Shown here: piece by piece, positions 1 through 64,000 of the stretch | Layout: each line of letters opens with the position of its first letter | How positions within the stretch are numbered: position 1 is the first letter of the stretch | IMG/VR virus record: IMGVR_UViG_3300046007_007028 | Location: 1-64,000 of that record | DNA length: 64,000 nt | Origin: a virus | Reading direction: 5' to 3' (one strand) | The notes under the pieces: model-generated | Database searches by the model: none | What the model saw: the letters and a program-made list of their open reading frames with translations, nothing else | What the model was told of the DNA's origin: nothing | Program-made: the position numbers and the translations under genes

Positions 1-888
1 GGCGAAGCCGGTCTTGCGACCCATGTTGGTCATGGTCTTTTCCTGAATTGACCACCACTCAGTGATGTCAAAGCGAATTACCTTACCAATCTCATCCTGA
101 CCAATCATGTTCATCTCGTCCCCGTCAAAGCCCATCTCGGTGGACGTTTCAAGGCGGATGAGGGAGTTAAGGGCCTCAGATTCTTTGCCCTTGCGCATGA
201 TGTGGTGGCTTTCGGTAAAGCTGATGCTATCCTTGGTCACCTCCATGGTGTAGCGCATCCACTTGGGAAGCTTCTGAATCGGAATAACAAGGAACTTGCG
301 GAAGTTGGCACGGGACAGCTTTTCATCCGTTGAGGACAAGCCGCAGTTTTGTTCTTCCCTCAGCGTTGCAAACCAGTAGGCGAGGAAGTGCTGAAACATG
401 GTGGCCGAAAGCCGGCGTCCCTTAGCGTAAATCACCCCGTACTCCCGCCAGAATTTATAGCAATTCCAGCAATAAAGCATCACAAGGCGGTCCCGGTTCC
501 GGTACTCCGGAAACCCGTCTTTGGTCTGCACCTTGGGCCTCCAGTAGTTCAGGATTTTGTACTGCCATGGCGTTATCCATGTCAGGTATTTGCCCTGAAT
601 AAAAAACCAATAGCCGTCCCGGTAGTTGCGGTCGTCCTCCTGAATAATGAAGTCGGCCTGAGATTTAGTCGGTGCCTTGGGGTCCACGCCCTTCATGAAG
701 GCGGGTTCGGGCGTTCTCTGAAATTTAGACTTGGGGTCCCCGTAGCCGGGAATCTTGGTCAGGTCTTCGGGAATAGGCGGGGTGCGACACCAGTCTGACC
801 AGATAAACTCAACGATTCTGCCGTCCTTAATAAACTGACCTTCCCGCAAATACGGTACAACATCCGGCCTTGAACCATCATTTTCCAT
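1..888 (-). CDS. terL: Terminase large subunit, N-terminal part (cut by window edge)
   Basis: The large terminase is the ATP-driven motor that packages DNA into the prohead and cuts it with a C-terminal nuclease. Only the first 296 codons are in the window. After an N-terminal region there is a segment rich in aromatic residues (about residues 92-118) and a deviant Walker A-like string KGRRLSAT at residues 156-163, an arrangement I associate with terminases of Bacteroidota phages. The ATG at 888 overlaps the end of the upstream gene by 11 bases. Walker B and nuclease motifs would lie beyond the left edge, so the call rests on the N-terminal half and on the setting (phage late operon). Alternatives such as another phage ATPase are less likely. 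Confidence 0.65.
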   Translation of the reverse strand, partial: MENDGSRPDVVPYLREGQFIKDGRIVEFIWSDWCRTPPIPEDLTKIPGYGDPKSKFQRTPEPAFMKGVDPKAPTKSQADFIIQEDDRNYRDGYWFFIQGKYLTWITPWQYKILNYWRPKVQTKDGFPEYRNRDRLVMLYCWNCYKFWREYGVIYAKGRRLSATMFQHFLAYWFATLREEQNCGLSSTDEKLSRANFRKFLVIPIQKLPKWMRYTMEVTKDSISFTESHHIMRKGKESEALNSLIRLETSTEMGFDGDEMNMIGQDEIGKVIRFDITEWWSIQEKTMTNMGRKTGFA

Positions 889-1204
889 TTCGTTTCCGTC
901 TTGCGTCAAGGAAGGTTCCGTTTTCGGATGCGTACTTCTGCTCAGCGAAGTCCTCGGCGGCATCTTCATTACCCCTAAACACCTCCAGCTTGACCTTTTC
1001 GATCAGCGAATATACTTCATTGAGGCTTATGCCGTTCTTAATTTTGGAAGTGTAGCTCTGGTTTTCGTTGGACTTACTCTCCTGCCCTGCCATCTCCGGC
1101 TCCCGCAGGGACTCATTGACGTTGTGGACCATCTGGATTAGGCTCCACAGGTACTCAGCCCTTGCCTGGCCTTGAAAGTGCTTTCTCGACGCCGATTTTA
1201 GCAT
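878..1204 (-). CDS. Hypothetical protein, 108 aa, just upstream of terL
   Basis: A small acidic/basic mixed protein ending in RKRNGK. I do not recognise it. Its place directly before terL would suit a small terminase subunit, but no HTH or other DNA-binding motif is evident, so that is only positional inference. The reading frame stays open up to 1405, but that longer form would overlap the well-formed 229-residue gene by 251 bases; starting at the ATG at 1204 leaves a 50-base overlap and is the form I prefer. Confidence 0.5.
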   Translation of the reverse strand: MLKSASRKHFQGQARAEYLWSLIQMVHNVNESLREPEMAGQESKSNENQSYTSKIKNGISLNEVYSLIEKVKLEVFRGNEDAAEDFAEQKYASENGTFLDARRKRNGK

Positions 1205-1844
1205 CTCGTCGGATGGAGTGAAGCCTAAAATTCGAGACGCCTCGTCTCTTCGCTCGCTCCACGTTAAGCTCAAAGAGATTTTCGGCGAATAAACCAGCTC
1301 CGTCCATTGCATTAACAAGTCCTCCGAAATCTGCCCATGACTTTCGCCAGACGTTGAATATCCGTCTAAGGGCGTCGAGGTACCACGCTTCTTGCTCATA
1401 ATCAATACGCTTAAAATTCAGTTCTTTCAAAGTATCAACGGCCATCTGAACGACCACGTTGATGAAAAATATCTCTACCTCACTTTTCCGGCTCAGTTCC
1501 CGGTGGGTCTTTATCAACTCCGAAATTGACTCTCGGCACCGCTCCGAAATAAGGCCCGTTATGTACCGCATCTCCATGCCCTCGTGCCCCTCTGGATAAC
1601 ACGGCAGCCCGTTCTTAAACAAGGGCTTGCCGCTTGTGAAGTAGGGCGTTGGGGTTTTGTAGACAAAGGTTTTGCCTGTGAAAATCTCAACAAACCGATA
1701 GCCAGACGGGGTCTTTTCCTTGCACTCGTACTTGGCAATCACCGTCTCCCCGGCCAAGAAAACATGGTCCCCCACCTTTATGGGGCAGGGGAGCCCGTCT
1801 ATAACTTTGAGCGTGCGGCGGCTGTTGATTTTCTTAAAGGCCAT
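1155..1844 (-). CDS. Hypothetical protein, 229 aa, chaperonin-terminase operon
   Basis: An unrecognised protein with a beta-rich N-terminal half (about residues 10-75, with alternating hydrophobics and several Gly/Pro turns) and a helical C-terminal half ending in a very basic tail rich in Arg and Lys. The ATG at 1844 lies one base after the groEL stop, so the two are probably translated together. Its position between groEL and terL suggests a late role in head assembly or packaging; this is inference from context only. Confidence 0.55.
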   Translation of the reverse strand: MAFKKINSRRTLKVIDGLPCPIKVGDHVFLAGETVIAKYECKEKTPSGYRFVEIFTGKTFVYKTPTPYFTSGKPLFKNGLPCYPEGHEGMEMRYITGLISERCRESISELIKTHRELSRKSEVEIFFINVVVQMAVDTLKELNFKRIDYEQEAWYLDALRRIFNVWRKSWADFGGLVNAMDGAGLFAENLFELNVERAKRRGVSNFRLHSIRRDAKIGVEKALSRPGKG

Positions 1845-1845
1845 A

Positions 1846-4470
1846 TCATTTCACAAACGACACCACGTCCGTAGTCAGAAAGGTGGTGGCAACGCTACAC
1901 GCATTCTGAAGGGCAACCCTCAAAACCTTTGCGGGGTCAATAATGCCCCTTTCAATCAGGTTGCAGAACTCATCGTTCAAAGCGTCGTAACCCTTACCAT
2001 ATTCATTGTGGTAAATAATTGGCGGGGCGGCCTCACCGTAGGGCTTCTTGCCGGCGTTGTCAGAGATTTGCTTGCTTATGGCCTGAATAGCCATATACAC
2101 GCAGAAAAGGCCCCGCTGGTAGTCGTTGACTATCGTCTTGGGGTTCTCTGCCGCAAGGCCCTTCACCAGCGGAATGTCAATCGGGATGTTGTAACACGCC
2201 CCATTGAAGGTCGCCCCGCTGCCGGCCACGAAGCCCTCTTCGTTTGCAGCCCGACACGCTTTGATGGCATCGTCCACCCTGTCAATCTTTTCCCGGAGTT
2301 CGGTAACACTACCCGCTCCCACCGAAAGCACGGCAACCCCGCAGGAAATGGATGAAATCCGGTCTTTAATCTCCTGCTTCCGGCTGGGGTCGGTTTCCTC
2401 ATCAGCAAGGACGGTAAGACCCGCAACCCTTGTCTGGATAGCCTCGTCGCTTCCACCGCCTTTGATAATAAGGGTATGCCCCAGCCCGATTTCGGCCCGT
2501 TCAGCGCTACCCAAGTGCTCGATGGTGGCGGCCTCCAGCTTAATGTTGCGCTCCTCGGAAATAACCAAGGCCCCAACGTAGGTGGCAAGGTCGGTGGTGT
2601 AATCCTCCATGGCACGACCCTGTCCGGGGCATTGCACCGCACACATTTGAATAACCCCGTTCACGTGGTTTTGAACCACAAACGCAAGGGCCTGCTCGTC
2701 CACCTCTGGAGCAATGATAAGCACGGGGCGCCTCTCCTTTTTAGCCTCATTTGTCTTAAGGACAAGGTTCAAAATCGGGGCAAGCTGCTTTAGCTGCCGC
2801 AAAGGGCGCTCTGAAATCAGGATGTACGGGTTTTCAAGGATGGCAAGGTTGCGCCTTTCGTGCGTAATGAACTCCTTTGCCAAAAGCCCCCTCTGGTGCT
2901 GCATTCCCTCAACCAAGTTGAAAGAGGTTTCCTTACTAACCGACTCCACCACCGAAACAACCCCGTTCTCCCCGGCGGCGTAAGCGGCCTGAGCAATAAT
3001 GTGCCCCAGCTCTTTGTCGTTGTTGCAGGAAATGGTGGCAATCTTTTTGAGCAAATCGAGGTTGCCGCTTACGGGCTTGCTTTTTGAGGCAATGTAGTCC
3101 ACCACGTAGCGGGTCCCGTCAATGATGCCCCGCTTTAATTCGTTGACGTTGACCGTCCCGGTTTTCAGGTACTTAACCCCGTAGCTTACAAGTTCTTGAA
3201 AGAGGATTGCTGAGGTCGATGTGTTGTGTGTTACAATGTAGTTGTCGGTGATATACAGGTTGTCTGGGTTTGTTACCTGAATACATTGCATTTCGGTAAA
3301 CTGCCCCGTCTTTTCTATGTTATATATTGCTAAACCCTTTTTACGACCTTGCCTCTCAAACAATCTGTAAATAGGCGTGTCAGAATAAGAACCGCCCTTT
3401 CTTTTCATCTTTGCAATCTTTGTTTGCTTGCCAAGACTACGGCACAATTCACAAAAATCTTCTGCCAACTGTGGACTGATTGTAGTGAACTCAAAAAGAC
3501 CTCTATTATTCACGTACCCATCAGTATCCATAAGTCCACAAAAAAGACGCTCTCTGGATTCTCTGCTTGAATACAAATAAGACTTTGGAATAAACTTGTT
3601 CCCGCTCCTAACACCAAAGAGCCCTATTTTTTCTAAAAGGGTTTTTATACGAACTCCATTATCATCAATACCAACAAATTTTACTCTGAAATAATTTTTT
3701 CTTTCCACATAGGACGTATTAAAATAAATCCCTTTTGGAAGAATAATTTTATTTAGAACGTGCTCTTTTTGTAGCCCAAGAGATAATTCGATACTGCCGG
3801 TTCCACTAAGGCTTCCATCCCCAAGGAGAAGCCCAATCAAATATGGGTCTAATGGCATTTCGTTTATGTCTTCAGTAAATTCTACTGGAGTAACTGGAAT
3901 GTAAAAGTTCCTGTTTAAAAAACCTCCTTTTTCCATAGAAACCTTTCCGCTATCAACCATTTGCCTAACGGTCATTACTTCTTTTTCTTTCTTGTCTTTT
4001 TGAGTTATACACCACAAATGATCCTCGCAGCATTCAACTATCCTTCCATCGGAGAAATGAATTTTATATATTTCCTTTTGTCCTTTTGGAAAAATTGCTG
4101 CCACATTTTGAATCGTTCCGTCCGTACCACATATCTCATCGCCAACCTGCAATGACCCCATTTCTACAAACCCGGTCGGAGTTAATACTTTTGAGTATAA
4201 TGGCTGTGGGCCGTCACCTGACGCCATAACTGTCTGAAAAGCAACCTCTTTGACAAGGTCGCCCCCGGCTTTTTCGATGGGGTCCTCAAGGAAAATGCTC
4301 CGGGCTACGGTGACCCCGTCCTTACTAATATGCGACGGGCCGGACTGCTTGACCATCATTACGTTTCTACCCCTTGCTCCCAAGGTCTTTCTCACCGCAT
4401 CCGCTGTTTTGTCGATGCCAGCCTTTACCCTGTCACGGGCTTCGTTTCCAAATAGAATTTGATTTTCCAA
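1846..4470 (-). CDS. groEL: Phage chaperonin GroEL interrupted by an intein
   Basis: GroEL (Cpn60) is the ATP-driven folding chamber; phages carry their own copies to fold capsid or tail proteins. The 874-residue precursor contains a 329-residue intein (residues 88-416), so the spliced chaperonin would be 545 residues, close to the usual length. Seen in the exteins: the SKDGVTVA nucleotide-binding motif (Asp51), the split GDGT motif (Asp86, equivalent to Asp87 of E. coli GroEL), the apical-domain core, and EEGFVAGSG near the C-terminus with the catalytic Asp of the preceding VDDA string. The Gly-Gly-Met tail of bacterial GroEL is missing; the protein ends in VVSFVK. GroES is two genes upstream in the same operon. 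Because the insertion lies in the ATP site, only spliced protein could be active. Confidence 0.93.
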   Translation of the reverse strand: MENQILFGNEARDRVKAGIDKTADAVRKTLGARGRNVMMVKQSGPSHISKDGVTVARSIFLEDPIEKAGGDLVKEVAFQTVMASGDGPQPLYSKVLTPTGFVEMGSLQVGDEICGTDGTIQNVAAIFPKGQKEIYKIHFSDGRIVECCEDHLWCITQKDKKEKEVMTVRQMVDSGKVSMEKGGFLNRNFYIPVTPVEFTEDINEMPLDPYLIGLLLGDGSLSGTGSIELSLGLQKEHVLNKIILPKGIYFNTSYVERKNYFRVKFVGIDDNGVRIKTLLEKIGLFGVRSGNKFIPKSYLYSSRESRERLFCGLMDTDGYVNNRGLFEFTTISPQLAEDFCELCRSLGKQTKIAKMKRKGGSYSDTPIYRLFERQGRKKGLAIYNIEKTGQFTEMQCIQVTNPDNLYITDNYIVTHNTSTSAILFQELVSYGVKYLKTGTVNVNELKRGIIDGTRYVVDYIASKSKPVSGNLDLLKKIATISCNNDKELGHIIAQAAYAAGENGVVSVVESVSKETSFNLVEGMQHQRGLLAKEFITHERRNLAILENPYILISERPLRQLKQLAPILNLVLKTNEAKKERRPVLIIAPEVDEQALAFVVQNHVNGVIQMCAVQCPGQGRAMEDYTTDLATYVGALVISEERNIKLEAATIEHLGSAERAEIGLGHTLIIKGGGSDEAIQTRVAGLTVLADEETDPSRKQEIKDRISSISCGVAVLSVGAGSVTELREKIDRVDDAIKACRAANEEGFVAGSGATFNGACYNIPIDIPLVKGLAAENPKTIVNDYQRGLFCVYMAIQAISKQISDNAGKKPYGEAAPPIIYHNEYGKGYDALNDEFCNLIERGIIDPAKVLRVALQNACSVATTFLTTDVVSFVK
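3223..4209 (-). mobile_element. Class 3 intein with LAGLIDADG endonuclease domain, in groEL
   Basis: The intein runs from Pro88 to Asn416 of the precursor; joining the flanks restores ASGDG-TSTSA. Block A reads LTPTGFVEMGSLQVGDEI. Block B (GRIVECCEDHLW) has His at position 10 and Trp at position 12; block F (EMQCIQV) has Cys at position 4; block G (NYIVTHN) has Thr at position 5 before the terminal His-Asn. The first residue is Pro, so there is no Cys/Ser nucleophile. Trp/Cys/Thr plus a missing first nucleophile is the published signature of class 3 inteins. The +1 residue is Thr. Two dodecapeptide motifs, LIGLLLGDGSL (residues 211-221) and LFCGLMDTDGYV (309-320), mark a LAGLIDADG homing endonuclease. 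The stretch is visibly more A/T-rich than the chaperonin halves, as expected of a mobile insert. Confidence 0.93.
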
Positions 4471-4474
4471 TTTT

Positions 4475-5104
4475 TTAAATGTTTAATGATTTCCACTCCA
4501 AAATTTCATCTCCAATCGCCTTTAGCGACCGGTACTTGACCAGAAACCCGTTCTGGTTCTGCCACTCCTGATTCACATACGAAGCACGGCCCCAATACAC
4601 CACCGTCCCAACCGGCAAATGGTCATTAGGCTTGGCCACAATGCCCTTGTCCAAGCAATAATCGTAGGTACTCACCTGCGCTGCCCTTGTCGTGTCAAAG
4701 GACGTTAGCTTCATGGTGGGCTCAATAAGGCCGCTGTGCTTCAGGGGTATTCTTTCGCAAAATATCCATTGCCCCATGGTTCTGCCATCCACTTCAATCA
4801 TGTAGTCCGGGTTGACAAACAGGCACCCGTTCACAAACAGGGAGTCCCGACGGATAGCCGAGTGAGCCTCAAGGAAAGAAAAGATGCCACGTTTTCCCAC
4901 AAGGTCCGGCCAGCGGTCCTGCATGGAAAGTGGGGCTTTGACAATAATCCCCTCTTCGGCAAGCCCCTCTGTTTCCTCGAATAGCTGAGACGGGGAATAA
5001 AGCCTATTCAGCTCCCCCTTGAGAAAGGTGTCGGTCAGGCCGTTCACCTTTACAAGAAAGTGCTTTAAAGGCTGAACCTCGTAGTCAACGTAGCTAATCG
5101 ACAT
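4475..5104 (-). CDS. GroES-like protein between groES and groEL (tentative)
   Basis: A 209-residue protein of the chaperonin operon. The last 60 residues (GTVVYWGRAS, then NQNGFLVKYRSLKAIGDEI) resemble the closing strands of the GroES barrel (GDVVLF, then a strand pair ending in DILAII), and the N-terminus (PLKHFLVKV) resembles the first GroES strand. It could be a diverged co-chaperonin with an enlarged insert, comparable in role to T4 gp31, or a lid partner of the real GroES next door. The similarity is short and judged by eye. Its ATG overlaps the groES stop by 11 bases and its stop lies four bases before groEL. Confidence 0.4.
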   Translation of the reverse strand: MSISYVDYEVQPLKHFLVKVNGLTDTFLKGELNRLYSPSQLFEETEGLAEEGIIVKAPLSMQDRWPDLVGKRGIFSFLEAHSAIRRDSLFVNGCLFVNPDYMIEVDGRTMGQWIFCERIPLKHSGLIEPTMKLTSFDTTRAAQVSTYDYCLDKGIVAKPNDHLPVGTVVYWGRASYVNQEWQNQNGFLVKYRSLKAIGDEILEWKSLNI

Positions 5105-5393
5105 CGGGGAGAACGGCGTGAATAACGTCCTGAAATACGATAAAATATGTTACGCCCTCCCGCTCAAACGGGAACACTCGTTCCTTGGAATACAGAACCA
5201 CGTCGCCCGCTTGAACCAGCATCGGGTCGTCGGGGCGTCCGGGTCCGGTGGCAATAACGGTGGCCCGATGGTTGTATTCCTTTGCGTAGTCGGGGATGAT
5301 AAGGGCCCCAATCTTTTCTTCCTGGTCAGGACGAAGCAGGACCCTTGTCCCCAGCAGGAGCTTTGTCGGTGATGATGATGGTGATTTTTCCAA
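5094..5393 (-). CDS. groES: Co-chaperonin GroES
   Basis: GroES is the heptameric lid of the GroEL chamber. The 99 residues carry the family pattern: first strand GTRVLLRPDQEE (residues 15-26), mobile loop and IIPDYA, the turn ATVIATGPGRP, GDVVLYSK, and the closing strand YFIVFQDVIHAVL. The reading frame has no usable ATG before the conserved core; the only reasonable start is TTG at 5393, which lies inside the upstream HTH gene in another frame. The N-terminal 12 residues (Ser/Pro-rich) are unlike GroES and may not be translated. It is co-transcribed with the intein-containing groEL. Confidence 0.9.
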   Translation of the reverse strand: MEKSPSSSPTKLLLGTRVLLRPDQEEKIGALIIPDYAKEYNHRATVIATGPGRPDDPMLVQAGDVVLYSKERVFPFEREGVTYFIVFQDVIHAVLPDVD

Positions 5394-5505
5394 TTTTCTT
5401 GTGCTTTATGATTCCTTTCTCAATCCATCGGTACACGGTCATGGTGCTTACCTCTTTGAGCCGGGCAAACTCGGAGACGGTATATTCCGATATGGGATTT
5501 TCCAT
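5326..5505 (-). CDS. Small MerR/excisionase-type HTH protein
   Basis: A 59-residue protein starting at ATG 5505. Residues 7-45 (YTVSEFARLKEVSTMTVYRWIEKG and following) match the winged-helix HTH of excisionases and MerR-type regulators: a YTVSEFA helix, TVYRWI recognition helix and a short wing ending in hydrophobic strands. It is the first gene of the chaperonin operon, starts only a few bases after a promoter -7 box, and overlaps the groES start region by 68 bases in another frame. A role as regulator of this late operon, or as an excisionase, is inference. Confidence 0.7.
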   Translation of the reverse strand: MENPISEYTVSEFARLKEVSTMTVYRWIEKGIIKHKKIGKITIIITDKAPAGDKGPASS

Positions 5506-5509
5506 AGGG

Positions 5510-5542
5510 CAAAGTTAAACCATAAACATTTGGATTTGCAAA
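5510..5542 (-). promoter_or_regulatory. Bacteroidota-type promoter of the chaperonin-terminase operon
   Basis: On the minus strand TAACTTTG (-7 box, 5510-5517) lies 21 bases downstream of TTTG (-33 box, 5539-5542). The ATG of the HTH gene follows the -7 box by four bases, so the transcript would be almost leaderless. Confidence 0.6.
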
Positions 5543-5548
5543 TAGCAA

Positions 5549-5575
5549 AAAAGCCCCAAGCAATGCCGGGGCCTT
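5549..5575 (-). terminator. Intrinsic terminator after the 256-aa gene
   Basis: On the minus strand GGCCCC and GGGGCT flank an eight-base loop and are followed by a run of T. It closes the operon that ends with the gene at 5604 and sits just upstream of the chaperonin promoter. Confidence 0.7.
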
Positions 5576-5603
5576 TCACCTTTCAAAATGAAACACAGTT
5601 TAC

Positions 5604-6374
5604 TTAACGCAATAATAATTCTTTTATCCTTTCCAGCCCCTCCTCAGCTTCCTGTTTTGTCTTGAAGCAATTCCCGATGGCATGGGCATAAATGTCGTCC
5701 TCGGCCCCGGCCCACCACTTCTCCTGCGGACCATGGGATAAATCAATAGCCCAGTAAATGTCAGCTCTTTTGGGGGTGAAGCGGGGTTTGTTTGCATTCT
5801 CAATCTCCTTCAATATCCCCTCAGCGTCGCTTGTCCTAATTACTTGCTGTCGATACATAAGGTATTGAGCGTAAGATATTCGGCCATGGGTCAAATGCTC
5901 GTCAAGGCAATCATAAAAGGATTTAAAAATCTCATATTGCATTGAGGGGTTCAGTGGCTCGTCGAACGGGGTGCCTTGTTCCTTTTTCGCCTGAATATCC
6001 GCTTCGATTTGGTCTTCGAGTTCGGAGAGTTTGCTTTTTTTGGATTCTTTGCAATCGGCAATTACCGTGCCAGGCCACGGAGTAAAAGGGTACGGATTAT
6101 GTTTAGTGTGAAACCGGATAGACTCTTCCCGTAAATCGTTCCTAAGTATTGCTGCCGCCTTATTAAGCGGATCGCCTTGTTCCGCCTCTTTTGCCACCCT
6201 ATCAAACCATGACTCCTCCGTGGATGCCTTGTAAGCGTCCTCCATGTTGGCAAAAAAAGACTCGGCAAGCCGGGAAATCTCGGCTTCCACCTGCTCCCTA
6301 TTTCGGTCCAATGCCTCCCGGACCAAGCTTTTAAGCTCCTCGGTGCGCTTGGCTGCGAATGATTGAAAATCCAT
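5604..6374 (-). CDS. Hypothetical phage protein, 256 aa
   Basis: The first 130 residues are highly charged and helical, probably coiled-coil (repeated Glu/Lys/Arg with regular leucines and alanines). The last 50 residues form a small domain with YWAID, a D-aspartate/tyrosine pair and IGNCFKTKQEAEEGLERIK, a pattern that recurs at the C-terminus of many phage proteins of unknown role. It is the last gene before a terminator. I cannot give a function. Confidence 0.6.
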   Translation of the reverse strand: MDFQSFAAKRTEELKSLVREALDRNREQVEAEISRLAESFFANMEDAYKASTEESWFDRVAKEAEQGDPLNKAAAILRNDLREESIRFHTKHNPYPFTPWPGTVIADCKESKKSKLSELEDQIEADIQAKKEQGTPFDEPLNPSMQYEIFKSFYDCLDEHLTHGRISYAQYLMYRQQVIRTSDAEGILKEIENANKPRFTPKRADIYWAIDLSHGPQEKWWAGAEDDIYAHAIGNCFKTKQEAEEGLERIKELLLR

Positions 6375-6383
6375 ACCCCAATA

Positions 6384-6602
6384 TTAGCGTGTAAATCTGG
6401 TTGTCTTTCTTGGTTTCGACAAAACGTCCATACCCCTCGACCGAATCACATCACGGGTCAACGAAGCGGCCAGCAATTCAATGTCCTCGTCCTCCTCCGT
6501 TCGTATCCGAATGAAAGTATCCGTGGCGATAATCACCTCGGCGTTTACCCATTTTTTGTTGTGGAAGTGGCGGACTTGTTGGGTGCGGTGGAATTTGGTC
6601 AT
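6384..6602 (-). CDS. Hypothetical small protein, 72 aa
   Basis: A short basic protein beginning MTKFHRTQQ and ending in an Arg/Lys/Thr-rich tail. The middle (about residues 18-45) is beta-like with a run of Glu and Asp. Its start overlaps the upstream stop as ATGA. Its first nine residues, and the 28 bases that encode them, are nearly identical to the start of the next gene upstream. Unknown function. Confidence 0.55.
   Translation of the reverse strand: MTKFHRTQQVRHFHNKKWVNAEVIIATDTFIRIRTEEDEDIELLAASLTRDVIRSRGMDVLSKPRKTTRFTR
6575..6602. repeat. 28-bp duplicated gene start, copy 1
   Basis: Matches 6751-6778 in 27 of 28 positions. Each copy encodes MTKFHRTQQ and includes the ATGA start/stop overlap. 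Confidence 0.85.
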
Positions 6603-6778
6603 CTTCTATCTCGACGTTTTGGTCCGCCCCATTCTTCTGGAGTTGGTATGCTTTTATCAACTCTTCTTAGGAAGTTGATCTCTATTCTGGTTTTTAAATC
6701 AGGACCAATCATGTCCTCTATTTTGGGCAGCTTGATTTCTTGTGCCGTGTCTTGTTGGGTGCGGTGGAATTTTGTCAT
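6599..6778 (-). CDS. Hypothetical small protein, 59 aa
   Basis: Reads MTKFHRTQQ, an amphipathic middle (KLPKIEDMIGPDLK) and a basic tail ending RRDRR. It overlaps the methyltransferase stop as ATGA and the next gene start as ATGA, which supports a real, translationally coupled gene although it is short. Function unknown. Confidence 0.55.
   Translation of the reverse strand: MTKFHRTQQDTAQEIKLPKIEDMIGPDLKTRIEINFLRRVDKSIPTPEEWGGPKRRDRR
6751..6778. repeat. 28-bp duplicated gene start, copy 2
   Basis: Partner of 6575-6602, one mismatch. See that entry. Confidence 0.85.
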
Positions 6779-7452
6779 GTATAAAAATTGATTGTCGGCA
6801 CCGGGCCGAATAATGGCAGTTGCTTAACGTGGTTTTCAATCCGCTTTTTTGCAGCGGCAAAGTAGTCGGGGTCTTTCTCCCAGATGTCAATATCAAAGCC
6901 CATTTCAATACAGGCAATCACGATGCTCATGCTTCCTCCATGCGTGTCTAAGATTGCATCTCCGGGCTTTGCGTAGTTCTTTAAAAGCCATTTGTAGAGG
7001 GCGACGGGTTTTTGGGTGGGATGGACCCTTGTTTCCTTGTTTTTCATGTCCTCCTGAAGCATCCCAGCCCACCTAAATTTAAGTCTTCTGACTGCAGTAG
7101 AAAAAGAGGTCCAAGCAAGTTCACAATCCGCAAAGTCCGATTCACCATTCTCTTTATCCCAAACAACCCAACAGCTTGAATCAAAAGGGATTTTACTAAT
7201 AAAATGATTTGCACCCCAAATGATTTGATTTTGCGAATACCTCCTGATGTCATCAAAAAAACCCTTGGCTGGAGGCTCTTTGTCATTCCCAGAAAAAGGC
7301 TTGTAGTCTTTTGCTTTTGCAATTTTACCCCTTGTATGGTTTTTTGAACCATCCTCTCCTATCCCATACGGCGGATCAACAATGGCCAAATCCCATTTCT
7401 TTCCCATCTCGAAAGCCTGCTGGCAATCCCCTAAGTAAATGTTTGCTGTCAT
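6775..7452 (-). CDS. DNA methyltransferase (N6-adenine or N4-cytosine type)
   Basis: A 225-residue amino-methyltransferase. The catalytic motif IV is DPPY at residues 26-29, near the N-terminus, and the AdoMet-binding region comes last: HPTQKPVALYKWLLKNYAKPGD followed by ILDTHGGSMS, the usual motif X-I order of the beta class. The AdoMet glycine motif is THGGS rather than FxGxG, a variant I associate with phage enzymes. No target-recognition domain of note, so it is probably an orphan enzyme that protects phage DNA from host restriction. Overlaps both neighbours as ATGA. Confidence 0.85.
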   Translation of the reverse strand: MTANIYLGDCQQAFEMGKKWDLAIVDPPYGIGEDGSKNHTRGKIAKAKDYKPFSGNDKEPPAKGFFDDIRRYSQNQIIWGANHFISKIPFDSSCWVVWDKENGESDFADCELAWTSFSTAVRRLKFRWAGMLQEDMKNKETRVHPTQKPVALYKWLLKNYAKPGDAILDTHGGSMSIVIACIEMGFDIDIWEKDPDYFAAAKKRIENHVKQLPLFGPVPTINFYT

Positions 7453-7661
7453 ACCCCCACCACAATTCTCACATAATTCCCTTCCCGCTTCTCAAATTCG
7501 CCCTTCCATGTTGAAAGCAGCTTCTCATTGTGGGCACGGTGCTGCGGCAAGATATATTCTTCAAAAACCATTACAGGCTTCATATCTCGATAAGATTTAA
7601 CCAGCGTCGCCTTGGGCTTCCATGACGAGGCGAGGGATTGGAGTGCTTCGAGTGGGGTCAT
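7449..7661 (-). CDS. Hypothetical protein, 70 aa
   Basis: The ATG at 7661 follows the upstream TAA by one base and the stop overlaps the methyltransferase start as ATGA. The frame extends ten residues further but the internal ATG fits the operon spacing. Begins with TPLEALQSLASSWKP; no recognisable domain. Confidence 0.5.
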   Translation of the reverse strand: MTPLEALQSLASSWKPKATLVKSYRDMKPVMVFEEYILPQHRAHNEKLLSTWKGEFEKREGNYVRIVVGV

Positions 7662-7662
7662 T

Positions 7663-8202
7663 TTAATCTGGCTTGTTTTTAATGCAATCAAAAATAAAGG
7701 CTTCGTGGGCCTCTCTTGTATCCAAAAGCTCGTTTGTGTCGCACCGACGATACATCATGCGCTCTTGGTCGTAAACAATAAAGCGATGGGCTTTTTTATG
7801 TTCTGGGAAAGAAATCTCAATAAGATCTTTTGCATTTTCTGGTCGATAACTCCAGTGGTGCATATTGTTGCCGACTGTTTTTGGTTTTATACTTTGCGAC
7901 ACAAGCCTTGCCTTTTGTTTTTCTGGGTATTTTTCGTTGTATTTTGCCATATCCCTTCTTTTTTCTTCTCGTGTGGGCTTGTGCAAAGCTTTATACCCAA
8001 GTCTGTGATACTTTTCCCTGCCTCTTGTTTTTTCTTTTTCTTTCCATTCAGGATCAAGAATTAAAACATCTGCACGGTCTTTTGTGTCTTTTTTGGTACA
8101 CGCTTTGCATTTATTTAAATGCCCATCACTCATTCCTTTGTGAGTGTAAAATTCAGAAAGTGGCTTTGTCTCGCCACATTTAAAACAAGCTTTGCTACTC
8201 AT
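7663..8202 (-). CDS. Zinc-ribbon HNH-type homing endonuclease (probable)
   Basis: Residues 6-37 form a four-cysteine zinc ribbon (CFKCGE, then CKAC) followed by a long basic helix region, an arrangement typical of free-standing phage endonucleases. Residues about 115-160 contain NNMHHWSY, an Asp, and EHKKAHRF, consistent with a His-rich HNH-like metal site. The gene is more A/T-rich than its neighbours and has its own promoter, both typical of mobile homing genes. It sits between SSB and the methyltransferase gene cluster. An alternative is a structural zinc-binding protein. Confidence 0.6.
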
Positions 8203-8218
8203 AATTTATTTATTTTCA

Positions 8219-8249
8219 CAAAGCTAATCATTAAAACGGCAAAAACAAT
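8219..8249 (-). promoter_or_regulatory. Bacteroidota-type promoter
   Basis: Minus strand TAGCTTTG (-7, 8219-8226) with ATTG (-33, 8246-8249) 19 bases upstream; about 17 bases before the ATG of the zinc-ribbon gene. Confidence 0.6.
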
Positions 8250-8258
8250 ACTGCCATT

Positions 8259-8729
8259 TTAAAAGGGCAAACTATCCTCCTGATCCCCTATCGGAGCGCC
8301 GCCGGGAACAGTATTTGGCGCACCAAAAGCATTAAAATCAAGAGGGTTTTGTGCGGCAGCCGGAGCCTGACGTGGCGGCAATGAAGCGCCTTGCGAGGGG
8401 GCGGCATCGTTCCTGCTTCCAAGTAGAACCAGTTCGCTTGCGGTTACTTCCAAGGAAGTTTTCTCCGTTCCGTCCGCAGCGGTATAGCTCCTTTGAGACA
8501 GCCGACCCTCAACCATTACCTGAGATCCTTTGGTAATGTACTTTTGGGCAATTTCGCCTGTTTTGTTCCAAGCAGCAATTTTGTACCAAATAGTCTTTTC
8601 GGGGTCTTGCCCCCGTGCCGGCTGGTTGATAGCGATTGAAAATTCACAAACGCTTCCAGATTGAAGCGCTTTGGTTTCGGGGTCCTTGCCTACATTCCCG
8701 ACAAGGGTTACTTTGCAATAAGATGCCAT
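8259..8729 (-). CDS. ssb: Single-stranded DNA-binding protein
   Basis: SSB coats unwound DNA during replication and recombination. The start chosen is ATG 8729 (MASYCKVTLVGN), because it opens directly on the OB-fold and lies after the promoter; the frame could begin ten codons earlier. OB-fold landmarks: VTLVGNVGKDPE, the WYKIAAWNKTGE strand, YITKGSQVMVEGRLS. The last third is a flexible Gln/Ala/Pro-rich linker ending in the acidic tip DSLPF, the usual docking peptide for partner proteins. Confidence 0.95.
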   Translation of the reverse strand: MASYCKVTLVGNVGKDPETKALQSGSVCEFSIAINQPARGQDPEKTIWYKIAAWNKTGEIAQKYITKGSQVMVEGRLSQRSYTAADGTEKTSLEVTASELVLLGSRNDAAPSQGASLPPRQAPAAAQNPLDFNAFGAPNTVPGGAPIGDQEDSLPF

Positions 8730-8747
8730 AAGATTTTTAAATTTCAC

Positions 8748-8779
8748 CAAATATACCACCCCGCAGGGATGGGTGCAAC
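8748..8779 (-). promoter_or_regulatory. Bacteroidota-type promoter of ssb
   Basis: Minus strand TATATTTG (-7, 8748-8755) with GTTG (-33, 8776-8779) 20 bases upstream, 18 bases before the preferred ssb ATG. Confidence 0.6.
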
Positions 8780-8800
8780 AGGGTTTTCGATGGAATAGCG

Positions 8801-9370
8801 TTATTTCCGGATGAAGTCAAAGGGTACGTATCCATCCTTCTGATCTGGAAAAACCATCGCCGGCATAAAAAAAATCTCAGCCTCGAAATCGCAGTACATT
8901 GGCACAACGCAAATGCCTTTGTTTGGGGAAAAGATTCGCAAAGAACCCATTTTTGCCCCTACTGACCTCAAGCCCCTTGCAAGAATGTTTGGCTCTATTC
9001 CAACCCATTCAATCGGCTGCTGCACCATATTCTCCGGCTTTACAACGGCCCTGTAGTCCGGAAACTTCACATCCCATTCCGACCGGATTTCCAGCTTGCC
9101 GTATGTGGTTACGACCATCGCAGTTTCATTCTCCAGCACAAAGTCAATGCAGTCATCCGAACACCAGAACTTCCATGTTTTTCGATGAATCATCATTCCG
9201 TTGATTTTAGCCAGAATCTCATCCGGAATCATCTCCAGTTTGACTTTGACCAAAACATGAGCGTCCGTCGCAACGGCATATTCGCCGTCAATGAACACGC
9301 AATTATAGGCTGCCAATACTTTTACGTTTGAGCAAGCCAGATGCAGAGGTGGTAGATTCAATTTTTTCAT
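8801..9370 (-). CDS. Sliding-clamp-like protein (DnaN-related, tentative)
   Basis: A 189-residue protein with pieces of the DNA polymerase III beta-clamp pattern: YAVATDAHVLVKV (residues 31-43, compare the clamp's VATDGHRLA), FPDYRAVVKPEN in the middle, and a late hydrophobic strand before MPAMVF. At about half the usual clamp length it would have to be a shortened clamp or a clamp-like accessory factor. It lies directly upstream of ssb, in keeping with replication. No DNA polymerase gene is in the window. Evidence is motif-level only. Confidence 0.5.
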   Translation of the reverse strand: MKKLNLPPLHLACSNVKVLAAYNCVFIDGEYAVATDAHVLVKVKLEMIPDEILAKINGMMIHRKTWKFWCSDDCIDFVLENETAMVVTTYGKLEIRSEWDVKFPDYRAVVKPENMVQQPIEWVGIEPNILARGLRSVGAKMGSLRIFSPNKGICVVPMYCDFEAEIFFMPAMVFPDQKDGYVPFDFIRK

Positions 9371-9426
9371 GCTACAAAATGAACATGTCTATACCTGTGG
9401 TCAAAAAGCGTTCGATGAGCAAACAA

Positions 9427-9456
9427 AAAAGCCCGACCAATTACGGACGGGCTTTT
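9427..9456 (-). terminator. Intrinsic terminator
   Basis: On the minus strand AAAAGCCCG and CGGGCTTTT flank a short loop, followed by more T. It ends the two-gene unit 9475-10109. Confidence 0.75.
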
Positions 9457-9474
9457 GAATGGGAAAAGGGGAAC

Positions 9475-9789
9475 CTATTTGCCTTTCAGCTCTGGCTTGC
9501 CAGCAACAGGGTTCAACGAAACCGCTTGCTGGGTATAAACCGAAATGAACAACTTCTTCAATACCTGATCGCCCCTTTCCAGCTTGATTACGCAATCCCC
9601 GAAAGACAAAGCCTTAATCTTTGCCTTCGTGCCCTCTGCCACAATATCGAGAACGCTGTCGTTGTTAAAGAAAAACTCAACAGGCTCCGTTTCTTCCGGC
9701 AGATTGATTGTGAATGCCTCCCCAACAAGAACATCAACCTTCTCAACATCAAAGGCCGTTACGTTGGGGAAAATGAAATTGGCCTTCAT
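9475..9789 (-). CDS. Small Ig-like beta-sandwich protein (tentative), 104 aa
   Basis: Alternating hydrophobic strands (DVLVGEAFTINLP, EFFFNNDSVLDIVA, KAKIKALSFGDCVIKL) give the pattern of a bacterial Ig-like domain. It is two bases downstream of another protein of similar size and pattern. Such small beta proteins often decorate phage capsids; here that is inference. The C-terminal 15 residues look disordered. Confidence 0.5.
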   Translation of the reverse strand: MKANFIFPNVTAFDVEKVDVLVGEAFTINLPEETEPVEFFFNNDSVLDIVAEGTKAKIKALSFGDCVIKLERGDQVLKKLFISVYTQQAVSLNPVAGKPELKGK

Positions 9790-9791
9790 GA

Positions 9792-10109
9792 TTACTTAGG
9801 CTCAGGCGTCCCAACGGTGATTCCCAAAGAAGCCGCAAGCGGAGTGGTCACCGCCAAAGTAATGGTTTCGCCAATCTCAACAATGCCTTCTCCAAGGTCA
9901 GCGTCAGCAACAACGGCAAATTCGGAAATGCCAGGCTCGCCAGAAATCAAGGTTGCAGAGAGTCCGTCTTCGGAAACCTCAAGGGTTGCGTCGCCAGAAA
10001 TTTTTGTCCATACCGGATTCTCAACCTGTGCTGGGTTTTCAGCAGCGGTCTTAGGGGAAAGAACAACAGGAATTTTTTGCTCGGAAGTAATGCTAATTAC
10101 AGATGCCAT
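9792..10109 (-). CDS. Small Ig-like beta-sandwich protein (tentative), 105 aa
   Basis: Start taken at ATG 10109 (MASVISITSEQK); the frame can be read from TTG 10142 but the extra residues are basic and unlike the rest. The sequence (ISGDATLEVSEDGLSATLISGEPGISEFAVVADADLG shortened here) follows the Big/Ig-like pattern of a value, a context and a variance strand. Paired with the gene at 9475. Possibly a decoration protein. Confidence 0.5.
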   Translation of the reverse strand: MASVISITSEQKIPVVLSPKTAAENPAQVENPVWTKISGDATLEVSEDGLSATLISGEPGISEFAVVADADLGEGIVEIGETITLAVTTPLAASLGITVGTPEPK

Positions 10110-10208
10110 GTTTTTGCGTGTGTTAAAAGATTTGGTCCGCAAAATAACCCTTCCACTATTACCCCTAAAATATTTTTATGGCATTGTTTTTAGGTGCGGA
10201 TTGGATAT

Positions 10209-10240
10209 AAAAAAACCGCCTGAATCTCAAGCGGCCTTTT
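10209..10240 (-). terminator. Intrinsic terminator
   Basis: Minus strand: GCCGC and GCGGT pair around an eleven-base loop and are followed by seven T. Ends the operon 10273-11110. Confidence 0.7.
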
Positions 10241-10272
10241 AAAAACAATCATAAACCCTAAGCAATCGTTTG

Positions 10273-10491
10273 TCAAAATAAATCCTTCTCCATCCCCGCC
10301 TTCAACCCCTCCCACTTGTCCCCGTACACAATCTTGCCGATTTCATCGAGGTTGCGGGATAGCTCTGCGAAGAGTTCTTTTGCCGTCTTGCCGTCCACAA
10401 ACATATCATTCAAAGTTTTATCCGGCTTGAATAAAGTGTGACAGAGGAACCCAAAGTGGGCCGTGAATATGTCTTTTTGGTCTGGGGTCAT
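10273..10491 (-). CDS. Hypothetical protein, 72 aa
   Basis: A small helical acidic protein (TPDQKDIFTAHFGFLCHTLF, then KTAKELFAELSRNLDEIGKI). Start overlaps the upstream stop as ATGA. No function recognised. Confidence 0.55.
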   Translation of the reverse strand: MTPDQKDIFTAHFGFLCHTLFKPDKTLNDMFVDGKTAKELFAELSRNLDEIGKIVYGDKWEGLKAGMEKDLF

Positions 10492-10715
10492 TCTCCTTTC
10501 AAAACTTGTTTACAAAAATCAATTACTTTTTTCTCAATGTCCCTTTGAGCCTTCTCCAGACTCCGCCACTTTTTGCCTTCGGGGAAGAAATGAAAAGTGG
10601 GGCTGGTATGGGCGTGCCAATACCCTTGTTCCTGATGAATTTGAAAAAGAACCGTTTGGCCCTGCATAAGCCAAAATTCGGGGTAGGGTTGCAAGGTCAT
10701 GTCGAGCCAAGTCAT
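10488..10715 (-). CDS. Hypothetical protein, 75 aa
   Basis: Aromatic-rich N-terminal half (many Trp, His, Phe, Tyr) and a charged C-terminal helix. ATGA overlaps on both sides support translation. No function recognised. Confidence 0.55.
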   Translation of the reverse strand: MTWLDMTLQPYPEFWLMQGQTVLFQIHQEQGYWHAHTSPTFHFFPEGKKWRSLEKAQRDIEKKVIDFCKQVLKGE

Positions 10716-11110
10716 AACTCAATCTTTTTCGGGAATGGGTTTTCGAGTGCGATATTTTGCCAATTCGTTGCTTCGTTACTTATATTTTGAACTCTAAAGC
10801 CCCTTTCTTTTGTTTTCCCAATAAAATAACCGCAAGCAGTTACTTTCGGCTTTTCAACCTCCCCATCCCAGCAATAAACAAAAGTGCCCGGTTCCGGCAA
10901 TACTTCCGGCCTACGGACCTCGTAGGGTTCGGGGAAGAGGGTTGGGACGCACTTAGAAGAAATAGCCCCGTTCTCATTATAAGAGAAAAATTCTCCTATA
11001 AAAAATACATGGGTTCGATATTCTTTAATTTCTTTCACCTCCCCTTCCACCCCAGGAAACAGGGCCTCGTCGTAAACCTTTTGGCCGACATAGAATTTTG
11101 TGTGTTCCAT
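10712..11110 (-). CDS. Hypothetical protein, 132 aa, beta-rich
   Basis: Start taken at ATG 11110 (MEHTKFYVGQKVYDEALFPG); the open frame runs 82 codons further upstream but that part reads as non-coding and contains a promoter. Residues 5-45 have the look of an SH3-like/KOW barrel (FYVGQKVYD, GVEGEVKEI). The second half repeats this pattern loosely (PGTFVYCWDGEVEKPKVTA). First gene of a three-gene unit. Unknown role. Confidence 0.5.
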   Translation of the reverse strand: MEHTKFYVGQKVYDEALFPGVEGEVKEIKEYRTHVFFIGEFFSYNENGAISSKCVPTLFPEPYEVRRPEVLPEPGTFVYCWDGEVEKPKVTACGYFIGKTKERGFRVQNISNEATNWQNIALENPFPKKIEL

Positions 11111-11389
11111 GTGAGCAAACCTACCACCTGTCCGGAAATCCCGGACAACTGTTTCGATGGATGTATCAATTTCCCCGATAAACAAAAAACGCCCCCAGTG
11201 GAAGCGTCGTTTGCTCGTTTTCAAACAGTATGAATCTATAAGAACGCTTGCCTTTCGGCATTGTAGGCCACGTCGTCGACAACGTAAGCCCGGCACCACC
11301 TCCGAAAAGGTTCGAGGCAAATGTAGCACATCAAATCTGAAATCAATTACCCCCATTCGACGAAACGACGGGAATGCTCGATGGGTGGG
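11111..11389 (-). other. Gene-free leader region with promoter and hairpin
   Basis: About 280 bases. It holds a good Bacteroidota-type promoter for the 10273-11110 unit (listed separately) and, near 11187-11212, a weak hairpin whose minus-strand 3' side runs into six T, possibly the terminator of the gene at 11390. I see no convincing small gene. Confidence 0.4.
11318..11347 (-). promoter_or_regulatory. Bacteroidota-type promoter
   Basis: Minus strand TACATTTG (-7, 11318-11325) with ATTG (-33, 11344-11347) 18 bases upstream. It would give a leader of about 200 bases before the ATG at 11110. Confidence 0.5.
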
Positions 11390-11812
11390 TTATACTTCTT
11401 TGATTGAAATGCCATGCACCTGCTTCATCAGTTTTCGCTTGGCAATATAGGTGCTGAGTTTTTTTGTTGCCTCAGACTTAACATCTTCCACCACCAGTTC
11501 CCCAGTTGCTTGTATTCGGTACACAAAATCGGCAAAATAGGACATTTTGCGTTCACCCTTTTGTGCCGGGACCAGCACAAACTCAACCTGTCGCTCAGGC
11601 AAAGTTATTTCGCCAATTTTCACCAAAAGCATAAGCTCCCGATACCGATTGTACTCTTTTTTGGAGTCAAAAGTCATGCCGTCATACAAGACTTTTTCGT
11701 TGTTATACTTCGCTCGCCTTGCCTTGCCCTTCTTAACTTCAAGCAGATGGCTGTTTTCCGGCCTTTTGGCGGCCTCTGACTTGCGAAACGACTCAATGTC
11801 CCATCCTTTCAT
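11390..11812 (-). CDS. DUF1064-type PD-(D/E)XK protein
   Basis: A 140-residue phage protein of the DUF1064 type. Landmarks: TFDSKKEYNRYRELMLL (residues 47-63), then Asp95 in YFADFVY and EDVK (residues 109-112), which together give the D...(D/E)xK core of the restriction-endonuclease fold. Members sit in phage replication and recombination regions and are thought to act on DNA branches or ends. The first 20 bases overlap the 3' end of the HNH gene upstream, which suggests that the homing gene was inserted against this start. Confidence 0.75.
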   Translation of the reverse strand: MKGWDIESFRKSEAAKRPENSHLLEVKKGKARRAKYNNEKVLYDGMTFDSKKEYNRYRELMLLVKIGEITLPERQVEFVLVPAQKGERKMSYFADFVYRIQATGELVVEDVKSEATKKLSTYIAKRKLMKQVHGISIKEV

Positions 11813-12464
11813 TTGCGTTCGTTGTAGGGGCTAATAGAGGCTTTCGTTGGGCAGCGGGATGATATTTGGCTCCAATTGGCTGTACTTCAATTTTCCAAAT
11901 ATACTTGCCTTTATACATTCTGTTGTCTTTTATGCAGTTCATTACTGTTCTTTGGTTTGTTCCCGTTTGTTTATACAATGATTTAAAGGATTCGTATTCC
12001 TCTAATAAAACCCCGCTAGAATCGTATTTAAAGACTTTAGTTCTTCTGCGAGTTTTTTCTAGGCTTTTTGCATTTTCTCTCCCATGCAGATACCCTAGTT
12101 GCCTCATTCTTTCTGCCGCCTTTTTTCTGGAATTATCCATAATCCCCGTATCAAAAGCGTGTCTCATATTTTCGGACAAGGTAGTCCACTCCAAATTGCT
12201 TGCGCAATTATTCTTTTTGTTGCCGTCTTTGTGATTGACCTGTGGCTTGTTTTCTGGGTTCGGAATAAAATGCAACGCCACTAATCTATGAATTGTTCCT
12301 CTTTTGTTTTTGCCGCCAACCCACATATTAAAATATTCATACCCGTTTTTGCCAAAGTTTGTTTTTGAACTTTTTTGATTTGTTGATCTAAAGTTGCCAA
12401 GGTCTGAAATTTCATAAAGACCGTTTGAGTTTTTTACACTTACCCATTTTTCTTGCGTTTCCAT
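11793..12464 (-). CDS. HNH homing endonuclease with NUMOD4-like N-terminus
   Basis: Residues 5-50 (WVSVKNSNGLYEISDLGNFRS) form the NUMOD4-like DNA-binding part; residues 57-100 carry the HNH_3 core: IHRLVALHFIPNP, QVNHKDGNKKNN, SNLEWTT. The rest is a long basic DNA-binding tail with a second small domain (VFKYDSSGVLLEEYESFKSLYKQ shortened here) of the NUMOD1-like kind. The gene is A/T-rich compared with its surroundings, as expected for a mobile gene. Free-standing; no intron ends are evident. Confidence 0.9.
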   Translation of the reverse strand: METQEKWVSVKNSNGLYEISDLGNFRSTNQKSSKTNFGKNGYEYFNMWVGGKNKRGTIHRLVALHFIPNPENKPQVNHKDGNKKNNCASNLEWTTLSENMRHAFDTGIMDNSRKKAAERMRQLGYLHGRENAKSLEKTRRRTKVFKYDSSGVLLEEYESFKSLYKQTGTNQRTVMNCIKDNRMYKGKYIWKIEVQPIGAKYHPAAQRKPLLAPTTNANERMGH

Positions 12465-12574
12465 AAAATGAAAGACCCCGAACTCAAACGCTGCTACACA
12501 TTCAAATCCGAGGTCAGTTGTTGGTTGTTAAACCAATATTTTTTTGCTGGTAGCAGACAGCAATACAAAGGTAA

Positions 12575-12967
12575 TTAATCTCCTGAATATTCATTGGGAA
12601 GTTTTAAAAGAATTGAATACTCCGAGAGTGCCCACGTCCGGATTGCTTCGTGATAATCTTCGGCTTGTAAGGTGTTAAAGTCTTTTGTTGAACCACCAAA
12701 CACCATTAGTTCGCCTGTTATTTTATTCAACCGCTCCACAGGGTTAAATCGCTTTTTCAGCTCTTCGTGCATCTCCGATGGAAAATATCCGAAACATTCT
12801 GCCAATGGGTTGACAATGCAGGCGAAGTAATAGCCCCGTTGCGAATCACTGCGCTTTTTGCGCCACTTTTTGATCTGAATGACATTGCGGCCTTTCAGGG
12901 CTTTGAGGACAGCGTAGAGCCGGCGCTTGTCCGGCTCTTTGTCGAAATCAATGATTAAATCGACCAT
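12575..12967 (-). CDS. NinB-like recombination protein (tentative)
   Basis: Start taken at ATG 12967 (MVDLIIDFDKEPDKR), which overlaps the upstream gene by 20 bases; the frame extends 49 codons further into that gene. The pattern (a basic segment, SDSQRGYYFACIVNPLAE, a gap, GSTKDFNTLQAEDYHEAIRTWA and a C-terminal aliphatic end) resembles NinB/Orf-family proteins of lambdoid phages, which help RecA-type recombination. Its neighbours are nuclease-like proteins and the primase, which fits. Judged by eye only. Confidence 0.5.
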   Translation of the reverse strand: MVDLIIDFDKEPDKRRLYAVLKALKGRNVIQIKKWRKKRSDSQRGYYFACIVNPLAECFGYFPSEMHEELKKRFNPVERLNKITGELMVFGGSTKDFNTLQAEDYHEAIRTWALSEYSILLKLPNEYSGD

Positions 12968-13472
12968 GGTGGTATGGAGTAATGATGTTTTTAGCCCCGT
13001 GTTCAAACCGGGCTTGTTTTGAAAGAGACAAAGCGTATTCCATGGCTGGATGATTGTCGGAACCCATATTCCCAAAGTACATAATCCCAAACTTGCCGCG
13101 TATCTCATCAGCAAAAGCCCAGCCTTCCGCGCTCCTTACGTCTCCGTTGTTCCCTTCTCTCCAAAACAGGAAATTGGGGTTTTCGCTTGGCGGCCCGACA
13201 AAAAGCAAGAGGAACTTTCCGCTTTCGTCGACGAAGTCCCGGTGCTTTGAGTCCTTTTCAAAGTTTGATGGCTTTACCTCTCCGAAGGCGTCGTACCTGG
13301 GGAAGTAGAAGTCTGGTAGATACAAATCTCCACTCGAAAGGGCATAGCCCTCAAGTTCGTACTCCCATTTTACCCCAAGGGCGTCAAAATAGATTGCCCA
13401 ACGGGCCTCGGTCCTACTTCGGAAACGGTAGCCCCTGTATTGCGTTTCGATGGCTTTGATTTGCTGTTCCAT
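12948..13472 (-). CDS. PD-(D/E)XK nuclease-like phage protein
   Basis: The N-terminal 70 residues have the common phage pattern YRGYRFRSRTEARWAIYFDALG, a YELEG strand, YLPDFYFP and FGEVKP: a conserved Glu in the first helix, Asp in PDF, and ExK, together a restriction-endonuclease-like core. The C-terminal 100 residues are variable. Probably a DNA end- or branch-processing enzyme. Five bases upstream of it ends no gene; it directly follows the primase-helicase gene. Confidence 0.75.
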   Translation of the reverse strand: MEQQIKAIETQYRGYRFRSRTEARWAIYFDALGVKWEYELEGYALSSGDLYLPDFYFPRYDAFGEVKPSNFEKDSKHRDFVDESGKFLLLFVGPPSENPNFLFWREGNNGDVRSAEGWAFADEIRGKFGIMYFGNMGSDNHPAMEYALSLSKQARFEHGAKNIITPYHHGRFNH

Positions 13473-13477
13473 GGTTT

Positions 13478-15451
13478 TTAGAAAGGTGCTTTTTCGTTGG
13501 AATTAAAATCAATCTTGCCCATATCGGGCACCACGGGCATAAATAGCGGCTGCGATTCAAAATTCAAGGTTCGCTCCATGGCACTGACCGCGTTCATGGC
13601 ACTGACTTTTTGCTCCGGAATGCTTACGTCGTAGTCCTCGTGTTCAAACTTGAAGGATATGCCACGTAGCTTCATTGCGTCTGCCATCGGGTCCCGGTCC
13701 CCATCAAAAATGTACCTACGCTTGCTATTGTGGTAATGAAACTCCGAATACCCAAGCTTGCCAACCACGTATTGCCGTTTGATTTTTTTAGCATGGAACT
13801 CGCAAAGGGTGTTGTTTGGTTCTTCCTGGTGTAATGGTCGGTGGTAAATCAGAATGTTATCCATCTTGTTTGCCCACATAGACCCTCCGGTGATGGAATA
13901 GTGGTCAGGGCACGGGAAATTGTTCCTCCCGTTCTTTTGCGGCTTTGTTGGGTGGGCCACAATAATGACCGAAATGTTGTTGTCCTGAGCAAACCGGGTC
14001 ATGTTGCCCAAAAATCCCTCCAAATACCGGTGATCCTGATCCCCGGAATACTGGTGGGCAAGTTGATTGTAGGGGTCAATAATGCAGGCGCAAACCTTTT
14101 CCTTCATAATCACCTGAAGAAAAATGCCCTTTATGTGGTCGGGAGTAGGCATTGCTTCTTTGGGGTAGACAAAGAAGATGTATTGGTTTAAGAACATGAT
14201 TGCGGCCCTGTATTCGTCCTCCGTAGGTCCTCCGGGCACGTTTGGCGTACAAATCTTGCCAATCAACATCTCGGCAAGGTGGTGGTAAAACTCCTCGGCG
14301 GGGCAATCTTCGGGCGGGAACAGGGCAAATTTGCGCTTATACAAAATCACCTGCATAAGCATATACCACTTCAAAAACTGGCTTTTACCGTAGTTGGCAT
14401 ACCCCGACAAAAGCGTAAGTTCCTTCATTTTGAGCTTAAAGTGGCGGTCTACTTCCGGAACATTTATCCCCGAAACCGATTCAAAGCCGTTTCTCCAAAT
14501 GTTGACGGCATCCTCAATAACATCTTCGGCATAAATTACGTCTTTGATTTTCTCTTGAAGGTCAATTTCATCCGGAATTTGCTGTACGGGGGCCTCCGCG
14601 CCAGTTGTTTTGTTTTGAAGGCGGTTGTTTACAAAGTGGCAGGTTCCAAAGTCTTTTTGAGCCACCTTCCAAGCCTTTGCCGTAATGTCATTGGCTATTT
14701 CGGGGTCAGAGGGCAGGTAGTTGACGGTGATGTAGTAGGCAACGTCCGATTCTGGCAGCCCAAACCGGCAGCAGGAGCAGGCAAGGCGGAAAAGAAAGTT
14801 GTTTCTGTTGCCGTCGACGTATTGCTGACTTCGCTGATTCCAGATCAAAAGGTTCTTGAATATCTTTTCCTGCTCGGTAATGGGCTCGCCCATCATCATT
14901 TGCGACACTTGTTCTGGCACTTTATACACCTTCACCTTTGTGAACACCTTGGCGTTTGGATTCACGTAAATCTTGCTGTCGCAGCTTTCGTAGCACACCC
15001 TTGCCACATTGCGGCACATCTTGTCCATATCAGGGAAAACGGACAAAAGGGCGTCAAAATGGGCTGTATGCTTGTCTGGGTCGGAAATCTTAACCAAAGC
15101 TTTGAGCCCGTTGCCGGACGGGGACAGCCAAAGGGCGTAAATAATTTCATTTCGCTGAAGCTCCTGTTTTTTTTCTTCCAGAGCTGGGCCTTCAAGGCGG
15201 TCAAAATCAAGGCAAATAAGCCCTGAGTGCTTTTTCACCAACAAATTCTTGCGTCTACCCTCAAAAACGCCTGAAAACATGACGCAGGGCAGCCGGCGCT
15301 TTATTTCGTTTTGCTCAACCTTGGTTTTTGCCTCCCTCACCCGCTTTATGAGCGGCCAGCTTTTGCCGGTTTTTATGCGCTCGAAAGCTTCTTCGGGCGT
15401 TATGGTGTGGCTTACGGCGTCCTCGACCCCGTTGTAGTAGATGGAAATCAT
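13478..15451 (-). CDS. Primase-helicase with BT4734-like N-terminal domain
   Basis: A 657-residue replication enzyme. Residues about 55-175 form the BT4734-like (VirE N-terminal type) primase-fold domain: SGLICLDFD (76-84) and the strongly conserved SPSGNGLKALVKI (110-122). Residues 190-275 look like a PriCT-type linker. The C-terminal half is a RecA-fold helicase of the DnaB/Twinkle type: Walker A GYANYGKS (350-357), a hydrophobic strand ending in IIDPYNQL as Walker B, SVIIVAHPTKP as the sensor strand, and a late arginine-rich part. It should unwind DNA and prime synthesis at the fork. It is five bases downstream of a winged-helix replication protein. Confidence 0.85.
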   Translation of the reverse strand: MISIYYNGVEDAVSHTITPEEAFERIKTGKSWPLIKRVREAKTKVEQNEIKRRLPCVMFSGVFEGRRKNLLVKKHSGLICLDFDRLEGPALEEKKQELQRNEIIYALWLSPSGNGLKALVKISDPDKHTAHFDALLSVFPDMDKMCRNVARVCYESCDSKIYVNPNAKVFTKVKVYKVPEQVSQMMMGEPITEQEKIFKNLLIWNQRSQQYVDGNRNNFLFRLACSCCRFGLPESDVAYYITVNYLPSDPEIANDITAKAWKVAQKDFGTCHFVNNRLQNKTTGAEAPVQQIPDEIDLQEKIKDVIYAEDVIEDAVNIWRNGFESVSGINVPEVDRHFKLKMKELTLLSGYANYGKSQFLKWYMLMQVILYKRKFALFPPEDCPAEEFYHHLAEMLIGKICTPNVPGGPTEDEYRAAIMFLNQYIFFVYPKEAMPTPDHIKGIFLQVIMKEKVCACIIDPYNQLAHQYSGDQDHRYLEGFLGNMTRFAQDNNISVIIVAHPTKPQKNGRNNFPCPDHYSITGGSMWANKMDNILIYHRPLHQEEPNNTLCEFHAKKIKRQYVVGKLGYSEFHYHNSKRRYIFDGDRDPMADAMKLRGISFKFEHEDYDVSIPEQKVSAMNAVSAMERTLNFESQPLFMPVVPDMGKIDFNSNEKAPF

Positions 15452-15455
15452 GAGT

Positions 15456-16274
15456 TTAAATTTCGGCTAAGATTTCGAGGTTGTGGGTCCGGCAATACTG
15501 CTCGTACTCTTGGTAGGAGTCAAAGGTCATTTGAATTTCACGTGGTTTGAGGTTTTGAAGGGGGTGTTTTTTGGGTAAAGCCGGAATATCGGATTCTTTT
15601 GATTGATACGTCCCGTTACGGCTTTTTTCATTTCTATGCCACGTAGCAAGTCTTTTTGGCAAGTCCCAGAACTTTTCTTTTTCATACCGGAATGCAGTGG
15701 CGGATTTGTTTTGCTCGGTCCAATAAGCAAAAAACGCATTAAGCATTTCACGCCCATAGGTCTCTACAAACGGAACCAGTGTTTCTTTGAACTTATCCTT
15801 TCGCTCATTCAAACTTGGCTTTGCCTTGGGTGTGGAAGCAACCGCCGGTTGCGGTGCAATCACTATAGGTTCTAAGGTTATAGGTTCTAAGGTTATAGGT
15901 TTATCTATACTACTACTGCTTTCGCCTGTGCTTTCTATCTGCTTTATCAAGTGCTTTGCAAGTGCTTTCGTATGTGCTTTGTCAAATTTTAACAAAGCAA
16001 TTATGTTTGCAGTGTATTGATTTTTGCTTTCCTGAATCATTTCTATTGCCCCCAATTCCACCAATTCAGAGAGGGCTTTTTTGTAGGTGTTATAGGACTT
16101 TATCCCAATAGCCTCCATTGCTTCGGATGCCGGGAATCCAAACTTTGGCTTTTGGCTCATCCGGTTCCACTTTTCAATGGCCCACATATAAAGGGCCGTG
16201 GTTGTCGGGGAGTTTAGGTCCGGGTTTTCAAACGCCCAGTCGAACCAGTTCTTTGATAGTTCGTATCCAGTCAT
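15456..16274 (-). CDS. Winged-helix replication protein (DnaD/RepL-like)
   Basis: A 272-residue protein. Residues 20-95 are a winged-helix domain (TTALYMWAIEKWN, SYNTYKKALSELVELGAIEMI). Residues 118-150 are a Pro/Thr linker with a short tandem repeat (TLEPI twice). Residues 155-220 form a helical domain ending AYWTEQNKSATAFRYEKEKFWDLPKRLATW, which I know from Bacteroidota phages and plasmids next to helicase genes. Likely a helicase loader or initiator partner of the primase-helicase just downstream. Confidence 0.6.
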   Translation of the reverse strand: MTGYELSKNWFDWAFENPDLNSPTTTALYMWAIEKWNRMSQKPKFGFPASEAMEAIGIKSYNTYKKALSELVELGAIEMIQESKNQYTANIIALLKFDKAHTKALAKHLIKQIESTGESSSSIDKPITLEPITLEPIVIAPQPAVASTPKAKPSLNERKDKFKETLVPFVETYGREMLNAFFAYWTEQNKSATAFRYEKEKFWDLPKRLATWHRNEKSRNGTYQSKESDIPALPKKHPLQNLKPREIQMTFDSYQEYEQYCRTHNLEILAEI

Positions 16275-16489
16275 TTCGATTCGGCTGATTTAATAACCCG
16301 GTTCAATTCTTCTACAAACGCCTTTGCCGTATCAACATCCAGCGGCATATAGGTCTTGCTGTATGGTGGTTCGGCGTCATCTGTTTCAATTTTTATAACC
16401 ACTTGGGCTTTGTTATTGACAAAGGCGGAAAGCTCGTATTCGTCGAACCCTTTACTGTTGCTAAAAAATACCCTTATTGAATTTGCCAT
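16271..16489 (-). CDS. Hypothetical protein, 72 aa
   Basis: Small mixed alpha/beta protein; its stop overlaps the start of the replication protein as ATGA. Upstream of its ATG are a perfect palindrome and one half of a 10-base inverted repeat that recurs upstream of the small HTH gene, so it probably begins a regulated replication operon. Function unknown. Confidence 0.55.
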   Translation of the reverse strand: MANSIRVFFSNSKGFDEYELSAFVNNKAQVVIKIETDDAEPPYSKTYMPLDVDTAKAFVEELNRVIKSAESK

Positions 16490-16499
16490 TGTTGTAAAC

Positions 16500-16520
16500 T
16501 TTTGTTAACGGAAACGTTTC
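16500..16520. promoter_or_regulatory. Operator-like site upstream of the replication operon
   Basis: TTTTGTTAAC at 16500-16509 is the exact reverse complement of GTTAACAAAA at 16711-16720; next to it GAAACGTTTC (16511-16520) is a perfect 10-base palindrome. The two GTTAACAAAA copies flank the small HTH gene. Confidence 0.5.
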
Positions 16521-16537
16521 TTTTAGGAGCCAAAAAA

Positions 16538-16696
16538 TCAACCCTTGAACTGTTTTTTAAGAGCCTCTTGTATGTGAATAGGCATATCCCGGTGCTTGTG
16601 TAGGTAAATCGAAAGCAGGGGCCTTGAAATTCCTACCCGTTTGGCAACCCAGCTTATTTTGAGGCCACGGTTCTTAATTTCTTCTTTGAAATCCAT
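16538..16696 (-). CDS. 52-residue HTH protein, repressor/Cro candidate
   Basis: Reads MDFKEEIKNRGLKISWVAKRVG followed by ISRPLLSIYLHKHRDMP. Residues 13-36 form a classic helix-turn-helix (ISWVAKRVGISRPLLSIYL). It is about the size of a Cro protein. It has its own promoter, and inverted copies of GTTAACAAAA lie upstream of it and upstream of the next operon. I infer that it represses itself and the replication operon. Confidence 0.75.
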   Translation of the reverse strand: MDFKEEIKNRGLKISWVAKRVGISRPLLSIYLHKHRDMPIHIQEALKKQFKG

Positions 16697-16700
16697 GCTG

Positions 16701-16733
16701 CAAATCTAATGTTAACAAAATTGTTTATCCAAA
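16701..16733 (-). promoter_or_regulatory. Promoter of the small HTH gene with operator-like repeat
   Basis: Minus strand TAGATTTG (-7, 16701-16708) and TTTG (-33, 16730-16733), spacing 21. Between them lies GTTAACAAAA (plus strand 16711-16720), part of an imperfect dyad AACAA-AA-TTGTT. The ATG follows the -7 box by four bases. Confidence 0.65.
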
Positions 16734-16740
16734 TTTATTT

Positions 16741-16962
16741 TCACTTCTCCAATCCAACCCCAATCTCCACCCTAACCCCATCATCCACAACCTCAGTGAT
16801 GGTGACGCATCTGGGAGTCATTTCCAGAAAGTCGCTGAATCGCTTTGATCCGGGCAGAAGATCCTCTCCAAATGCCCGAATAGCCCTCACAGGGTACATT
16901 TTCCCCGTTACCCGGCTTTCAACAACACGTCCAAGGCGAATGGTTCCGATGGTGGGTTTCAT
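16741..16962 (-). CDS. Hypothetical protein, 73 aa
   Basis: Beta-rich short protein (TIGTIRLGRVVESRVTGKMYPV) with a stop 40 bases before the HTH gene and an ATGA overlap with the RepL-like gene. An overlapping plus-strand frame exists but lacks this coupling. Function unknown. Confidence 0.55.
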   Translation of the reverse strand: MKPTIGTIRLGRVVESRVTGKMYPVRAIRAFGEDLLPGSKRFSDFLEMTPRCVTITEVVDDGVRVEIGVGLEK

Positions 16963-17465
16963 GGCTTTTGATTTTCAAAATCATCAATGTCGTTGTCCCT
17001 TGCTTGCTCGAAAGAAACCAAAACGCTTTTGGCCTCCAGCTTCTTTTTGCCCATAGCAGCCCGTTCGTCCGTACCGCCTTTCCAGAATATCTCGTGCGAA
17101 ACGCAATAAGACCCGCCTTCGCCACGAATCAAATCCAGGCCCTTTAACCGACGCAAACTCCGGCTAATCTGCTCCTTGGTCATAACCAAGTCCTCCATCA
17201 TCTTCTTGCGCTTTAAAGCCGTCAAATCAACCTCGCCGGTATTCATTTGAGCCCAGCTACACATCTTAGCCAGCACCTTAAAATCATCGGCATACCGAAT
17301 CTCATAAAACGGGCCCATAAACTGAATGAACGTCATAAAAAACTCATCGGTCCTCACCGGAATGCTATACCGCTTCCGGGTAACCACCTCCCTGACCTCA
17401 CCCGTAAGACGGTCGGTATCCGTCACCGTTTCCTCATTAACCAGCTTTATTCTTGTTCTTGGCAT
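16959..17465 (-). CDS. RepL-like winged-helix replication initiator (tentative)
   Basis: Start taken at ATG 17465 (MPRTRIKLVNEETVTDTD); the frame extends 21 codons through the promoter. Of 168 residues, 30-130 show the RepL-like plan: RKRYSIPVRTDEFFMTFIQFM, EVDLTALKRKKMMEDLVMTKEQISRSL as HTH, LKGLDLIRGEGGSYCVS as wing and HEIFWKGG. RepL proteins start plasmid and phage replication at a nearby origin. It is the first leftward gene next to the repeat-rich strand switch, which fits. Confidence 0.6.
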   Translation of the reverse strand: MPRTRIKLVNEETVTDTDRLTGEVREVVTRKRYSIPVRTDEFFMTFIQFMGPFYEIRYADDFKVLAKMCSWAQMNTGEVDLTALKRKKMMEDLVMTKEQISRSLRRLKGLDLIRGEGGSYCVSHEIFWKGGTDERAAMGKKKLEAKSVLVSFEQARDNDIDDFENQKP

Positions 17466-17485
17466 CTGTTGACTAAATAATGCAA

Positions 17486-17493
17486 CAAAGATA
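17486..17493 (-). promoter_or_regulatory. -7 promoter box of the RepL-like gene
   Basis: Minus strand TATCTTTG, 20 bases before the ATG at 17465. No convincing -33 box, so it may need an activator. Confidence 0.4.
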
Positions 17494-17532
17494 ATAAATC
17501 CGGAAACAAGTTGTACCGAAAATGTCAACCTG

Positions 17533-17591
17533 TTGCAATAGAGCGCAAGCGGGATGCGTTCTAATGCAAAACACTCGGTATCCTATTGCAA
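17533..17591. repeat. 9-base inverted repeat upstream of the RepL-like gene
   Basis: TTGCAATAG (17533-17541) and CTATTGCAA (17583-17591) are exact reverse complements 41 bases apart. Possible operator pair or part of an origin. Confidence 0.5.
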
Positions 17592-17952
17592 TTGTAACAC
17601 TACATACACCATTGAAAATCAATCATGTAACCATTGTTACACCTCTTATCTTGTAGTATACACTTTTTATCACGCTACCATGTCATGAACTACCTGCATT
17701 TTCTCTTGGTTTTTACCCTCTTTTCGACCCATACCCCCCCCATCAAACCACCTACAAAACAAATCCATTTCAAGCCCGGTGGGGTGGCTAAACACATAGG
17801 ACAGACAGCCGGGACAGAAAAGACAGGGTTCGGGTGGCCAAAAAGACGGAGATGCAGGTTTGGGGGTTAAACAGGGAGGATGGTTGAAAACAGCAACGTT
17901 TGAGTACAGAGGCGATTGGCCGAGACTAAGGGGAAGGGTTGATCGGTGAGAT

Positions 17953-17971
17953 TGACCGGAGAGACGATTGG
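17953..17971. repeat. 19-base direct repeat, copy 1
   Basis: TGACCGGAGAGACGATTGG; identical copy at 18093-18111, exactly 140 bases away. Confidence 0.9.
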
Positions 17972-18092
17972 CAGAGAATGCGGCAGTAAAGACGGGCCAG
18001 AAAGAGACGTTACAGGATTGGGATTAGATGCAGAGTGGATTGATAGATGGGCATGGCCGAGAAAAGAACGGGACAGATAAGACAGGGGATTA

Positions 18093-18111
18093 TGACCGGA
18101 GAGACGATTGG
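18093..18111. repeat. 19-base direct repeat, copy 2
   Basis: Identical to 17953-17971. Confidence 0.9.
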
Positions 18112-18336
18112 TTACTCCCCCTCCACCCCGGCCTCTTCCCTCACCACAAAACCGAAACCATTTCGACCCGGTACCCTCGAAAATCCATCGCAAACCGGAC
18201 CGCAACCAGCAAGAAACCCGATTGAGACAACGCAATACGGGAAACAGAAACCAAACCTAAGCTATCCCTTCGCGTGCTTTACGTGGCGTTTGTGTTTGTT
18301 GTGCTTCGCGTTGTGGCGTTGTGGGAAACCAAGTCA

Positions 18337-18551
18337 GGACCGAAGCAAGGGAACCGGAACCGGAACCGAAACCGAAACCCGGAACCCGGAACCGGAACCC
18401 ATGCGGAAGATGTGTACCAGGTAAAGCATACCAATTCAGTCAGGGCAGAACATACCAATTCAGGGAAACCGGACCGAAGCAAGGGAAACCATACCAATTT
18501 AGACCAAACCCGCAGACCAATTTCGCGCAAAATCTCAGGACCGAAGACGGG
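18337..18551. repeat. Cluster of short direct repeats and hexamer tract
   Basis: GGACCGAAGCAAGGGAA at 18337-18353 and 18471-18487, a shorter GGACCGAAG at 18539; CATACCAATT(C/T)A at 18427, 18451 and 18490; a tandem of GGAACC and GAAACC units between about 18350 and 18390. Confidence 0.8.
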
Positions 18552-18770
18552 AAAAGGTGCTTGGAAAGGTCAGGATTGAGGGGGAAACGGGAAGGTTTGG
18601 AGGGGAGGAAACCCACCTTCCTTTCGCCCAATTTCACCCTCAAAACGCCTAACCTCTTCATTTTCACCCCTATTTCTTTGGTCCTTCGATTCGCGTCAAT
18701 CAACCCTCAAAACGCTTGTTTGGTCGAATGAATAGCGAATATTTGCTTTTTTTGTACTTTAAATTGCGTT

Positions 18771-18953
18771 ATGGAAAATCAAATCAAAGCAAAGAAGGGG
18801 AGAAAAAAACTTCCGGAAGGGGAGCGAAAAGTTCCGATTCGCATATACGTTTGTGAAAAAGATGTAAAAGATTTCGGCGGGGAACTCGCTGTAATGGAGC
18901 AACTTATAAATTATTTTAATTTCTTGCTAAAAAAACGCTTGGAAATTAAATAA
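18771..18953 (+). CDS. Hypothetical basic protein, 60 aa, first rightward gene
   Basis: A Lys/Arg-rich N-terminus (residues 5-22) followed by PIRIYVCEKDVKDFGG and a hydrophobic helix. This could be a small DNA- or RNA-binding early regulator, but no named motif is present. It opens the rightward early region, beside the candidate origin. Confidence 0.5.
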   Translation: MENQIKAKKGRKKLPEGERKVPIRIYVCEKDVKDFGGELAVMEQLINYFNFLLKKRLEIK

Positions 18954-18968
18954 TTCATTCTACATTTG
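18938..18968 (+). promoter_or_regulatory. Bacteroidota-type promoter, rightward
   Basis: TACATTTG (18961-18968) with CTTG (18938-18941) 19 bases upstream. It drives the gene at 19012 and probably much of the rightward early operon. Confidence 0.55.
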
Positions 18969-19011
18969 TCCTAACAATTCAACGGAAGCCCACGGAACGG
19001 GCAAAATAACC

Positions 19012-19308
19012 ATGTTTACAGAACCAGCCTTATTAGTATCAGATGCACACGGTGTATTTATGATGCAATTATTGATTGACGAAAATAAGAAGTCCAATTC
19101 CTTATTTTTCCGTCAATTGTCTGAAAAATTATCTTCTGAGGACCTTGCCATTTTATTGGAAGGTCCGGATAATAAGTTTCATTTCGAGGTTTGTGACGAC
19201 GTTTGCAGCCTGACGTTTACGGAAGAGGACGGACAAGAATATTTTCTCAGTTATGAGGAAGGTGGAATTTTCGCTATTCCTTCAGGTTATGAATTTGAAA
19301 ACAACTAA
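19012..19308 (+). CDS. Hypothetical acidic protein, 98 aa
   Basis: Rich in Asp and Glu, with a helical first half and a beta-like second half (FHFEVCDDVCSLTFTEEDGQEY). Small acidic early proteins are often inhibitors of host enzymes, but nothing specific is seen. Confidence 0.5.
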   Translation: MFTEPALLVSDAHGVFMMQLLIDENKKSNSLFFRQLSEKLSSEDLAILLEGPDNKFHFEVCDDVCSLTFTEEDGQEYFLSYEEGGIFAIPSGYEFENN

Positions 19309-19337
19309 CGCTGCCCGCGTCAAAGGCAAAAAAAAGT

Positions 19338-19616
19338 ATGTCAAAAAAAGCATTCCTTCATTTCGGCGGTTCTTTTGTCGGAACTCCCAACGGACCATTT
19401 TTCACAACGGAAACAGATTTTATTGAGGCTCCGCTTTGGTGGCACAAACAAGGCTTATCCTTTACCAAATCAGGCTATGGTTCGCGCATTCCCATGCCTT
19501 ACAAGGTCCGCATGGGAAACAGATTTCACCGTGTTTATTGCTGTATTTATGGCAATTCAGGTACCTGCTTTATTGAGCAAAAAAGAAAGCCTGTTGCAAC
19601 GGTTGATATTTATTAA
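19338..19616 (+). CDS. Hypothetical protein, 92 aa
   Basis: Basic and aromatic, with several Cys and Gly. A second open frame overlaps nearly the whole gene (19375-19671), but this one has better spacing to its neighbours and a typical start. Unknown. Confidence 0.4.
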   Translation: MSKKAFLHFGGSFVGTPNGPFFTTETDFIEAPLWWHKQGLSFTKSGYGSRIPMPYKVRMGNRFHRVYCCIYGNSGTCFIEQKRKPVATVDIY

Positions 19617-19636
19617 AATCTTAATTCAAAAACAGT

Positions 19637-20077
19637 ATGAAAACAGTAAATGCAATCAATTCAGTTTCTGAAATTCAGGAGCTTGAAAAAATGGGAGTTG
19701 AAATAGAGTTCACTCCAGAAAATGAAGATATTTCTCCCTTTGGTCAGTTCGATGACGACGAAACGGCGCAAAAGATTTGTGACAAATACGAAAGGGGTAA
19801 TGAGGCTGCATGGTTTTGTGCAAAAGTTTCCGTAAGGTTTCGCGGTTTTGAGGGGACCAATTATTTAGGTTGCTGTTCTTACAAGTCCTTCAAAGAGTTT
19901 TGCAGCGATGAATCCGGATATTATGTTGATATGGTTAATCAGTGTATTTCCCAAGTCAATACAGAAATTCAGGCCCGCAATTATGAAACCCAAAAGGCTT
20001 GGGACATTCGCCGGGCTGTAAATTTGATTCAGTCTTACGGATATGAAATTTTCCAATCAATCAGAAAAACAGCATGA
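19637..20077 (+). CDS. Hypothetical protein, 146 aa
   Basis: Acidic N-terminal 60 residues, then a compact part with GFEGTNYLGCCSYKSFKEFC and a helical C-terminus. Stop overlaps the next start as ATGA. The GTNYLGCCSYKSFKEF-like string is common in small early proteins of Bacteroidota phages, function unknown. Confidence 0.55.
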   Translation: MKTVNAINSVSEIQELEKMGVEIEFTPENEDISPFGQFDDDETAQKICDKYERGNEAAWFCAKVSVRFRGFEGTNYLGCCSYKSFKEFCSDESGYYVDMVNQCISQVNTEIQARNYETQKAWDIRRAVNLIQSYGYEIFQSIRKTA

Positions 20078-20220
20078 AACCCACAACATACCAAACCATC
20101 TCAATCCCCGGCTACCTTTTCCCTGTAAGGGTTGAGGTAGTTATGGGAGCCGGATTTATTGCCTACCGTAGGGCAGGAAGGGAGATTTTTAGGGAAACCA
20201 TTAAACCATGCGACAAATGA
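20074..20220 (+). CDS. Hypothetical protein, 48 aa
   Basis: MKPTTYQTISIPGYLFPVRV and a basic second half. ATGA overlaps at both ends make it a likely real gene despite its size. Confidence 0.5.
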   Translation: MKPTTYQTISIPGYLFPVRVEVVMGAGFIAYRRAGREIFRETIKPCDK

Positions 20221-20450
20221 AAACAATCGACAAAATACTTTGCGAAGTATCAACAAAATATGGGGCGCCAATGGGACGCCCAAATGTAAACCCCACAACG
20301 CCGCAAGGCCACAAAACAATATTTGACTGTCGCGTAGTATTGGACCGCGGAGGTTATGACAAGGGCGGGGCATATTGGGGCATTGGCAAGGAATTGCGGG
20401 TTAGTTACACAAAGGACCTTTCGTACATAAATTTTTATCGCAGACCATGA
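20217..20450 (+). CDS. Conserved small phage protein, 77 aa
   Basis: Start taken at ATG 20217 because it overlaps the upstream stop. The second half has a compact conserved-looking pattern: APMGRPN, VVLDRGGYDKGGAYWGIGKELRV, YTKDLSYINFYR. I recognise this Gly/Tyr-rich string from other phages, but not its role. Confidence 0.6.
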   Translation: MKTIDKILCEVSTKYGAPMGRPNVNPTTPQGHKTIFDCRVVLDRGGYDKGGAYWGIGKELRVSYTKDLSYINFYRRP

Positions 20451-20641
20451 AAACACCTCAAATATTAGCACTCAAAAAACAAGCTCAAGAACAACGGGAA
20501 AGGCTGCCCTCATACCATCCATGGCAGAAACTAAGCGAAAGCGCGTTGATTTCTGAGCTTATGTATCTGGAAAACCAAAGGATAAAGGCCGAAAGGGAGA
20601 AAATGGAAAGCGACAAATCTCACTTTTATTTCAATGATTAA
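20447..20641 (+). CDS. Hypothetical charged helical protein, 64 aa
   Basis: Almost wholly helical and charged. ATGA overlap with the gene before it and an 8-base overlap with the next. Function unknown. Confidence 0.5.
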   Translation: MKTPQILALKKQAQEQRERLPSYHPWQKLSESALISELMYLENQRIKAEREKMESDKSHFYFND

Positions 20642-20813
20642 CCCCATAAAACCCTTACCCATTGCCCGAATCCTGTTTGCCCTATCCTTTTGTTTCCTGA
20701 TTTTAAGCCTTCATTTCTTAATGATCGGGTCAAAGGTTTGGGGGTATGGATTGATTTTTCCAGCGTTTACTCACATGATCGGGGCCCTTTATTTATTCAG
20801 GAAACACAAATAA
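20634..20813 (+). CDS. Small membrane protein, 59 aa
   Basis: Two hydrophobic segments (ILFALSFCFLILSLHFLMIG, about residues 13-32, and YGLIFPAFTHMIGALYLF, 38-55) with a short basic tail. Predicted two-pass inner-membrane protein of an early operon. Role unknown. Confidence 0.5.
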   Translation: MINPIKPLPIARILFALSFCFLILSLHFLMIGSKVWGYGLIFPAFTHMIGALYLFRKHK

Positions 20814-20955
20814 AAATCCCCTCCCTTGCCCCTGAAATATGGGGGCCGCGTATCGGATACGGGGGAGGTGGGCAAAGACTTAATCCCTGAAAGGTCGATA
20901 AATGTAGAGGGGGAAAAAACCCGTCCTAAGCCCGGACGCAAAACAGGGGAATTTT
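20814..20955 (+). other. Leader with hairpins before the 135-aa gene
   Basis: 142 bases without a gene. Contains G-rich blocks and a clear hairpin CGTCC/GGACG at about 20921-20938, followed by AAAACAGGGG and the ATG. Possibly translation control; nothing recognised. Confidence 0.35.
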
Positions 20956-21363
20956 ATGAACATAGTTGAAATGTTGGTTTCATTCGTAAACCAAAGGCCC
21001 GGATTAGATTTTGAAAATTATGGGGACATATCTGCGTACCGGAAAGAAAGCCGCGAAATAACGGCGGATAAACACGATTTCTTTGAATTGCTTTCACTTG
21101 CCCAACGCAGGATTGACAATTTCCCGGCAAAGCTGGAAACCTACCTGACAAACACCGATGGAAGGCTTCAGTATTGCACCGGACAATATTTCCCGACTGA
21201 ATATCGGCCCGCGGCAAATGGCGTCCTCAAATCGTTTATTTGGAACTCATACCGGGACGAAAAGCACCCGGACGGGACATCCGTTTATACTACGGGTCCG
21301 GAAATCCGCAAGGCTATCAAACGGAATCTTTCTACAAGGGTTGGGAAATTGTATTTTAATTGA
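20956..21363 (+). CDS. Conserved hypothetical phage protein, 135 aa
   Basis: Begins MNIVEMLVSFVNQRPGLDFENYGD; middle YCTGQYFPTEYRPAANGVL; C-terminus with GPEIRKAIKRNLSTRVGK. The FVNQRPGLDFENYGD and YCTGQYFPTEYR strings are familiar from small genes in many phage early regions, but no function is known to me. Confidence 0.65.
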   Translation: MNIVEMLVSFVNQRPGLDFENYGDISAYRKESREITADKHDFFELLSLAQRRIDNFPAKLETYLTNTDGRLQYCTGQYFPTEYRPAANGVLKSFIWNSYRDEKHPDGTSVYTTGPEIRKAIKRNLSTRVGKLYFN

Positions 21364-21371
21364 TTACTGAA

Positions 21372-21608
21372 ATGGAACGCGAAATAATCAACGGAATGAA
21401 AAGAGGCATCCAATACTCGCACTATGTTGGAGGCTATTTATTAGAAATACAAAACTCGCTATTTCTTGCACTTGATCCAGAACTTTCCAAATATATGGAA
21501 GGGGAAGAGGGGAAAAATGAATATTGGGCCAAACGTGCCACCGATATGGTAACACAATTACGCGATAAAATTGCGGAATTGGATAAGCTCAACAAAATGG
21601 ATTATTAA
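21372..21608 (+). CDS. Hypothetical helical protein, 78 aa
   Basis: ATG at 21372 chosen; a TTG at 21360 overlapping the upstream stop as TTGA is a possible start four codons earlier. Helical throughout, acidic in the second half. Unknown. Confidence 0.5.
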   Translation: MEREIINGMKRGIQYSHYVGGYLLEIQNSLFLALDPELSKYMEGEEGKNEYWAKRATDMVTQLRDKIAELDKLNKMDY

Positions 21609-21621
21609 CTGATTGTAAGCC

Positions 21622-21996
21622 ATGAAAATTGATTTTTCAACTATTGCATACGTCCGGCATTCGCTTGCCGGACCTGTTTCAAACCTTCGCGGATTTGCCA
21701 AAGACGTAAACGACTATCTAAGCGAAACGCACCCCGCAATTTTGGCGGAGAAAACAAATCCCAAAGGGCTTTTTACTATCGGGCACAAATTAGAGTGTTT
21801 GGTACGCGATGCGGACAATATAATAAGCGAAATCGACCGCATTCGCGATGCGGCAACGCCGGAGGCTTATGAAATAATCCGCGCCCTTGTGGATGAACTG
21901 AACAGGCAAATAGAGAACACCCCGACGGCAAGAGAACGAACGGCCCCGGCAATTTTAGACAAAGCAGAATCTTTTTTAACCAACTGGAATCCATGA
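21622..21996 (+). CDS. Hypothetical helical protein, 124 aa
   Basis: Long amphipathic helices with regular Ala/Leu/Ile spacing, perhaps a small helical bundle. ATGA overlap with the next gene. Unknown. Confidence 0.5.
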   Translation: MKIDFSTIAYVRHSLAGPVSNLRGFAKDVNDYLSETHPAILAEKTNPKGLFTIGHKLECLVRDADNIISEIDRIRDAATPEAYEIIRALVDELNRQIENTPTARERTAPAILDKAESFLTNWNP

Positions 21997-22214
21997 CAAT
22001 CTATCAAATTAAGCACGCAACCCGGCATACAGCACCGGAATATTTTACCCGTAGAACCATGCGTTTTTTCGGGCAAACATTAAAGGATTTTTCAGTCCGA
22101 AAACAGGCTGATGGACGTTTTAGAATTGCGGCCCCTATGCGAAACTTTGAAGGCAAGAAAATAGGGGTTAGTGTTCGGTTTTTTAATCCTGAGAACAACA
22201 AATTAGAGGCATAA
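21993..22214 (+). CDS. Conserved small phage protein, 73 aa
   Basis: Pattern IYQIKHATRHTAPEYFTRRTM, then FGQTLKDFSVRKQADGRFRIAAP and VRFFNPENNKLE. This layout, a two-strand unit with a conserved FGQTLKDF, occurs in many phages of diverse hosts. Function unknown. Confidence 0.6.
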   Translation: MTIYQIKHATRHTAPEYFTRRTMRFFGQTLKDFSVRKQADGRFRIAAPMRNFEGKKIGVSVRFFNPENNKLEA

Positions 22215-22220
22215 AAACAT

Positions 22221-22264
22221 CCCCTGCCTGCCTTTCGGGGGCTGCGGTCGAACCGGGGCAGGGG
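22221..22264 (+). other. Compact three-way-junction hairpin in leader
   Basis: CCCCTGCC (22221-22228) pairs with GGCAGGGG (22257-22264); inside are a small GCC/GGC hairpin and CGGT-CGA-ACCG. The element is 28 bases before the next ATG and ends in GGGAACC, like the element at 22919. Confidence 0.4.
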
Positions 22265-22291
22265 AACCAATTTTTAAAACAAACAAACAGT

Positions 22292-22909
22292 ATGCAGACA
22301 AAACAATTTAATGGGCTTATTCAAATTGTAACAGGTCGGGACCTGACAATTAAAACCAATGATTTGGAATTGGAATTTGAAAAAGAATATTATGTTTTCA
22401 GGAAGCTACCCATAACAGGGAGAACGGTTTCTTTTTACTGGAAAACGCCCAAATCCGACGAAAAAATGCTACGGTCTTTTATTACGGCTTTTTGTTCCAA
22501 ATACCGGGAACCGAACCCTGCAAAATATGGCCCTTGCAGCATTTACACCGAGGCAAAAACATGGGACCAAAAAACAGAAGAAGAAAGGGAGCATTGCTAT
22601 ATGCACCACAGTACCAATATGTACTCCAAAGAAAGACTATTGGAACAAGTGCAAGCCAATTTCAATAGCCCCGAAATTACAGACGGGCTTATTAAGTACG
22701 GGTTCTACCCGACCGAATACGGGGTAGGTATTTTTGTAGTCTTTGAAACCGACTATGTAAAAAGGGCGGTCAATGCAATGTATAATTTTCTCAAAAAGAA
22801 AGGCATACCATTTTCAAACGAATACTCCGACGCCCGGTGGGTATTCAGGTTTAAACTCAACCTTACAAAACAAGTGCATCAAAACCTTTTAACGGGCTTT
22901 GTAGCTTAA
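22292..22909 (+). CDS. Hypothetical protein, 205 aa
   Basis: Mixed alpha/beta. Residues 25-55 form beta strands, 60-110 contain several Cys and His, and the last 60 residues read as a helix-strand unit (VFETDYVKRAVNAMYNFLKKKG). Clear codon structure and a leader hairpin, but no family recognised. Confidence 0.55.
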   Translation: MQTKQFNGLIQIVTGRDLTIKTNDLELEFEKEYYVFRKLPITGRTVSFYWKTPKSDEKMLRSFITAFCSKYREPNPAKYGPCSIYTEAKTWDQKTEEEREHCYMHHSTNMYSKERLLEQVQANFNSPEITDGLIKYGFYPTEYGVGIFVVFETDYVKRAVNAMYNFLKKKGIPFSNEYSDARWVFRFKLNLTKQVHQNLLTGFVA

Positions 22910-22918
22910 TCCACCCTT

Positions 22919-22980
22919 CCCGCATTGCCTGAAATGATACACGGCAATAGCAACCCTTTAAACATCGGAACAGGGGCGGG
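22919..22980 (+). other. Nested inverted repeats in leader
   Basis: CCCGC (22919-22923) and GCGGG (22976-22980) enclose ATTGCC (22924-22929) and GGCAAT (22943-22948). It is followed by AACC, as in the element at 22221. Confidence 0.4.
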
Positions 22981-23024
22981 AACCAAACCAAAATGCGGCC
23001 ACCGTGTCAGAGTGGCAAGGGAAA

Positions 23025-23228
23025 ATGACACAAAAGGAAAAACAAAGATGCCGGGATCAATTCGACCAAGTGAACGACTTTTACCGGATTAACCACAGGG
23101 AGCCACGTTTAGACGGGCCGCCCATTGAAAAGATGTTGTATTTCAGACTTGAGGCATTCCGGAAAAATCCGGCATTTGCGCAAGCCGCAAGCGATGAATT
23201 TCAGCTATTGATTGACGTAAACAAGTAA
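23025..23228 (+). CDS. Hypothetical protein, 67 aa
   Basis: ATG at 23025 preferred to the GTG seven codons earlier. Helical, basic first half. Unknown. Confidence 0.45.
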   Translation: MTQKEKQRCRDQFDQVNDFYRINHREPRLDGPPIEKMLYFRLEAFRKNPAFAQAASDEFQLLIDVNK

Positions 23229-23232
23229 CAAA

Positions 23233-23460
23233 ATGCAAACCTTATCCACCCGCTTTGCCACCCTGGCCGCAGCGCAGCAAATGGGATACTTTCCCAATTT
23301 CGACACACAATTTTTTGATTCCTTCAAAAAGGTTCCGAAAAAATACGTTCGGACCACATCCGAACAAACAGCCTTGAAAATGGCCGACCGCCTTGGCAAA
23401 CCAACGGCGGCAAAGAAAGAGGGGCAGAATATTTTTATCATTTGGACAAAAAACAATTAA
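23233..23460 (+). CDS. Hypothetical protein, 75 aa
   Basis: Contains MADRLGKPTAAKKEGQNIFIIW, a helix-loop-strand. Similar short proteins with a final strand ending in Trp are found elsewhere in this region. Unknown. Confidence 0.5.
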   Translation: MQTLSTRFATLAAAQQMGYFPNFDTQFFDSFKKVPKKYVRTTSEQTALKMADRLGKPTAAKKEGQNIFIIWTKNN

Positions 23461-23464
23461 AACC

Positions 23465-23926
23465 ATGCACGCCAAAAAATATTTCATCCGCGAAAAACCC
23501 GTAGCAATCCTGCCGGCCTTCAGCGGAAAATGGGGCACGTATGCCAAAGTAGAGCGGGGCCTGAATTTGAGTGAGAAAAAGCTGGAAGAAAGGGGGTATG
23601 TCCTCAAATACCTGACCCCGGAGGAAGCGCAAGGCTACTATCAGAGGGTGAACGCTGAACTCCACGAACAACGGGCCATGGAATTATTGGACAGGGCCGA
23701 ACAAGTGGCCTTGTGTTTGACCTGCCCGCCTGTGCCAATATTTGATGGGATTGCCAAATTGAAAGGCGAACCCATGCGGGATGCTTACCATGGATGTGGT
23801 AAGGGGACGGCCTACATACAGGATGGTTTTGTGGTGGCCTTTCATTACGGATATGCAAGGCCGGAGAATGCACCGGGGGAAGGGTGTAAGGTGATGTTAT
23901 CAGGGAATGAGATTGTTTTTGTATGA
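23465..23926 (+). CDS. Hypothetical protein, 153 aa
   Basis: Start at ATG 23465; the frame extends 24 codons into the previous gene. N-terminal half charged and helical; C-terminal half has CLTCPP, CGKGTAYIQDG and HYGYARPENAPGEG, a Cys/Gly-rich part that could bind a metal. ATGA overlap with the next gene. Confidence 0.5.
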   Translation: MHAKKYFIREKPVAILPAFSGKWGTYAKVERGLNLSEKKLEERGYVLKYLTPEEAQGYYQRVNAELHEQRAMELLDRAEQVALCLTCPPVPIFDGIAKLKGEPMRDAYHGCGKGTAYIQDGFVVAFHYGYARPENAPGEGCKVMLSGNEIVFV

Positions 23927-24207
23927 GAACGACAATACACGACAACGGGCAGGAATTTACCTTCCCCAATGGCTTTGAAAGCTGGCACGAAACGCATTAC
24001 CAAATTTCCGCAGCAATACATTCCAGACAACAAAGCCACCCTATTTCCGGCCTTGTGCATGATACGCAAAAAGGGATGGGACTTGCCGGACTTCCGGCCC
24101 TTGCCGTCCATTTAACAAATGAATTTGAGCAAGCGAATGAGGGGCGTGAATGGGACGGGGAATATTTTGAAGCAATCGAAACTTTTGTTGACTCTAAAAA
24201 CTTATGA
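23923..24207 (+). CDS. Hypothetical protein, 94 aa
   Basis: Contains WHETHYQISAAIH, several His residues and a short acidic C-terminus. The pattern of His/Glu could hint at a metal-binding helix, but no family is recognised. ATGA overlaps on both sides. Confidence 0.5.
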   Translation: MRTTIHDNGQEFTFPNGFESWHETHYQISAAIHSRQQSHPISGLVHDTQKGMGLAGLPALAVHLTNEFEQANEGREWDGEYFEAIETFVDSKNL

Positions 24208-24500
24208 AAACAAATTTCACACCGGGACCTTGGATTTATCAACAAGGCCACTCCCCAGCATTTCAGGGCCATGTTTGGTCTGAAGAAACGGGTAAATACA
24301 TAGCCGTAACGCATGAAGACGAAGGCGGACACAACGCCGCCTTAATCGCCGCCGCCCCTGTTATGTACGAACAGCTTGTAAAAGCCCTTGAATGGCTGGA
24401 CGCCCTCGAATCGGGGGTAAGTATGCCTGAGATGCGACGGGCCTCAATACAGGCATTTTTGCAAGAAATACGGGGGACCTTAAACAAGGTTGGATCATGA
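24204..24500 (+). CDS. Conserved phage protein with FTPGPW/NAALIAAAP pattern, 98 aa
   Basis: Begins with FTPGPWIYQQG and has GGHNAALIAAAPVMYEQLVKALEWLD. FTPGPW plus NA-LIAAAP-LLEAL is a widespread signature of small phage proteins of unknown function. ATGA overlap with the next gene. Confidence 0.7.
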   Translation: MKTNFTPGPWIYQQGHSPAFQGHVWSEETGKYIAVTHEDEGGHNAALIAAAPVMYEQLVKALEWLDALESGVSMPEMRRASIQAFLQEIRGTLNKVGS

Positions 24501-24742
24501 GAATCACCCTAACCATCCAAACCTGCGACCGTCCCCGCTTTGATGCGGCGGTAAAGGTGGCATTGAAGGGCTCCAGTCCTTTGATTGATTGGGGCAAGCC
24601 TTTGGGCAACGCTTCTGGATTTGCTCCGGTGCATATTGTGTGTGATGGGTACACGGAGGGGGAATTGGGTTTTAAAATTGGGCAGGAGTATGGCAAACAT
24701 TTTTTCAAATTCAAACAAATAAAACAATGGGATACAATTTAG
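24497..24742 (+). CDS. Hypothetical protein, 81 aa
   Basis: Short alpha/beta protein with PVHIVCDGYTEGELGFKIGQEYGKHFFKF. Overlaps the next start by 16 bases. Unknown. Confidence 0.5.
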   Translation: MRITLTIQTCDRPRFDAAVKVALKGSSPLIDWGKPLGNASGFAPVHIVCDGYTEGELGFKIGQEYGKHFFKFKQIKQWDTI

Positions 24743-25203
24743 CAATCGGTCAACTAAAGACCACAATCGAATCAGAAGGACTCCATACAAGAATTGTTAA
24801 TGATGTCGAGCCGATGCGATTAGACGAAGCACCTGCGTACGGAGAACCTACCGATGGGACCAACCAAAGATGGCCGTCATATACCGTATGGCGCAACGCA
24901 ATGGATTTTATCGGTCTTTCTGATCTTATGTACAACAATGAACACGGTCTTTTAAGGAGTCATCCCGGATGCTTTCCATTAACAAAAGCACACAAAAAAG
25001 CGATTGACGAAGCACGCAAAAATTTTTACAAGAAATATCCAAACTGCAAGCCCGGATACGAACCCGGAAAGGATATTTTCTTAACCGATCCGGACCCAAG
25101 TTGGCCGATTCAAAACAGTTATGCCACACGATTAGAATGGCTTAAATTCTGGGTTGATTGGGCCTTAAAAAATTGCTCACAGCCTGTTTTTTATAATTCG
25201 TAG
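24727..25203 (+). CDS. Hypothetical protein, 158 aa
   Basis: Begins MGYNLAIGQLK and has WPSYTVWRNAMDFIGLSDLMY, LLRSHPGCFPLTKAH and TRLEWLKFWVDWAL. It looks like a member of a phage family of about this size that begins MGY-L-IGEL, function unknown. Confidence 0.6.
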   Translation: MGYNLAIGQLKTTIESEGLHTRIVNDVEPMRLDEAPAYGEPTDGTNQRWPSYTVWRNAMDFIGLSDLMYNNEHGLLRSHPGCFPLTKAHKKAIDEARKNFYKKYPNCKPGYEPGKDIFLTDPDPSWPIQNSYATRLEWLKFWVDWALKNCSQPVFYNS

Positions 25204-25208
25204 CATTT

Positions 25209-25391
25209 ATGACCACCACCCTCCTTCCACCTCGCACCCTCCGCCAACTAATGGCCGGGGATTTGCTCGCACAACCTGATTATCTGAATACCTTGCACCT
25301 CATCCAGATCATTTTGGACAAGAAAAACACGGATTCCGTCGTAAAATGGACGGCAGCCAAGATATTGGGGGATAGATTGCAGGAGAATTAA
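25209..25391 (+). CDS. Hypothetical protein, 60 aa
   Basis: Helical, Leu-rich small protein (LRQLMAGDLLAQPDYLNTLHLIQIIL). Unknown. Confidence 0.45.
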   Translation: MTTTLLPPRTLRQLMAGDLLAQPDYLNTLHLIQIILDKKNTDSVVKWTAAKILGDRLQEN

Positions 25392-25392
25392 C

Positions 25393-25683
25393 ATGGATAT
25401 GGGTATGAAATCATCTTACATGGGCACGGCAATGTTTATGGCTTTGTTGGCCACTCAGGACAATTTTGGCAGCCTACCAGAAATTGACGACCACGAATCC
25501 GACGAGGACCGAATAGAACGGCTGGAAAGGGACGCTCGGCATAAGAAACGGATACTTGCCCAACAAGAGGCCGACCGCAACAAAGCCAAAGGGCTGCGCC
25601 AATTCTTCTACGGGCCAAATAGCCTTTGGGCCCTGAATCAAAAGTCGGCAGACAAAAAGGCAAAAAGGAATAACTGGATTTAA
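25393..25683 (+). CDS. Hypothetical charged protein, 96 aa
   Basis: Met-rich N-terminus, then a very charged, probably coiled-coil stretch (residues 30-70), and a basic C-terminus. One base after the previous stop. Unknown. Confidence 0.45.
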   Translation: MDMGMKSSYMGTAMFMALLATQDNFGSLPEIDDHESDEDRIERLERDARHKKRILAQQEADRNKAKGLRQFFYGPNSLWALNQKSADKKAKRNNWI

Positions 25684-25698
25684 TCAACAAAAACAAAA

Positions 25699-26085
25699 AT
25701 GAAAACAGTAAAACAATGGCTTGAGCAGCTTCCGGACGGATACCGGGAGAGGGCGTTGGAGAATTTGGTCCAAGACGGGAGGGAGAAAAACTCTGTCGGG
25801 CTTATATATTTGGCAATCCACAGGGCTTTTACATGGCAGGAAACAAAAGAGGGTTTTAGTTTTTGGGCCGCGGTGTACTCCCACTATGCAGCCAAAAGCG
25901 TGCCTCTCCCGCAACTTGCCCCACTCCCACCGCCACCATCAAAACCCCTCCCCTACCGCCTTATCCTTGCCATGTTGGGGGTACTGGTTGCGGCTGCCGG
26001 CTTCTTTATGGACCTCCAGTATTTCGTCGGCTTCGGGACCGCCATCGTATCATTTGCCATATTTTTTAAAATTGAGAAAGCATGA
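25699..26085 (+). CDS. Hypothetical two-pass membrane protein, 128 aa
   Basis: Soluble N-terminal 60 residues beginning MKTVKQWLEQLPDGYRERAL, a Pro-rich linker and two hydrophobic segments (about 88-106 and 110-124). The N-terminal domain is of a kind seen in several small phage proteins. Probably membrane-bound with a cytoplasmic domain. Confidence 0.5.
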   Translation: MKTVKQWLEQLPDGYRERALENLVQDGREKNSVGLIYLAIHRAFTWQETKEGFSFWAAVYSHYAAKSVPLPQLAPLPPPPSKPLPYRLILAMLGVLVAAAGFFMDLQYFVGFGTAIVSFAIFFKIEKA

Positions 26086-26276
26086 AAACCCCTAAAGAAA
26101 TCAAACCTCACCCCGTAGCCATCGGGCTGTTTTTTGTGGCGGTGGCCCTTTTGATTGGTGGCTGGATTGCGGCCATATACACACCCCTTGAATCCAGATT
26201 GCCACACGCTTTGTCATATACCGGGATTGCGGTCATGGGCCTATGTCTACTCATTTTAATCTTTCAGAAATCATGA
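26082..26276 (+). CDS. Small two-pass membrane protein, 64 aa
   Basis: Two hydrophobic segments (about residues 12-32 and 43-61), ATGA overlap with the membrane protein before it. Perhaps a partner of that protein. Confidence 0.5.
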   Translation: MKTPKEIKPHPVAIGLFFVAVALLIGGWIAAIYTPLESRLPHALSYTGIAVMGLCLLILIFQKS

Positions 26277-26590
26277 TGCCACACCATATCATAACGGCCT
26301 GCCACGTGCTGGCTCAAACGGGGGTAAGATCCCGGCTTTTAATTCACTCCTTCCAGAAGGAGGTGATTGTTGAGATGCTCGATGCCTTTGGTGGGACGCT
26401 GGAGGTGACGGCCTACGGGCTCAAGTATTCGCAAGATGTCAAAGACATGGTGCAGGTAGAGGCGTTTGTCCCCATGTCAGAGGTCAAACAAAACGAACAG
26501 ATTGCCGCATGGGGTTGTTCCTTGAATTTTTACAGCCCGATGCAAGAGGGGCCGAAACCAGAATGGAGGGATGGGATATTGATATTATGA
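26273..26590 (+). CDS. Hypothetical protein, 105 aa
   Basis: ATG at 26273 overlaps the upstream stop as ATGA. Beta-rich second half. Unknown. Confidence 0.45.
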   Translation: MMPHHIITACHVLAQTGVRSRLLIHSFQKEVIVEMLDAFGGTLEVTAYGLKYSQDVKDMVQVEAFVPMSEVKQNEQIAAWGCSLNFYSPMQEGPKPEWRDGILIL

Positions 26591-26697
26591 AACGAGAACT
26601 GCTTGAAAAATTCAAAGGATGGGCTTGTATAGCCCTTCTTTTTGCCTTTTCGATTTACGTCTGGGCACAGTTGATAGCGACTTTAATTTTGAAATAA
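26587..26697 (+). CDS. Single-pass membrane peptide, 36 aa
   Basis: A charged N-terminus and one hydrophobic segment (ACIALLFAFSIYVWAQLIAT). The ATGA overlap is the main support. Confidence 0.4.
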   Translation: MKRELLEKFKGWACIALLFAFSIYVWAQLIATLILK

Positions 26698-26698
26698 A

Positions 26699-26947
26699 AT
26701 GTTTGACAACGACACCCCACCAACCTACCCTGTCACCGTCCAGGACTACATTGATAACAATTATCAAAAGCCTTGGTCTGATGTTTTAAGCTGGTTTTTG
26801 ACAAGCTATTTGGAAGAGGAATGCGAAACCAAAACAGACCTGCTGATTTATTTGGGATATGCAGATGCCCCGGAATCATTGATTGATATGGTTCGGAATG
26901 ATACGTTCCCGGAGCAACTAACCGAAGAATACGAGGGGTTGGTCTAA
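26699..26947 (+). CDS. Hypothetical acidic protein, 82 aa
   Basis: Strongly acidic, with LTSYLEEECETKTDLLIYLGYAD. Such acidic small proteins can mimic DNA, but there is no specific evidence for that here. After it, 26948-27057 holds no clear gene; a TTG-start 23-residue hydrophobic frame at about 26982 is possible. Confidence 0.45.
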   Translation: MFDNDTPPTYPVTVQDYIDNNYQKPWSDVLSWFLTSYLEEECETKTDLLIYLGYADAPESLIDMVRNDTFPEQLTEEYEGLV

Positions 26948-27057
26948 GATTTTTATTCACCCGACAAAACATCATTTACTTTGAAAAGTACAATCAAACA
27001 AGCGTTGCGGCTGCTTATCCTTGCCGCTATCATTTACATCTCATTTTTTTAAAACCT

Positions 27058-27924
27058 ATGCAATTACAGAAAGCAACCCGGAAGAAGACGAAGCTACGGC
27101 TAAATCTTTCGGCCCCTTCAGGTGCGGGAAAGACCTATTCAGCCCTTCTTATGGCCAAAGGATTGGTCGGGGATTGGGACAAAATTGCCGTTATTGATAC
27201 CGAAAACGGTTCGGCATCTCTGTACGAACACCTCGGCCCGTTCAACGTCATTGACCTTGCCCCACCATTTTCCCCGGAGCGATACATACAAGCCATTGAC
27301 GCTTGTGTTGCCGCTGGGATGGAGTGCATTATCATTGACTCCAGTTCACACGAATGGAGCGGCCCCGGAGGGTGTCTGGAGTCAAACGACGCACTTGCCG
27401 CTGCAAAGTTTAAAGGAAACAATTGGGCCGCCTGGAACGAAACGACGCCCCGCCACGAACGCTTTGTGAGCAAGGTGCTTCACTGCGACGCTCACGTAAT
27501 TACCTGCACCCGTTCCAAGATGGAGACCGTTCAGGAAGGGGGAAAGATAAAGAAGTTGGGTATGAAGGACATCCAAAGGGAAAACTGGGAGTACGAATTA
27601 ACCGTATCGCTATCAATTGATAGAGATACCCACATGGCGGTCCCAAGCAAGGACCGTACGCAACTGTTTGAGGGCACAGCTCCATTTGTCATCACCGAAG
27701 AAACCGGTAAACTGATAAAGGCATGGTGCGAAACCGGCGTGGTGGACCCGGTCAATGAGTTCCGGGACAAGTTGCGCAAGGTTATTGACAACCCGCTTAT
27801 CACTCCAGAGGAACGGGCTAAGTGGGAGAACTGGATGCCGTCTGGCACGGCAGAAACCCTTCAGGGACAGATTGCAAAAGCACAGGAAATGATTAACCAA
27901 CGCACCAATGAACCTCAACCGTGA
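27058..27924 (+). CDS. Sak4-like RecA-fold ATPase, single-strand annealing recombinase
   Basis: A 288-residue AAA_24-type ATPase. Walker A is SAPSGAGKTYS (residues 18-28), followed by LLMAKGL and AVIDTENGSA; the Walker B strand is MECIIIDSSSHEW. HVITCTRSKME is the sensor region. This layout matches Sak4-type phage recombinases, which anneal single strands together with SSB. It is followed by a small basic protein and a Gp157-like protein, the usual company of Sak4. Confidence 0.8.
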   Translation: MQLQKATRKKTKLRLNLSAPSGAGKTYSALLMAKGLVGDWDKIAVIDTENGSASLYEHLGPFNVIDLAPPFSPERYIQAIDACVAAGMECIIIDSSSHEWSGPGGCLESNDALAAAKFKGNNWAAWNETTPRHERFVSKVLHCDAHVITCTRSKMETVQEGGKIKKLGMKDIQRENWEYELTVSLSIDRDTHMAVPSKDRTQLFEGTAPFVITEETGKLIKAWCETGVVDPVNEFRDKLRKVIDNPLITPEERAKWENWMPSGTAETLQGQIAKAQEMINQRTNEPQP

Positions 27925-28096
27925 ACTGACCTGCATCATTTCCGACGCCCGGTTGTTTAGCGACGCTGACCGCACCCGATTCAGGGAGCGGACGGCTCGC
28001 AGGCCGGTGGAACAGGTTGTTGCCGTGGCCCGTCGGGTGGAAGCGGCAAGGTGGAAGAAGTGGAAAGAAGAGCATCGTAATTTTTTGATAGGATGA
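27908..28096 (+). CDS. Small basic protein, 62 aa
   Basis: Arg-rich, helical. It overlaps the recombinase gene by 17 bases and the next gene as ATGA. Possibly DNA-binding, unproven. Confidence 0.45.
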   Translation: MNLNRELTCIISDARLFSDADRTRFRERTARRPVEQVVAVARRVEAARWKKWKEEHRNFLIG

Positions 28097-28605
28097 ATTT
28101 ATTCAACATTACACACGAACGCAAGCTGCTTATGCAGCAGTTGGAAGCCGCAGACGGGGAGGCGTCAGAGGAGCTTCTGGAAGAACTTGCAATCAATCGG
28201 TCAAACTTTGAAGAAAAGGCCGAAGGATACGCCTACATGATGCGCAAACTCGAAACGGATGTGAATGCCGTCAAAAGCGAAATCGACCGCCTGACGGCCC
28301 TAAAAACGGCAAAAGAAAGGGCATACGAACGCCTTGAAAAGACTTTGCTTGATGCCGTTGTTCAATACGGGGAGAAAGGCAAGGACGACGTGGCAAGGGC
28401 CGAGGTTGGGACTTTCCGGTTTTCAACCCGTCGCAATCCCGCTTCGGTTGAGATTTTGGATGAAGAGGCTATTCCAGAGGAGTACAAGGTGAGCAAGACG
28501 ACGGTGAGCGTAAGCAAGACGACGATCAAAAACGCCTTGTCTTTGGGGCAGTCCGTTCCGGGGGCGCAGATGAAGGAGGGGGACTTGAGGCTGGTTGTGA
28601 AGTAA
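28093..28605 (+). CDS. Gp157-like phage protein
   Basis: 170 residues with an acidic N-terminus, a long coiled coil (about 40-95: YMMRKLETDVNAVKSEIDRL and following) and a C-terminal strand region with FRFSTRRNPASVEI and IPEEYKV. This is the layout of the Siphovirus Gp157 family, first linked to phage resistance in Streptococcus; the molecular role is unclear. It sits next to the recombinase as in many phages. Confidence 0.75.
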   Translation: MNLFNITHERKLLMQQLEAADGEASEELLEELAINRSNFEEKAEGYAYMMRKLETDVNAVKSEIDRLTALKTAKERAYERLEKTLLDAVVQYGEKGKDDVARAEVGTFRFSTRRNPASVEILDEEAIPEEYKVSKTTVSVSKTTIKNALSLGQSVPGAQMKEGDLRLVVK

Positions 28606-28624
28606 AAAAATGTTTTTACATTTG
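28594..28624 (+). promoter_or_regulatory. Bacteroidota-type promoter before the structured stretch
   Basis: TACATTTG (28617-28624) with GTTG (28594-28597) 19 bases upstream. It lies across the end of the Gp157-like gene and points into the gene-free stretch. Confidence 0.65.
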
Positions 28625-28640
28625 CAGCGGATAGAAAACC

Positions 28641-29093
28641 AAGCTGAACCGGTTTATTGCCCAACCAACCCCTCATAGGGCAAAAGTGTGCATCCTAATT
28701 ACCGGTTCAGCCATAGTTTAGCAATAAGCTATGCGGTTTTTGGGGTGCACACTTTTGTTTTGCCCCTCTTTGGTTTTGACTTTCTACCATAGTCCAAAGA
28801 CAAAAAGAAAGGCCGTTTGATCCGGCTGGGAGTAATCCTGAAAACTCGACCACACACAGGCTTGCGATTAAGTCCTGCTCTGACCCAAGGTGTCAACAGG
28901 CAACTGGTGCCGGAAGGTAGTAAGTCTGATGAACGAAACACCCAAAGCTGTTAAAGCTGAAGTTAATAAGAATTGGGACAGGACGGAAGTGGTGGTTTGG
29001 GTTGAAGTGTTAATAGGAGACACTTAAATCTTGGTACATGGGGAACCTATACACCAGGATAAAAACCTTCCTATGATTAAAAACCAATAATTT
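28641..29093 (+). ncRNA. Candidate structured RNA in a 490-base gene-free stretch
   Basis: No convincing gene between 28606 and 29093. Helix A: GCTGAACCGGT (28643-28653) with ACCGGTTCAGC (28701-28711), 11 of 11. Inside it TTGCCC (28657-28662) with GGGCAA (28678-28683). Helix B: AAAAGTGTGCA (about 28682-28692) with TGCACACTTTT (28746-28756). Since one arm of B lies inside helix A and the other after it, A and B can only coexist as a pseudoknot, or switch. Hairpin C: CATAG/CTATG (28712-28733). Further hairpins follow to about 29040. A promoter points into it. Known RNA families were considered but none fits. Confidence 0.5.
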
Positions 29094-29414
29094 ATGCTAC
29101 TCCACACAATCGAACGAGGCAAGTATGCGAGGGTGGTCGCTGAAAGGGTGGTTTACATTGAAGCATCCGGTCAGGACCAAACAACCCTGCACATGACAGA
29201 CAAACGGATGATTGCGGTACGTGGTGCATTGGGATTGATTGCGGCCAAATTCCCGACCTTTTCTCAGGCTGCCAAATATTGCTATGTGAATCCGGACCAT
29301 GTTTATTCCGTTCGGGTAATTGGTATGAGGGTTCATATTAAGTTTGGGAATGGGGAGAAGCTGGAGGTGGGCCGGAGCAAAAAATTCTACAAACAATTTT
29401 TGTCGTCCCTTTGA
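29094..29414 (+). CDS. Free-standing LytTR DNA-binding domain protein
   Basis: 106 residues that cover one LytTR domain: VYIEASGQDQTTLHMTD (strands 1-2), a helix ending in FPTFSQAAKYCYVNPDHVYSV and a last strand pair KLEVGRSKKFYKQF. The VNPDHV string is the family's usual VN-++V core. No receiver or membrane part. Likely a phage regulator of early or middle genes; targets unknown. It follows the structured element. Confidence 0.65.
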   Translation: MLLHTIERGKYARVVAERVVYIEASGQDQTTLHMTDKRMIAVRGALGLIAAKFPTFSQAAKYCYVNPDHVYSVRVIGMRVHIKFGNGEKLEVGRSKKFYKQFLSSL

Positions 29415-29456
29415 GGGGTTTGGTCGAAGAATTTATATCTGATTGAGAGGGTGAAA

Positions 29457-29464
29457 TATTTTTG
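29457..29464 (+). promoter_or_regulatory. -7 promoter box before the 86-aa gene
   Basis: TATTTTTG, five bases before the ATG at 29469. No TTTG-like -33 box; it might depend on a regulator such as the LytTR protein next to it. Confidence 0.4.
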
Positions 29465-29468
29465 AAAC

Positions 29469-29729
29469 ATGGAAGCAACAAAACCAACAAAACAACAAAT
29501 CAACGCTGCGGCACTGGAGGTGATTGCTCGTATTTCTGAAGGTAAGGAACGTGAGAGGCTGGAGAGGGAGGTAGGGGAGGTTCTAAATAAACCAAGAAAC
29601 ATAATTGGAAATGCTTTATGGAATAACGATAATCTAGCATTTTCTTTTTGGCCTACTTGGATAGACTGTTGTAATTCAAATGGATACCTTGTCGCCACCT
29701 TCAAACTCAAATCCCGCAAAACCGTTTAA
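29469..29729 (+). CDS. Hypothetical protein, 86 aa
   Basis: Charged helical N-terminal half, Trp/Cys-rich second half. Unknown. Confidence 0.45.
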   Translation: MEATKPTKQQINAAALEVIARISEGKERERLEREVGEVLNKPRNIIGNALWNNDNLAFSFWPTWIDCCNSNGYLVATFKLKSRKTV

Positions 29730-29762
29730 GAACATCCAAAACAAAACTTTAACAAAAAACAA

Positions 29763-29966
29763 ATGGAAGCAAAAGAATTTTACGACAAAAGATTAAAAGA
29801 AGATGGCACTATTGGTAGTGTTCAGCTTATGGAAGAGTATGCAAAACACATTATTGAAATAAATTTTTGCGATGGAATCTCAATTGAATTTAATAAGCTG
29901 TCAGTAGAAGATTTAAAACGTATGCATAGGGCGGTAAGCTTATGTGTCATGTGGGTCAACACTTAA
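29763..29966 (+). CDS. Hypothetical protein, 67 aa
   Basis: Small acidic helical protein, A/T-rich coding. Unknown. Confidence 0.45.
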   Translation: MEAKEFYDKRLKEDGTIGSVQLMEEYAKHIIEINFCDGISIEFNKLSVEDLKRMHRAVSLCVMWVNT

Positions 29967-29987
29967 TTACTTAACCAAACCATTCAA

Positions 29988-30491
29988 ATGATCTTCCTGC
30001 AAACCTCCGCCACGACCTTCCACCAGATTGATGCTGGGGAGGTGGTATTTATTAACACAACAATCAATACAATCTTGCACAAGGATAATATTATCAATTA
30101 TTCCGATGACTTTGAGGGCAGGATTGTTCAGGAATTGGTTCGGGCCAATCCAATGATTTCTAAAGTGAACGAATCGGAGTATCTGAATCGGAACAAGATT
30201 GACCGGATTGAAAGGATTGGATACGACTACCATGCCTACATTTCCGGAAGTCCATTTAGACTCGACCCCAACTGCCTTCTGGTCCACCTTACATTCAAAA
30301 AAAGCTATGTGAAAACAGCAAAGCAATACATCAATAACTTGGACAACCAGGGCATCATTGATTCAATAATCCTTGGTCCGGGAACCGTGGAACACAAAAT
30401 ACGGAGGATTGCAAAAGAGGACATTGGCGAAACGGTCAATACCTACTACATCAACAAAAGGAAGAGGGAATTGAAAGCGAAAAACAAATAA
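29988..30491 (+). CDS. Hypothetical protein, 167 aa
   Basis: Mixed alpha/beta; the last 30 residues are very basic (INKRKRELKAKNK), suggesting nucleic-acid contact. A/T-rich. No family recognised. Confidence 0.5.
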   Translation: MIFLQTSATTFHQIDAGEVVFINTTINTILHKDNIINYSDDFEGRIVQELVRANPMISKVNESEYLNRNKIDRIERIGYDYHAYISGSPFRLDPNCLLVHLTFKKSYVKTAKQYINNLDNQGIIDSIILGPGTVEHKIRRIAKEDIGETVNTYYINKRKRELKAKNK

Positions 30492-30495
30492 GAGC

Positions 30496-30756
30496 ATGAA
30501 AACCAAAAACATCCGGGACTTTGTAATCGTCCCAACAACGCCCGAAGAGGCGCAAAAGGTAGCAGATCGGCTGGTGGAGATGGGGGAGCCTGTATTTGAG
30601 CCGGAGGAGTTTGCTAAATGTTTTAATCGTTTCCGATGGGTGACGTTTGATGGGGATGATTGGGTCCAAAATAAGCCAAATTTTGAAAACCGCCCCCGCA
30701 TCTCAGCAGCCGATTTTTTGGCGGGGGATACTCAAAAGATTTTGGAGGTGGAGTAA
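30496..30756 (+). CDS. Hypothetical protein, 86 aa
   Basis: Has FVIVPTTPEEAQKVADRLVEMG, a strand-helix unit, then FRWVTFDGDDWV and the end ISAADFLAG. The same plan is common in small phage proteins that end in the words ISA-EFLA-. Function unknown. Confidence 0.5.
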   Translation: MKTKNIRDFVIVPTTPEEAQKVADRLVEMGEPVFEPEEFAKCFNRFRWVTFDGDDWVQNKPNFENRPRISAADFLAGDTQKILEVE

Positions 30757-30821
30757 GTATTCAACCAAAACCAATCCAGAGCCGTAAAAAGCAACAAAAT
30801 AAAAACCTTTAATTTTACGAC

Positions 30822-32078
30822 ATGAAAAACCTCTTTCTCCTCGCAGCCTTCCTGATGGTATTGGGAAGCTGCACACGCAAACTTATCACGCCACAAACCG
30901 ACGAATTGGTTGTAACCTCCGACGAAGTTCCTGGACCACAAGAACTGTCAATGTTCCGCACCGCAAGTGAACCGGATTTCTGGGAACCAACTTACCGAAG
31001 CTACCGGATTGTTCCGTTCTACATCGAAGTTGATTCAATCTACAACGCTCACTGGCGACCTTTTACCGAAGACACGGTAAGAGCCAGATTTGCCAGGATT
31101 GCATGGAACATGGAACGCCAGACGGGACTAAGGTTTACAATTAGCCAAATCAAAATCCTAACCCGCCACGACATTGTAAGCCGTCAGACAAACGGAAATA
31201 ATATGCTGTTTCAGTTTTCATCAACGGTTCCAAGGGTAGGCAACAACTTTATGCTAAGGATCTCAGGACGTTCTGGATTAGGTGGTTCGGCCTTCATATC
31301 CAGAGGAAGCCTGACAACTGCACCATACGCCATTTCTGGCTTCGGCAAAGCGATTGCAGGAGGGTTTGATAAGCCCGGAAACGACGAGTACGCCATTGGC
31401 CACGAAATCCTGCATAACTTGGGAATCTCACATTCCCATAACTGTTGCGAGTGGTACACCAAGGACGGCAGACCATTGGGCAGACTTGATTCAGCAGCAG
31501 CCGGGGAAACAACTTGTTCACCTGTTCCGATCCGTTGTAACAGGACGACCATACGCCAATCGGGAGGCTGGAATAGTTATGCTCATATTTGGGGACAGGC
31601 AACCTACACCCTGCATCCATCGGTATTGGCTAAGCTACATCGGGCCGTGTTTTATTCAAGCCTTCAGACTTATACCCCGACACAACCACCATTACCACCC
31701 GTTACTACTTGCAGCACTCAGGTAGCCCACACATCAGCCACAGGAAGTCATCCGGGCTTTGATAAGGCATTGGATGGTATTGACAACACAAACGCTTCCA
31801 GATGGGTTGTAAATGCCCCACAAACAAGCCTGACCTTGACCTACAACAATGCCAGCGTGGATTGCATCCGGATATGGACAGGGTACTTGTCTGGCTCAAC
31901 ATGGGGCAGCCCAATCAGGCAAGCAATCGTATCGGTAAACGGCACTCAGTTATTAGCCGTTCCTGGTGCTTTGGAGATCAACATTCCGGTTAATCGGGCT
32001 GGGGTGAATACCATTAAGATTGATTTCTTTGCGTTGGATAGCCATGTAAGAATTAGAGAGGTTAGGGTTTTGGATTAG
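30822..32078 (+). CDS. Metzincin-type zinc metalloprotease lipoprotein
   Basis: 418 residues. A signal peptide with lipobox LGSC (Cys17) predicts export and lipid anchoring. The motif HEILHNLGISH (residues 194-204) is the full metzincin zinc site HExxHxxGxxH. The preceding region (60-190) follows the protease N-lobe plan, including a segment that describes a mature-enzyme start around FYIEVD. A Met-turn is not obvious. After a Pro/Thr linker the last 120 residues look like an F5/8C (discoidin) module: FDKALDGIDNTNASRWV and IRIWTGY. It is the longest gene of the early region. Possible roles: attacking host surface proteins, superinfection exclusion, or lysogenic conversion. Confidence 0.85.
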   Translation: MKNLFLLAAFLMVLGSCTRKLITPQTDELVVTSDEVPGPQELSMFRTASEPDFWEPTYRSYRIVPFYIEVDSIYNAHWRPFTEDTVRARFARIAWNMERQTGLRFTISQIKILTRHDIVSRQTNGNNMLFQFSSTVPRVGNNFMLRISGRSGLGGSAFISRGSLTTAPYAISGFGKAIAGGFDKPGNDEYAIGHEILHNLGISHSHNCCEWYTKDGRPLGRLDSAAAGETTCSPVPIRCNRTTIRQSGGWNSYAHIWGQATYTLHPSVLAKLHRAVFYSSLQTYTPTQPPLPPVTTCSTQVAHTSATGSHPGFDKALDGIDNTNASRWVVNAPQTSLTLTYNNASVDCIRIWTGYLSGSTWGSPIRQAIVSVNGTQLLAVPGALEINIPVNRAGVNTIKIDFFALDSHVRIREVRVLD

Positions 32079-32099
32079 GTTGCATAAAGTTCCGCAGAT

Positions 32100-32213
32100 A
32101 AGCGAAGGCACAAATAGCGTTGGCTTTAGCAAGGGATTTGGGCTTTTGCTTATGTGCTGTTAGCAGAAGTACGGTCAATTTTAAACGAATTTTTAACTTA
32201 AATAAATAACAAA
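32100..32213 (+). other. Imperfect hairpin region resembling a gene-cassette boundary
   Basis: GCACA and TGTGC (about 32109-32157) frame an imperfect stem with AGCAA/TTGCT inside, followed by GTTAGCAGAA. The complementary TTCTGCTAAC follows the next gene. This resembles, but does not match exactly, integron attC sites. Confidence 0.35.
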
Positions 32214-32483
32214 ATGAAAGTAACAGTAACAGAGGATTTAGGTATCCAATTAGAAGAAGTTTTTAGCGGTTTAACTTTAAAAACCGAAAGTGGGGAAACA
32301 ATGTCAATTTGTATGCGAGATAGTGGCTTTGAGTTTAATTATCAAGGCGAGTGGTATTTTGCAAAAGAAGGATATGTTGAGCCATTTCACAAGTCAGTTA
32401 GAGATAACTATTTAGTTTCTGAATTGCAAAGACACGACCATAATTTAGATGCAGATGCAATGCCTGTTAGTAACGGTCAGTAG
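32214..32483 (+). CDS. Hypothetical protein, 89 aa, A/T-rich orphan
   Basis: Codon use is clearly more A/T-rich than the neighbours. Begins MKVTVTEDLG, with GEWYFAKEGYVEPFH in the middle. It is flanked by GTTAGCAGAA upstream and TTCTGCTAAC downstream. Perhaps acquired separately. No family recognised. Confidence 0.5.
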   Translation: MKVTVTEDLGIQLEEVFSGLTLKTESGETMSICMRDSGFEFNYQGEWYFAKEGYVEPFHKSVRDNYLVSELQRHDHNLDADAMPVSNGQ

Positions 32484-32540
32484 TATTTCTGCTAACTCGT
32501 AAATATCCGCAATCAACCTAACCAACAAAACCAGCGAAAG

Positions 32541-32897
32541 ATGAACTACGAAAAGCTATTTAATTATTTCCATGAGCAACATGGGATAAGTCTGTTGCTA
32601 ACAGATATGCAGGAGGTTGCCCGTATTGTTAAGGAAGTGGAAGAGCCGGGAAGCACGAAGCCAACTTGTCCGATAATTGACGTTTGTGGGTTTACTATTG
32701 ACTTGCGAAAAGTTGAGCGTGTTACTCCGGTCGGTGGCGATAAAAACCATTTGTCATATATGGTTTATTTTACAGGCGGCAATAAAATAGAAATTCCTCA
32801 TGCACAGCAATTTGCCAACGGGAAGAAATTTGACCACATGGAACGGGAAAAGTTTGTTGAATTATGGAAATCTTTTAATCTGAGTATCCATGCTTGA
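32541..32897 (+). CDS. Hypothetical protein, 118 aa
   Basis: A helical first third and a beta-rich second part (IIDVCGFTIDLRKVERVTPV). The final part contains VELWKSF. Overlaps the next gene by eight bases. Unknown. Confidence 0.5.
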   Translation: MNYEKLFNYFHEQHGISLLLTDMQEVARIVKEVEEPGSTKPTCPIIDVCGFTIDLRKVERVTPVGGDKNHLSYMVYFTGGNKIEIPHAQQFANGKKFDHMEREKFVELWKSFNLSIHA

Positions 32898-33099
32898 AAT
32901 CCTCATAACCGGCTTCCTTCTGTTTGTGGCTTATGTCATCTATCACCACAACCGCTACACCTACGGCCACTGCAACGGCATACCGGCGCGGAAGCATTGG
33001 GCATCTGGAGTGGTTGAGATGAAGTTGGAGCAGGAATGGGTCGTGATGTCCCGGAAATATTGGAAGGAGTTTACAGCGTATAAAGACCTTGAAAAGTGA
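32890..33099 (+). CDS. Small single-pass membrane protein, 69 aa
   Basis: A hydrophobic N-terminal segment (ILITGFLLFVAYVIY) followed by a basic cytoplasmic part with several His and Trp. Last rightward gene of the early region, followed by a terminator. Confidence 0.5.
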   Translation: MLEILITGFLLFVAYVIYHHNRYTYGHCNGIPARKHWASGVVEMKLEQEWVVMSRKYWKEFTAYKDLEK

Positions 33100-33121
33100 G
33101 AATTTGGTTAAATGACTGGAA

Positions 33122-33150
33122 AGGCCGCTTGAATTTTGAGCGGTTTTTTT
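33122..33150 (+). terminator. Intrinsic terminator of the rightward early region
   Basis: CCGCT and AGCGG flank a short loop, followed by seven T on the plus strand. Confidence 0.8.
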
Positions 33151-33162
33151 ATTTCCCTTCCA

Positions 33163-33372
33163 TTATTTCTCTGGCATATCCACCTTGTTATACTTGCTAA
33201 CCAATCGCCTAAACTGGTCCACAAATTGACCTAAAATATAGATCAGGATTGCATCGGTTGTGTCTATCTTCCCAAATTTGTAAAGCCATCCAACTCCAAT
33301 AAGAAGCCCGACAAGGATTGCGCTTGTTAAAAGGAAGGAGATAAACTGAATTGTTCTTTGCCAATCCCACAT
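33163..33372 (-). CDS. Small membrane protein, holin candidate
   Basis: ATG at 33372 (MWDWQRTIQFISFLL) is chosen since it comes right after a promoter; the frame extends 22 codons further. Hydrophobic segments at about 8-30 and 36-52, with a charged C-terminus. Size, topology and place one gene from the endolysin make it a holin candidate; sequence alone does not prove it. Confidence 0.5.
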   Translation of the reverse strand: MWDWQRTIQFISFLLTSAILVGLLIGVGWLYKFGKIDTTDAILIYILGQFVDQFRRLVSKYNKVDMPEK

Positions 33373-33376
33373 TCCA

Positions 33377-33408
33377 CAAAAATATCTTATATTTGCATGG
33401 CTTCCAAT
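33377..33408 (-). promoter_or_regulatory. Bacteroidota-type promoter with hairpin/palindrome
   Basis: Minus strand TATTTTTG (33377-33384) with ATTG (33405-33408) 20 bases upstream. The -33 box lies inside an inverted repeat GCTTCC-AATA-GGAAGC. Confidence 0.6.
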
Positions 33409-33422
33409 AGGAAGCAACCAAC

Positions 33423-33488
33423 GGACTAGGTTGGACAAGAAACTGGGAGAAATCCCATAACACGGCCCTGAATTGGCGTAGCTAGTCC
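33423..33488 (+). other. Short structured element upstream of the HNH gene
   Basis: GGACTAG (33423-33429) and CTAGTCC (33482-33488) form a perfect seven-base closing stem; inside, TGGGA-GAAA-TCCCA (33444-33457) is a five-base stem with a GAAA tetraloop. It ends 30 bases before the HNH ATG. It does not fold as a tRNA. It may act as a leader that limits translation of the endonuclease. Confidence 0.4.
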
Positions 33489-33518
33489 CTGCGTTGATTT
33501 GGGGCTTTTGTTTTTAAG

Positions 33519-34031
33519 ATGGATAAGTATTTAAAATTTGTTGAAGCAGGGCTAAGAGTTTCTAAGGATGGAGTAGTCTACGGCAAAAGAGGGAAAGAAA
33601 GAGTATTATTCACCAACAATTCAGGTTATTCAATAACCCATTTTCTATATAAGGGGAATCCCATAAACGTCTTGGTGCATCGACTTGTCGCAATGGCATT
33701 TATCCAAAATCCATTGGGTCTTTCTCAGGTAAACCATATCAACGGGATAAAATCCGACAATCGAGTGGAAAATTTAGAATGGTGCTCTGTGAGCCAAAAC
33801 ATACGTCACAGATTTTCATCTGGCATAACATCTTTGCAATCGCAATCTCGTCCTTCTTTACAAAATGGAAGATGCAGGAAGGTGCACCAAATTAAAAATG
33901 GGGTAATTATTGATACATTCCCTTACATGGTGGCTGCCGCACAAGCTGTTGGCGGCACAGCCTCGTGCATTAGAAATGTTTGTGCTGGTAGGGCTTCATC
34001 GCACAAGGGCTTTCAATGGGAGTACGCTTGA
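33519..34031 (+). CDS. HNH homing endonuclease
   Basis: 170 residues. N-terminal DNA-binding strand region (RVSKDGVVYGKRGK), then VHRLVAMAFIQNP, SQVNHINGIKSDNRVENLEWCS as HNH_3 core (shortened here), and a C-terminal NUMOD1-like part (VHQIKNGVIIDTFPYMVAAAQAVGG shortened). It is a distant relative of the endonuclease at 11793. Oriented against its neighbours and inserted between the holin candidate and the endolysin. No intron ends seen. Confidence 0.9.
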   Translation: MDKYLKFVEAGLRVSKDGVVYGKRGKERVLFTNNSGYSITHFLYKGNPINVLVHRLVAMAFIQNPLGLSQVNHINGIKSDNRVENLEWCSVSQNIRHRFSSGITSLQSQSRPSLQNGRCRKVHQIKNGVIIDTFPYMVAAAQAVGGTASCIRNVCAGRASSHKGFQWEYA

Positions 34032-34061
34032 TCCTTTTGCCTGTTATGTCGGAGTTGAATT

Positions 34062-34505
34062 TCATGGCTTCACAATCAACAATCCTTTTGCATTTGGGAC
34101 CCACCTTGAGTCTGCATGAAGCCATCGCGGGGTCGCAGAAATGTCCTCTACGGCCCTGATAGACGTTTTGGCAATTACCTCTTCCTGGTTATCCAAAAGC
34201 CACTTGTATAGCTCCTCAACAGTCATATCCGGACTATCAAAGTCGGTGGCGTTCATTTTGTAGGAATGCTGGCTCCACGGATTGAAAGACGGTGCGTCGG
34301 GCGTTCTCAGGCCCCGCCAGAAATGTACGGGGTTCTTGGTGTGCCAGTTGTTTACAACAAGGCGCACTCCTGTCCGGGTCCGGAGCCACTGCATTGCCTC
34401 AACTTGCTCCCTGACCAGAAACCACGTAGAATTTGCGCCCCACTTTTGATAGGTGGACCGGCTTACAAATTCTTGGATGTCAAAGTTGGTTGTGAGATTG
34501 CCCAT
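34062..34505 (-). CDS. Endolysin, M15-type peptidase
   Basis: 147 residues, a bare Peptidase_M15_3-like domain that should cleave peptide cross-links in the cell wall. Zinc ligands: His80 and Asp88 in SQHSYKMNATD, and His130 in WLHAD. FDIQEFVSRSTY near the N-terminus and VNNWHTKNPVHFWRG are family landmarks. No signal peptide, so a holin or similar is needed to reach the wall. Confidence 0.85.
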   Translation of the reverse strand: MGNLTTNFDIQEFVSRSTYQKWGANSTWFLVREQVEAMQWLRTRTGVRLVVNNWHTKNPVHFWRGLRTPDAPSFNPWSQHSYKMNATDFDSPDMTVEELYKWLLDNQEEVIAKTSIRAVEDISATPRWLHADSRWVPNAKGLLIVKP

Positions 34506-34510
34506 TAGTC

Positions 34511-34541
34511 CACAAAATAATGGGTTTGGTCGAAAACTGCA
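34511..34541 (-). promoter_or_regulatory. Possible promoter of the endolysin gene
   Basis: Minus strand TATTTTG, one base short of consensus, with TTTG about 20 bases upstream. It lies next to a rightward TAGGTTTG box at 34564-34571. Confidence 0.35.
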
Positions 34542-34575
34542 AAATGGATTTATTGGGAAGGGGTAGGTTTGGGGA

Positions 34576-34764
34576 ATGGAAAATACTTATACTCCAATCA
34601 TTGTAGACCTTGTTTACACCAATTTTGAATCCAATCTTTTAAAGCAAGATGGGAAGAAAATAGATATGGGGAAATTATCTATCACCGCAATTTTGGCAAC
34701 CCAAAAGGACGTTGAGGGAATAATCAATCAACTGGAAATCATCAAACATTGTTTTAAGAAGTAA
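34576..34764 (+). CDS. Hypothetical protein, 62 aa
   Basis: Beta-rich then helical; begins MENTYTPIIVDLVYTNFE. A TAGGTTTG box precedes its ATG by four bases. One of three rightward genes within the lysis region. Unknown. Confidence 0.5.
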   Translation: MENTYTPIIVDLVYTNFESNLLKQDGKKIDMGKLSITAILATQKDVEGIINQLEIIKHCFKK

Positions 34765-34934
34765 TGAAACAAATCCTTCTAACCCTAATCGACCGCCTAT
34801 TCCCCGCCAAGTGCAAGCATGAGTGGGAGGATAAATATATGGTTTCGGTAAAAAATGAGATTGGTCAAGTATATAAGACAAGAGTAACTTTGGCTTGCAA
34901 ACATTGTGGTGAGATTAAACAGATGAGTTTATGA
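34764..34934 (+). CDS. Small Cys/His protein, 56 aa
   Basis: Contains CKHEW (residues 17-21) and CKHCGE (45-50), giving a likely zinc knuckle. TAATG and ATGA overlaps with its neighbours support it. Function unknown. Confidence 0.5.
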   Translation: MKQILLTLIDRLFPAKCKHEWEDKYMVSVKNEIGQVYKTRVTLACKHCGEIKQMSL

Positions 34935-35185
34935 CAAAAATCAAATTTATTGCTGTCCCAATCCGTATCGGGAAAGCAGCAGCCCTAAATCAATGGCTTG
35001 ACGGCTTTTGTGAAATCCACGACATTGATAGAGACAAAGTCAATGTCGTAATGGCTGGGAAATCTGCTGTGCTAAGAATTACGATTGCCAGTTTAGAGCA
35101 TATCAAACTTTTGTCGGACGGGTTGAAGGATGTGGTGGAGAAGGCGCCTACCTCAACCCCGCAAAATACTCAACCGACCTCCTGA
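34931..35185 (+). CDS. Hypothetical protein, 84 aa
   Basis: Alpha/beta protein starting TKIKFIAVPIRIGKAAALNQWL. Its last 38 bases overlap the convergent lipoprotein gene. Unknown. Confidence 0.5.
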   Translation: MTKIKFIAVPIRIGKAAALNQWLDGFCEIHDIDRDKVNVVMAGKSAVLRITIASLEHIKLLSDGLKDVVEKAPTSTPQNTQPTS

Positions 35186-35447
35186 CCCTTTTCCATCGTC
35201 CCCGCCTTCCTTCTTCGACAAACAAAAAGCTGTCCGCCTGTATAGCCACCGGAAAAACATAGTTCATGTCCCGGATTAGATATGCCTGTTCCCGTTCCTG
35301 GGCCCGGAGCCTGTCCTGAAGCTGTAATGTCAGCAACGCAAGCGAATCAAACTCCGCACGAGATACGGGCCTTTCAGATGGGATATGAACCGTCGGGCCG
35401 GTGCAGGCGGTGGTTAATAATAATAATACGAACGCAATCTTTTTCAT
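35148..35447 (-). CDS. Lipoprotein, outer-membrane spanin candidate
   Basis: Start ATG 35447 (MKKIAFVLLLLTTAC) gives a signal peptide with lipobox ending at Cys15; the frame extends 37 codons further but without sense. The mature part (84 residues) is helical with a charged, coiled-coil-like middle. A short lipoprotein right after a membrane protein near the endolysin suggests an outer-membrane spanin subunit. The start overlaps the upstream stop as ATGA. Confidence 0.55.
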   Translation of the reverse strand: MKKIAFVLLLLTTACTGPTVHIPSERPVSRAEFDSLALLTLQLQDRLRAQEREQAYLIRDMNYVFPVAIQADSFLFVEEGRRGRWKRVRRSVEYFAGLR

Positions 35448-35788
35448 TTTTTGAACCCTAAATAAACCCCAACAATATGCCAAACTTTTGCCCATCCCTT
35501 CCTTTTGAGGCCCTCCACGGCCTCCCGCTTCAACACGGGCTTGACCTGCGTGTCCCATTCGGGTTTACGAACGTCCCTGAGTCGCTTGTAGGTGTCGAGC
35601 ATGGCATTTAAGATACGCCAGCCGAGAAGCAATAGCCATCCATGGGTGAATAGCCATTGCTCCCAATCGGGGAAGTCCGGTTTGATCTGAAGAAAAACGG
35701 CCCCGGCTCTAATTCCCCAGAAAACAGACTGATCCTGAAGGGTATGAATGTAGTCTTCTTTTAGGTTACAAAAAAACCGGGTCGGCAT
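35444..35788 (-). CDS. Membrane protein, 114 aa, lysis region
   Basis: Start ATG 35788 overlaps the upstream TAA as TAATG. One clear hydrophobic segment (WLFTHGWLLLLGWRILNAML) and possibly a second near residues 22-34; the C-terminal half is basic. It may be a holin or the inner-membrane partner of the lipoprotein. Confidence 0.5.
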   Translation of the reverse strand: MPTRFFCNLKEDYIHTLQDQSVFWGIRAGAVFLQIKPDFPDWEQWLFTHGWLLLLGWRILNAMLDTYKRLRDVRKPEWDTQVKPVLKREAVEGLKRKGWAKVWHIVGVYLGFKK

Positions 35789-36186
35789 TACTCCTCTGTC
35801 TTGCGGTGGTAGTACAAGGTGTCGGGTGTCGCAGTTTTCCATCCGGGTAGTCCGAAGATGTAGGCGATGGCTTGGGCTCCGGTGATTTCATGTCCCTGAA
35901 CTCTTTTGTTTCCAAGCAAGCCAGTCAGCCTTTCTTCCATGGCAAAACCATTAATTCGGAAAGTTGTTTCAATTTTCCAGCCTTTTGAGGACATTTCCCC
36001 TGGTAATTGCCGGTTATCCATCCCGATTGCAAACCCCTCTGAGGTCATCAGGGCGTGGCACAAAGAATCCCCGTGCTTAACCAGCAAACACGGAATCCGC
36101 TCGATACGGGTATAAAGTCCGAAAAAGGACCTGACGGGCCGCTGGATAATGCGCACATCCCACGGCTTTGGGCTGTTATGCTTCAT
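35788..36186 (-). CDS. Hypothetical protein, 132 aa
   Basis: Start ATG 36186 (MKHNSPKPWDVRIIQ); the open frame runs 27 codons further. Pattern VRIIQRPVRSFFGLYTRIERIPCLLVKHG, then GHEITGAQAIAYIFGLPGWK. Unknown, between structural and lysis genes. Confidence 0.5.
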   Translation of the reverse strand: MKHNSPKPWDVRIIQRPVRSFFGLYTRIERIPCLLVKHGDSLCHALMTSEGFAIGMDNRQLPGEMSSKGWKIETTFRINGFAMEERLTGLLGNKRVQGHEITGAQAIAYIFGLPGWKTATPDTLYYHRKTEE

Positions 36187-36556
36187 TTTCGTTTGGCTCA
36201 ATAAGGACGACAATAATCTTTTCCAGCAAAGCGGGTGCAATCGTTCCGGTTTCGTTGGAGATGTCAATCATTTTCAGATCGAGGTCCTCTGTTTCCTGCA
36301 AGGCTTCCCAGCGGGTCGAAACGGCGGCATCGGCTTTTTGGGACATTGCCACAAACTCTTGGTAGGCGATGTCTTTGGCCCCGTCTTTCAAGGCATCCAT
36401 CTCCTTTTGAACTTCTTCGGAAAACCTCTTCCCGATCCATTTAAGCCTATCAAGATTGCGGGCAACCCGGTAAGCGGTAGTGTGCGACAGCTCCTTAGCT
36501 GCAAGCTCTCTGAGGCCAAAATACAACTTGGCGGCTTCTAAAATCTGTAACTTCAT
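36176..36556 (-). CDS. Hypothetical helical protein, 126 aa
   Basis: Start ATG 36556 (MKLQILEAAKLYFGLRELAAKEL). Helical throughout. The layout (a short beta-helix start, LAAKELSHTTAYRVARNLDRL) is familiar from phages with internal chaperone-like small proteins, but the function is unknown. Confidence 0.5.
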   Translation of the reverse strand: MKLQILEAAKLYFGLRELAAKELSHTTAYRVARNLDRLKWIGKRFSEEVQKEMDALKDGAKDIAYQEFVAMSQKADAAVSTRWEALQETEDLDLKMIDISNETGTIAPALLEKIIVVLIEPNENEA

Positions 36557-36575
36557 GTGTAAAAAATTTCTGCAA

Positions 36576-36938
36576 TTATACATTAAATCTTCCAAGGTTG
36601 TCAGCCCACTCAATCTTGGCCTCGACGAATTGATTGATAACAACCGGCTGCCCCATCAGCATAATGAAGAAGTCAAATTCAGACATTATCCCGCCCTCAT
36701 CAACAAGCTGGCCCTGCTGGTTCACCATCTGGTCTTTGGTGGCCCTTAGCGTGTACCATTTGGCCGGCATGGGATGGGCGGTTTTGACCTCGTCTTTGAT
36801 GAAGTAGTGGTCAATCCGGATGCGAAGTCCGACCCCGAATCCGAACTCTGGATCAGCGTCGACAACAAGGCCGGAAAAAGAGGCTTCCCGAAGGATATTG
36901 CTATCAATGGGGTGTATGGAGATTTCGATTGGAGTCAT
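36576..36938 (-). CDS. Hypothetical beta-rich protein, 120 aa
   Basis: Begins MTPIEISIHPIDSNILREASFSG, with GLRIRIDHYFIKDE in the middle. Follows the tail-fibre genes. Perhaps a virion accessory protein. Confidence 0.5.
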   Translation of the reverse strand: MTPIEISIHPIDSNILREASFSGLVVDADPEFGFGVGLRIRIDHYFIKDEVKTAHPMPAKWYTLRATKDQMVNQQGQLVDEGGIMSEFDFFIMLMGQPVVINQFVEAKIEWADNLGRFNV

Positions 36939-36943
36939 AGTTT

Positions 36944-37780
36944 TTATACGTTTCTACCTAAAGCAGTTTGAAATGCGTTCACTAAAATCAAGGCTATACG
37001 GGCCTGTTCGTCGGTAAGGCCTTTCCCGCCAGCACCGAAAGAGATTTGCTGAGTTGAAGCAAAATCCCTGCCCGTAGCCCCGTTTCTTGTCCCGTAGTAG
37101 AGGTTTCGGTTTGGCCTCGTAGTTGATGCCACGGTTATTGTTCTGTTAAGCCGATCCCGAATCCACAACTGCATAATGTTGGATGCCTGCCTGTTTGCAA
37201 GCCATGCCCCTTGGGTATTGGTTATCCCCAAAGCAAAAGCCGCTCCCGCAGCGGTCGCATTCAGGGTTCCGTTCCCGTTAAAAGCTGTGCGTGAAGCATT
37301 TATCTGGTGGAGATTGGTCCCGTCGCCCGCTCCAAATAATACGGTTGCGGCGCCAGAATCCGTCCGGGTGTAAACCATTAGACTTGCATCATTGAGAAGC
37401 CCTGCCGTTGATGGGTTGTATCCAAAGTCGGCATAATTGGGCGTAGGATTTGATGCAAATGCGGGTGTCATTCCCGTCGAAGCGTGCGTCCATGTGCCAA
37501 AAAAAGTGGTATTGTATGCGTTCTTCATATCCAAGGCATGAGTCGCCGACAAGCCGCCGACTATCGGGTGTATAAAGTCCCATTCATCCCAAATCCCATT
37601 CACCACCAGTCCCCATGTAAGGGCGTTGAGAGCATTGATAACAGGAACAGTCGGCTCGTATCCAGCAACGTCAAGCCGGTTTAGAAAAGACAGGCAAAAA
37701 GGATGAATGTTATCCGGAATAAACGTCGAGGTGGTCCCCACGACTACCGTTCCTGATCCGCTTATGGCTGTGAGTGGCAT
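36944..37780 (-). CDS. Virion protein, probable receptor-binding or fibre-tip, 278 aa
   Basis: A Gly/Thr/Asn/Ala-rich beta protein directly after the long fibre gene. The stretch NALNALTWGLVVNGIWDEWDFIHPIVGGL resembles the start of concanavalin-like domains found in phage fibre tips; later parts (NLYYGTRNGAT, SFGAGGKGLTDEQARIALILVNAFQ) complete such a domain. Likely the variable host-contact protein. Confidence 0.6.
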   Translation of the reverse strand: MPLTAISGSGTVVVGTTSTFIPDNIHPFCLSFLNRLDVAGYEPTVPVINALNALTWGLVVNGIWDEWDFIHPIVGGLSATHALDMKNAYNTTFFGTWTHASTGMTPAFASNPTPNYADFGYNPSTAGLLNDASLMVYTRTDSGAATVLFGAGDGTNLHQINASRTAFNGNGTLNATAAGAAFALGITNTQGAWLANRQASNIMQLWIRDRLNRTITVASTTRPNRNLYYGTRNGATGRDFASTQQISFGAGGKGLTDEQARIALILVNAFQTALGRNV

Positions 37781-37787
37781 GATTTTA

Positions 37788-40700
37788 TCAATTCAAATAA
37801 TGCGCATAAACCTGAGTTGCCGTAATGGTATTTGAGGCGCTTGCTGACCCCCATTCGGCCTGAACATCAAACGAAACAGTTGAAGTCATGTTGATGGCAC
37901 CGGGAACGGCAGGAATATCAAAGCCAGAATCATGCCCGCTTGTAGTCTCAAAATAAGCCGAACCGCCCGCCCGAACCGTTCCGGAAGCCCCGGTAGTGAT
38001 GCAAACTATCGTGGCGTTAATTTCCCAATATTTTGAGGACATGGACCCTGAATGGAGGAGAGGAATAGTCGCCACCGTAACGCCCCCAATGATAATAAGA
38101 ATATCGACGTTGTTTGATCCACTATTTGTCCCCCATTCCCCAGATGCAAATACTTTGATGGTTTTCCCAACCCCAAAGAATCCGGACGGCAGGGTGGTTG
38201 AGCCTGTGACTGAGCCGATGATGGAAGTGGGGTCCGTATCATTTGTTACCGCCGCAGCAGGAGTAGTGACAGAAAATATCCCCAAAGCCGTCAGGTCCGA
38301 GGACTTGGTTAGGTTCCCGGATGAATCCGATACCACCACGCCAGAAGAAGACCCGGTGGCAAAGTCAGGGTTGCGGTCAAGGGTAATGAATTTGGTTACC
38401 GCTGAGTCTTTGTAGAAAAGCAGGGATGTATTGGTGGGAGAACCAGTATTCATCCACATTGCCCCGTTTGTTGTCAGGGTTGGCGTAACCCCGGACATTG
38501 GAACAAAGATGGCGTGAGGAATAGATGCCGTCGCCCCGGAAATGTGCATTAAAGCCGTTGGCGTTGTAAGGCCGATACCCACCAGTCCCGCCGTTACCAG
38601 CAAGGCATAGTTGTTTGTTCCGCCCGATGCCGTTAGGGACAAGGCGATGTTGGTGGTCCCTCCAGTAGCCGTCGAAGAAAGCCCGACATTAGTAGAAGTT
38701 CCGCCCGTATGGGTATTAGAAAAAGACCCAGCAGTCGTAGTTTGGCCTGCCGTCCCATTCGCCCCCGACAATCCCACCGAAAAAAGCGTCTGAGCGTTTG
38801 ATGCCGCAGCGGTCGACGTTGAGGATAACCGGAAGGCCGTCGCCCCCGCCAAGGTGTTCCATTGCCATTCCTGAGCGAAATTCCCGTTCCCGGTGATGGT
38901 ATTGCTTCCTGTTGCAGAGGTCAAAGCCGACAACGCCGTAGAACCGCCTCCTCCGCCCGTTACCCAACTCAGCACTCCAGACCCGTTCGTTTGAAGCACC
39001 TGTCCGGAAGTCCCGTCTGCCGTTGGCAGCGTGTACGTTACCGATGCCGAGGCCACTCCGGATTGGATGGTGGTGGTATTGGCGTTGGTTCCGTTGCGAA
39101 AAACAATCGCCCCCGCAATCGAAGAGGCCGTACCCAAAGTCAGGGCCGATGCCCCCGTGGCGACAAGGCCGACGAAAGTACCGACGCCGGAATCATTTAG
39201 GGTAGCGGCGGAGTTTTGAATAAGCTTCCCAGTGGTGCCATCAAACCTCGTAAAAGCATTGTCAGTAGCCGATCCTGGCCCCACCACATCCCCCGTTCCC
39301 GCTACGTTGGCCCACGAAGGAAGTCCGGACGCCAAAGTCAATACCTGACCATTCGAGCCAACCCCAAGCCTTGTGAACAGGCCGCCAGAATTTCGGTAGT
39401 AAATATCCCCCGTCGCATCCGAGCCTACGTTAATTACGGGGGAAGTCAGGGTTTTGTTTGTTAATGCCTGAGTGGTGGCCTCCCCAACGAATGTGTCGCT
39501 CGAATCAGGAACAATCCACGAAACAGCACCGGTCAGTAAAGAAATATCAAAGACAAGGCTCGATGAGGGCGATGTAGCGTCGTCGGCTATAAAGAAATTC
39601 GCAGCCGTAACCCACAGGTCCGACCCGTCAGTTATCATGCGGGCAAACCCGTCAAAAGCCCCAGCGTTGTTCCACTGAATTTCCCCGCTTGAACCTCCCG
39701 GAGTTCCGCCACCGCCACTTGATGTAAGCACCCCAGACCCAGACAAAGAAAGGCCAGAGCCAATCGTTATTTGCTGAATATCCCCTGAGCCCGCACCCCA
39801 ACGACCAAGTAAGATTGCCGTTGATACATTCTGCATCTTAGCAAATGATACGGCATCGTTGGCTATGGTCATTACCCCGTCCTTATCCAAAGACCCGTCA
39901 CCGGACATTGGAACCCCCACAGCCGCATTGGCGTCGCTTCCAACAAAGATGTAGGCTTCTGTCAGGGTATCATCAAGCTTATTTGCCAAAGCATCTGTAA
40001 GCCCAAAGACCTGACTCTGCGCAATCGTCGGAATATCTCCCGCAACCAGAGTGTCCCAGACGGGGGCCGTTGCCGTGCCCAATGTTGACAAAGACCGTAG
40101 AAATTTGCGGGTATTGGTGGTGTCCCCGGCAAGCCTTGTTGGCGACCCTAATGCTGCCCCGTAGATAATGTCCCCCAAAGTAGTCATCGGGTTTGTCAGG
40201 GAACTGATGGTGGCGTATTCAAGCTCTGTTCCGCCAGCATTTACCCTCAAAACCTGCAAGGCCGACCCAAGCGTGGTAAGGCCCGTACCACCATAAGCAA
40301 TCTGAATCGTATTCCCCTGCCATGTGGTTGATGTAATTGGCGAGGTTACCCTTATGCGGGATGTGGCATCGTCGTAGCTTAGATTCGTCCCAAGGGTTAC
40401 AAACCTTGCCGCTGCCGAGCTCTGGTCCCAAAAGAAAAAGGCATCTGCCGCCGGGGCAGATAAAACCGTTTGAGTGCCACCATAGGCCAGTGCCACGGGA
40501 TCAGCCTCCCATGCACCCTGCACCACCGACCCAACGATCAGATCAGACCCAATCGTTACATCCGTTGCCGTCCCGCCAATAAGCAAAGACCCCGCAGAAT
40601 CAATACCAAAACCCGTCGAGAAATTCAGGGTTCCGGTCATTGTGTCCCCGGCCTTTAGCACATACAAAGACAGATCCGGAGCCGATGGAAGGGTCGCCCA

Positions 40701-41336
40701 TTCCAAAGCCGTAGCCCCGGCGTTCACCCTCAAATATTGCAGGGCCGTACCGATGGCAGTCAGGCCCGTGCCGCCTTTTGTAGTTGATATGGCCGTGGCG
40801 TTCCAGACTCCGGTGGTAAAGGCATTGCCCGTAAGCACGGCCTGACCAATATTTACCTGAGTGGCCCCCGTGCCAAGGTTTAGGACCCCCGTTGAGGTAA
40901 GGCCCAGTCCGGTGCCGAAAGTAATGTTGCCCGTCATTGTGCCTCCCGCAAGCAAGAGGTAGGTATTGAACTTGGCAATCAGGTCGGTTTGGTCGTTGAT
41001 GTTGCCAACCCCGCCACCCCATAGCCACGAAGTCGCCGTCCCAGAGGGTGCGGTTTCAAACAGGAATGGTTGGTACAAGTTGATGATTTCAACCGGGACG
41101 TTGGTGTTTAGCTGCGCATTGTCAACCAGAAGAGTGAGCAGGCGAAGGCGTAGTTCCTCGGTTTGGTTGGTGTCTGCCGATCCCTCTAAAAGCTGGTTGT
41201 ACCAGACTATGTTGTTGATCTGCTGCTGACCAGAGCGACCCGCAGCCCTTTCGGTGCGCAGGAGTGCCCTTTGCTCGGCAATCTTCTCGATTGCGGCATT
41301 GGTGTAGGCTTCAAGGTTGTCTAAGTAATTTGCCAT
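37788..41336 (-). CDS. Long tail fibre, 1182 aa
   Basis: Start ATG 41336 (MANYLDNLEAYTNAA) follows the upstream stop; the frame extends ten codons further. Residues 1-90 are helical and may bind the tail. The remaining part is low in charge and very rich in Gly, Ser, Thr and Ala with imperfect repeats: KGGTGLTAIGTALQYLRVNAG and YGGTGLTTLGSALQVLRVNAG, plus GDTMTG-type turns. The C-terminal 150 residues form a globular tip (GFFGVGKTIKVFASGEWG). Such repeats are common in fibres of Bacteroidota phages. Confidence 0.85.
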   Translation of the reverse strand: MANYLDNLEAYTNAAIEKIAEQRALLRTERAAGRSGQQQINNIVWYNQLLEGSADTNQTEELRLRLLTLLVDNAQLNTNVPVEIINLYQPFLFETAPSGTATSWLWGGGVGNINDQTDLIAKFNTYLLLAGGTMTGNITFGTGLGLTSTGVLNLGTGATQVNIGQAVLTGNAFTTGVWNATAISTTKGGTGLTAIGTALQYLRVNAGATALEWATLPSAPDLSLYVLKAGDTMTGTLNFSTGFGIDSAGSLLIGGTATDVTIGSDLIVGSVVQGAWEADPVALAYGGTQTVLSAPAADAFFFWDQSSAAARFVTLGTNLSYDDATSRIRVTSPITSTTWQGNTIQIAYGGTGLTTLGSALQVLRVNAGGTELEYATISSLTNPMTTLGDIIYGAALGSPTRLAGDTTNTRKFLRSLSTLGTATAPVWDTLVAGDIPTIAQSQVFGLTDALANKLDDTLTEAYIFVGSDANAAVGVPMSGDGSLDKDGVMTIANDAVSFAKMQNVSTAILLGRWGAGSGDIQQITIGSGLSLSGSGVLTSSGGGGTPGGSSGEIQWNNAGAFDGFARMITDGSDLWVTAANFFIADDATSPSSSLVFDISLLTGAVSWIVPDSSDTFVGEATTQALTNKTLTSPVINVGSDATGDIYYRNSGGLFTRLGVGSNGQVLTLASGLPSWANVAGTGDVVGPGSATDNAFTRFDGTTGKLIQNSAATLNDSGVGTFVGLVATGASALTLGTASSIAGAIVFRNGTNANTTTIQSGVASASVTYTLPTADGTSGQVLQTNGSGVLSWVTGGGGGSTALSALTSATGSNTITGNGNFAQEWQWNTLAGATAFRLSSTSTAAASNAQTLFSVGLSGANGTAGQTTTAGSFSNTHTGGTSTNVGLSSTATGGTTNIALSLTASGGTNNYALLVTAGLVGIGLTTPTALMHISGATASIPHAIFVPMSGVTPTLTTNGAMWMNTGSPTNTSLLFYKDSAVTKFITLDRNPDFATGSSSGVVVSDSSGNLTKSSDLTALGIFSVTTPAAAVTNDTDPTSIIGSVTGSTTLPSGFFGVGKTIKVFASGEWGTNSGSNNVDILIIIGGVTVATIPLLHSGSMSSKYWEINATIVCITTGASGTVRAGGSAYFETTSGHDSGFDIPAVPGAINMTSTVSFDVQAEWGSASASNTITATQVYAHYLN

Positions 41337-41337
41337 A

Positions 41338-41997
41338 TCAACAGTTACATAGGCATGAAGGATCATTGCATAGCGTCACAAGCTCGTCAATCTGAGCCTG
41401 CGCCTCCGTGTAAATATCCTCCGTGGATTCAACATTAGGAACAAGGGATGGAATGCACGTACTGAGCGTTGCTGCCGTCCCTATAAACATTGCATTCTTT
41501 TCAAGCCACTCCTCCTGAGAACAATTGCTTGGAAACTTGTTATTTAGCCGCCTCAAAGCATCGTAAACACAATTGGATTCGTTTACGTTCATCCATACCG
41601 GAAGCTGCCCCAGTGCCCCGCTTGACTGAGCAAGGTCAATGAAAGCGTCCCAGTCGTAGCCTTCATCCAAAAGCTCCACCCAATTAAGGGAATTATCCAC
41701 CACAAGTTCCACAAGCTGAATAACTCTGTCTGCCCCACCACTTAGGTTGGCAAACGTGCGTGTGGACTGAGAGGGCGGAACGCGGATAAGGGAAATGTCT
41801 GAAAACGGCAAAAACCGGTACATAAACCAGATATTCACCTCGCTTTCTTCGGGCCTGGTCAGTGTTCCAGAGCCCGGAGGCGCAAAACCACCCGGACTTT
41901 CTGGATATGTTCCGGTGGCGTCGGCGACGGTGAAAGCCGTGTTGTCGGCAGAAATTGAAGTGACAGAAGGAATAATGCGAAGGTCAGAATACGGCAT
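41338..41997 (-). CDS. Virion protein, 219 aa, before the tail fibre
   Basis: An N-terminal beta region (IIPSVTSISADNTAFTVAD) with Pro/Gly-rich loops and a helical C-terminal part with seven Cys, ending CNDPSCLCNC. The C-terminal cysteine cluster is unusual for a virion protein. Probably an adaptor between tail and fibre, by position only. Confidence 0.55.
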   Translation of the reverse strand: MPYSDLRIIPSVTSISADNTAFTVADATGTYPESPGGFAPPGSGTLTRPEESEVNIWFMYRFLPFSDISLIRVPPSQSTRTFANLSGGADRVIQLVELVVDNSLNWVELLDEGYDWDAFIDLAQSSGALGQLPVWMNVNESNCVYDALRRLNNKFPSNCSQEEWLEKNAMFIGTAATLSTCIPSLVPNVESTEDIYTEAQAQIDELVTLCNDPSCLCNC

Positions 41998-42197
41998 CAG
42001 CTTCCAAAGTTATTTTGTGCTTTCTCCAAAAGTTGCTCCACCCTGACTCCGTCGTTTAGGGCCTCGCTCACCACAATATCGGCATAAATAGCCAGCATTT
42101 GCGTTGCCGTCCGGTCCGGACCGCTGTTGGTCCGCTCCCCGGCCTGAGCCACGGCAAGATAAGCGTTTGTCAAAAGTTCTGCGGCAGTCATGGGCAA
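41997..42197 (-). CDS. Hypothetical helical protein, 66 aa
   Basis: Start at 42197 or the ATG two codons later. A small helical protein, one-base overlap with the gene after it. Perhaps a virion accessory protein. Confidence 0.5.
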   Translation of the reverse strand: MPMTAAELLTNAYLAVAQAGERTNSGPDRTATQMLAIYADIVVSEALNDGVRVEQLLEKAQNNFGS

Positions 42198-42220
42198 AGT
42201 CTATTGGCTACAAATGTAAA

Positions 42221-42250
42221 GAAAAAAGCCGCGTATTATTACACGGCTTT
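42221..42250 (-). terminator. Intrinsic terminator
   Basis: Minus strand AAAAGCCG and CGGCTTTT around a twelve-base loop, then more T. Partly inside the end of the 42239 gene. Confidence 0.7.
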
Positions 42251-42568
42251 TATCAACTTATCGACGATTTCCTGTCGCTCGCAGCACGAGGCTATCAACT
42301 CGTCTATTTCTTTTGGGACAACAGCCCTTTCATCTCCCACCTCCACAATATCGGGGTTCAGTGGTTCATTGATATGGGGCAGGATGTCAACCCAGCACTC
42401 GTCAAATCCCCCGTCAATAATGGCCTGAGCCAAGACGGGTCCACAGAACAGGATAATAGGCCCTTTGTTCTCTGCCCACCATAAAGCCCTCCCGACAAGG
42501 TCGGAAAGACTTTCTTTGGTGATGACAAAGTTGTTTGGGACGGTTTGGTGTCCGGTGGTATCAAGCAT
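42239..42568 (-). CDS. Hypothetical protein, 109 aa
   Basis: Acidic alpha/beta protein with GPIILFCGPVLAQAIIDGGFDECW. One-base overlap with the gene before it. Unknown. Confidence 0.5.
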   Translation of the reverse strand: MLDTTGHQTVPNNFVITKESLSDLVGRALWWAENKGPIILFCGPVLAQAIIDGGFDECWVDILPHINEPLNPDIVEVGDERAVVPKEIDELIASCCERQEIVDKLIKAV

Positions 42569-43611
42569 TATTCCCCAACTTTAGCGGATTTTGCCCCGGA
42601 CTTACTCGTCTTGGAAAGCTCATCAAGGTAGGTGGCAAGGGCTTTGTAGCCGTCGCTGCCATCAATCTTTTTCTTGATATACAACACGCGCTCCTCTTCG
42701 TTTACAAACGTCGGGATTGGCTCCTCAAACTTGAAAAACACCTTCCCGTTGTCGGTCCGGATTGCCTCAAAGTCTGTCAGCTTCACCTTACCGCTTTTGA
42801 TGGCGCCAACAAACTGGTCAACCTCAATGGCATTGTCAAGGTCTGCAAAGATTTTGCGCATCCTGTCGTAGCCACCAACTTCTTTGACCTTGTTGACAAG
42901 GTAAGCCCGTGCCCCTGGTGTGGACTTGGCAAGCGTTGGTTGATTGAAGAATTTGTACCCGCGGAAATTGTCGGACATCAAAATTTGCAGATGGCCCTCC
43001 TGAACTTCGCGAATCTTGTCGTTGACCTCCTGTTCCCGCTCCCACGCATCGTACACATCCACGCCCTGAAGATCAGGGTTCTTGAACTCAAATGTCCAAT
43101 TCCTGCGCAGCACCATATTAGCAATAACATTCTTGCGGGTCACTTCCTTCCCGTCCTGCCTTAGCTTTGATATTGTGGCAAGGATGTCCTGACGGCATTG
43201 TGGGTGCAACTGAAGCACCAGCCAATCAATTTGGTCCTCTTGGTTGTCGCCACGAAAGGTCTGAACGCCAAAGTTGTTGAACTGGCGACGACGGAACCTT
43301 GGCATATTGTTTCCGTGCCAGCCCGCATGAAAGCCAAGCAATACCTTTTGAGCATTCCATGTAATGTCCCATGATTTTATCAGTCCGATAACGCCGAGCC
43401 TTTGCTCCACGCCGGAAGATATAACCTTGTTTTTGTCAAGGGACGAGCCTTTCTGAACGTGAACCTTCGTAAAAAAGGTTGGGTTGATCGTCACTTGCTT
43501 TACTTCTCCCGGACTTAAAATGTCAAGGAGGCTTTTGTCTGTCGCTTTCGCATCGTACAATTCCGATGGGAGGTCATTGACCTTTACCACCATGGTAGTT
43601 AAGCTTTGCAT
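42568..43611 (-). CDS. Hypothetical protein, 347 aa, next to coat gene
   Basis: A beta-rich first third (ITINPTFFTKVHVQKG), then charged helices and a Lys-rich tail (SKTSKSGAKSAKVGE). A start at the internal ATG at 43593 is also possible. It follows the coat protein gene after a terminator, so it may be a less abundant head protein. No family recognised. Confidence 0.5.
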   Translation of the reverse strand: MQSLTTMVVKVNDLPSELYDAKATDKSLLDILSPGEVKQVTINPTFFTKVHVQKGSSLDKNKVISSGVEQRLGVIGLIKSWDITWNAQKVLLGFHAGWHGNNMPRFRRRQFNNFGVQTFRGDNQEDQIDWLVLQLHPQCRQDILATISKLRQDGKEVTRKNVIANMVLRRNWTFEFKNPDLQGVDVYDAWEREQEVNDKIREVQEGHLQILMSDNFRGYKFFNQPTLAKSTPGARAYLVNKVKEVGGYDRMRKIFADLDNAIEVDQFVGAIKSGKVKLTDFEAIRTDNGKVFFKFEEPIPTFVNEEERVLYIKKKIDGSDGYKALATYLDELSKTSKSGAKSAKVGE

Positions 43612-43636
43612 TTTTTTGTTTGTTAAAAGGTAAATA

Positions 43637-43670
43637 AAAAAGCAGGGGACACCGCGCCCCCTGCTTTGAA
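43637..43670 (-). terminator. Strong terminator after the coat gene
   Basis: Minus strand AAAGCAGGGG and CCCCTGCTTT flank an eight- to ten-base loop, followed by six T. It would let the coat gene be made in excess over the genes that follow. Confidence 0.85.
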
Positions 43671-43680
43671 GAAAACATTT

Positions 43681-45111
43681 TTAGGCAGGTGCCCCAAAGT
43701 AGAGCTTGTTTGCAAGCATCGTTTGAACGGCAATGTCCTTACCCATGGTCATGTAGAACTCTTCTTTTTGAAGGTTCTCAGGATTGACGTTATAAACCCT
43801 TGTTTTGAGTTTCTGACCGCCAATCATTTGAGGAGATTCCTTCTGAAGAATCCGTACCATCGGAGCAGTAACGGAGAAAGAAGTGTTGGACATTCCTTTC
43901 TGCAAAGCATACTGCTGGTCAGGGATAATGATGAAGGCATTATTCCAGTAGGCAGCGGTTTGCACGCCGTCAGAGTTCAATGGCGAATACATTTCCTTGT
44001 GTGACCACTCAGAGGCATTCATCAAATCAAACTCCCTTACGCCCAAGATAAACCGGCCCAAAGTCCGCTTAATCTGGTTGCGCTCACTGTTTTGGATGCC
44101 CTCCCCGGAGATATACTGGATAGCCCCGTTGGTAAGAGCGGCAAAGTTGTTGCGCTGCAAGGTATTGACCGCGTTTGCACCACCCCAGAAATTGACCTTA
44201 GACCCCGCCTGAACAGCGTCAAGCTGATCGGAGATGTCATAAAAGTCATCAAAGGTCATTGTGCCAGCGGCAAAAGTGTCGCTGATGCCGTATGTCTGAG
44301 CGGCGGAAACGTACCCTTGAGTAGTCGCCTTCCCGTTCAAAGTTTCGCCCCGGCTAACGGTGGCAATGGCAGAAGTTTCAAGGTAAGAAGTCAGGATTGC
44401 ATCCGAGAAAATCTTGGCGGCAAGGTAGGTCTGACCCTCAAACTTGAACTCAAAAGACTGGTTGTAAGCAGCCGGATTGATTGTGGCCGAGCTGGTCAGT
44501 TGGTACTGCCATGTTACGCCATAACGGGACCAGCCACGAACCGATCCACCAGGAAAGCTGTCGCCATACGCAAACGCAGAGGCTTGTGGCTTCAAAACGT
44601 CACCAGAGGCCACCAGCGTATTCAGCACCGCAGTTGATGTGGATTTGAATTTGATGGTGTGTGTGCTTGAGGCGGGGTCAAATACGGGAGCCTCGGAAAC
44701 AATCAACTGAGTGGACGGAACCGCCCCTTCAAAGATTTTACCGATAGTACCGTAGTTGTAGAAGTAGTCTGACCCGTTGTTGTCAAAGGAATTGGCAACA
44801 ACAGTAACAGTGATTTCAGCACCGGCAGATGCACCACCAGTAGTGGAAACAACCGTAAGGGTGTTGAGGACAGAGTTTTGCTCTGTATGGAAGATGTTGT
44901 TGGTATCGACGGCAACGCCTACGAATCCACCATTATCAACCTGATTAGCCATGAACCCATTTTCGATGGGGGCACGGTCTTCGTACTGGTCCAGAAGGAC
45001 TGGCCAGAACTGACGGGTTTGCGACGTTGAGTCAGCAAAACCAGCAAGAACCTGAGAGATGTCGGGGGTTGAACCACTACCGGCACCAACAGGACCAAAT
45101 AATGCAGCCAT
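43681..45111 (-). CDS. Major capsid protein (probable)
   Basis: 476 residues with few charges and many Ser, Thr, Gly, Asn and aromatic residues, typical of a coat protein. Position is right: portal, then head protein, then this gene, then a strong terminator. Features: YEDRAPIENGFMANQ near the N-terminus, a Thr/Ser-rich beta insert (residues 80-170), TWQYQLTS, and a C-terminal RVYNVNPENLQKEEFYMTMG. No HK97-fold motif can be proven by eye. Confidence 0.75.
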   Translation of the reverse strand: MAALFGPVGAGSGSTPDISQVLAGFADSTSQTRQFWPVLLDQYEDRAPIENGFMANQVDNGGFVGVAVDTNNIFHTEQNSVLNTLTVVSTTGGASAGAEITVTVVANSFDNNGSDYFYNYGTIGKIFEGAVPSTQLIVSEAPVFDPASSTHTIKFKSTSTAVLNTLVASGDVLKPQASAFAYGDSFPGGSVRGWSRYGVTWQYQLTSSATINPAAYNQSFEFKFEGQTYLAAKIFSDAILTSYLETSAIATVSRGETLNGKATTQGYVSAAQTYGISDTFAAGTMTFDDFYDISDQLDAVQAGSKVNFWGGANAVNTLQRNNFAALTNGAIQYISGEGIQNSERNQIKRTLGRFILGVREFDLMNASEWSHKEMYSPLNSDGVQTAAYWNNAFIIIPDQQYALQKGMSNTSFSVTAPMVRILQKESPQMIGGQKLKTRVYNVNPENLQKEEFYMTMGKDIAVQTMLANKLYFGAPA

Positions 45112-45131
45112 TGTTGTGTAAAAGTTTTTTA

Positions 45132-46127
45132 TTATTGAACCATTCGGACATCACTGAAAGGAGAGACATAGACCTGTTTTGCATTTGGGTCCTCACTCCT
45201 TACCCCTCCATTGTCCTTATTATGAAGAGTTTTGTTGGCAAGACTCGCTTCCAAAGCCTCCCGTGCTTCTTTTGGAGCCACCCTTTTTGCCGCTTCAACC
45301 ATCGGTTTTAGCGCCTCAAGGGTTTTCTTCAAAAGAAGAGCGTCGTGCATCGCCTGAACGTCGGGCACGAAACCTTTTTCACCGTCAACCTTGAAAATGG
45401 CATTGCCATTATTAAACATTTCCGTCACCTCAGCATCGCTTACAACAGGTAGCTGAAACCCCTCTAAAGGGATGTCAACTTGTGGAACCACTTTCCCGGC
45501 AAGTCCGGCGTTGAGTTCTTCCGTGAGGAAAGCTATTTGAGCCTCCACATCCGGCGCCGACTGTTCTTGCCCCTTACTTTGCAAAGCGCTCTGCTTGGCC
45601 GCTTCAATCTTAGCCTCCAAATCAGACTTCTGTTGCGAAATTTCAGCCCTTCGGCCATCGGCCTTGAACTTAATCTCGCCCCATTCGTCTTCGGGTAACC
45701 CCAGATTTTCGGGTATATCAAAATCCGCGTCAGGGAATTGTTTAATAATTTCTTTCCTCAACAAGCTTTCGCTGTTAAGCCATGGTTTTTCAGCCTGCAA
45801 CGTCTCCTTAAACAAGTCAACGTCGGACAGAGATGCGGGGTCTGTATCCAGCAAACGCCTGTTTTCAGGGTTCTCCATAATGGATACATAGTCCTCTGGA
45901 AGCTGATACACTACCTCCTTAACCGGCTCCCGGCTTTCAAGGTCGGTGACTTTCTGCTTCCACTCCTCAAGCTCCTTTGCAAGAGATTCGGGGTCAACGG
46001 TTTGCGCCCCCTCCGCTGCTGCTTCCTGCCCCACTTCGGCAGGCTTGTCAGGGTCTACAAATGCCACGTCCGAAAACGGGCTTTGATATTCCTGGCCTTT
46101 CTCGACTACTTCTTCGTTATTCTCCAT
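45132..46127 (-). CDS. Head/scaffold-like protein, 331 aa
   Basis: Very acidic and helical with a coiled-coil part (residues 40-75 and 175-215), placed between portal and coat genes as scaffolding proteins are. The hexapeptide SPFSDV appears near the N-terminus (residues 16-21) and again near the C-terminus, with the same preceding Tyr. No protease domain. Confidence 0.6.
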   Translation of the reverse strand: MENNEEVVEKGQEYQSPFSDVAFVDPDKPAEVGQEAAAEGAQTVDPESLAKELEEWKQKVTDLESREPVKEVVYQLPEDYVSIMENPENRRLLDTDPASLSDVDLFKETLQAEKPWLNSESLLRKEIIKQFPDADFDIPENLGLPEDEWGEIKFKADGRRAEISQQKSDLEAKIEAAKQSALQSKGQEQSAPDVEAQIAFLTEELNAGLAGKVVPQVDIPLEGFQLPVVSDAEVTEMFNNGNAIFKVDGEKGFVPDVQAMHDALLLKKTLEALKPMVEAAKRVAPKEAREALEASLANKTLHNKDNGGVRSEDPNAKQVYVSPFSDVRMVQ

Positions 46128-48417
46128 AAATCAATGCTAATTCTCGTTGAATCTTTGGCAAAGCTACATCAGGGGATTCTTTTTCCAAAACCTTCTCAGC
46201 CCATTTCTCCATGATGGCCCCGACGGTCTTTAGTTTCTCCAGATTCTCTTTGCCCTTTTGTGCCTGTTCATTGCTTGCCTGTTGCTGCATGGCATTGGCC
46301 TCAATGTCGGCTTGCTTGGCCTTGGCCGCCCGAATTTCGCCCCGACGTTCCTTAATTGCCAGATACGCTTGCGCCTGTTTTAAGTTGTCAATCCATTGCA
46401 GGTAAACGTAGTCTGACATGGTGATGGTCTTGGCCTGCATGGCCGTGTCAGCAATAGCGTATAGCTTCTGCCACATTTCATCGGTAGGCAATACCTCCGC
46501 TTGCAGGTTAGGAATAAGGCGGGTGGTGATGTATTCTCCGTCAAGGTCTCCTTCCCTTTCCGGATTGCCCGAAAGCACGTCAAACGGCCTTCCTTCAACA
46601 ACGCCCGAAGCCCCGTTGATAAGAATGTCGTACATGAGGTTCTCCCATAGCCTTTCAATCAGGTCCACCTTAGCCGAAACAAGTCCGGACAAAATGTTGT
46701 CGCTTCCCGCCAAAGCAAGCTGGGTAAGCCCTTTGCCCTGGTCGGCGGTGGGTGCCATGCCTGACTCGACGTTGACAATACCCAAGGTATCCCGAATCAG
46801 GTTGAGTTGCTGAAGAAGCATGGTCCAGAGCATCTGAAGGTTTGCGGCCCCTTCGTTGCCCACAATCTTAAACGCATCTCCAAAGCTGGATTGAAATAGC
46901 CCTTGCAGATTTGAGCTGTCCCCAATAATCTGTCCCTTCTGAATAGCGGTGGTAAGGAAGTCATCGGCGGATATGGGGTCGCCTCCGTCCTTGGTAATAA
47001 TTTCAGCAAGAGCCTTTTGGTCAATAACAACGAGCCACGGAATAAACTCCCTTGTGTATGTTTTGATTTTCTTAAAGGTATCCTCAGCAGCGTCGATATG
47101 AGGACGGGCCACGTCGATAAAGGACTTGGTTAAGCCCTGAATCATATTGGGGGTGGTCCAAAGGAAGCTGCCATACACCTTTGCGGCGTTCACCTTTGCG
47201 GCATCCTTCTTGTTTGTTACCAGCGGTTGAGAAATCCTGTCCTTTATGCCGTAGTCAAAAATAACGTCGGTTCCGCATACATACGAGCCGCCAATAAGGT
47301 TTTGCACGTCTGCCCTGCGCACTACGTCCGGGTCGCCGTCCTTTGGCTTAAAGCCGTAGTATTGCTTGCCGTTGCGGATGTTGGTGTAGTGGGTGTCAGT
47401 GGTGTAAAACTCAAAGTCCATCAAAAGGACGTAGTTTGAAAACACCGCATTAAGACCCATGGTGGAAAGGCCAAACTGGTCAACATTCCAAAAGAAAATG
47501 GAGTTGAAAAACAGGTTGAACATCCCGCCTCTCAGGTTCTTTAGTTTCTCTTCATCCACCTGCCCCTGAGCCATATAGCGCACGTCCTCAACACTCACCA
47601 TCCTAATGCGGTAAGACCACCAAATATCCCTGCCATCTTCGTAGAACGACGGGGAGTGGCCGGCATTGAGCGGATTGATGTATTCAATCTGACGGCGGTT
47701 AAGATTGCGGTTGATGTAATACCCTGACGTTCCGGCAATTACAAGGTCGGTGTCTGAATGTCGTGTCACCACCTCCATTCCGGACTGATTAGAAATATCC
47801 GTCAAGGCCATTTCCAGATTCATTTCGGTGGTGAACTGTGGCATCATTCCAGCCTTGATTTCAAGTTCGGTGGTGTCAAGTGGCACGTCCTCTTCTGTGA
47901 ATCCGAATTGCTCCAGAATCGGCTGAATCTCCGCCCCTTGTTGGGCCATGGACATAAGGTAGGCAAGACGTGCCTTGTATTCACCCCGGTCCTTTTGGGA
48001 GAGGCTATCCACCATCGTGATGGACGGCTTTAGCTTGACCCTTTGCAATTTGCCCACAAGGGTTCTTACCACCTGCGGGAGTAGCTGCATATTGGTCTGG
48101 TCCGAGCCGGGGATGGTTTGTTGGTCGTTGCCCGTCATCGTGTCGATGGGGGCAATGGAAGACCGGTAGGCTTGGTTTCCCAATGCGTACTGGTAGTTGA
48201 CGGCGAGTCGGTTGTTTTGCACCCCGCCTACGTTCGTGTATTGGGCAAGGTGTCGGGCCTGAAATTGTCTGGCAATAGCAAGTCCGAAAGAGGAGTCAAT
48301 CTTTTTCTCCAAAGGGGCAGTCAGGTCCACTTCGGCCATGAAGTCCCCTCCGCCTACGCTGTTGGTTGACGGCCTTGGTGGATTAACTTCTGAAAATTCC
48401 CGGTTTGGTGTTGACAT
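46117..48417 (-). CDS. Portal protein
   Basis: 766 residues. The portal is the twelve-part ring through which DNA enters and leaves. Features: a disordered N-terminus, many residues of stem and wing type (YYINRNLNRRQIEYINPLNAG, then NMIQGLTKSFIDVARP), AADQGKG-like part TADQGKGLTQLALAGSDNIL, and a C-terminal Gln/Ala-rich crown helix (QADIEANAMQQQASNEQAQK). Length and layout fit portals of Bacteroidota podovirus-like phages. Confidence 0.75.
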   Translation of the reverse strand: MSTPNREFSEVNPPRPSTNSVGGGDFMAEVDLTAPLEKKIDSSFGLAIARQFQARHLAQYTNVGGVQNNRLAVNYQYALGNQAYRSSIAPIDTMTGNDQQTIPGSDQTNMQLLPQVVRTLVGKLQRVKLKPSITMVDSLSQKDRGEYKARLAYLMSMAQQGAEIQPILEQFGFTEEDVPLDTTELEIKAGMMPQFTTEMNLEMALTDISNQSGMEVVTRHSDTDLVIAGTSGYYINRNLNRRQIEYINPLNAGHSPSFYEDGRDIWWSYRIRMVSVEDVRYMAQGQVDEEKLKNLRGGMFNLFFNSIFFWNVDQFGLSTMGLNAVFSNYVLLMDFEFYTTDTHYTNIRNGKQYYGFKPKDGDPDVVRRADVQNLIGGSYVCGTDVIFDYGIKDRISQPLVTNKKDAAKVNAAKVYGSFLWTTPNMIQGLTKSFIDVARPHIDAAEDTFKKIKTYTREFIPWLVVIDQKALAEIITKDGGDPISADDFLTTAIQKGQIIGDSSNLQGLFQSSFGDAFKIVGNEGAANLQMLWTMLLQQLNLIRDTLGIVNVESGMAPTADQGKGLTQLALAGSDNILSGLVSAKVDLIERLWENLMYDILINGASGVVEGRPFDVLSGNPEREGDLDGEYITTRLIPNLQAEVLPTDEMWQKLYAIADTAMQAKTITMSDYVYLQWIDNLKQAQAYLAIKERRGEIRAAKAKQADIEANAMQQQASNEQAQKGKENLEKLKTVGAIMEKWAEKVLEKESPDVALPKIQRELALIYGE

Positions 48418-48420
48418 GGA

Positions 48421-49251
48421 TTATCTGAAAGTATCTCCGGTGTATCGTTTTCTTGCGAGAATGTTATTATAGGCATCTGACTGATAGGTCCCATAACCAC
48501 TTCCATATCCAGAAAGAATAGAAGGGCTCCCCCCTTGAGGCTGGACGTTATAGAATTGATAGGAAGGCGTCATTCCCTCTAATGTTTGCGTTCTTTCAGT
48601 ATCAAGCCTATCTGGAAGTTGATTTATCAGAGAATCGGGAATATCATCTAAGGTTCTTCCTCCTAAGTCAGAATCGGTATTATATCCCTTTTTTGCCAAA
48701 GCGTTTGTTTTGTTTTTTAGGCTATTTTCAGAAAGTCCCTGCATCCCATACCCCAATGCTCCGATGCCGCTGGTAAAGGCGTTGTAGTAGTTCTGCATTC
48801 CAGCACCCCTTAGCGCCCCAATAGCCTCCTCCTGTTCCTGACGGGCTTGTTCATCCATCCTTGCCTTACCCATCAAGCCCGTGTTGTAGGTGCCCAAACG
48901 CCTTTCCTGAGCCTCTTGTCCGGCGGCGTACAACCGACGCTTCTGAGCCCCCTTCTGCTGGTTTAGGCGGGAAAGGATGTTGTATAGGTTAGACGGGCTT
49001 ACACCCGCTCTTTTGGCTTCCCCAAGGGTTGTGGCAGCGTCTTGATTGATTTCGTCAATGGCTTGGCCGTACCCCGCTACCTGAGCGTTGTTGGCTTGGT
49101 TTTGCTGATTAGCCAGCATTTGCTTGTAAGCAAGCGGGACAATGTCGGCAGGACCACCTTTGGCAAGCTCTTTTGCCTGTTTGTTCTGCTGGTATCCCCG
49201 ATACGCTTGGTATCCGGTTTGGGCAAGTGCTAATGCGGTAATCGGGTCCAT
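48421..49251 (-). CDS. Internal virion protein, 276 aa
   Basis: A Gln/Ala/Gly-rich helical protein starting MDPITALALAQTGYQAYRGYQQNKQAKEL, which is the kind of N-terminus seen in T7 gp14-like ejection proteins; the C-terminal part has repeated Gly/Tyr/Ser. Positioned between portal and other internal proteins. It probably forms part of the ejected core. Confidence 0.6.
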   Translation of the reverse strand: MDPITALALAQTGYQAYRGYQQNKQAKELAKGGPADIVPLAYKQMLANQQNQANNAQVAGYGQAIDEINQDAATTLGEAKRAGVSPSNLYNILSRLNQQKGAQKRRLYAAGQEAQERRLGTYNTGLMGKARMDEQARQEQEEAIGALRGAGMQNYYNAFTSGIGALGYGMQGLSENSLKNKTNALAKKGYNTDSDLGGRTLDDIPDSLINQLPDRLDTERTQTLEGMTPSYQFYNVQPQGGSPSILSGYGSGYGTYQSDAYNNILARKRYTGDTFR

Positions 49252-49258
49252 ATTATTA

Positions 49259-52200
49259 TCATTGAACGGGTGAACGGGTTGCTTTAACTTCGATATAGTT
49301 CAACTTGACGAAATTACTTGTACTCCAGACAAAAGTAGATATAAGTAATCGACTTTCCATAATTCTGCCATTCATTACTTCTGCATCGTCGTCTACGCTT
49401 GTTTTTATAGCCGCTTCGTAACTCCATTTGCGGGGTATCCACCAGCCCGGCAAGATATAGCTTGAAAGAACGTCGTCGTCTGTACCCTCTGGGGCTTCGG
49501 AAGAAAGTTCGGTCTCTATCGGGCTCGGTCCAAATATGACAATCTGATTCCACCGCTTTACCACGGTAGGCTCTACGTTGGTGATTATCGTTAATTCGGG
49601 ATTTTTAACCTCATCAAAAAACCTATTTGGTTGTGCGCTTAATCCGGAGCCCATCTGCCAAACACGCCCTTGGAGAAAGAAAAACGTCCGGGTCGCAAGG
49701 GTGGCACCCCGCTCCGGCCTGATGCTTGGCTCGCCCTGAGCGTAGTCCCGTGCCGGCTGAAAGGTTTTGAACCGCTCCGAAAATACATACCCGCTTGAAT
49801 TGTTCCCCACCAAAATGGCCTCGTCGGTCACTTGGTCGTAGGTGACAAATACGCTGTCTGAATTGGATAGCTGGTTGCGCAAAAAGTTCATGAACTGATA
49901 CGTCTCTCCAAGCTGCTCAAGGCCCGCATTGGTGTAGCGAATCCAGTCCCGGATGCCTTCGCTCCAGTAGTACACCGTACCCAAGGGTGTGGCGCAAATG
50001 TTCCGTAGCTTTTCTGCCCCGTAATTACCCACCAATGGGCGCTGGGAAGCAAGGTACTTGTCCGACGTGGATACGTTGGCAGACCCGTCCACGTTGGTAA
50101 GCTGAATACCGTCGTAGTAGAAGCTGGAAACCCCGTTCTTTCCGATGGCAAGCAACACCCCTGGTTCCCGCTGCGTGGCGCTCGTTCGCACCAGTGCAGT
50201 GATGGGGCCGTTTTCCAATGGGGCTTGTCGCAGGTCCAAAGAATTGAACTTGGATAGCCCGTTGATTTGCGTGCCTTGGATAAGGGCGGAAGAGAAAGCA
50301 ATGCCGTTTTCAACCCTGACCTGCTCCTGCCTTTCATTCACCACGCTTTCCTGACCCTGTTGCGGGTTCCAGTCTTGAGAGTAAATGTCGGTTGGGTTCA
50401 TTGCAACATACACCCCAAATGTCAGGTTTCCCCTAAACGGGAAAGAAGCGTTGGGGTCGGTTATGTACGAGATGTAGTCTGTTGTGTTTTGAGGCTGGAA
50501 GTTGTCAATGTATGGGGTGAACCATGGATTGAAAATCTTCTTAAATCTTGTCAGGTAGGCATCCCCATACAAAGTTCCCGTTGCTGATATTGCCCCGCCT
50601 GTGATGTCGGTAAATACGTTTTCGTTCTGATAGTAAATTTCAGAAGCCGTTGTTGTCTTTGTTGTAACCTCGATGCCAAAGTACATCGGGTCCTGATTGA
50701 GCGAACTTGCCAGCCCGTAGTTGACCGAAAACGGGAAGTCGGGCTCGTCAAGAATATCCCCCTGAAGTTTGATATACAAGGCATTGTTGACCTGTTTGTC
50801 CACCTTGTATTCCCGGCCCTCCCCGTAGTTTGCAAAGTCAAACGGGGCCAGCACCGTACCAAGTTCATAGGCATAGCTGCCAATAATGGTAACATAGGTT
50901 TCGTCGCCCTTGACAAAGTTTATGGGGCTTTCTGTGGGAAGAAAAATGGCATACCCCTTGTGAAAAAAGTCAAGGGCTTCGGTGAACGGGCCGCCCGTGT
51001 CGGATTGCCGGTAGACCTCCCCCAAGTAGAACCGGGACAAGTAGTCCTGCCCGTTTTCACCTTGATACCAGTACAGAAGTATAGTGGTCATCCTGTGAAA
51101 CCTAACTACCCTTACCGCCGTGCTTTCCACCACCCGATAATATTTCACCCACGAAGGAACCGTGCCGGTAAGCTCCCAGTCAATCCAATAACTATTGTCC
51201 TCCCAGTCCCGGTTTTCATTCTCAGGAACGTCGTTTCCTTCAGATTGGACGGCAAAGTTTTCATAGGTCGGAATAGTGACGGGGACCTGATTGACAACGC
51301 CAATGCGCCGGCCCCACTCGTCAAGCAACTCCACCCCAACATTGTAGGTCCCTCCGGGCTTGTGTATCTTATTGACCACCTGCGCATTGATGTTTGCGTC
51401 GTAAGTGGCCGCCACCGCTGTTGCCGTAAGGGTCAGGGTGTCCACCGTTGGGTAGTCGATAAGGTAGTTGGACAGGGTTATCCGGTTTTGAGCAATTTCG
51501 TTGGACGTTGCCAGAAGCGGGACCGCATCAAAAGGCCGGTCGACAATATCGGAAGATACCGCAACCTTTGGGATAGTAAGCAGGTCGTCAACGACTATGG
51601 AGTAGCTGTTCACATCCACGTTGTCAACCGACTTAATAACATACCAAACCCCGTCGTTGCCCTGCCGGTAGAGATACACTATTTGCTTAACAAGATTGAG
51701 GTTAAGCAGGTATGCGTTGTATTCGTCCTCTGGAATAGAGATTTGAATTTGCTTGGTGTAATAGCACTCGGTAGAAAACGGGGCTATGGTAGACTCTTCG
51801 TCGTTGTCGTAAATGTAGTAGTAGCTGAACTGAAAGGGGATGCCGGTAAAGGTGGTGATGCCGGAATCGGAAAAGTCATTGCTTATGTCTGTTTTGCTCC
51901 AGATGTCAACGGTGAGATAGCCTATGCCGTTAAAGAATTTGGCGGCAAGCGGGAGTCCAGGCTGCCGCTTTATCTGCGTTATCATCCACTCCTCAAGCGG
52001 ACTTGGATAATCCCCGGCGATACCCTTGGCGATGTTGACCATGCGGGGTTGGTTGATGTTGTCGGTCCAATACAGCTTGCCATCAATAATGGCCATGGAA
52101 ACGTCCGAGTCCTCCTCGAAAGCAAGAATAGACCCCTCGATTACAAGGTCAATGCTTTCGCCTTGTATGCGGTAAATGCCGTGGTCGTCGTTTGAGTTCC

Positions 52201-52444
52201 ATAAGGCAAAGAATACGCTCTGACTCTCGAAATCTTCACGAACACCGATGACAAGGTTATCGCCGGCGGGCAACGGATGGGCTATGGGATATTCAATTTC
52301 TAACATCCCATTCACCAAGGTCGTAGCCAAATTGGTGTCCCCCACGGAAGCACCTAAGCGCAGGTTACGCCCTGCCCGTGCCGCGTTAGGCGGAAGGAGG
52401 CGGTTATCGAGATCCGGGAGTATGCGATCAATTCTGTGGACCAT
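49259..52444 (-). CDS. Large beta-rich virion protein, tail stabilisation type
   Basis: About 1061 residues from ATG 52444 (MVHRIDRILPDLDNRL); starts at 52462 and 52498 are also open. Beta-rich with motifs LYWTDNINQPRMVNI and SILAFEEDSDVS, a string common in large virion proteins of Bacteroidota phages and suggestive of a beta-propeller. Later parts include VRFHRMTTILLYWYQGENG and many Asn/Tyr strands. Probably a tail or collar component. Confidence 0.6.
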   Translation of the reverse strand: MVHRIDRILPDLDNRLLPPNAARAGRNLRLGASVGDTNLATTLVNGMLEIEYPIAHPLPAGDNLVIGVREDFESQSVFFALWNSNDDHGIYRIQGESIDLVIEGSILAFEEDSDVSMAIIDGKLYWTDNINQPRMVNIAKGIAGDYPSPLEEWMITQIKRQPGLPLAAKFFNGIGYLTVDIWSKTDISNDFSDSGITTFTGIPFQFSYYYIYDNDEESTIAPFSTECYYTKQIQISIPEDEYNAYLLNLNLVKQIVYLYRQGNDGVWYVIKSVDNVDVNSYSIVVDDLLTIPKVAVSSDIVDRPFDAVPLLATSNEIAQNRITLSNYLIDYPTVDTLTLTATAVAATYDANINAQVVNKIHKPGGTYNVGVELLDEWGRRIGVVNQVPVTIPTYENFAVQSEGNDVPENENRDWEDNSYWIDWELTGTVPSWVKYYRVVESTAVRVVRFHRMTTILLYWYQGENGQDYLSRFYLGEVYRQSDTGGPFTEALDFFHKGYAIFLPTESPINFVKGDETYVTIIGSYAYELGTVLAPFDFANYGEGREYKVDKQVNNALYIKLQGDILDEPDFPFSVNYGLASSLNQDPMYFGIEVTTKTTTASEIYYQNENVFTDITGGAISATGTLYGDAYLTRFKKIFNPWFTPYIDNFQPQNTTDYISYITDPNASFPFRGNLTFGVYVAMNPTDIYSQDWNPQQGQESVVNERQEQVRVENGIAFSSALIQGTQINGLSKFNSLDLRQAPLENGPITALVRTSATQREPGVLLAIGKNGVSSFYYDGIQLTNVDGSANVSTSDKYLASQRPLVGNYGAEKLRNICATPLGTVYYWSEGIRDWIRYTNAGLEQLGETYQFMNFLRNQLSNSDSVFVTYDQVTDEAILVGNNSSGYVFSERFKTFQPARDYAQGEPSIRPERGATLATRTFFFLQGRVWQMGSGLSAQPNRFFDEVKNPELTIITNVEPTVVKRWNQIVIFGPSPIETELSSEAPEGTDDDVLSSYILPGWWIPRKWSYEAAIKTSVDDDAEVMNGRIMESRLLISTFVWSTSNFVKLNYIEVKATRSPVQ

Positions 52445-55400
52445 AAAGCATTTTTCTTTCATACGTCCGCATCCAGCGCGGGCGCATACGTTCAACATCT
52501 TCCTTGTCGTACAGCCCCGTGCTTTTCAAGAACTCCATGGCTTTGAGGGCCTGCTGGTATTCGGCCTTGTAGGTCTGCATAATGCTTTCGGTAAGTTCCC
52601 GGTTGTTATACAGTTGCCTGATTCTATCAAGCTGCTTTTTACTGTACTCGCTCTGAGCGGCCCGCATCTGTCCGGTTTTGTATATGGTAAAGAACTCATC
52701 CAAGTAGGACTGTTCAAGCCCAATCTTCTCTGTAAGCGTCCCCTCCGACAAGGCTTTCTTTGCGACCTCTTTCAAGACCTTGCGCTTCTCAAAGCCCGTC
52801 TCGTAGGTGCCTTTTAGCGTTTCAACGGCGTCCACGAAGGTCTTGACATCGCCGGTCTGAATGGCAGCGTCTATCACTTCGTTTGCCCGCTTGCGGCTTT
52901 CTTCTTCGGGCTTTAGCAGGGCGCGGGCCTGCTGGATTTTAGCCTTACCCTCTCGCTCCTTGTCTGTAATATTCTTTCTCTTTGCGCTTAGGTATTTATC
53001 CAAAGAAGGGGTTATTGGATTGCGAATTGCCATAGAGGCAAGAATATTCAGCATTTGTAGCGCTAAAAGCCTGTCCTTTTCTTCCGGGTCTTTACCCTGC
53101 AATAACTCATTGGACACCTTAGCTGTTGAATATGTGCCCCGTAGCAATGTCGCTCCAGTTGAACCAATTGCCGGCACAAGTCGTAGCCAATCTGTCCCCG
53201 TGCTTTTGTCTGTAACCGGATTCGTATAAAGCCCCTCATTTGCATATTGGGCCAACTTCTCAACATTCTCTTTTTGCTCAGAATCTTTTAAAGCTGTTTT
53301 TGCAATTCCAAGGGACACGGCAATTAAAGCCCTAAAAATAGGCCCATACCTTCCTGTTAGTAACGACAAATTATTCCCAACAAACATACTCCCCAAGTCG
53401 TCTGTCCATGTGGACAAAACCTTTTTCGCCTCTTCATCCCAAGGCTCATCATCGTCGTCCGAAATTTCCTTAAATGCTTGGGCAAGCATACTCATACCCA
53501 CCATATAAACGGCGTTCGATATTTGAACAGATGCAATTCTTTGAGCAGCCTTTACGCGCCCCTCATTTGTCCCCAATGCAAGGTCTTTAAATGCTTGTGC
53601 GGTCTTAGTAGCCTCATGAATTGTGTAAGACTGAAGAAACCCAAACATTTTTGCAACCCACTTCTTCTTTGATAATAAAGACTTAGTCCCCTCTGTAAAA
53701 GGTACTAATTTGGTATGGCTACTCTGAGCAAACGCAGACGAGGGAACAAACTCTTTACTTAATTCGAGTTGCGAATCCTGTTTGGCAGACAAAATTGCTT
53801 TGGCATTGTCGTCTCTGTATGTATTGTCAGGGTCTAAGAAAGCGTCAATATCAAAGTCTTTCCCGGTTTGCTTTTTGAAGGCTTTTTCAAACAAAGTTAT
53901 CGCGGATACTTTCATCGGCCCAGCATCTCCAAGCCCAATCAATCTGTCGGAAAACTTGCTTAAAGCATCCTTGGAGGATGTAATACTTTCCTGCCCAAGA
54001 ATGCCTGAAAAGTCCGAAACCGAAGTGAATAATTGCTCTAAAAGATGGTCGTACTTTTGGTCTTTATCAATAAGAATCTCAGTTGCTCTTGTGTATGCAG
54101 CCGGGTTCTCAATTGCAAGTCTGGAAAGGTTTGATACAAAATCTGCCAAGAATCTAACCGTGCTAAGTTTTAGGGTTCTGTTAGCCCTAAGAATAGCATC
54201 CACCGTTCTTGATACTTGGTCCGACCCTTCTTGTTGAAGGTCGAGCGTCGTAATTAGCCCTTGCTTTATGGCTTCTTCCATAGCCACAAGAAAACGCTGT
54301 TGATCGCTGTTTTTCTGACTTCTTGTTGCAAGCCGCGACATTGCTCCGATAGTCGTGCGGACCGGATCTGTAAGATAGTAGTCCCGGAATGTGTCTCTGA
54401 TATGCGACAATATCATGTTGTCCAAATTGTAGGAAACGTAGTATCTGTCGCCAGTTCGTTTGTTTGTTGCCGCCTGCTTTAATCGGATTGCAGCAGGCGT
54501 TTTGCCGCCCAAAATATCCTCAATAAACTGAGCATTAGAAGCATCCTCTACTTCGGATTTTTGACGTACCATCCGATTAGCATATTCCTGCCGAAGCTGA
54601 AATATGTCGCCTCTTTTTTCGGTGTTTATACGAACGTAATCTTCTGATTTTGAATAAATCTCGCGAACCGCATCAAGTATCTGCTTTTCTTTTTTCGATA
54701 AAGAAGCGACATAGGCTTTGATGTCGACATTGCCATTTCCGTCTTTTGGCATAGACTTCCACGCCCTCTTTATTCTGGCTTTCTCTTTGTCATCAACACG
54801 GGCAAAAGAGTCAAGATTCTCGGTAATGTACCGATAGTAGTCTTTCTCTTCGGTTGGCAAATCTTTGTGGTCAATTGTTTCTCCCTTAATAATAGAAGGG
54901 TTGGCTTCATAATCCATTTGAATCAAAGCCAATGCTACCCTATCTTTTTGAATTTCATCTGCCCCGGATACGGCTTTGTAGTAATTCGAGGAAAGCACTT
55001 TGGCTTGATGAAGCGCCTTGTCAACCGCGTCAATAATTGGCGAAAGAATCTTTTTCCAAATTGGCTTTTTCTTTCCAACGCCAAAAAAGTCATCCCAATA
55101 ATCTTTATTTTTCAAAAGCAATTGAGCGGTCATTTTGTCTACACTCTTCCACATTGGGCCGCCAAATTTACCTACCAGTTGGTGTAACTGGCTGCGCTTC
55201 TCTGTATCGGCCTTGGCTTGCACTACGTCTTTAGAAGCTTCAGCAATGCTTCGGGCTTTTTCAATTAACCCCGCTTGCTTGATAAGGTCGTAAGTAGTGG
55301 TATTCAAAAATCCGTTTGACAGCCCAATGATGGCTTTTTGATAAGCATCCAGTTGTCCCGGCGTAAAATCCTGTAAAATAGAAATCGGGATGCGCATCAA

Positions 55401-57044
55401 GGCATTCCCTGTTTCTTTCTGCAAATCGGTAAGGCCGTCCATGTCAACGTCTGCGGATAGTTGTTTCGCATCGTTAATCATTTTGGTCTTTAATGCCGTT
55501 ACTTGTTTTTGAACATCTATCTTAGTCCCGTCAAGCAAAGTAGTCTCAGCCTTGTTATAGGACTCTCGAACAAATTCCGCATCGGCTTCTGATATTTCAC
55601 CTTGCGCAATTAACTTGTTAAGAGTTTTTTCAAGTCCCGAAAGAGCCGTAGACAACTCAAAATAATCTTCAAGAGATTCGATTTTATTTTCCGACAATGA
55701 AGCTACCTCTCTAACAAGCTTATCCAACTGATTCCTTGTCGCAGGAGGGTCGATCAGGTCCATAATATCATTATAGACCGCATTCATAACCTTTACGTCG
55801 GGAACTCTTTTTTGAGCCAAACCATTTAGCGCTTGTTCGTAGTCTGAAAGCAGATTGGCCGGTATTGCACGGGGATTTATGGCAAGAAACTGCTTGACAA
55901 GAGAAGTGTGATTCCCATAGTCTTTGTTGCGCAACTTTCGCTGCATAGAATTTATATCCGATACGCGATCAACATAATTCGCGTCGTCAATAATGTTGTT
56001 TACCAATTCAGAAAACTTCTCGTGAGACGCTTTAGTAAACACCTTTGGAATACCATTAAGGATTTGCTGGACCTGCTTAGGAGAAAGTTCGCCTTTTAAT
56101 GTGGCAATGGCTTCTGAAATAATGTCCTTGATTTTAGTTCGGGTTACATCAGCTCCCGCTACAAACCCAGCTTTCATGCCCTGCGTGGCTCCCTTCTGAA
56201 ATCCCTCTTGTTTTCCAAAGCCCATACCAATATCAAACGCCTTATTGATAGCCTTTTGAATACGGGCTTTGGTGCTTTGATTTTTTGCCCCAGTTGTACG
56301 GTTTATGTCGGCCTTAACGGTCCCTTTTTCATAAGACAAAATTGCATTGGCCGCATCCTCTAACTCCTTGTCGCTATATTCCCCTTTCGCTTTTAACGCT
56401 TGTCGGGCCTCATACATGGCGTGCGCACGGGTAATGGCCTTTCCAGCCTCGCGTGCAGCCTTTAATATCCCCGCATAAATATCAAGAAGCAGCAGTGTTG
56501 TTGAGTTAAATAAAAAGGGGTCGTTTAATGTTCGTTTTTTTAAGGCGTCCCGAAGCTTGTCTACCGCGTCAATATGACTGTCCAGAATACTATCCTCCAT
56601 TATGCGGCTTTCCACCGATACAGGCTTAATGCCATATTCGTTTTGTTGCGCCCTGACGTATTCCGCCATTTTAGCCGCTATGGGACTATCGGTATCAAGA
56701 AGTTCCGCTTGAGGGCGGGACAAAAGGTCTTGATAGATTTGATTGGCTTGCGTTGCTTTAGTCTTTTCATTTAATGGGGGTAGTCCCATTTGATTAAGAT
56801 AGTAGGGAAGCTCTTCTTCCAGCGTTTCTTTTGAAAGACCAGCCCCTTCTTCTATTCTTGAAAATACTTCTGCATAGGATGTGATCTTAGGGGCCTCTAC
56901 CCCTTTTTTTCCCACCACACCCCCCTCCTCCTTCCTCCCCTCCATCCACACCTCCGGGTTGTCAATAAGGTACTGCCGGGCCTCGTCGTAAGACAAGACC
57001 TTGCCGGAGGAAACGATGGTGAATTTACATGGGGTTAAGCTCAT
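52428..57044 (-). CDS. Giant internal virion protein, 1538 aa
   Basis: Almost all helical and charged, with long coiled-coil regions and several short repeats of helix-turn units. N-terminus CKFTIVSSGKVLSYDEARQYL. Around residues 1230-1330 are hydrophobic segments (VYMVGMSMLAQAFKEI, FRALIAVSLGIAKTAL) that could insert in membranes, as in ejected pilot proteins. Probably packed in the particle and ejected with the DNA. ATGA overlap with the gene upstream. Confidence 0.6.
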   Translation of the reverse strand: MSLTPCKFTIVSSGKVLSYDEARQYLIDNPEVWMEGRKEEGGVVGKKGVEAPKITSYAEVFSRIEEGAGLSKETLEEELPYYLNQMGLPPLNEKTKATQANQIYQDLLSRPQAELLDTDSPIAAKMAEYVRAQQNEYGIKPVSVESRIMEDSILDSHIDAVDKLRDALKKRTLNDPFLFNSTTLLLLDIYAGILKAAREAGKAITRAHAMYEARQALKAKGEYSDKELEDAANAILSYEKGTVKADINRTTGAKNQSTKARIQKAINKAFDIGMGFGKQEGFQKGATQGMKAGFVAGADVTRTKIKDIISEAIATLKGELSPKQVQQILNGIPKVFTKASHEKFSELVNNIIDDANYVDRVSDINSMQRKLRNKDYGNHTSLVKQFLAINPRAIPANLLSDYEQALNGLAQKRVPDVKVMNAVYNDIMDLIDPPATRNQLDKLVREVASLSENKIESLEDYFELSTALSGLEKTLNKLIAQGEISEADAEFVRESYNKAETTLLDGTKIDVQKQVTALKTKMINDAKQLSADVDMDGLTDLQKETGNALMRIPISILQDFTPGQLDAYQKAIIGLSNGFLNTTTYDLIKQAGLIEKARSIAEASKDVVQAKADTEKRSQLHQLVGKFGGPMWKSVDKMTAQLLLKNKDYWDDFFGVGKKKPIWKKILSPIIDAVDKALHQAKVLSSNYYKAVSGADEIQKDRVALALIQMDYEANPSIIKGETIDHKDLPTEEKDYYRYITENLDSFARVDDKEKARIKRAWKSMPKDGNGNVDIKAYVASLSKKEKQILDAVREIYSKSEDYVRINTEKRGDIFQLRQEYANRMVRQKSEVEDASNAQFIEDILGGKTPAAIRLKQAATNKRTGDRYYVSYNLDNMILSHIRDTFRDYYLTDPVRTTIGAMSRLATRSQKNSDQQRFLVAMEEAIKQGLITTLDLQQEGSDQVSRTVDAILRANRTLKLSTVRFLADFVSNLSRLAIENPAAYTRATEILIDKDQKYDHLLEQLFTSVSDFSGILGQESITSSKDALSKFSDRLIGLGDAGPMKVSAITLFEKAFKKQTGKDFDIDAFLDPDNTYRDDNAKAILSAKQDSQLELSKEFVPSSAFAQSSHTKLVPFTEGTKSLLSKKKWVAKMFGFLQSYTIHEATKTAQAFKDLALGTNEGRVKAAQRIASVQISNAVYMVGMSMLAQAFKEISDDDDEPWDEEAKKVLSTWTDDLGSMFVGNNLSLLTGRYGPIFRALIAVSLGIAKTALKDSEQKENVEKLAQYANEGLYTNPVTDKSTGTDWLRLVPAIGSTGATLLRGTYSTAKVSNELLQGKDPEEKDRLLALQMLNILASMAIRNPITPSLDKYLSAKRKNITDKEREGKAKIQQARALLKPEEESRKRANEVIDAAIQTGDVKTFVDAVETLKGTYETGFEKRKVLKEVAKKALSEGTLTEKIGLEQSYLDEFFTIYKTGQMRAAQSEYSKKQLDRIRQLYNNRELTESIMQTYKAEYQQALKAMEFLKSTGLYDKEDVERMRPRWMRTYERKMLYGPQN

Positions 57045-58066
57045 TTTTTCAGCCTTTGGATTGCTTTTAACATTGACCTAACTTTCTCGTCTTTTATCGA
57101 ATACCTCTGCCCCGGACCCCATAAAGTATCTGACTTGGAGGGCTCAGGCTGCGGTATGGGCATTGTTCTTAGCGTTTGCTCCGGAACAGCAGGGGCCACA
57201 TTTGTCGAAGGCTGCATGGGTGCGATGGACTGCGGGACCGGGGTAGGTGCGGGCTGAAACTTGCCCTCTTCTTGCGGCGTGGCAAAGAATGGTTTTTTTT
57301 CTGCTTGCCTCTGTCTTGCAAAATCAATAGCCTTCCTACTTATCACATCATCCACGCCTTGCCTCGCAGACGGATTGTATTTGCCAGAAAGTAAGTATGC
57401 CACCTCTGATTTTGTCAGGGTCGGCACCATAGTAGGAATCAAAACTTCTTTCCCGCCAATATTCACTCCGATTGATAATTCGGTGGATACCTTGCCGTCA
57501 GGCCGCTTAATTTCCCCAAAGAATCCTTTTCCCTTTGGAGTGCCGTCGGGGCGTAGGTTGCCGTTGTTGCGAACTTGCACCAAATTTTCTTGTAAATGAA
57601 ATCCCGGCCTTTTGGCTACCGTTTTCCAATTAGCCGAATTATTGCCATAGTCTCGTTTTTCTTGGTTTAGCACTACTGGCTGTTGCGGAGCAGGAAATGG
57701 TAATGGTTTATGATGCCTTATTCCGGGCGAATCAATATACTGATTCGTCCCCTTCATCTCTAATTGATTTTCTGGAATGTTTAGCCTATATCTTGCCTTG
57801 AATTGATTATCCCTAACCCTGTTAGGGTCCGTCGCCCTTTCAATATAATCTTTTTCATAAAAAGCATTTCTTTGGGCCGGCGTCATTTTGACCAACTCAT
57901 TCCACTTTCCTATTTCATATTTTTGATATTCATGCAACGCCAAACTATCCTGATACGCCCTGAGTCGCGGGTCGTTCGGATTTGAAACGACAATAGGCTT
58001 CCTTTGCCGGTCTTGGAGGACCCGCATTGCAGCAAGTGTCGTAGGGTCGGCTGGCGGATAGAGCAT
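57041..58066 (-). CDS. Internal virion protein, 341 aa
   Basis: Pro/Gln/Lys-rich and mostly disordered at both ends, with a compact region in the middle: NLRPDGTPKGKGFFGEIKRPDG, a TELSIGVN strand, IPTMVPTLTKSEVAYLL, and IDFARQRQAEKKPFFA. The same pattern occurs in virion-associated proteins of many marine and environmental phages. Overlaps ferritin as TAATG. Confidence 0.6.
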   Translation of the reverse strand: MLYPPADPTTLAAMRVLQDRQRKPIVVSNPNDPRLRAYQDSLALHEYQKYEIGKWNELVKMTPAQRNAFYEKDYIERATDPNRVRDNQFKARYRLNIPENQLEMKGTNQYIDSPGIRHHKPLPFPAPQQPVVLNQEKRDYGNNSANWKTVAKRPGFHLQENLVQVRNNGNLRPDGTPKGKGFFGEIKRPDGKVSTELSIGVNIGGKEVLIPTMVPTLTKSEVAYLLSGKYNPSARQGVDDVISRKAIDFARQRQAEKKPFFATPQEEGKFQPAPTPVPQSIAPMQPSTNVAPAVPEQTLRTMPIPQPEPSKSDTLWGPGQRYSIKDEKVRSMLKAIQRLKK

Positions 58067-58536
58067 TATTTCAAAAGCCTTTGATTAACAAGCCCCACTC
58101 CAACGCTGTCGATTTCGGCGATTAGGTCAGCAATTTCTCCCACCGCCTCAAGCTGTGCCTTTGCAAAGTCTTGAAACACGGTTTTGAGCGCCACGCTATC
58201 GGCCTTCTGATACGCTTTTTCGTATTGCTTCATCAGGCTCACTTCGGCCTTATATGCCCCGTTTAGCGCATCCTGAATGGTTTCTCCATCAAATTCCACT
58301 TCGTCGATTGCCTCCATTTCAAGTTCAAAACCGCAATCATTGGCTATGTTCCTTAGCTTTCGCCAATGGGCCAACTCATTATTAGCTTCGTCGTCAAAGT
58401 AGGCGACAAATCCGGTAAGATGCTTTGCGAGGGCGCAAGATGCAGCGTAAAGGTAGAGGTGGTTAGCCGTCAATTCCGCATTGGCAAGTTCTTGTATCAA
58501 GTCCCTGTCCGTTTTTCCGACAATAGGCTCTTTCAT
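58066..58536 (-). CDS. Ferritin
   Basis: 156 residues from ATG 58536; the open frame goes 32 codons further through the promoter. Ferritins oxidise Fe(II) and store the mineral inside a 24-subunit shell. Ligands seen: Glu21, Tyr28, Glu54, His57, Glu98, Glu134. The spacings Glu21-Glu54 (33), Glu54-His57 (3), Glu98-His57 (41) and Glu98-Glu134 (36) equal those of E. coli FtnA (17, 50, 53, 94, 130). Gln128 is near the expected Gln. The gene has its own promoter and a palindrome, although it lies within the structural operon. Probably a working ferroxidase; why a phage needs it is open. Confidence 0.9.
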   Translation of the reverse strand: MKEPIVGKTDRDLIQELANAELTANHLYLYAASCALAKHLTGFVAYFDDEANNELAHWRKLRNIANDCGFELEMEAIDEVEFDGETIQDALNGAYKAEVSLMKQYEKAYQKADSVALKTVFQDFAKAQLEAVGEIADLIAEIDSVGVGLVNQRLLK

Positions 58537-58541
58537 GGGTT

Positions 58542-58562
58542 CAAATATACATGAAATTTCAT
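58542..58562 (-). promoter_or_regulatory. Ferritin promoter with perfect palindrome
   Basis: Minus strand TATATTTG (-7 box, 58542-58549) five bases before the ATG. ATGAAATTTCAT (58551-58562) is a perfect 12-base palindrome two bases upstream of it. No -33 box is evident, so this promoter may be under a dedicated regulator. Confidence 0.55.
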
Positions 58563-58622
58563 TTGTCGATAAAATGTTGGGAGTGGTCGAAATCCTGCCC
58601 TCCACGTGGAACGGGGGCTTGC

Positions 58623-61600
58623 CTACGGACAATCAATCTCGATAGCCCCTTTCTTTTGCAACCCCCTGAGTATCTTCTCGGCGTTCTTTGCCACCTGCTC
58701 GATAACATCAAACTTCTCCGGACCCACCTGTTCTTTCAACGCCGCCCGTGCTTTGCGGCCTTCCTGTCCTTTGGTCTCGAATGCGGCAAGGGGAGAGGGG
58801 GCTGGCTGCTGCGCCTTTGTTTGATCGGGGGATTCGGGAGTGGGGGTTAATGGCGATTGGTCAGACTCTCCAGATTCTCGAAGACGAGTAAATCCTTCTT
58901 GCTGCTCACGATACGCCCTTTGCCCCTCAGAGACTCTCTCTTGAACGGCTTCCTTCGTTTTTTTAACGCCTTCAAATCCAGCTTTACTACCTTCAAGGTA
59001 GATAAATGTTTCAAATCCTTCAGGGGCATCTTCATTGGTATAAGCAATTTTATCTCCGTTAAAATAATCTTCTTTTAATGGCTTTCTTGTGTCTGCGTTG
59101 GCATCTAAAAAAGCAACCAAATTCTTTGCATTCGCAATAGCATCGGCACGTGCTTTGCCTGTAAGGTCTTTGTTGTTTACAATTCCCCTTAGCAAATCCT
59201 TAGCAGCCTCCAGTCTGTCTATCCCTTTTTGCGTCACCTTCCTTTTGCTGGAAAACTTACCCGATGATGTTGTTTGTGTCAGAACTTTATCCTCCACCTC
59301 CCCCACCTCCTGTTGTGTTTCGGGGAGGGGTTGGGGTTCTGGTACGACAAACCCTCGTTCTTCTCTTAATAATTTAATTGCGTTTTCGCTTGTGAGTTCT
59401 TGTAGTTTTTTGTTTGAAACTGCCTTTTCAAATGTTTCCAAAGAGGAGTTTGGATTATTTGCAATGGACCAAGTAATATTACTTTCTTCTGGAAGTCCAT
59501 TTACCCTATCCAAAACTTCTTGAAGTTCAGTATTTGATTTTGAGCCGTCCGCAATAGTTCTTAAAACTTTTGCTTTTAGGCTAATATCTTCTGTATTGTC
59601 AAATACTTCTTTCCAGTTTTTGCCTTTGCCAAATGTTGATTTTCTGCTTTTCCAAAAAGATTTTCCCTCTTCTGTTAGGCTTTCCGTTGGCACCAATGGG
59701 TGTCCTTCGCTTTGTGCAAAATCATACATAGCGGTCATAATCCCTTTCCTTCGATTCGCCTTGCTTACCTCAATATCATTCCCACTCCAAACCTTCCCGT
59801 TTCTTGTTTCAAACAAGGCGCTCCCAACCTCATTGCCACTACTGTCGGCTGCTTTAATATAAAAGTGGCCGGTTTTTTTATCCTTATCTATTACAAGCGT
59901 AATTTCATTTCCGTCTTTATCGGTTATTTTCTTTTCTGCCTTATACCACTTTTTGCCGTCTTCTTTAACTTGTACTTCTTGATTCATTTCTGGTTCTACT
60001 TCCCCCACAACTTGCTCCTCCTCCACAACCACGCCCTCTTCTTGGTTAAGGCTGGGGGTGGGTTCCTCATCCAACTGCCTTTGCATTTCAGCAAACCTTT
60101 CCTGCTTTGCGTTTTCTTTTACCGCATCCACCTTTGCAGAACTTTCCGCTCTTGCAGGCTCGGTCTTGTTGATTGCAATATCCTGCTTTTGCTCCATTGT
60201 CATACCAGCCAATTCCTCTTCGGTATATCCAAGTTTCAAAAGAGCTGCATCAAATGGGTTTTGAATTTGGAAGTCCACTTCCGAGACGGACATAGTTGGC
60301 ATTGGTGCACTCTCCTCCACCATCTGCCTTAATTCGGCTCCCTCCACGGAAACCGGTTCAGACACATCAGCCTGTACTCTTGCCTCGCCCACAGGTAGCT
60401 GAGTTCCAGTAGCGCCTGGCGATGGGGATTGAGTAGGTGTTTCATTGGTCCCGATTCTAAACTCCGAAAATGGTCTATTTTCCGTCCCGTTAATTCTGTT
60501 TTTAATATAATTTACTACCGTTGTTTGGTCGGCTCCAAAATCAAAAACATGACCATTTGCCCTTAACATATCAGCAATTTGCTCAAATGTTAATCCCCTT
60601 TTTATACCAGAGGAAATCGTTCTTTCAATAGATTGCTCTTGAAATTCAGCATCTTCACCTTCTAATAAAATATTAGAGCCATCTGGGTTGTATTTTTTAA
60701 CTAAAAAAACATTTGAAAAATACGGCTGCTTTCCATTTTCCGCTTGTGCCGTCCCGCCATCTTGGGTTTCAACAGGTGTTTCATAACTCTCAACCGCCAA
60801 TCTAACCATTTCCCGGTAATTTGGGTCGTCGGGCAGGTCTTCCAAGGTCTGCTGCCCTTCAATTATTTTCCTTGCATCATCCTCAACCGACGCCAGTCGT
60901 GCCTCGTCCTGCAACGTACCGTCTTTAAAGGCTTGCAGTTCCTCGTCGGTGGTGGTGACGTATTCGGTGTCTTCCGCCACTGGGGCCGCTTGCTCCTGCT
61001 TTGACTTAGCCGCAAATTCTTGCATAAAAGTCCCGCCATCTCTTTTTGAAATGTATTCACCAAGCAAGCCTAAAGTGTTCTCATAATCCGAAATGCCTTG
61101 TGCAATTTGATCCTGAGTCAAAACTCGGTTTGTAGATTGTTGTTGATTCCTAAATATTTTGTATTCATTGTAAATCCCTTCCATCAAATCTTTCACCGAC
61201 TGAACTCCGACCATTTTTCCTTGAGAAACCGACTGGATAAGACTTTTAGCTTCTTGTGGAAGCGCCTGAATGGGGGATACGAATTGGAAGCCCGACCTTT
61301 CTTGACCGGCTTTTATTGCATCGTCGCTTTGTTTCGCCTGCTGTTTAACATCCTCTTCTTGTCTTACAGGAACTTCCGGCTTAAACTCAGGTGCTCCTTC
61401 TGGTACGTCCTGCGTCGGAATGCCGCCAAGCTGGGTTGGGGGCTGCTGTGGACCCGCATCTTTCTTGCCGCCACCAAAGGCCCTGTTCAACAACCGTCCG
61501 CCAGCAACCAGACCAGTACCACCAACAGTGCCACTTACAAAAGACTCTTTCAGCCTTTCCTGCCCTTCGGGACTTGAAAAAATGCGCTCTACATTCTGGC

Positions 61601-62705
61601 TAAATTGGTCTAAGTTTTTCGACGGGGCAGCCGCCTGAGCAAACATTGAAGTTGCTTCCTGAGCCTGTTCTATGGCGCCTTCGTAAATTCCAACACCTGT
61701 GGTAGCAAGACCGCCACGGGCCGCCCTCTGCCAGCTTTTATTGCCAAGTCCTTTCAGTACATTGTCCCTGAGCCACTTATACCCACCCTTGGTTTTGATG
61801 GCTTTTGAAATTACTCCGCCCTCAAACTTTTCAAGCAAACCCGTAACCCCGGCAGACAAATATGCAATAACATCCGCATCGTCTCCATCGGCAATAACTT
61901 GTTCGGGAGTTCGGTTTGTTTGTTTAGCAATTTCCTCTACCCCCTGAGCGTATTCGCTTGGAAGGGTCTGGGCAAACATGGAATACCCACCTGTCCACGC
62001 GGCAGGAAGCATCTGCATACCGGCATCAAGGATAGTGGAAATCGTTGCTTCCGGAACTCTATTCCAGTCGCCCCGCTTAACGGCCTGATATACACTTGGT
62101 TCGATGTTGTATATCTCTCTTTCTTTTTGCAGCTTTTCATCAAGGGCGCTGTTCCACCGCATGACGCTTTGCTTGACCTTTTTTTCGTTTTCCTTCGCCT
62201 CTTTTTCGCCTTCCCCAAACGTCAACAAGCTCCTTTGCTTTGCGGCCAAAAGCCGTTCGCCTTGGACAATCTTGCTATACATATTGTCAAAGGCAGCACC
62301 AGCTTGTTTGCCGAGGTCCTTGGTCTTTTCCCACCACCCACGGCCTTCGTCTCTGCGATCCTGTGCATCCTGGCGGGCCATCTGTTGCTTTTCAGGCGGG
62401 AGGTTCATAACCATCCCCCTCGCCACATCGCTTACCGACTGCGCCTTCGGAGGGGCCGTAACCAGCGGAACGGGGGAAACGGGTTTTGGCGGGGCCATGT
62501 ATTGCTCAAAGAATAGGTCCACCGTGGGAACCACTCCCTTCTCAACCATCTGGTTGGCCACCGCCATAGCGGCCTTCTCGTCGCTCAATAAGCGGCTTTC
62601 AAACTCCTTGAAAGAGTATTGCTTAAACGTCCCCGCAGTCTTGGGGTCGGTAATCAACGCCCGATAAATGTCCCGACGGTCGCCCGGTTTTATTTCTTCT
62701 TCCAT
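58623..62705 (-). CDS. Giant polyvalent virion protein with GNAT-like domain, 1360 aa
   Basis: N-terminal 450 residues: helical with hydrophobic segments (ISTILDAGMQMLPAAW, VSGTVGGTGLVAGG) like ejection proteins. Middle: acidic, Pro-rich linkers and small modules (PYFSNVFLVKKYNPDGSNILL). Residues about 950-1060 form a compact domain: YIKAADSSGNEVGSALFE, IEVSKANRRKGIMTAMYDFAQSEG, TEEGKSFWKSRK; the NRRKGIMTAMYDFA part is acetyl-CoA-binding motif A of GNAT acetyltransferases, in a form I associate with phage polyvalent proteins. The end is helical. Probably carried in the particle and delivered to the host, where the enzyme domain could modify a target. Confidence 0.65.
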   Translation of the reverse strand: MEEEIKPGDRRDIYRALITDPKTAGTFKQYSFKEFESRLLSDEKAAMAVANQMVEKGVVPTVDLFFEQYMAPPKPVSPVPLVTAPPKAQSVSDVARGMVMNLPPEKQQMARQDAQDRRDEGRGWWEKTKDLGKQAGAAFDNMYSKIVQGERLLAAKQRSLLTFGEGEKEAKENEKKVKQSVMRWNSALDEKLQKEREIYNIEPSVYQAVKRGDWNRVPEATISTILDAGMQMLPAAWTGGYSMFAQTLPSEYAQGVEEIAKQTNRTPEQVIADGDDADVIAYLSAGVTGLLEKFEGGVISKAIKTKGGYKWLRDNVLKGLGNKSWQRAARGGLATTGVGIYEGAIEQAQEATSMFAQAAAPSKNLDQFSQNVERIFSSPEGQERLKESFVSGTVGGTGLVAGGRLLNRAFGGGKKDAGPQQPPTQLGGIPTQDVPEGAPEFKPEVPVRQEEDVKQQAKQSDDAIKAGQERSGFQFVSPIQALPQEAKSLIQSVSQGKMVGVQSVKDLMEGIYNEYKIFRNQQQSTNRVLTQDQIAQGISDYENTLGLLGEYISKRDGGTFMQEFAAKSKQEQAAPVAEDTEYVTTTDEELQAFKDGTLQDEARLASVEDDARKIIEGQQTLEDLPDDPNYREMVRLAVESYETPVETQDGGTAQAENGKQPYFSNVFLVKKYNPDGSNILLEGEDAEFQEQSIERTISSGIKRGLTFEQIADMLRANGHVFDFGADQTTVVNYIKNRINGTENRPFSEFRIGTNETPTQSPSPGATGTQLPVGEARVQADVSEPVSVEGAELRQMVEESAPMPTMSVSEVDFQIQNPFDAALLKLGYTEEELAGMTMEQKQDIAINKTEPARAESSAKVDAVKENAKQERFAEMQRQLDEEPTPSLNQEEGVVVEEEQVVGEVEPEMNQEVQVKEDGKKWYKAEKKITDKDGNEITLVIDKDKKTGHFYIKAADSSGNEVGSALFETRNGKVWSGNDIEVSKANRRKGIMTAMYDFAQSEGHPLVPTESLTEEGKSFWKSRKSTFGKGKNWKEVFDNTEDISLKAKVLRTIADGSKSNTELQEVLDRVNGLPEESNITWSIANNPNSSLETFEKAVSNKKLQELTSENAIKLLREERGFVVPEPQPLPETQQEVGEVEDKVLTQTTSSGKFSSKRKVTQKGIDRLEAAKDLLRGIVNNKDLTGKARADAIANAKNLVAFLDANADTRKPLKEDYFNGDKIAYTNEDAPEGFETFIYLEGSKAGFEGVKKTKEAVQERVSEGQRAYREQQEGFTRLRESGESDQSPLTPTPESPDQTKAQQPAPSPLAAFETKGQEGRKARAALKEQVGPEKFDVIEQVAKNAEKILRGLQKKGAIEIDCP

Positions 62706-64000
62706 ATATCAAGAATGCCTTGCGTTTTTTGAGGTCCACTTCCTGCGTCGCTATCCCGGTCGATAGCAGTCTGAATATCTACGCCATCCTCCTCCGGAAT
62801 AAAAAGCTTAATTGATGGGTATCTACCCCCTTTTAATTGCTTGCCGTCGGAATCAATCGGGTTGCCATACTCATCGGTATTGGGATACACCACGTCCGCC
62901 GTTACTTCATACCCGCTAAGGAATTGGGTCTTGGCAAGTTTGGCCTTATCATTTTTGATGTTCTGGTAAACAACATCGTCAAGTGGCGTATTGGCCGGAA
63001 CGGTGTAAATAACTTTGCCATTACGGGTAAAGTCAATGGGTTCTTTGGTGAACGGCCTGCGCTGCTTAGAGGCAAGGCGATATTGGAATCCCTGATTGAT
63101 TGTGTACCCGCCGCGATTGTTTGCTTGGACAAGCCCTGCCGCCTCAGCAACACCGGGGTCGGATAGCAGGAACGCCCGTGTACCAGCATTAGCAACTTGC
63201 GGCCTGTCAAATATGTGATTTTCTGCCTTTGGGTCAGTAAAAGTCCCGTTCATTTTAAGGTCTTTAACAACTTTTCCCTTGGCATCTTTGAGCGGCACAG
63301 AAAAGACAAAGTTGCTGCGGGTTCCCGTGCTGGTGGCGTACTTCTTGTCCTTCTCGTCGCCTCCCTTGTCCTTCTTCTCATAATCATTAACCACCTCAAA
63401 CCCAAGGCGACCACCGATATAGCGGTCCACGGCCTTGTCTGTAACTTTGAGCAAAATACCCTTCTCTGCGTCGGTTAGGTCCTCGTAGGCTTTGGATAAG
63501 ATGTTTTTGTCGTATCCGAACTGATTGAAAAGCTCCTCATAAACAAATGGCAGTTGCTCCTTAATTACGGGGTCCTGCTTCAAATACTTTAGGCCGTCCC
63601 CCGTCTTAACCTGCATCTTCCCCGTTTTGCGGTTGTAGGTAGCGAATACCGGAATGTTGGTTTCTGTTTCGTTGCCATCAATGTCAATTACCTTGGCTTT
63701 TTTCACCCCCGCATCTTTAGCCGCCTTGTCGCCAAGTTGAGCGTAATTGAAGTAGGCGGGGTTGCGTTTCACCTTTTCTTCCATCTTGATATTCAGCGAC
63801 GGGTCAAGGTAGTTGTCGCCCTTTTGAGTCAACTCATGCGCCACTTTGTCGGGGTTGAAGGCGTAGCCGGTCTTGTTGAGTTCCTCAGCCCTTTTGTAAA
63901 ATCGCTCTTGTTGCTGGTCAAGCATTACTCCCCTTCCCATCTTTTTTGCCTTGGCGGCTCTGGTAACTTGCGCCGTTATATACGGATCTCCATTCGCCCG
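62690..64000 (-). CDS. Internal virion protein, 5' end beyond the right edge
   Basis: The frame is open to the last base of the window, upstream of the ATG at 63940, so the true start is outside; at least 436 residues. Charged N-terminus (QQQERFYKRAEELNKTGYAF), beta-rich middle with TGTRSNFVFSVPLKDAKG, and DQV-like YEVTADVVYPNTDEYG. Probably another ejected or internal protein. Overlaps the polyvalent protein gene by 16 bases. Confidence 0.6.
   Translation of the reverse strand, partial: RANGDPYITAQVTRAAKAKKMGRGVMLDQQQERFYKRAEELNKTGYAFNPDKVAHELTQKGDNYLDPSLNIKMEEKVKRNPAYFNYAQLGDKAAKDAGVKKAKVIDIDGNETETNIPVFATYNRKTGKMQVKTGDGLKYLKQDPVIKEQLPFVYEELFNQFGYDKNILSKAYEDLTDAEKGILLKVTDKAVDRYIGGRLGFEVVNDYEKKDKGGDEKDKKYATSTGTRSNFVFSVPLKDAKGKVVKDLKMNGTFTDPKAENHIFDRPQVANAGTRAFLLSDPGVAEAAGLVQANNRGGYTINQGFQYRLASKQRRPFTKEPIDFTRNGKVIYTVPANTPLDDVVYQNIKNDKAKLAKTQFLSGYEVTADVVYPNTDEYGNPIDSDGKQLKGGRYPSIKLFIPEEDGVDIQTAIDRDSDAGSGPQKTQGILDIWKKK

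Follow-up and report, generated by a model that had tools for sequence, protein, structure and literature searches.

We found that the gene for a group I chaperonin (GroEL), in a 64,000-base stretch of viral DNA (the window), is interrupted by 329 residues placed within the loop that holds the phosphates of ATP. The best overall explanation, to which we give a probability of about 0.9, is that a mobile class 3 intein, predicted to splice and to home, has entered the phage GroEL between Gly88 and Thr89. In the open-licence literature, to which this statement is confined, no intein turned up for GroEL, the thermosome or another chaperonin; the splicing chemistry is already known, and it is the host protein and the GDG|T site that appear to be unreported.

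The interrupted groEL gene and its insert

The features of the groEL region of the window, all encoded on the minus strand, are as follows.
1846-4470, minus strand: intein-containing groEL precursor gene, 874 aa, TTG start (TIGR02348, 430 bits, E 9e-129)
4210-4470, minus strand: GroEL N-extein, 87 aa, ending in ...MASGDG, with the catalytic Asp87 immediately before the junction
3223-4209, minus strand: class 3 intein, 329 aa, PQPLYSKV...NYIVTHN
4207-4209, minus strand: Pro1, non-nucleophilic first residue of the intein, invariant in 8 of 8 GroEL inteins
4012-4020, minus strand: block B His64-Leu65-Trp66 (B:10 to B:12)
3814-3840, minus strand: LAGLIDADG motif 1, LIGLLLGDG (intein residues 124-132), in an endonuclease fold in the model
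3517-3537, minus strand: LAGLIDADG motif 2, GLMDTDG (intein residues 225-231), spanned by Pfam LAGLIDADG_3 and Hom_end
3283-3285, minus strand: block F Cys309 (F:4), putative first nucleophile, invariant in 22 of 22 aligned rows
3223-3231, minus strand: block G Thr327-His328-Asn329 (G:5 to G:7), invariant in 22 of 22 rows
1849-3222, minus strand: GroEL C-extein, 458 aa, starting with Thr+1 (TSTSAIL)
5094-5393, minus strand: GroES co-chaperonin gene, two genes upstream of groEL (Pfam Cpn10, E 5e-12; phrog_3188)

When joined, the exteins formed a 545-aa GroEL that aligned end to end with solved GroELs (8wuw, E 2e-110, residues 4-540). The precursor passed the cut-offs of two NCBIfam subfamilies but fell short of the one for the TIGR02348 equivalog (430 vs 582 bits), and is therefore a divergent GroEL. 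Alignment of the joined extein to E. coli GroEL showed that Asp52, Asp87, Thr89, Thr91 and Asp398 are retained and that two signature positions are changed, Thr90Ser and Gly415Ser (GGG at 414-416 becoming GSG); the numbering follows what we take to be the E. coli sequence, consistent with the PDB alignment, and places the insert in the GDG-TTT loop. The source record is an IMG/VR virus contig of 72,439 bases, in agreement with its portal, SSB and primase/helicase families, and the portal protein had no match among phage isolates. A second contig, L002 (3300046011_008008), carried a base-identical groEL within 10,470 bases at 99.79% identity, making an assembly artefact unlikely. Between groES and groEL lies a gene for a 209-aa protein (4475-5104, minus strand) with no family match; its candidacy as a second GroES was not supported (hhalign probability 1%; uninformative single-sequence fold, pLDDT 33). 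Elsewhere, the window encodes a phage-borne, lipoprotein-like secreted metalloprotease (30822-32078, plus strand) with a weak Reprolysin_5 match and the motif GHEILHNLGISHSH.

Class 3 inteins are recognized by Trp at B:12, Cys at F:4 and Thr at G:5 (the WCT triad), by a first position without a nucleophile and by Ser or Thr at +1, and also by His at B:10 and a C-terminal His-Asn (PMC5222942, PMC3196547). All of these were found in the insert and at its C-terminal junction. Position 1, with Pro in place of Cys, Ser or Thr, and Thr+1 were the same in all eight GroEL lineages described below. In an alignment of 22 rows, made up of the window intein, a single relative from a GroEL and 20 from other proteins of phages or plasmids, Cys309 and Thr327 were present throughout and Trp66 in 21 rows, and His64 (B:10), His328 (G:6) and Asn329 (G:7) were likewise present in every row. 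Both LAGLIDADG motifs retained the catalytic Asp (GDG and DTDG), and Pfam LAGLIDADG_3 and Hom_end scored above cut-off; the score for Pfam Intein_splicing was under it (15.6 vs 35.8 bits), as could be explained by a divergent class 3 intein. The sequence-only reading had proposed a class 3 intein of 329 residues between GDG and TST, lacking a first-residue nucleophile and carrying the WCT triad and two LAGLIDADG motifs; its coordinates, frame and residues all proved correct, and the predicted fold fits the class 3 assignment.

Structural comparison pointed in the same direction. Among PDB sequences the intein matched gp41-1 and the class 3 DnaB inteins 6rix and 6bs8. Its AlphaFold model (15-row alignment; pLDDT 90.5, pTM 0.88) resembled solved class 3 inteins in Foldseek, as expected of the HINT fold, with the matches including MchDnaB-1 and Msm DnaBi1 (6rix/6riy/6bs8; TM by target length 0.76-0.82 for most chains), whole LAGLIDADG inteins such as PI-SceI, and I-DmoI for the endonuclease part. 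GC3 was 0.35 in the window intein and 0.58 and 0.66 in the exteins, as would fit an intein that came from an AT-rich genome. The insert is more than a chance event, because its GC3 differs from that of the exteins and because seven other lineages share the identical position.

GroEL inteins in other phages and their relatives

Alignment-based scans of IMG/VR revealed the same insert at the GDG|T site in eight phage GroEL lineages on 14 contigs, the window and L002 included; a single-sequence scan gave only two relatives. The precursors added by the scans were L003, L033, L034, L035, L044, L053/L054 (with the near-copies L058/L059) and L055-L057, and every GroEL intein found was inserted at GDG|T and begins with PQPL. 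Thus, the initial proposal of a class 3 intein in GroEL stands but underestimated its extent, since the family occupies at least eight lineages, includes a mini-intein form and has empty-site relatives. The mini-intein, in L044 (IMGVR_UViG_3300033067_001917, positions 3001-3417 of L044), is a natural form of 139 aa that lacks the endonuclease and retains all splicing residues. In L055 (3001-3972), as well as in L056 and L057, the GDG of the first LAGLIDADG motif has become GGV with loss of the catalytic Asp, which is read as endonuclease decay. In addition, L058 and L059 share a one-base frameshift in the intein (about 3201-3225), one extra A in a run of A, where the near-copy L053/L054 is intact; this may be real decay (a pseudogene) or a sequencing error. 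Two pattern scans of cellular genome contigs, capable of detecting only close relatives, yielded no GroEL inteins. No isolate phage record covered 80% of the window precursor in one place, and thus this intein was not seen in the GroEL of any isolate. Isolate phages do carry related chaperonins, with the GroEL/GroES of Cellulophaga phi40:1, Flavobacterium immuto and elemo, and Bacteroides DAC16 showing 35-41% identity to the extein and, in several cases, the two genes lying close together.

The nearest relatives of the GroEL intein are class 3 inteins in P-loop ATPases of phages, such as helicases and terminases (for example, the Eggerthella phage LE2-3 helicase, 36% identity), which share with it the WCT triad, the absence of a position-1 nucleophile, the C-terminal THN, Thr or Ser at +1 and the LAGLIDADG layout. 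All 20 annotated phage or plasmid relatives sampled were inserted after Lys, in almost every case that of a G-K Walker A motif, and 19 begin with Ala, whereas the GroEL inteins follow GDG, start with Pro and form their own clade. The mycobacterial DnaB inteins (6rix/6riy, 6bs8) have the HINT fold and catalytic residues in common with the window intein, but are mini-inteins in a replicative helicase, whereas the window intein bears an endonuclease and resides in a chaperonin. The N-terminal half of the intein was closest by sequence to the class 1 intein gp41-1 (E 2e-10), with which it also shares the block G THN; in its natural form, however, gp41-1 has Cys at position 1 and neither the Trp nor the Cys of the WCT triad, both of which had to be introduced by engineering (PMC7664689). 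In mycobacteriophages the main intein host is the terminase, with a 'classic' site between the Lys and Thr of the P-loop (PMC5050341), and the accessible part of a survey of 1701 class 3 inteins does not list their host proteins (PMC7891396). We also observed endonuclease-bearing class 3 inteins at Walker A in two plasmid-borne ATPases, the conjugation coupling protein TraD of the IncC plasmid pKAZ5 (traD; L022) and a secretion/pilus ATPase of a Miltoncostaea megaplasmid (L021).

Origin, probable homing and empty sites

A tree of 35 inteins, unrooted and built without a class 1 outgroup, united the eight from GroEL in a single clade (support 100/100) against the 27 others and placed this clade among the class 3 P-loop inteins. 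By sequence, the GroEL inteins make up a subfamily of class 3 inteins that is new and specific to one site. Because the other annotated relatives follow Lys, nearly always in a G-K Walker A motif, and mostly start with Ala, the simplest history would be one jump from the Walker A site (GK|T) of phage helicases or terminases into the chaperonin GDG|T loop, the direction of which we infer on an unrooted tree.

The inteins shared 44-57% identity, while their exteins shared 21-41% (21-25% in the lowest pairs). Intein-bearing rows were scattered in the GroEL tree, in which a single clade was rejected (p-AU 4e-63; three rows long-branched). For example, the inteins of L033 and L055 were sisters (99/97), while the GroEL of L055 grouped with those of L062, L063, L003 and L044, and constraining the intein tree to the extein grouping of L003, L044 and L055 was rejected (p-AU 0.012). 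Because the inteins are far more alike than their host GroELs and the trees disagree, the GroEL inteins have probably spread by horizontal homing. The LAGLIDADG domain would probably cut intein-free groEL alleles at the conserved stretch during co-infection, so that the intein is copied between phages. The window also contains two free-standing HNH homing endonuclease genes (11793-12464, minus strand, and 33519-34031, plus strand), one of them NUMOD4+HNH_3, and the phage therefore hosts several homing elements.

Empty sites were common around some of the intein-bearing genes. Among 80 GroELs related to those of L003, L044 and L055, 73 had an empty site, three had the intein and four ended before the site; a plain GDG-T was thus seen in 73 of the 76 scorable related viral GroELs, and the 329 residues were not found as part of an uninterrupted GroEL. 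Their presence in one would, by the sequence-only reading's own terms, have been fatal to its proposal. Two of the empty-site relatives of L055, L062 and L063, share with it the N-terminal flank ARDSSSKTNVEAGDG. The closest empty-site pair had a C-extein identity of only about 58%, and thus no recent homing event was caught; for the groEL of the window itself, no close allele free of the intein was found.

Predicted splicing and its significance

By analogy with the intein family, Cys309 would attack the Gly-Pro1 bond and so become joined to the N-extein by a thioester; transfer of the acyl group to Thr+1 (GroEL Thr89) would follow, cyclization of Asn329 would release the intein, and an O-N shift would restore the native GDG-TST loop in the 545-aa GroEL, which would work with the phage's own GroES. 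An unspliced subunit would be unable to bind or hydrolyse ATP. Because the insert places the catalytic Asp87 and the phosphate-binding Thr89-91 329 residues apart, the phage GroEL is very probably inactive until the intein has been spliced out, and the shared position of the insert makes the same very probable for the GroELs of the other lineages.

A refinement compatible with the mobile, splicing intein is that it is kept to delay activation of GroEL until a cue is received, for example a reducing cytoplasm sensed via Cys309 and the neighbouring Cys60/Cys61. In Msm DnaBi1, likewise a class 3 intein, oxidation acts as an off switch by engaging the block F Cys in a disulfide (PMC6195587), and Cys60 is invariant in the eight GroEL inteins and Cys61 present in seven. 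However, roughly half of the P-loop relatives have Cys60/61 too, so that these residues show no specificity for GroEL, and selfish homing accounts for the distribution with no benefit needed; we therefore regard such a delay as unlikely. Slightly less likely again is the bolder proposal that the GroEL inteins are not merely selfish, with redox-type conditional splicing timing the switch-on of the chaperonin in infection and L044 representing a domesticated switch.

Alternatively, the window's phage may have lost splicing, leaving a dead GroEL in place of which the host GroEL serves the phage. Phages may be able to do without their own GroEL, one class 3 pseudo-intein is on record (Arth_1007; PMC3196547), and the relatives L058/L059 carry the frameshift described above. 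Nevertheless, the reading frame is unbroken and no splicing residue is missing, both in the window and in the seven other lineages; the L044 intein, without its endonuclease, has kept every splicing block, which is best explained by selection for splicing; and the extra A of L058 is possibly a sequencing error. Loss of splicing is accordingly very improbable. That the 329 residues are never excised and serve a modified chaperonin as an accessory domain is scarcely credible, for although the continuous ORF would be translated into a single 874-aa chain, the insert replaces nothing and splits the ATP-site residues, has homologues with identical splice residues in unrelated proteins, has a predicted HINT fold and is only sporadically present in related GroELs.

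Inteins favour ATP-binding sites, and the known set resides mainly in P-loop ATPases. The lineage described here apparently shifted on a single occasion to a phosphate loop of unrelated structure (GDG|T) and then spread across very divergent phage GroELs, adding a class 3 target beyond helicases and packaging proteins. With its empty sites, endonuclease decay and mini-intein, it documents the life cycle of an intein compactly and in nature. The family also supplies new class 3 inteins and mini-inteins for protein engineering, with L044 as a candidate, and annotation pipelines may label intein-bearing groEL genes as broken or fused GroELs. For the phages themselves, a protein-folding machine is predicted to have been made dependent on protein splicing.
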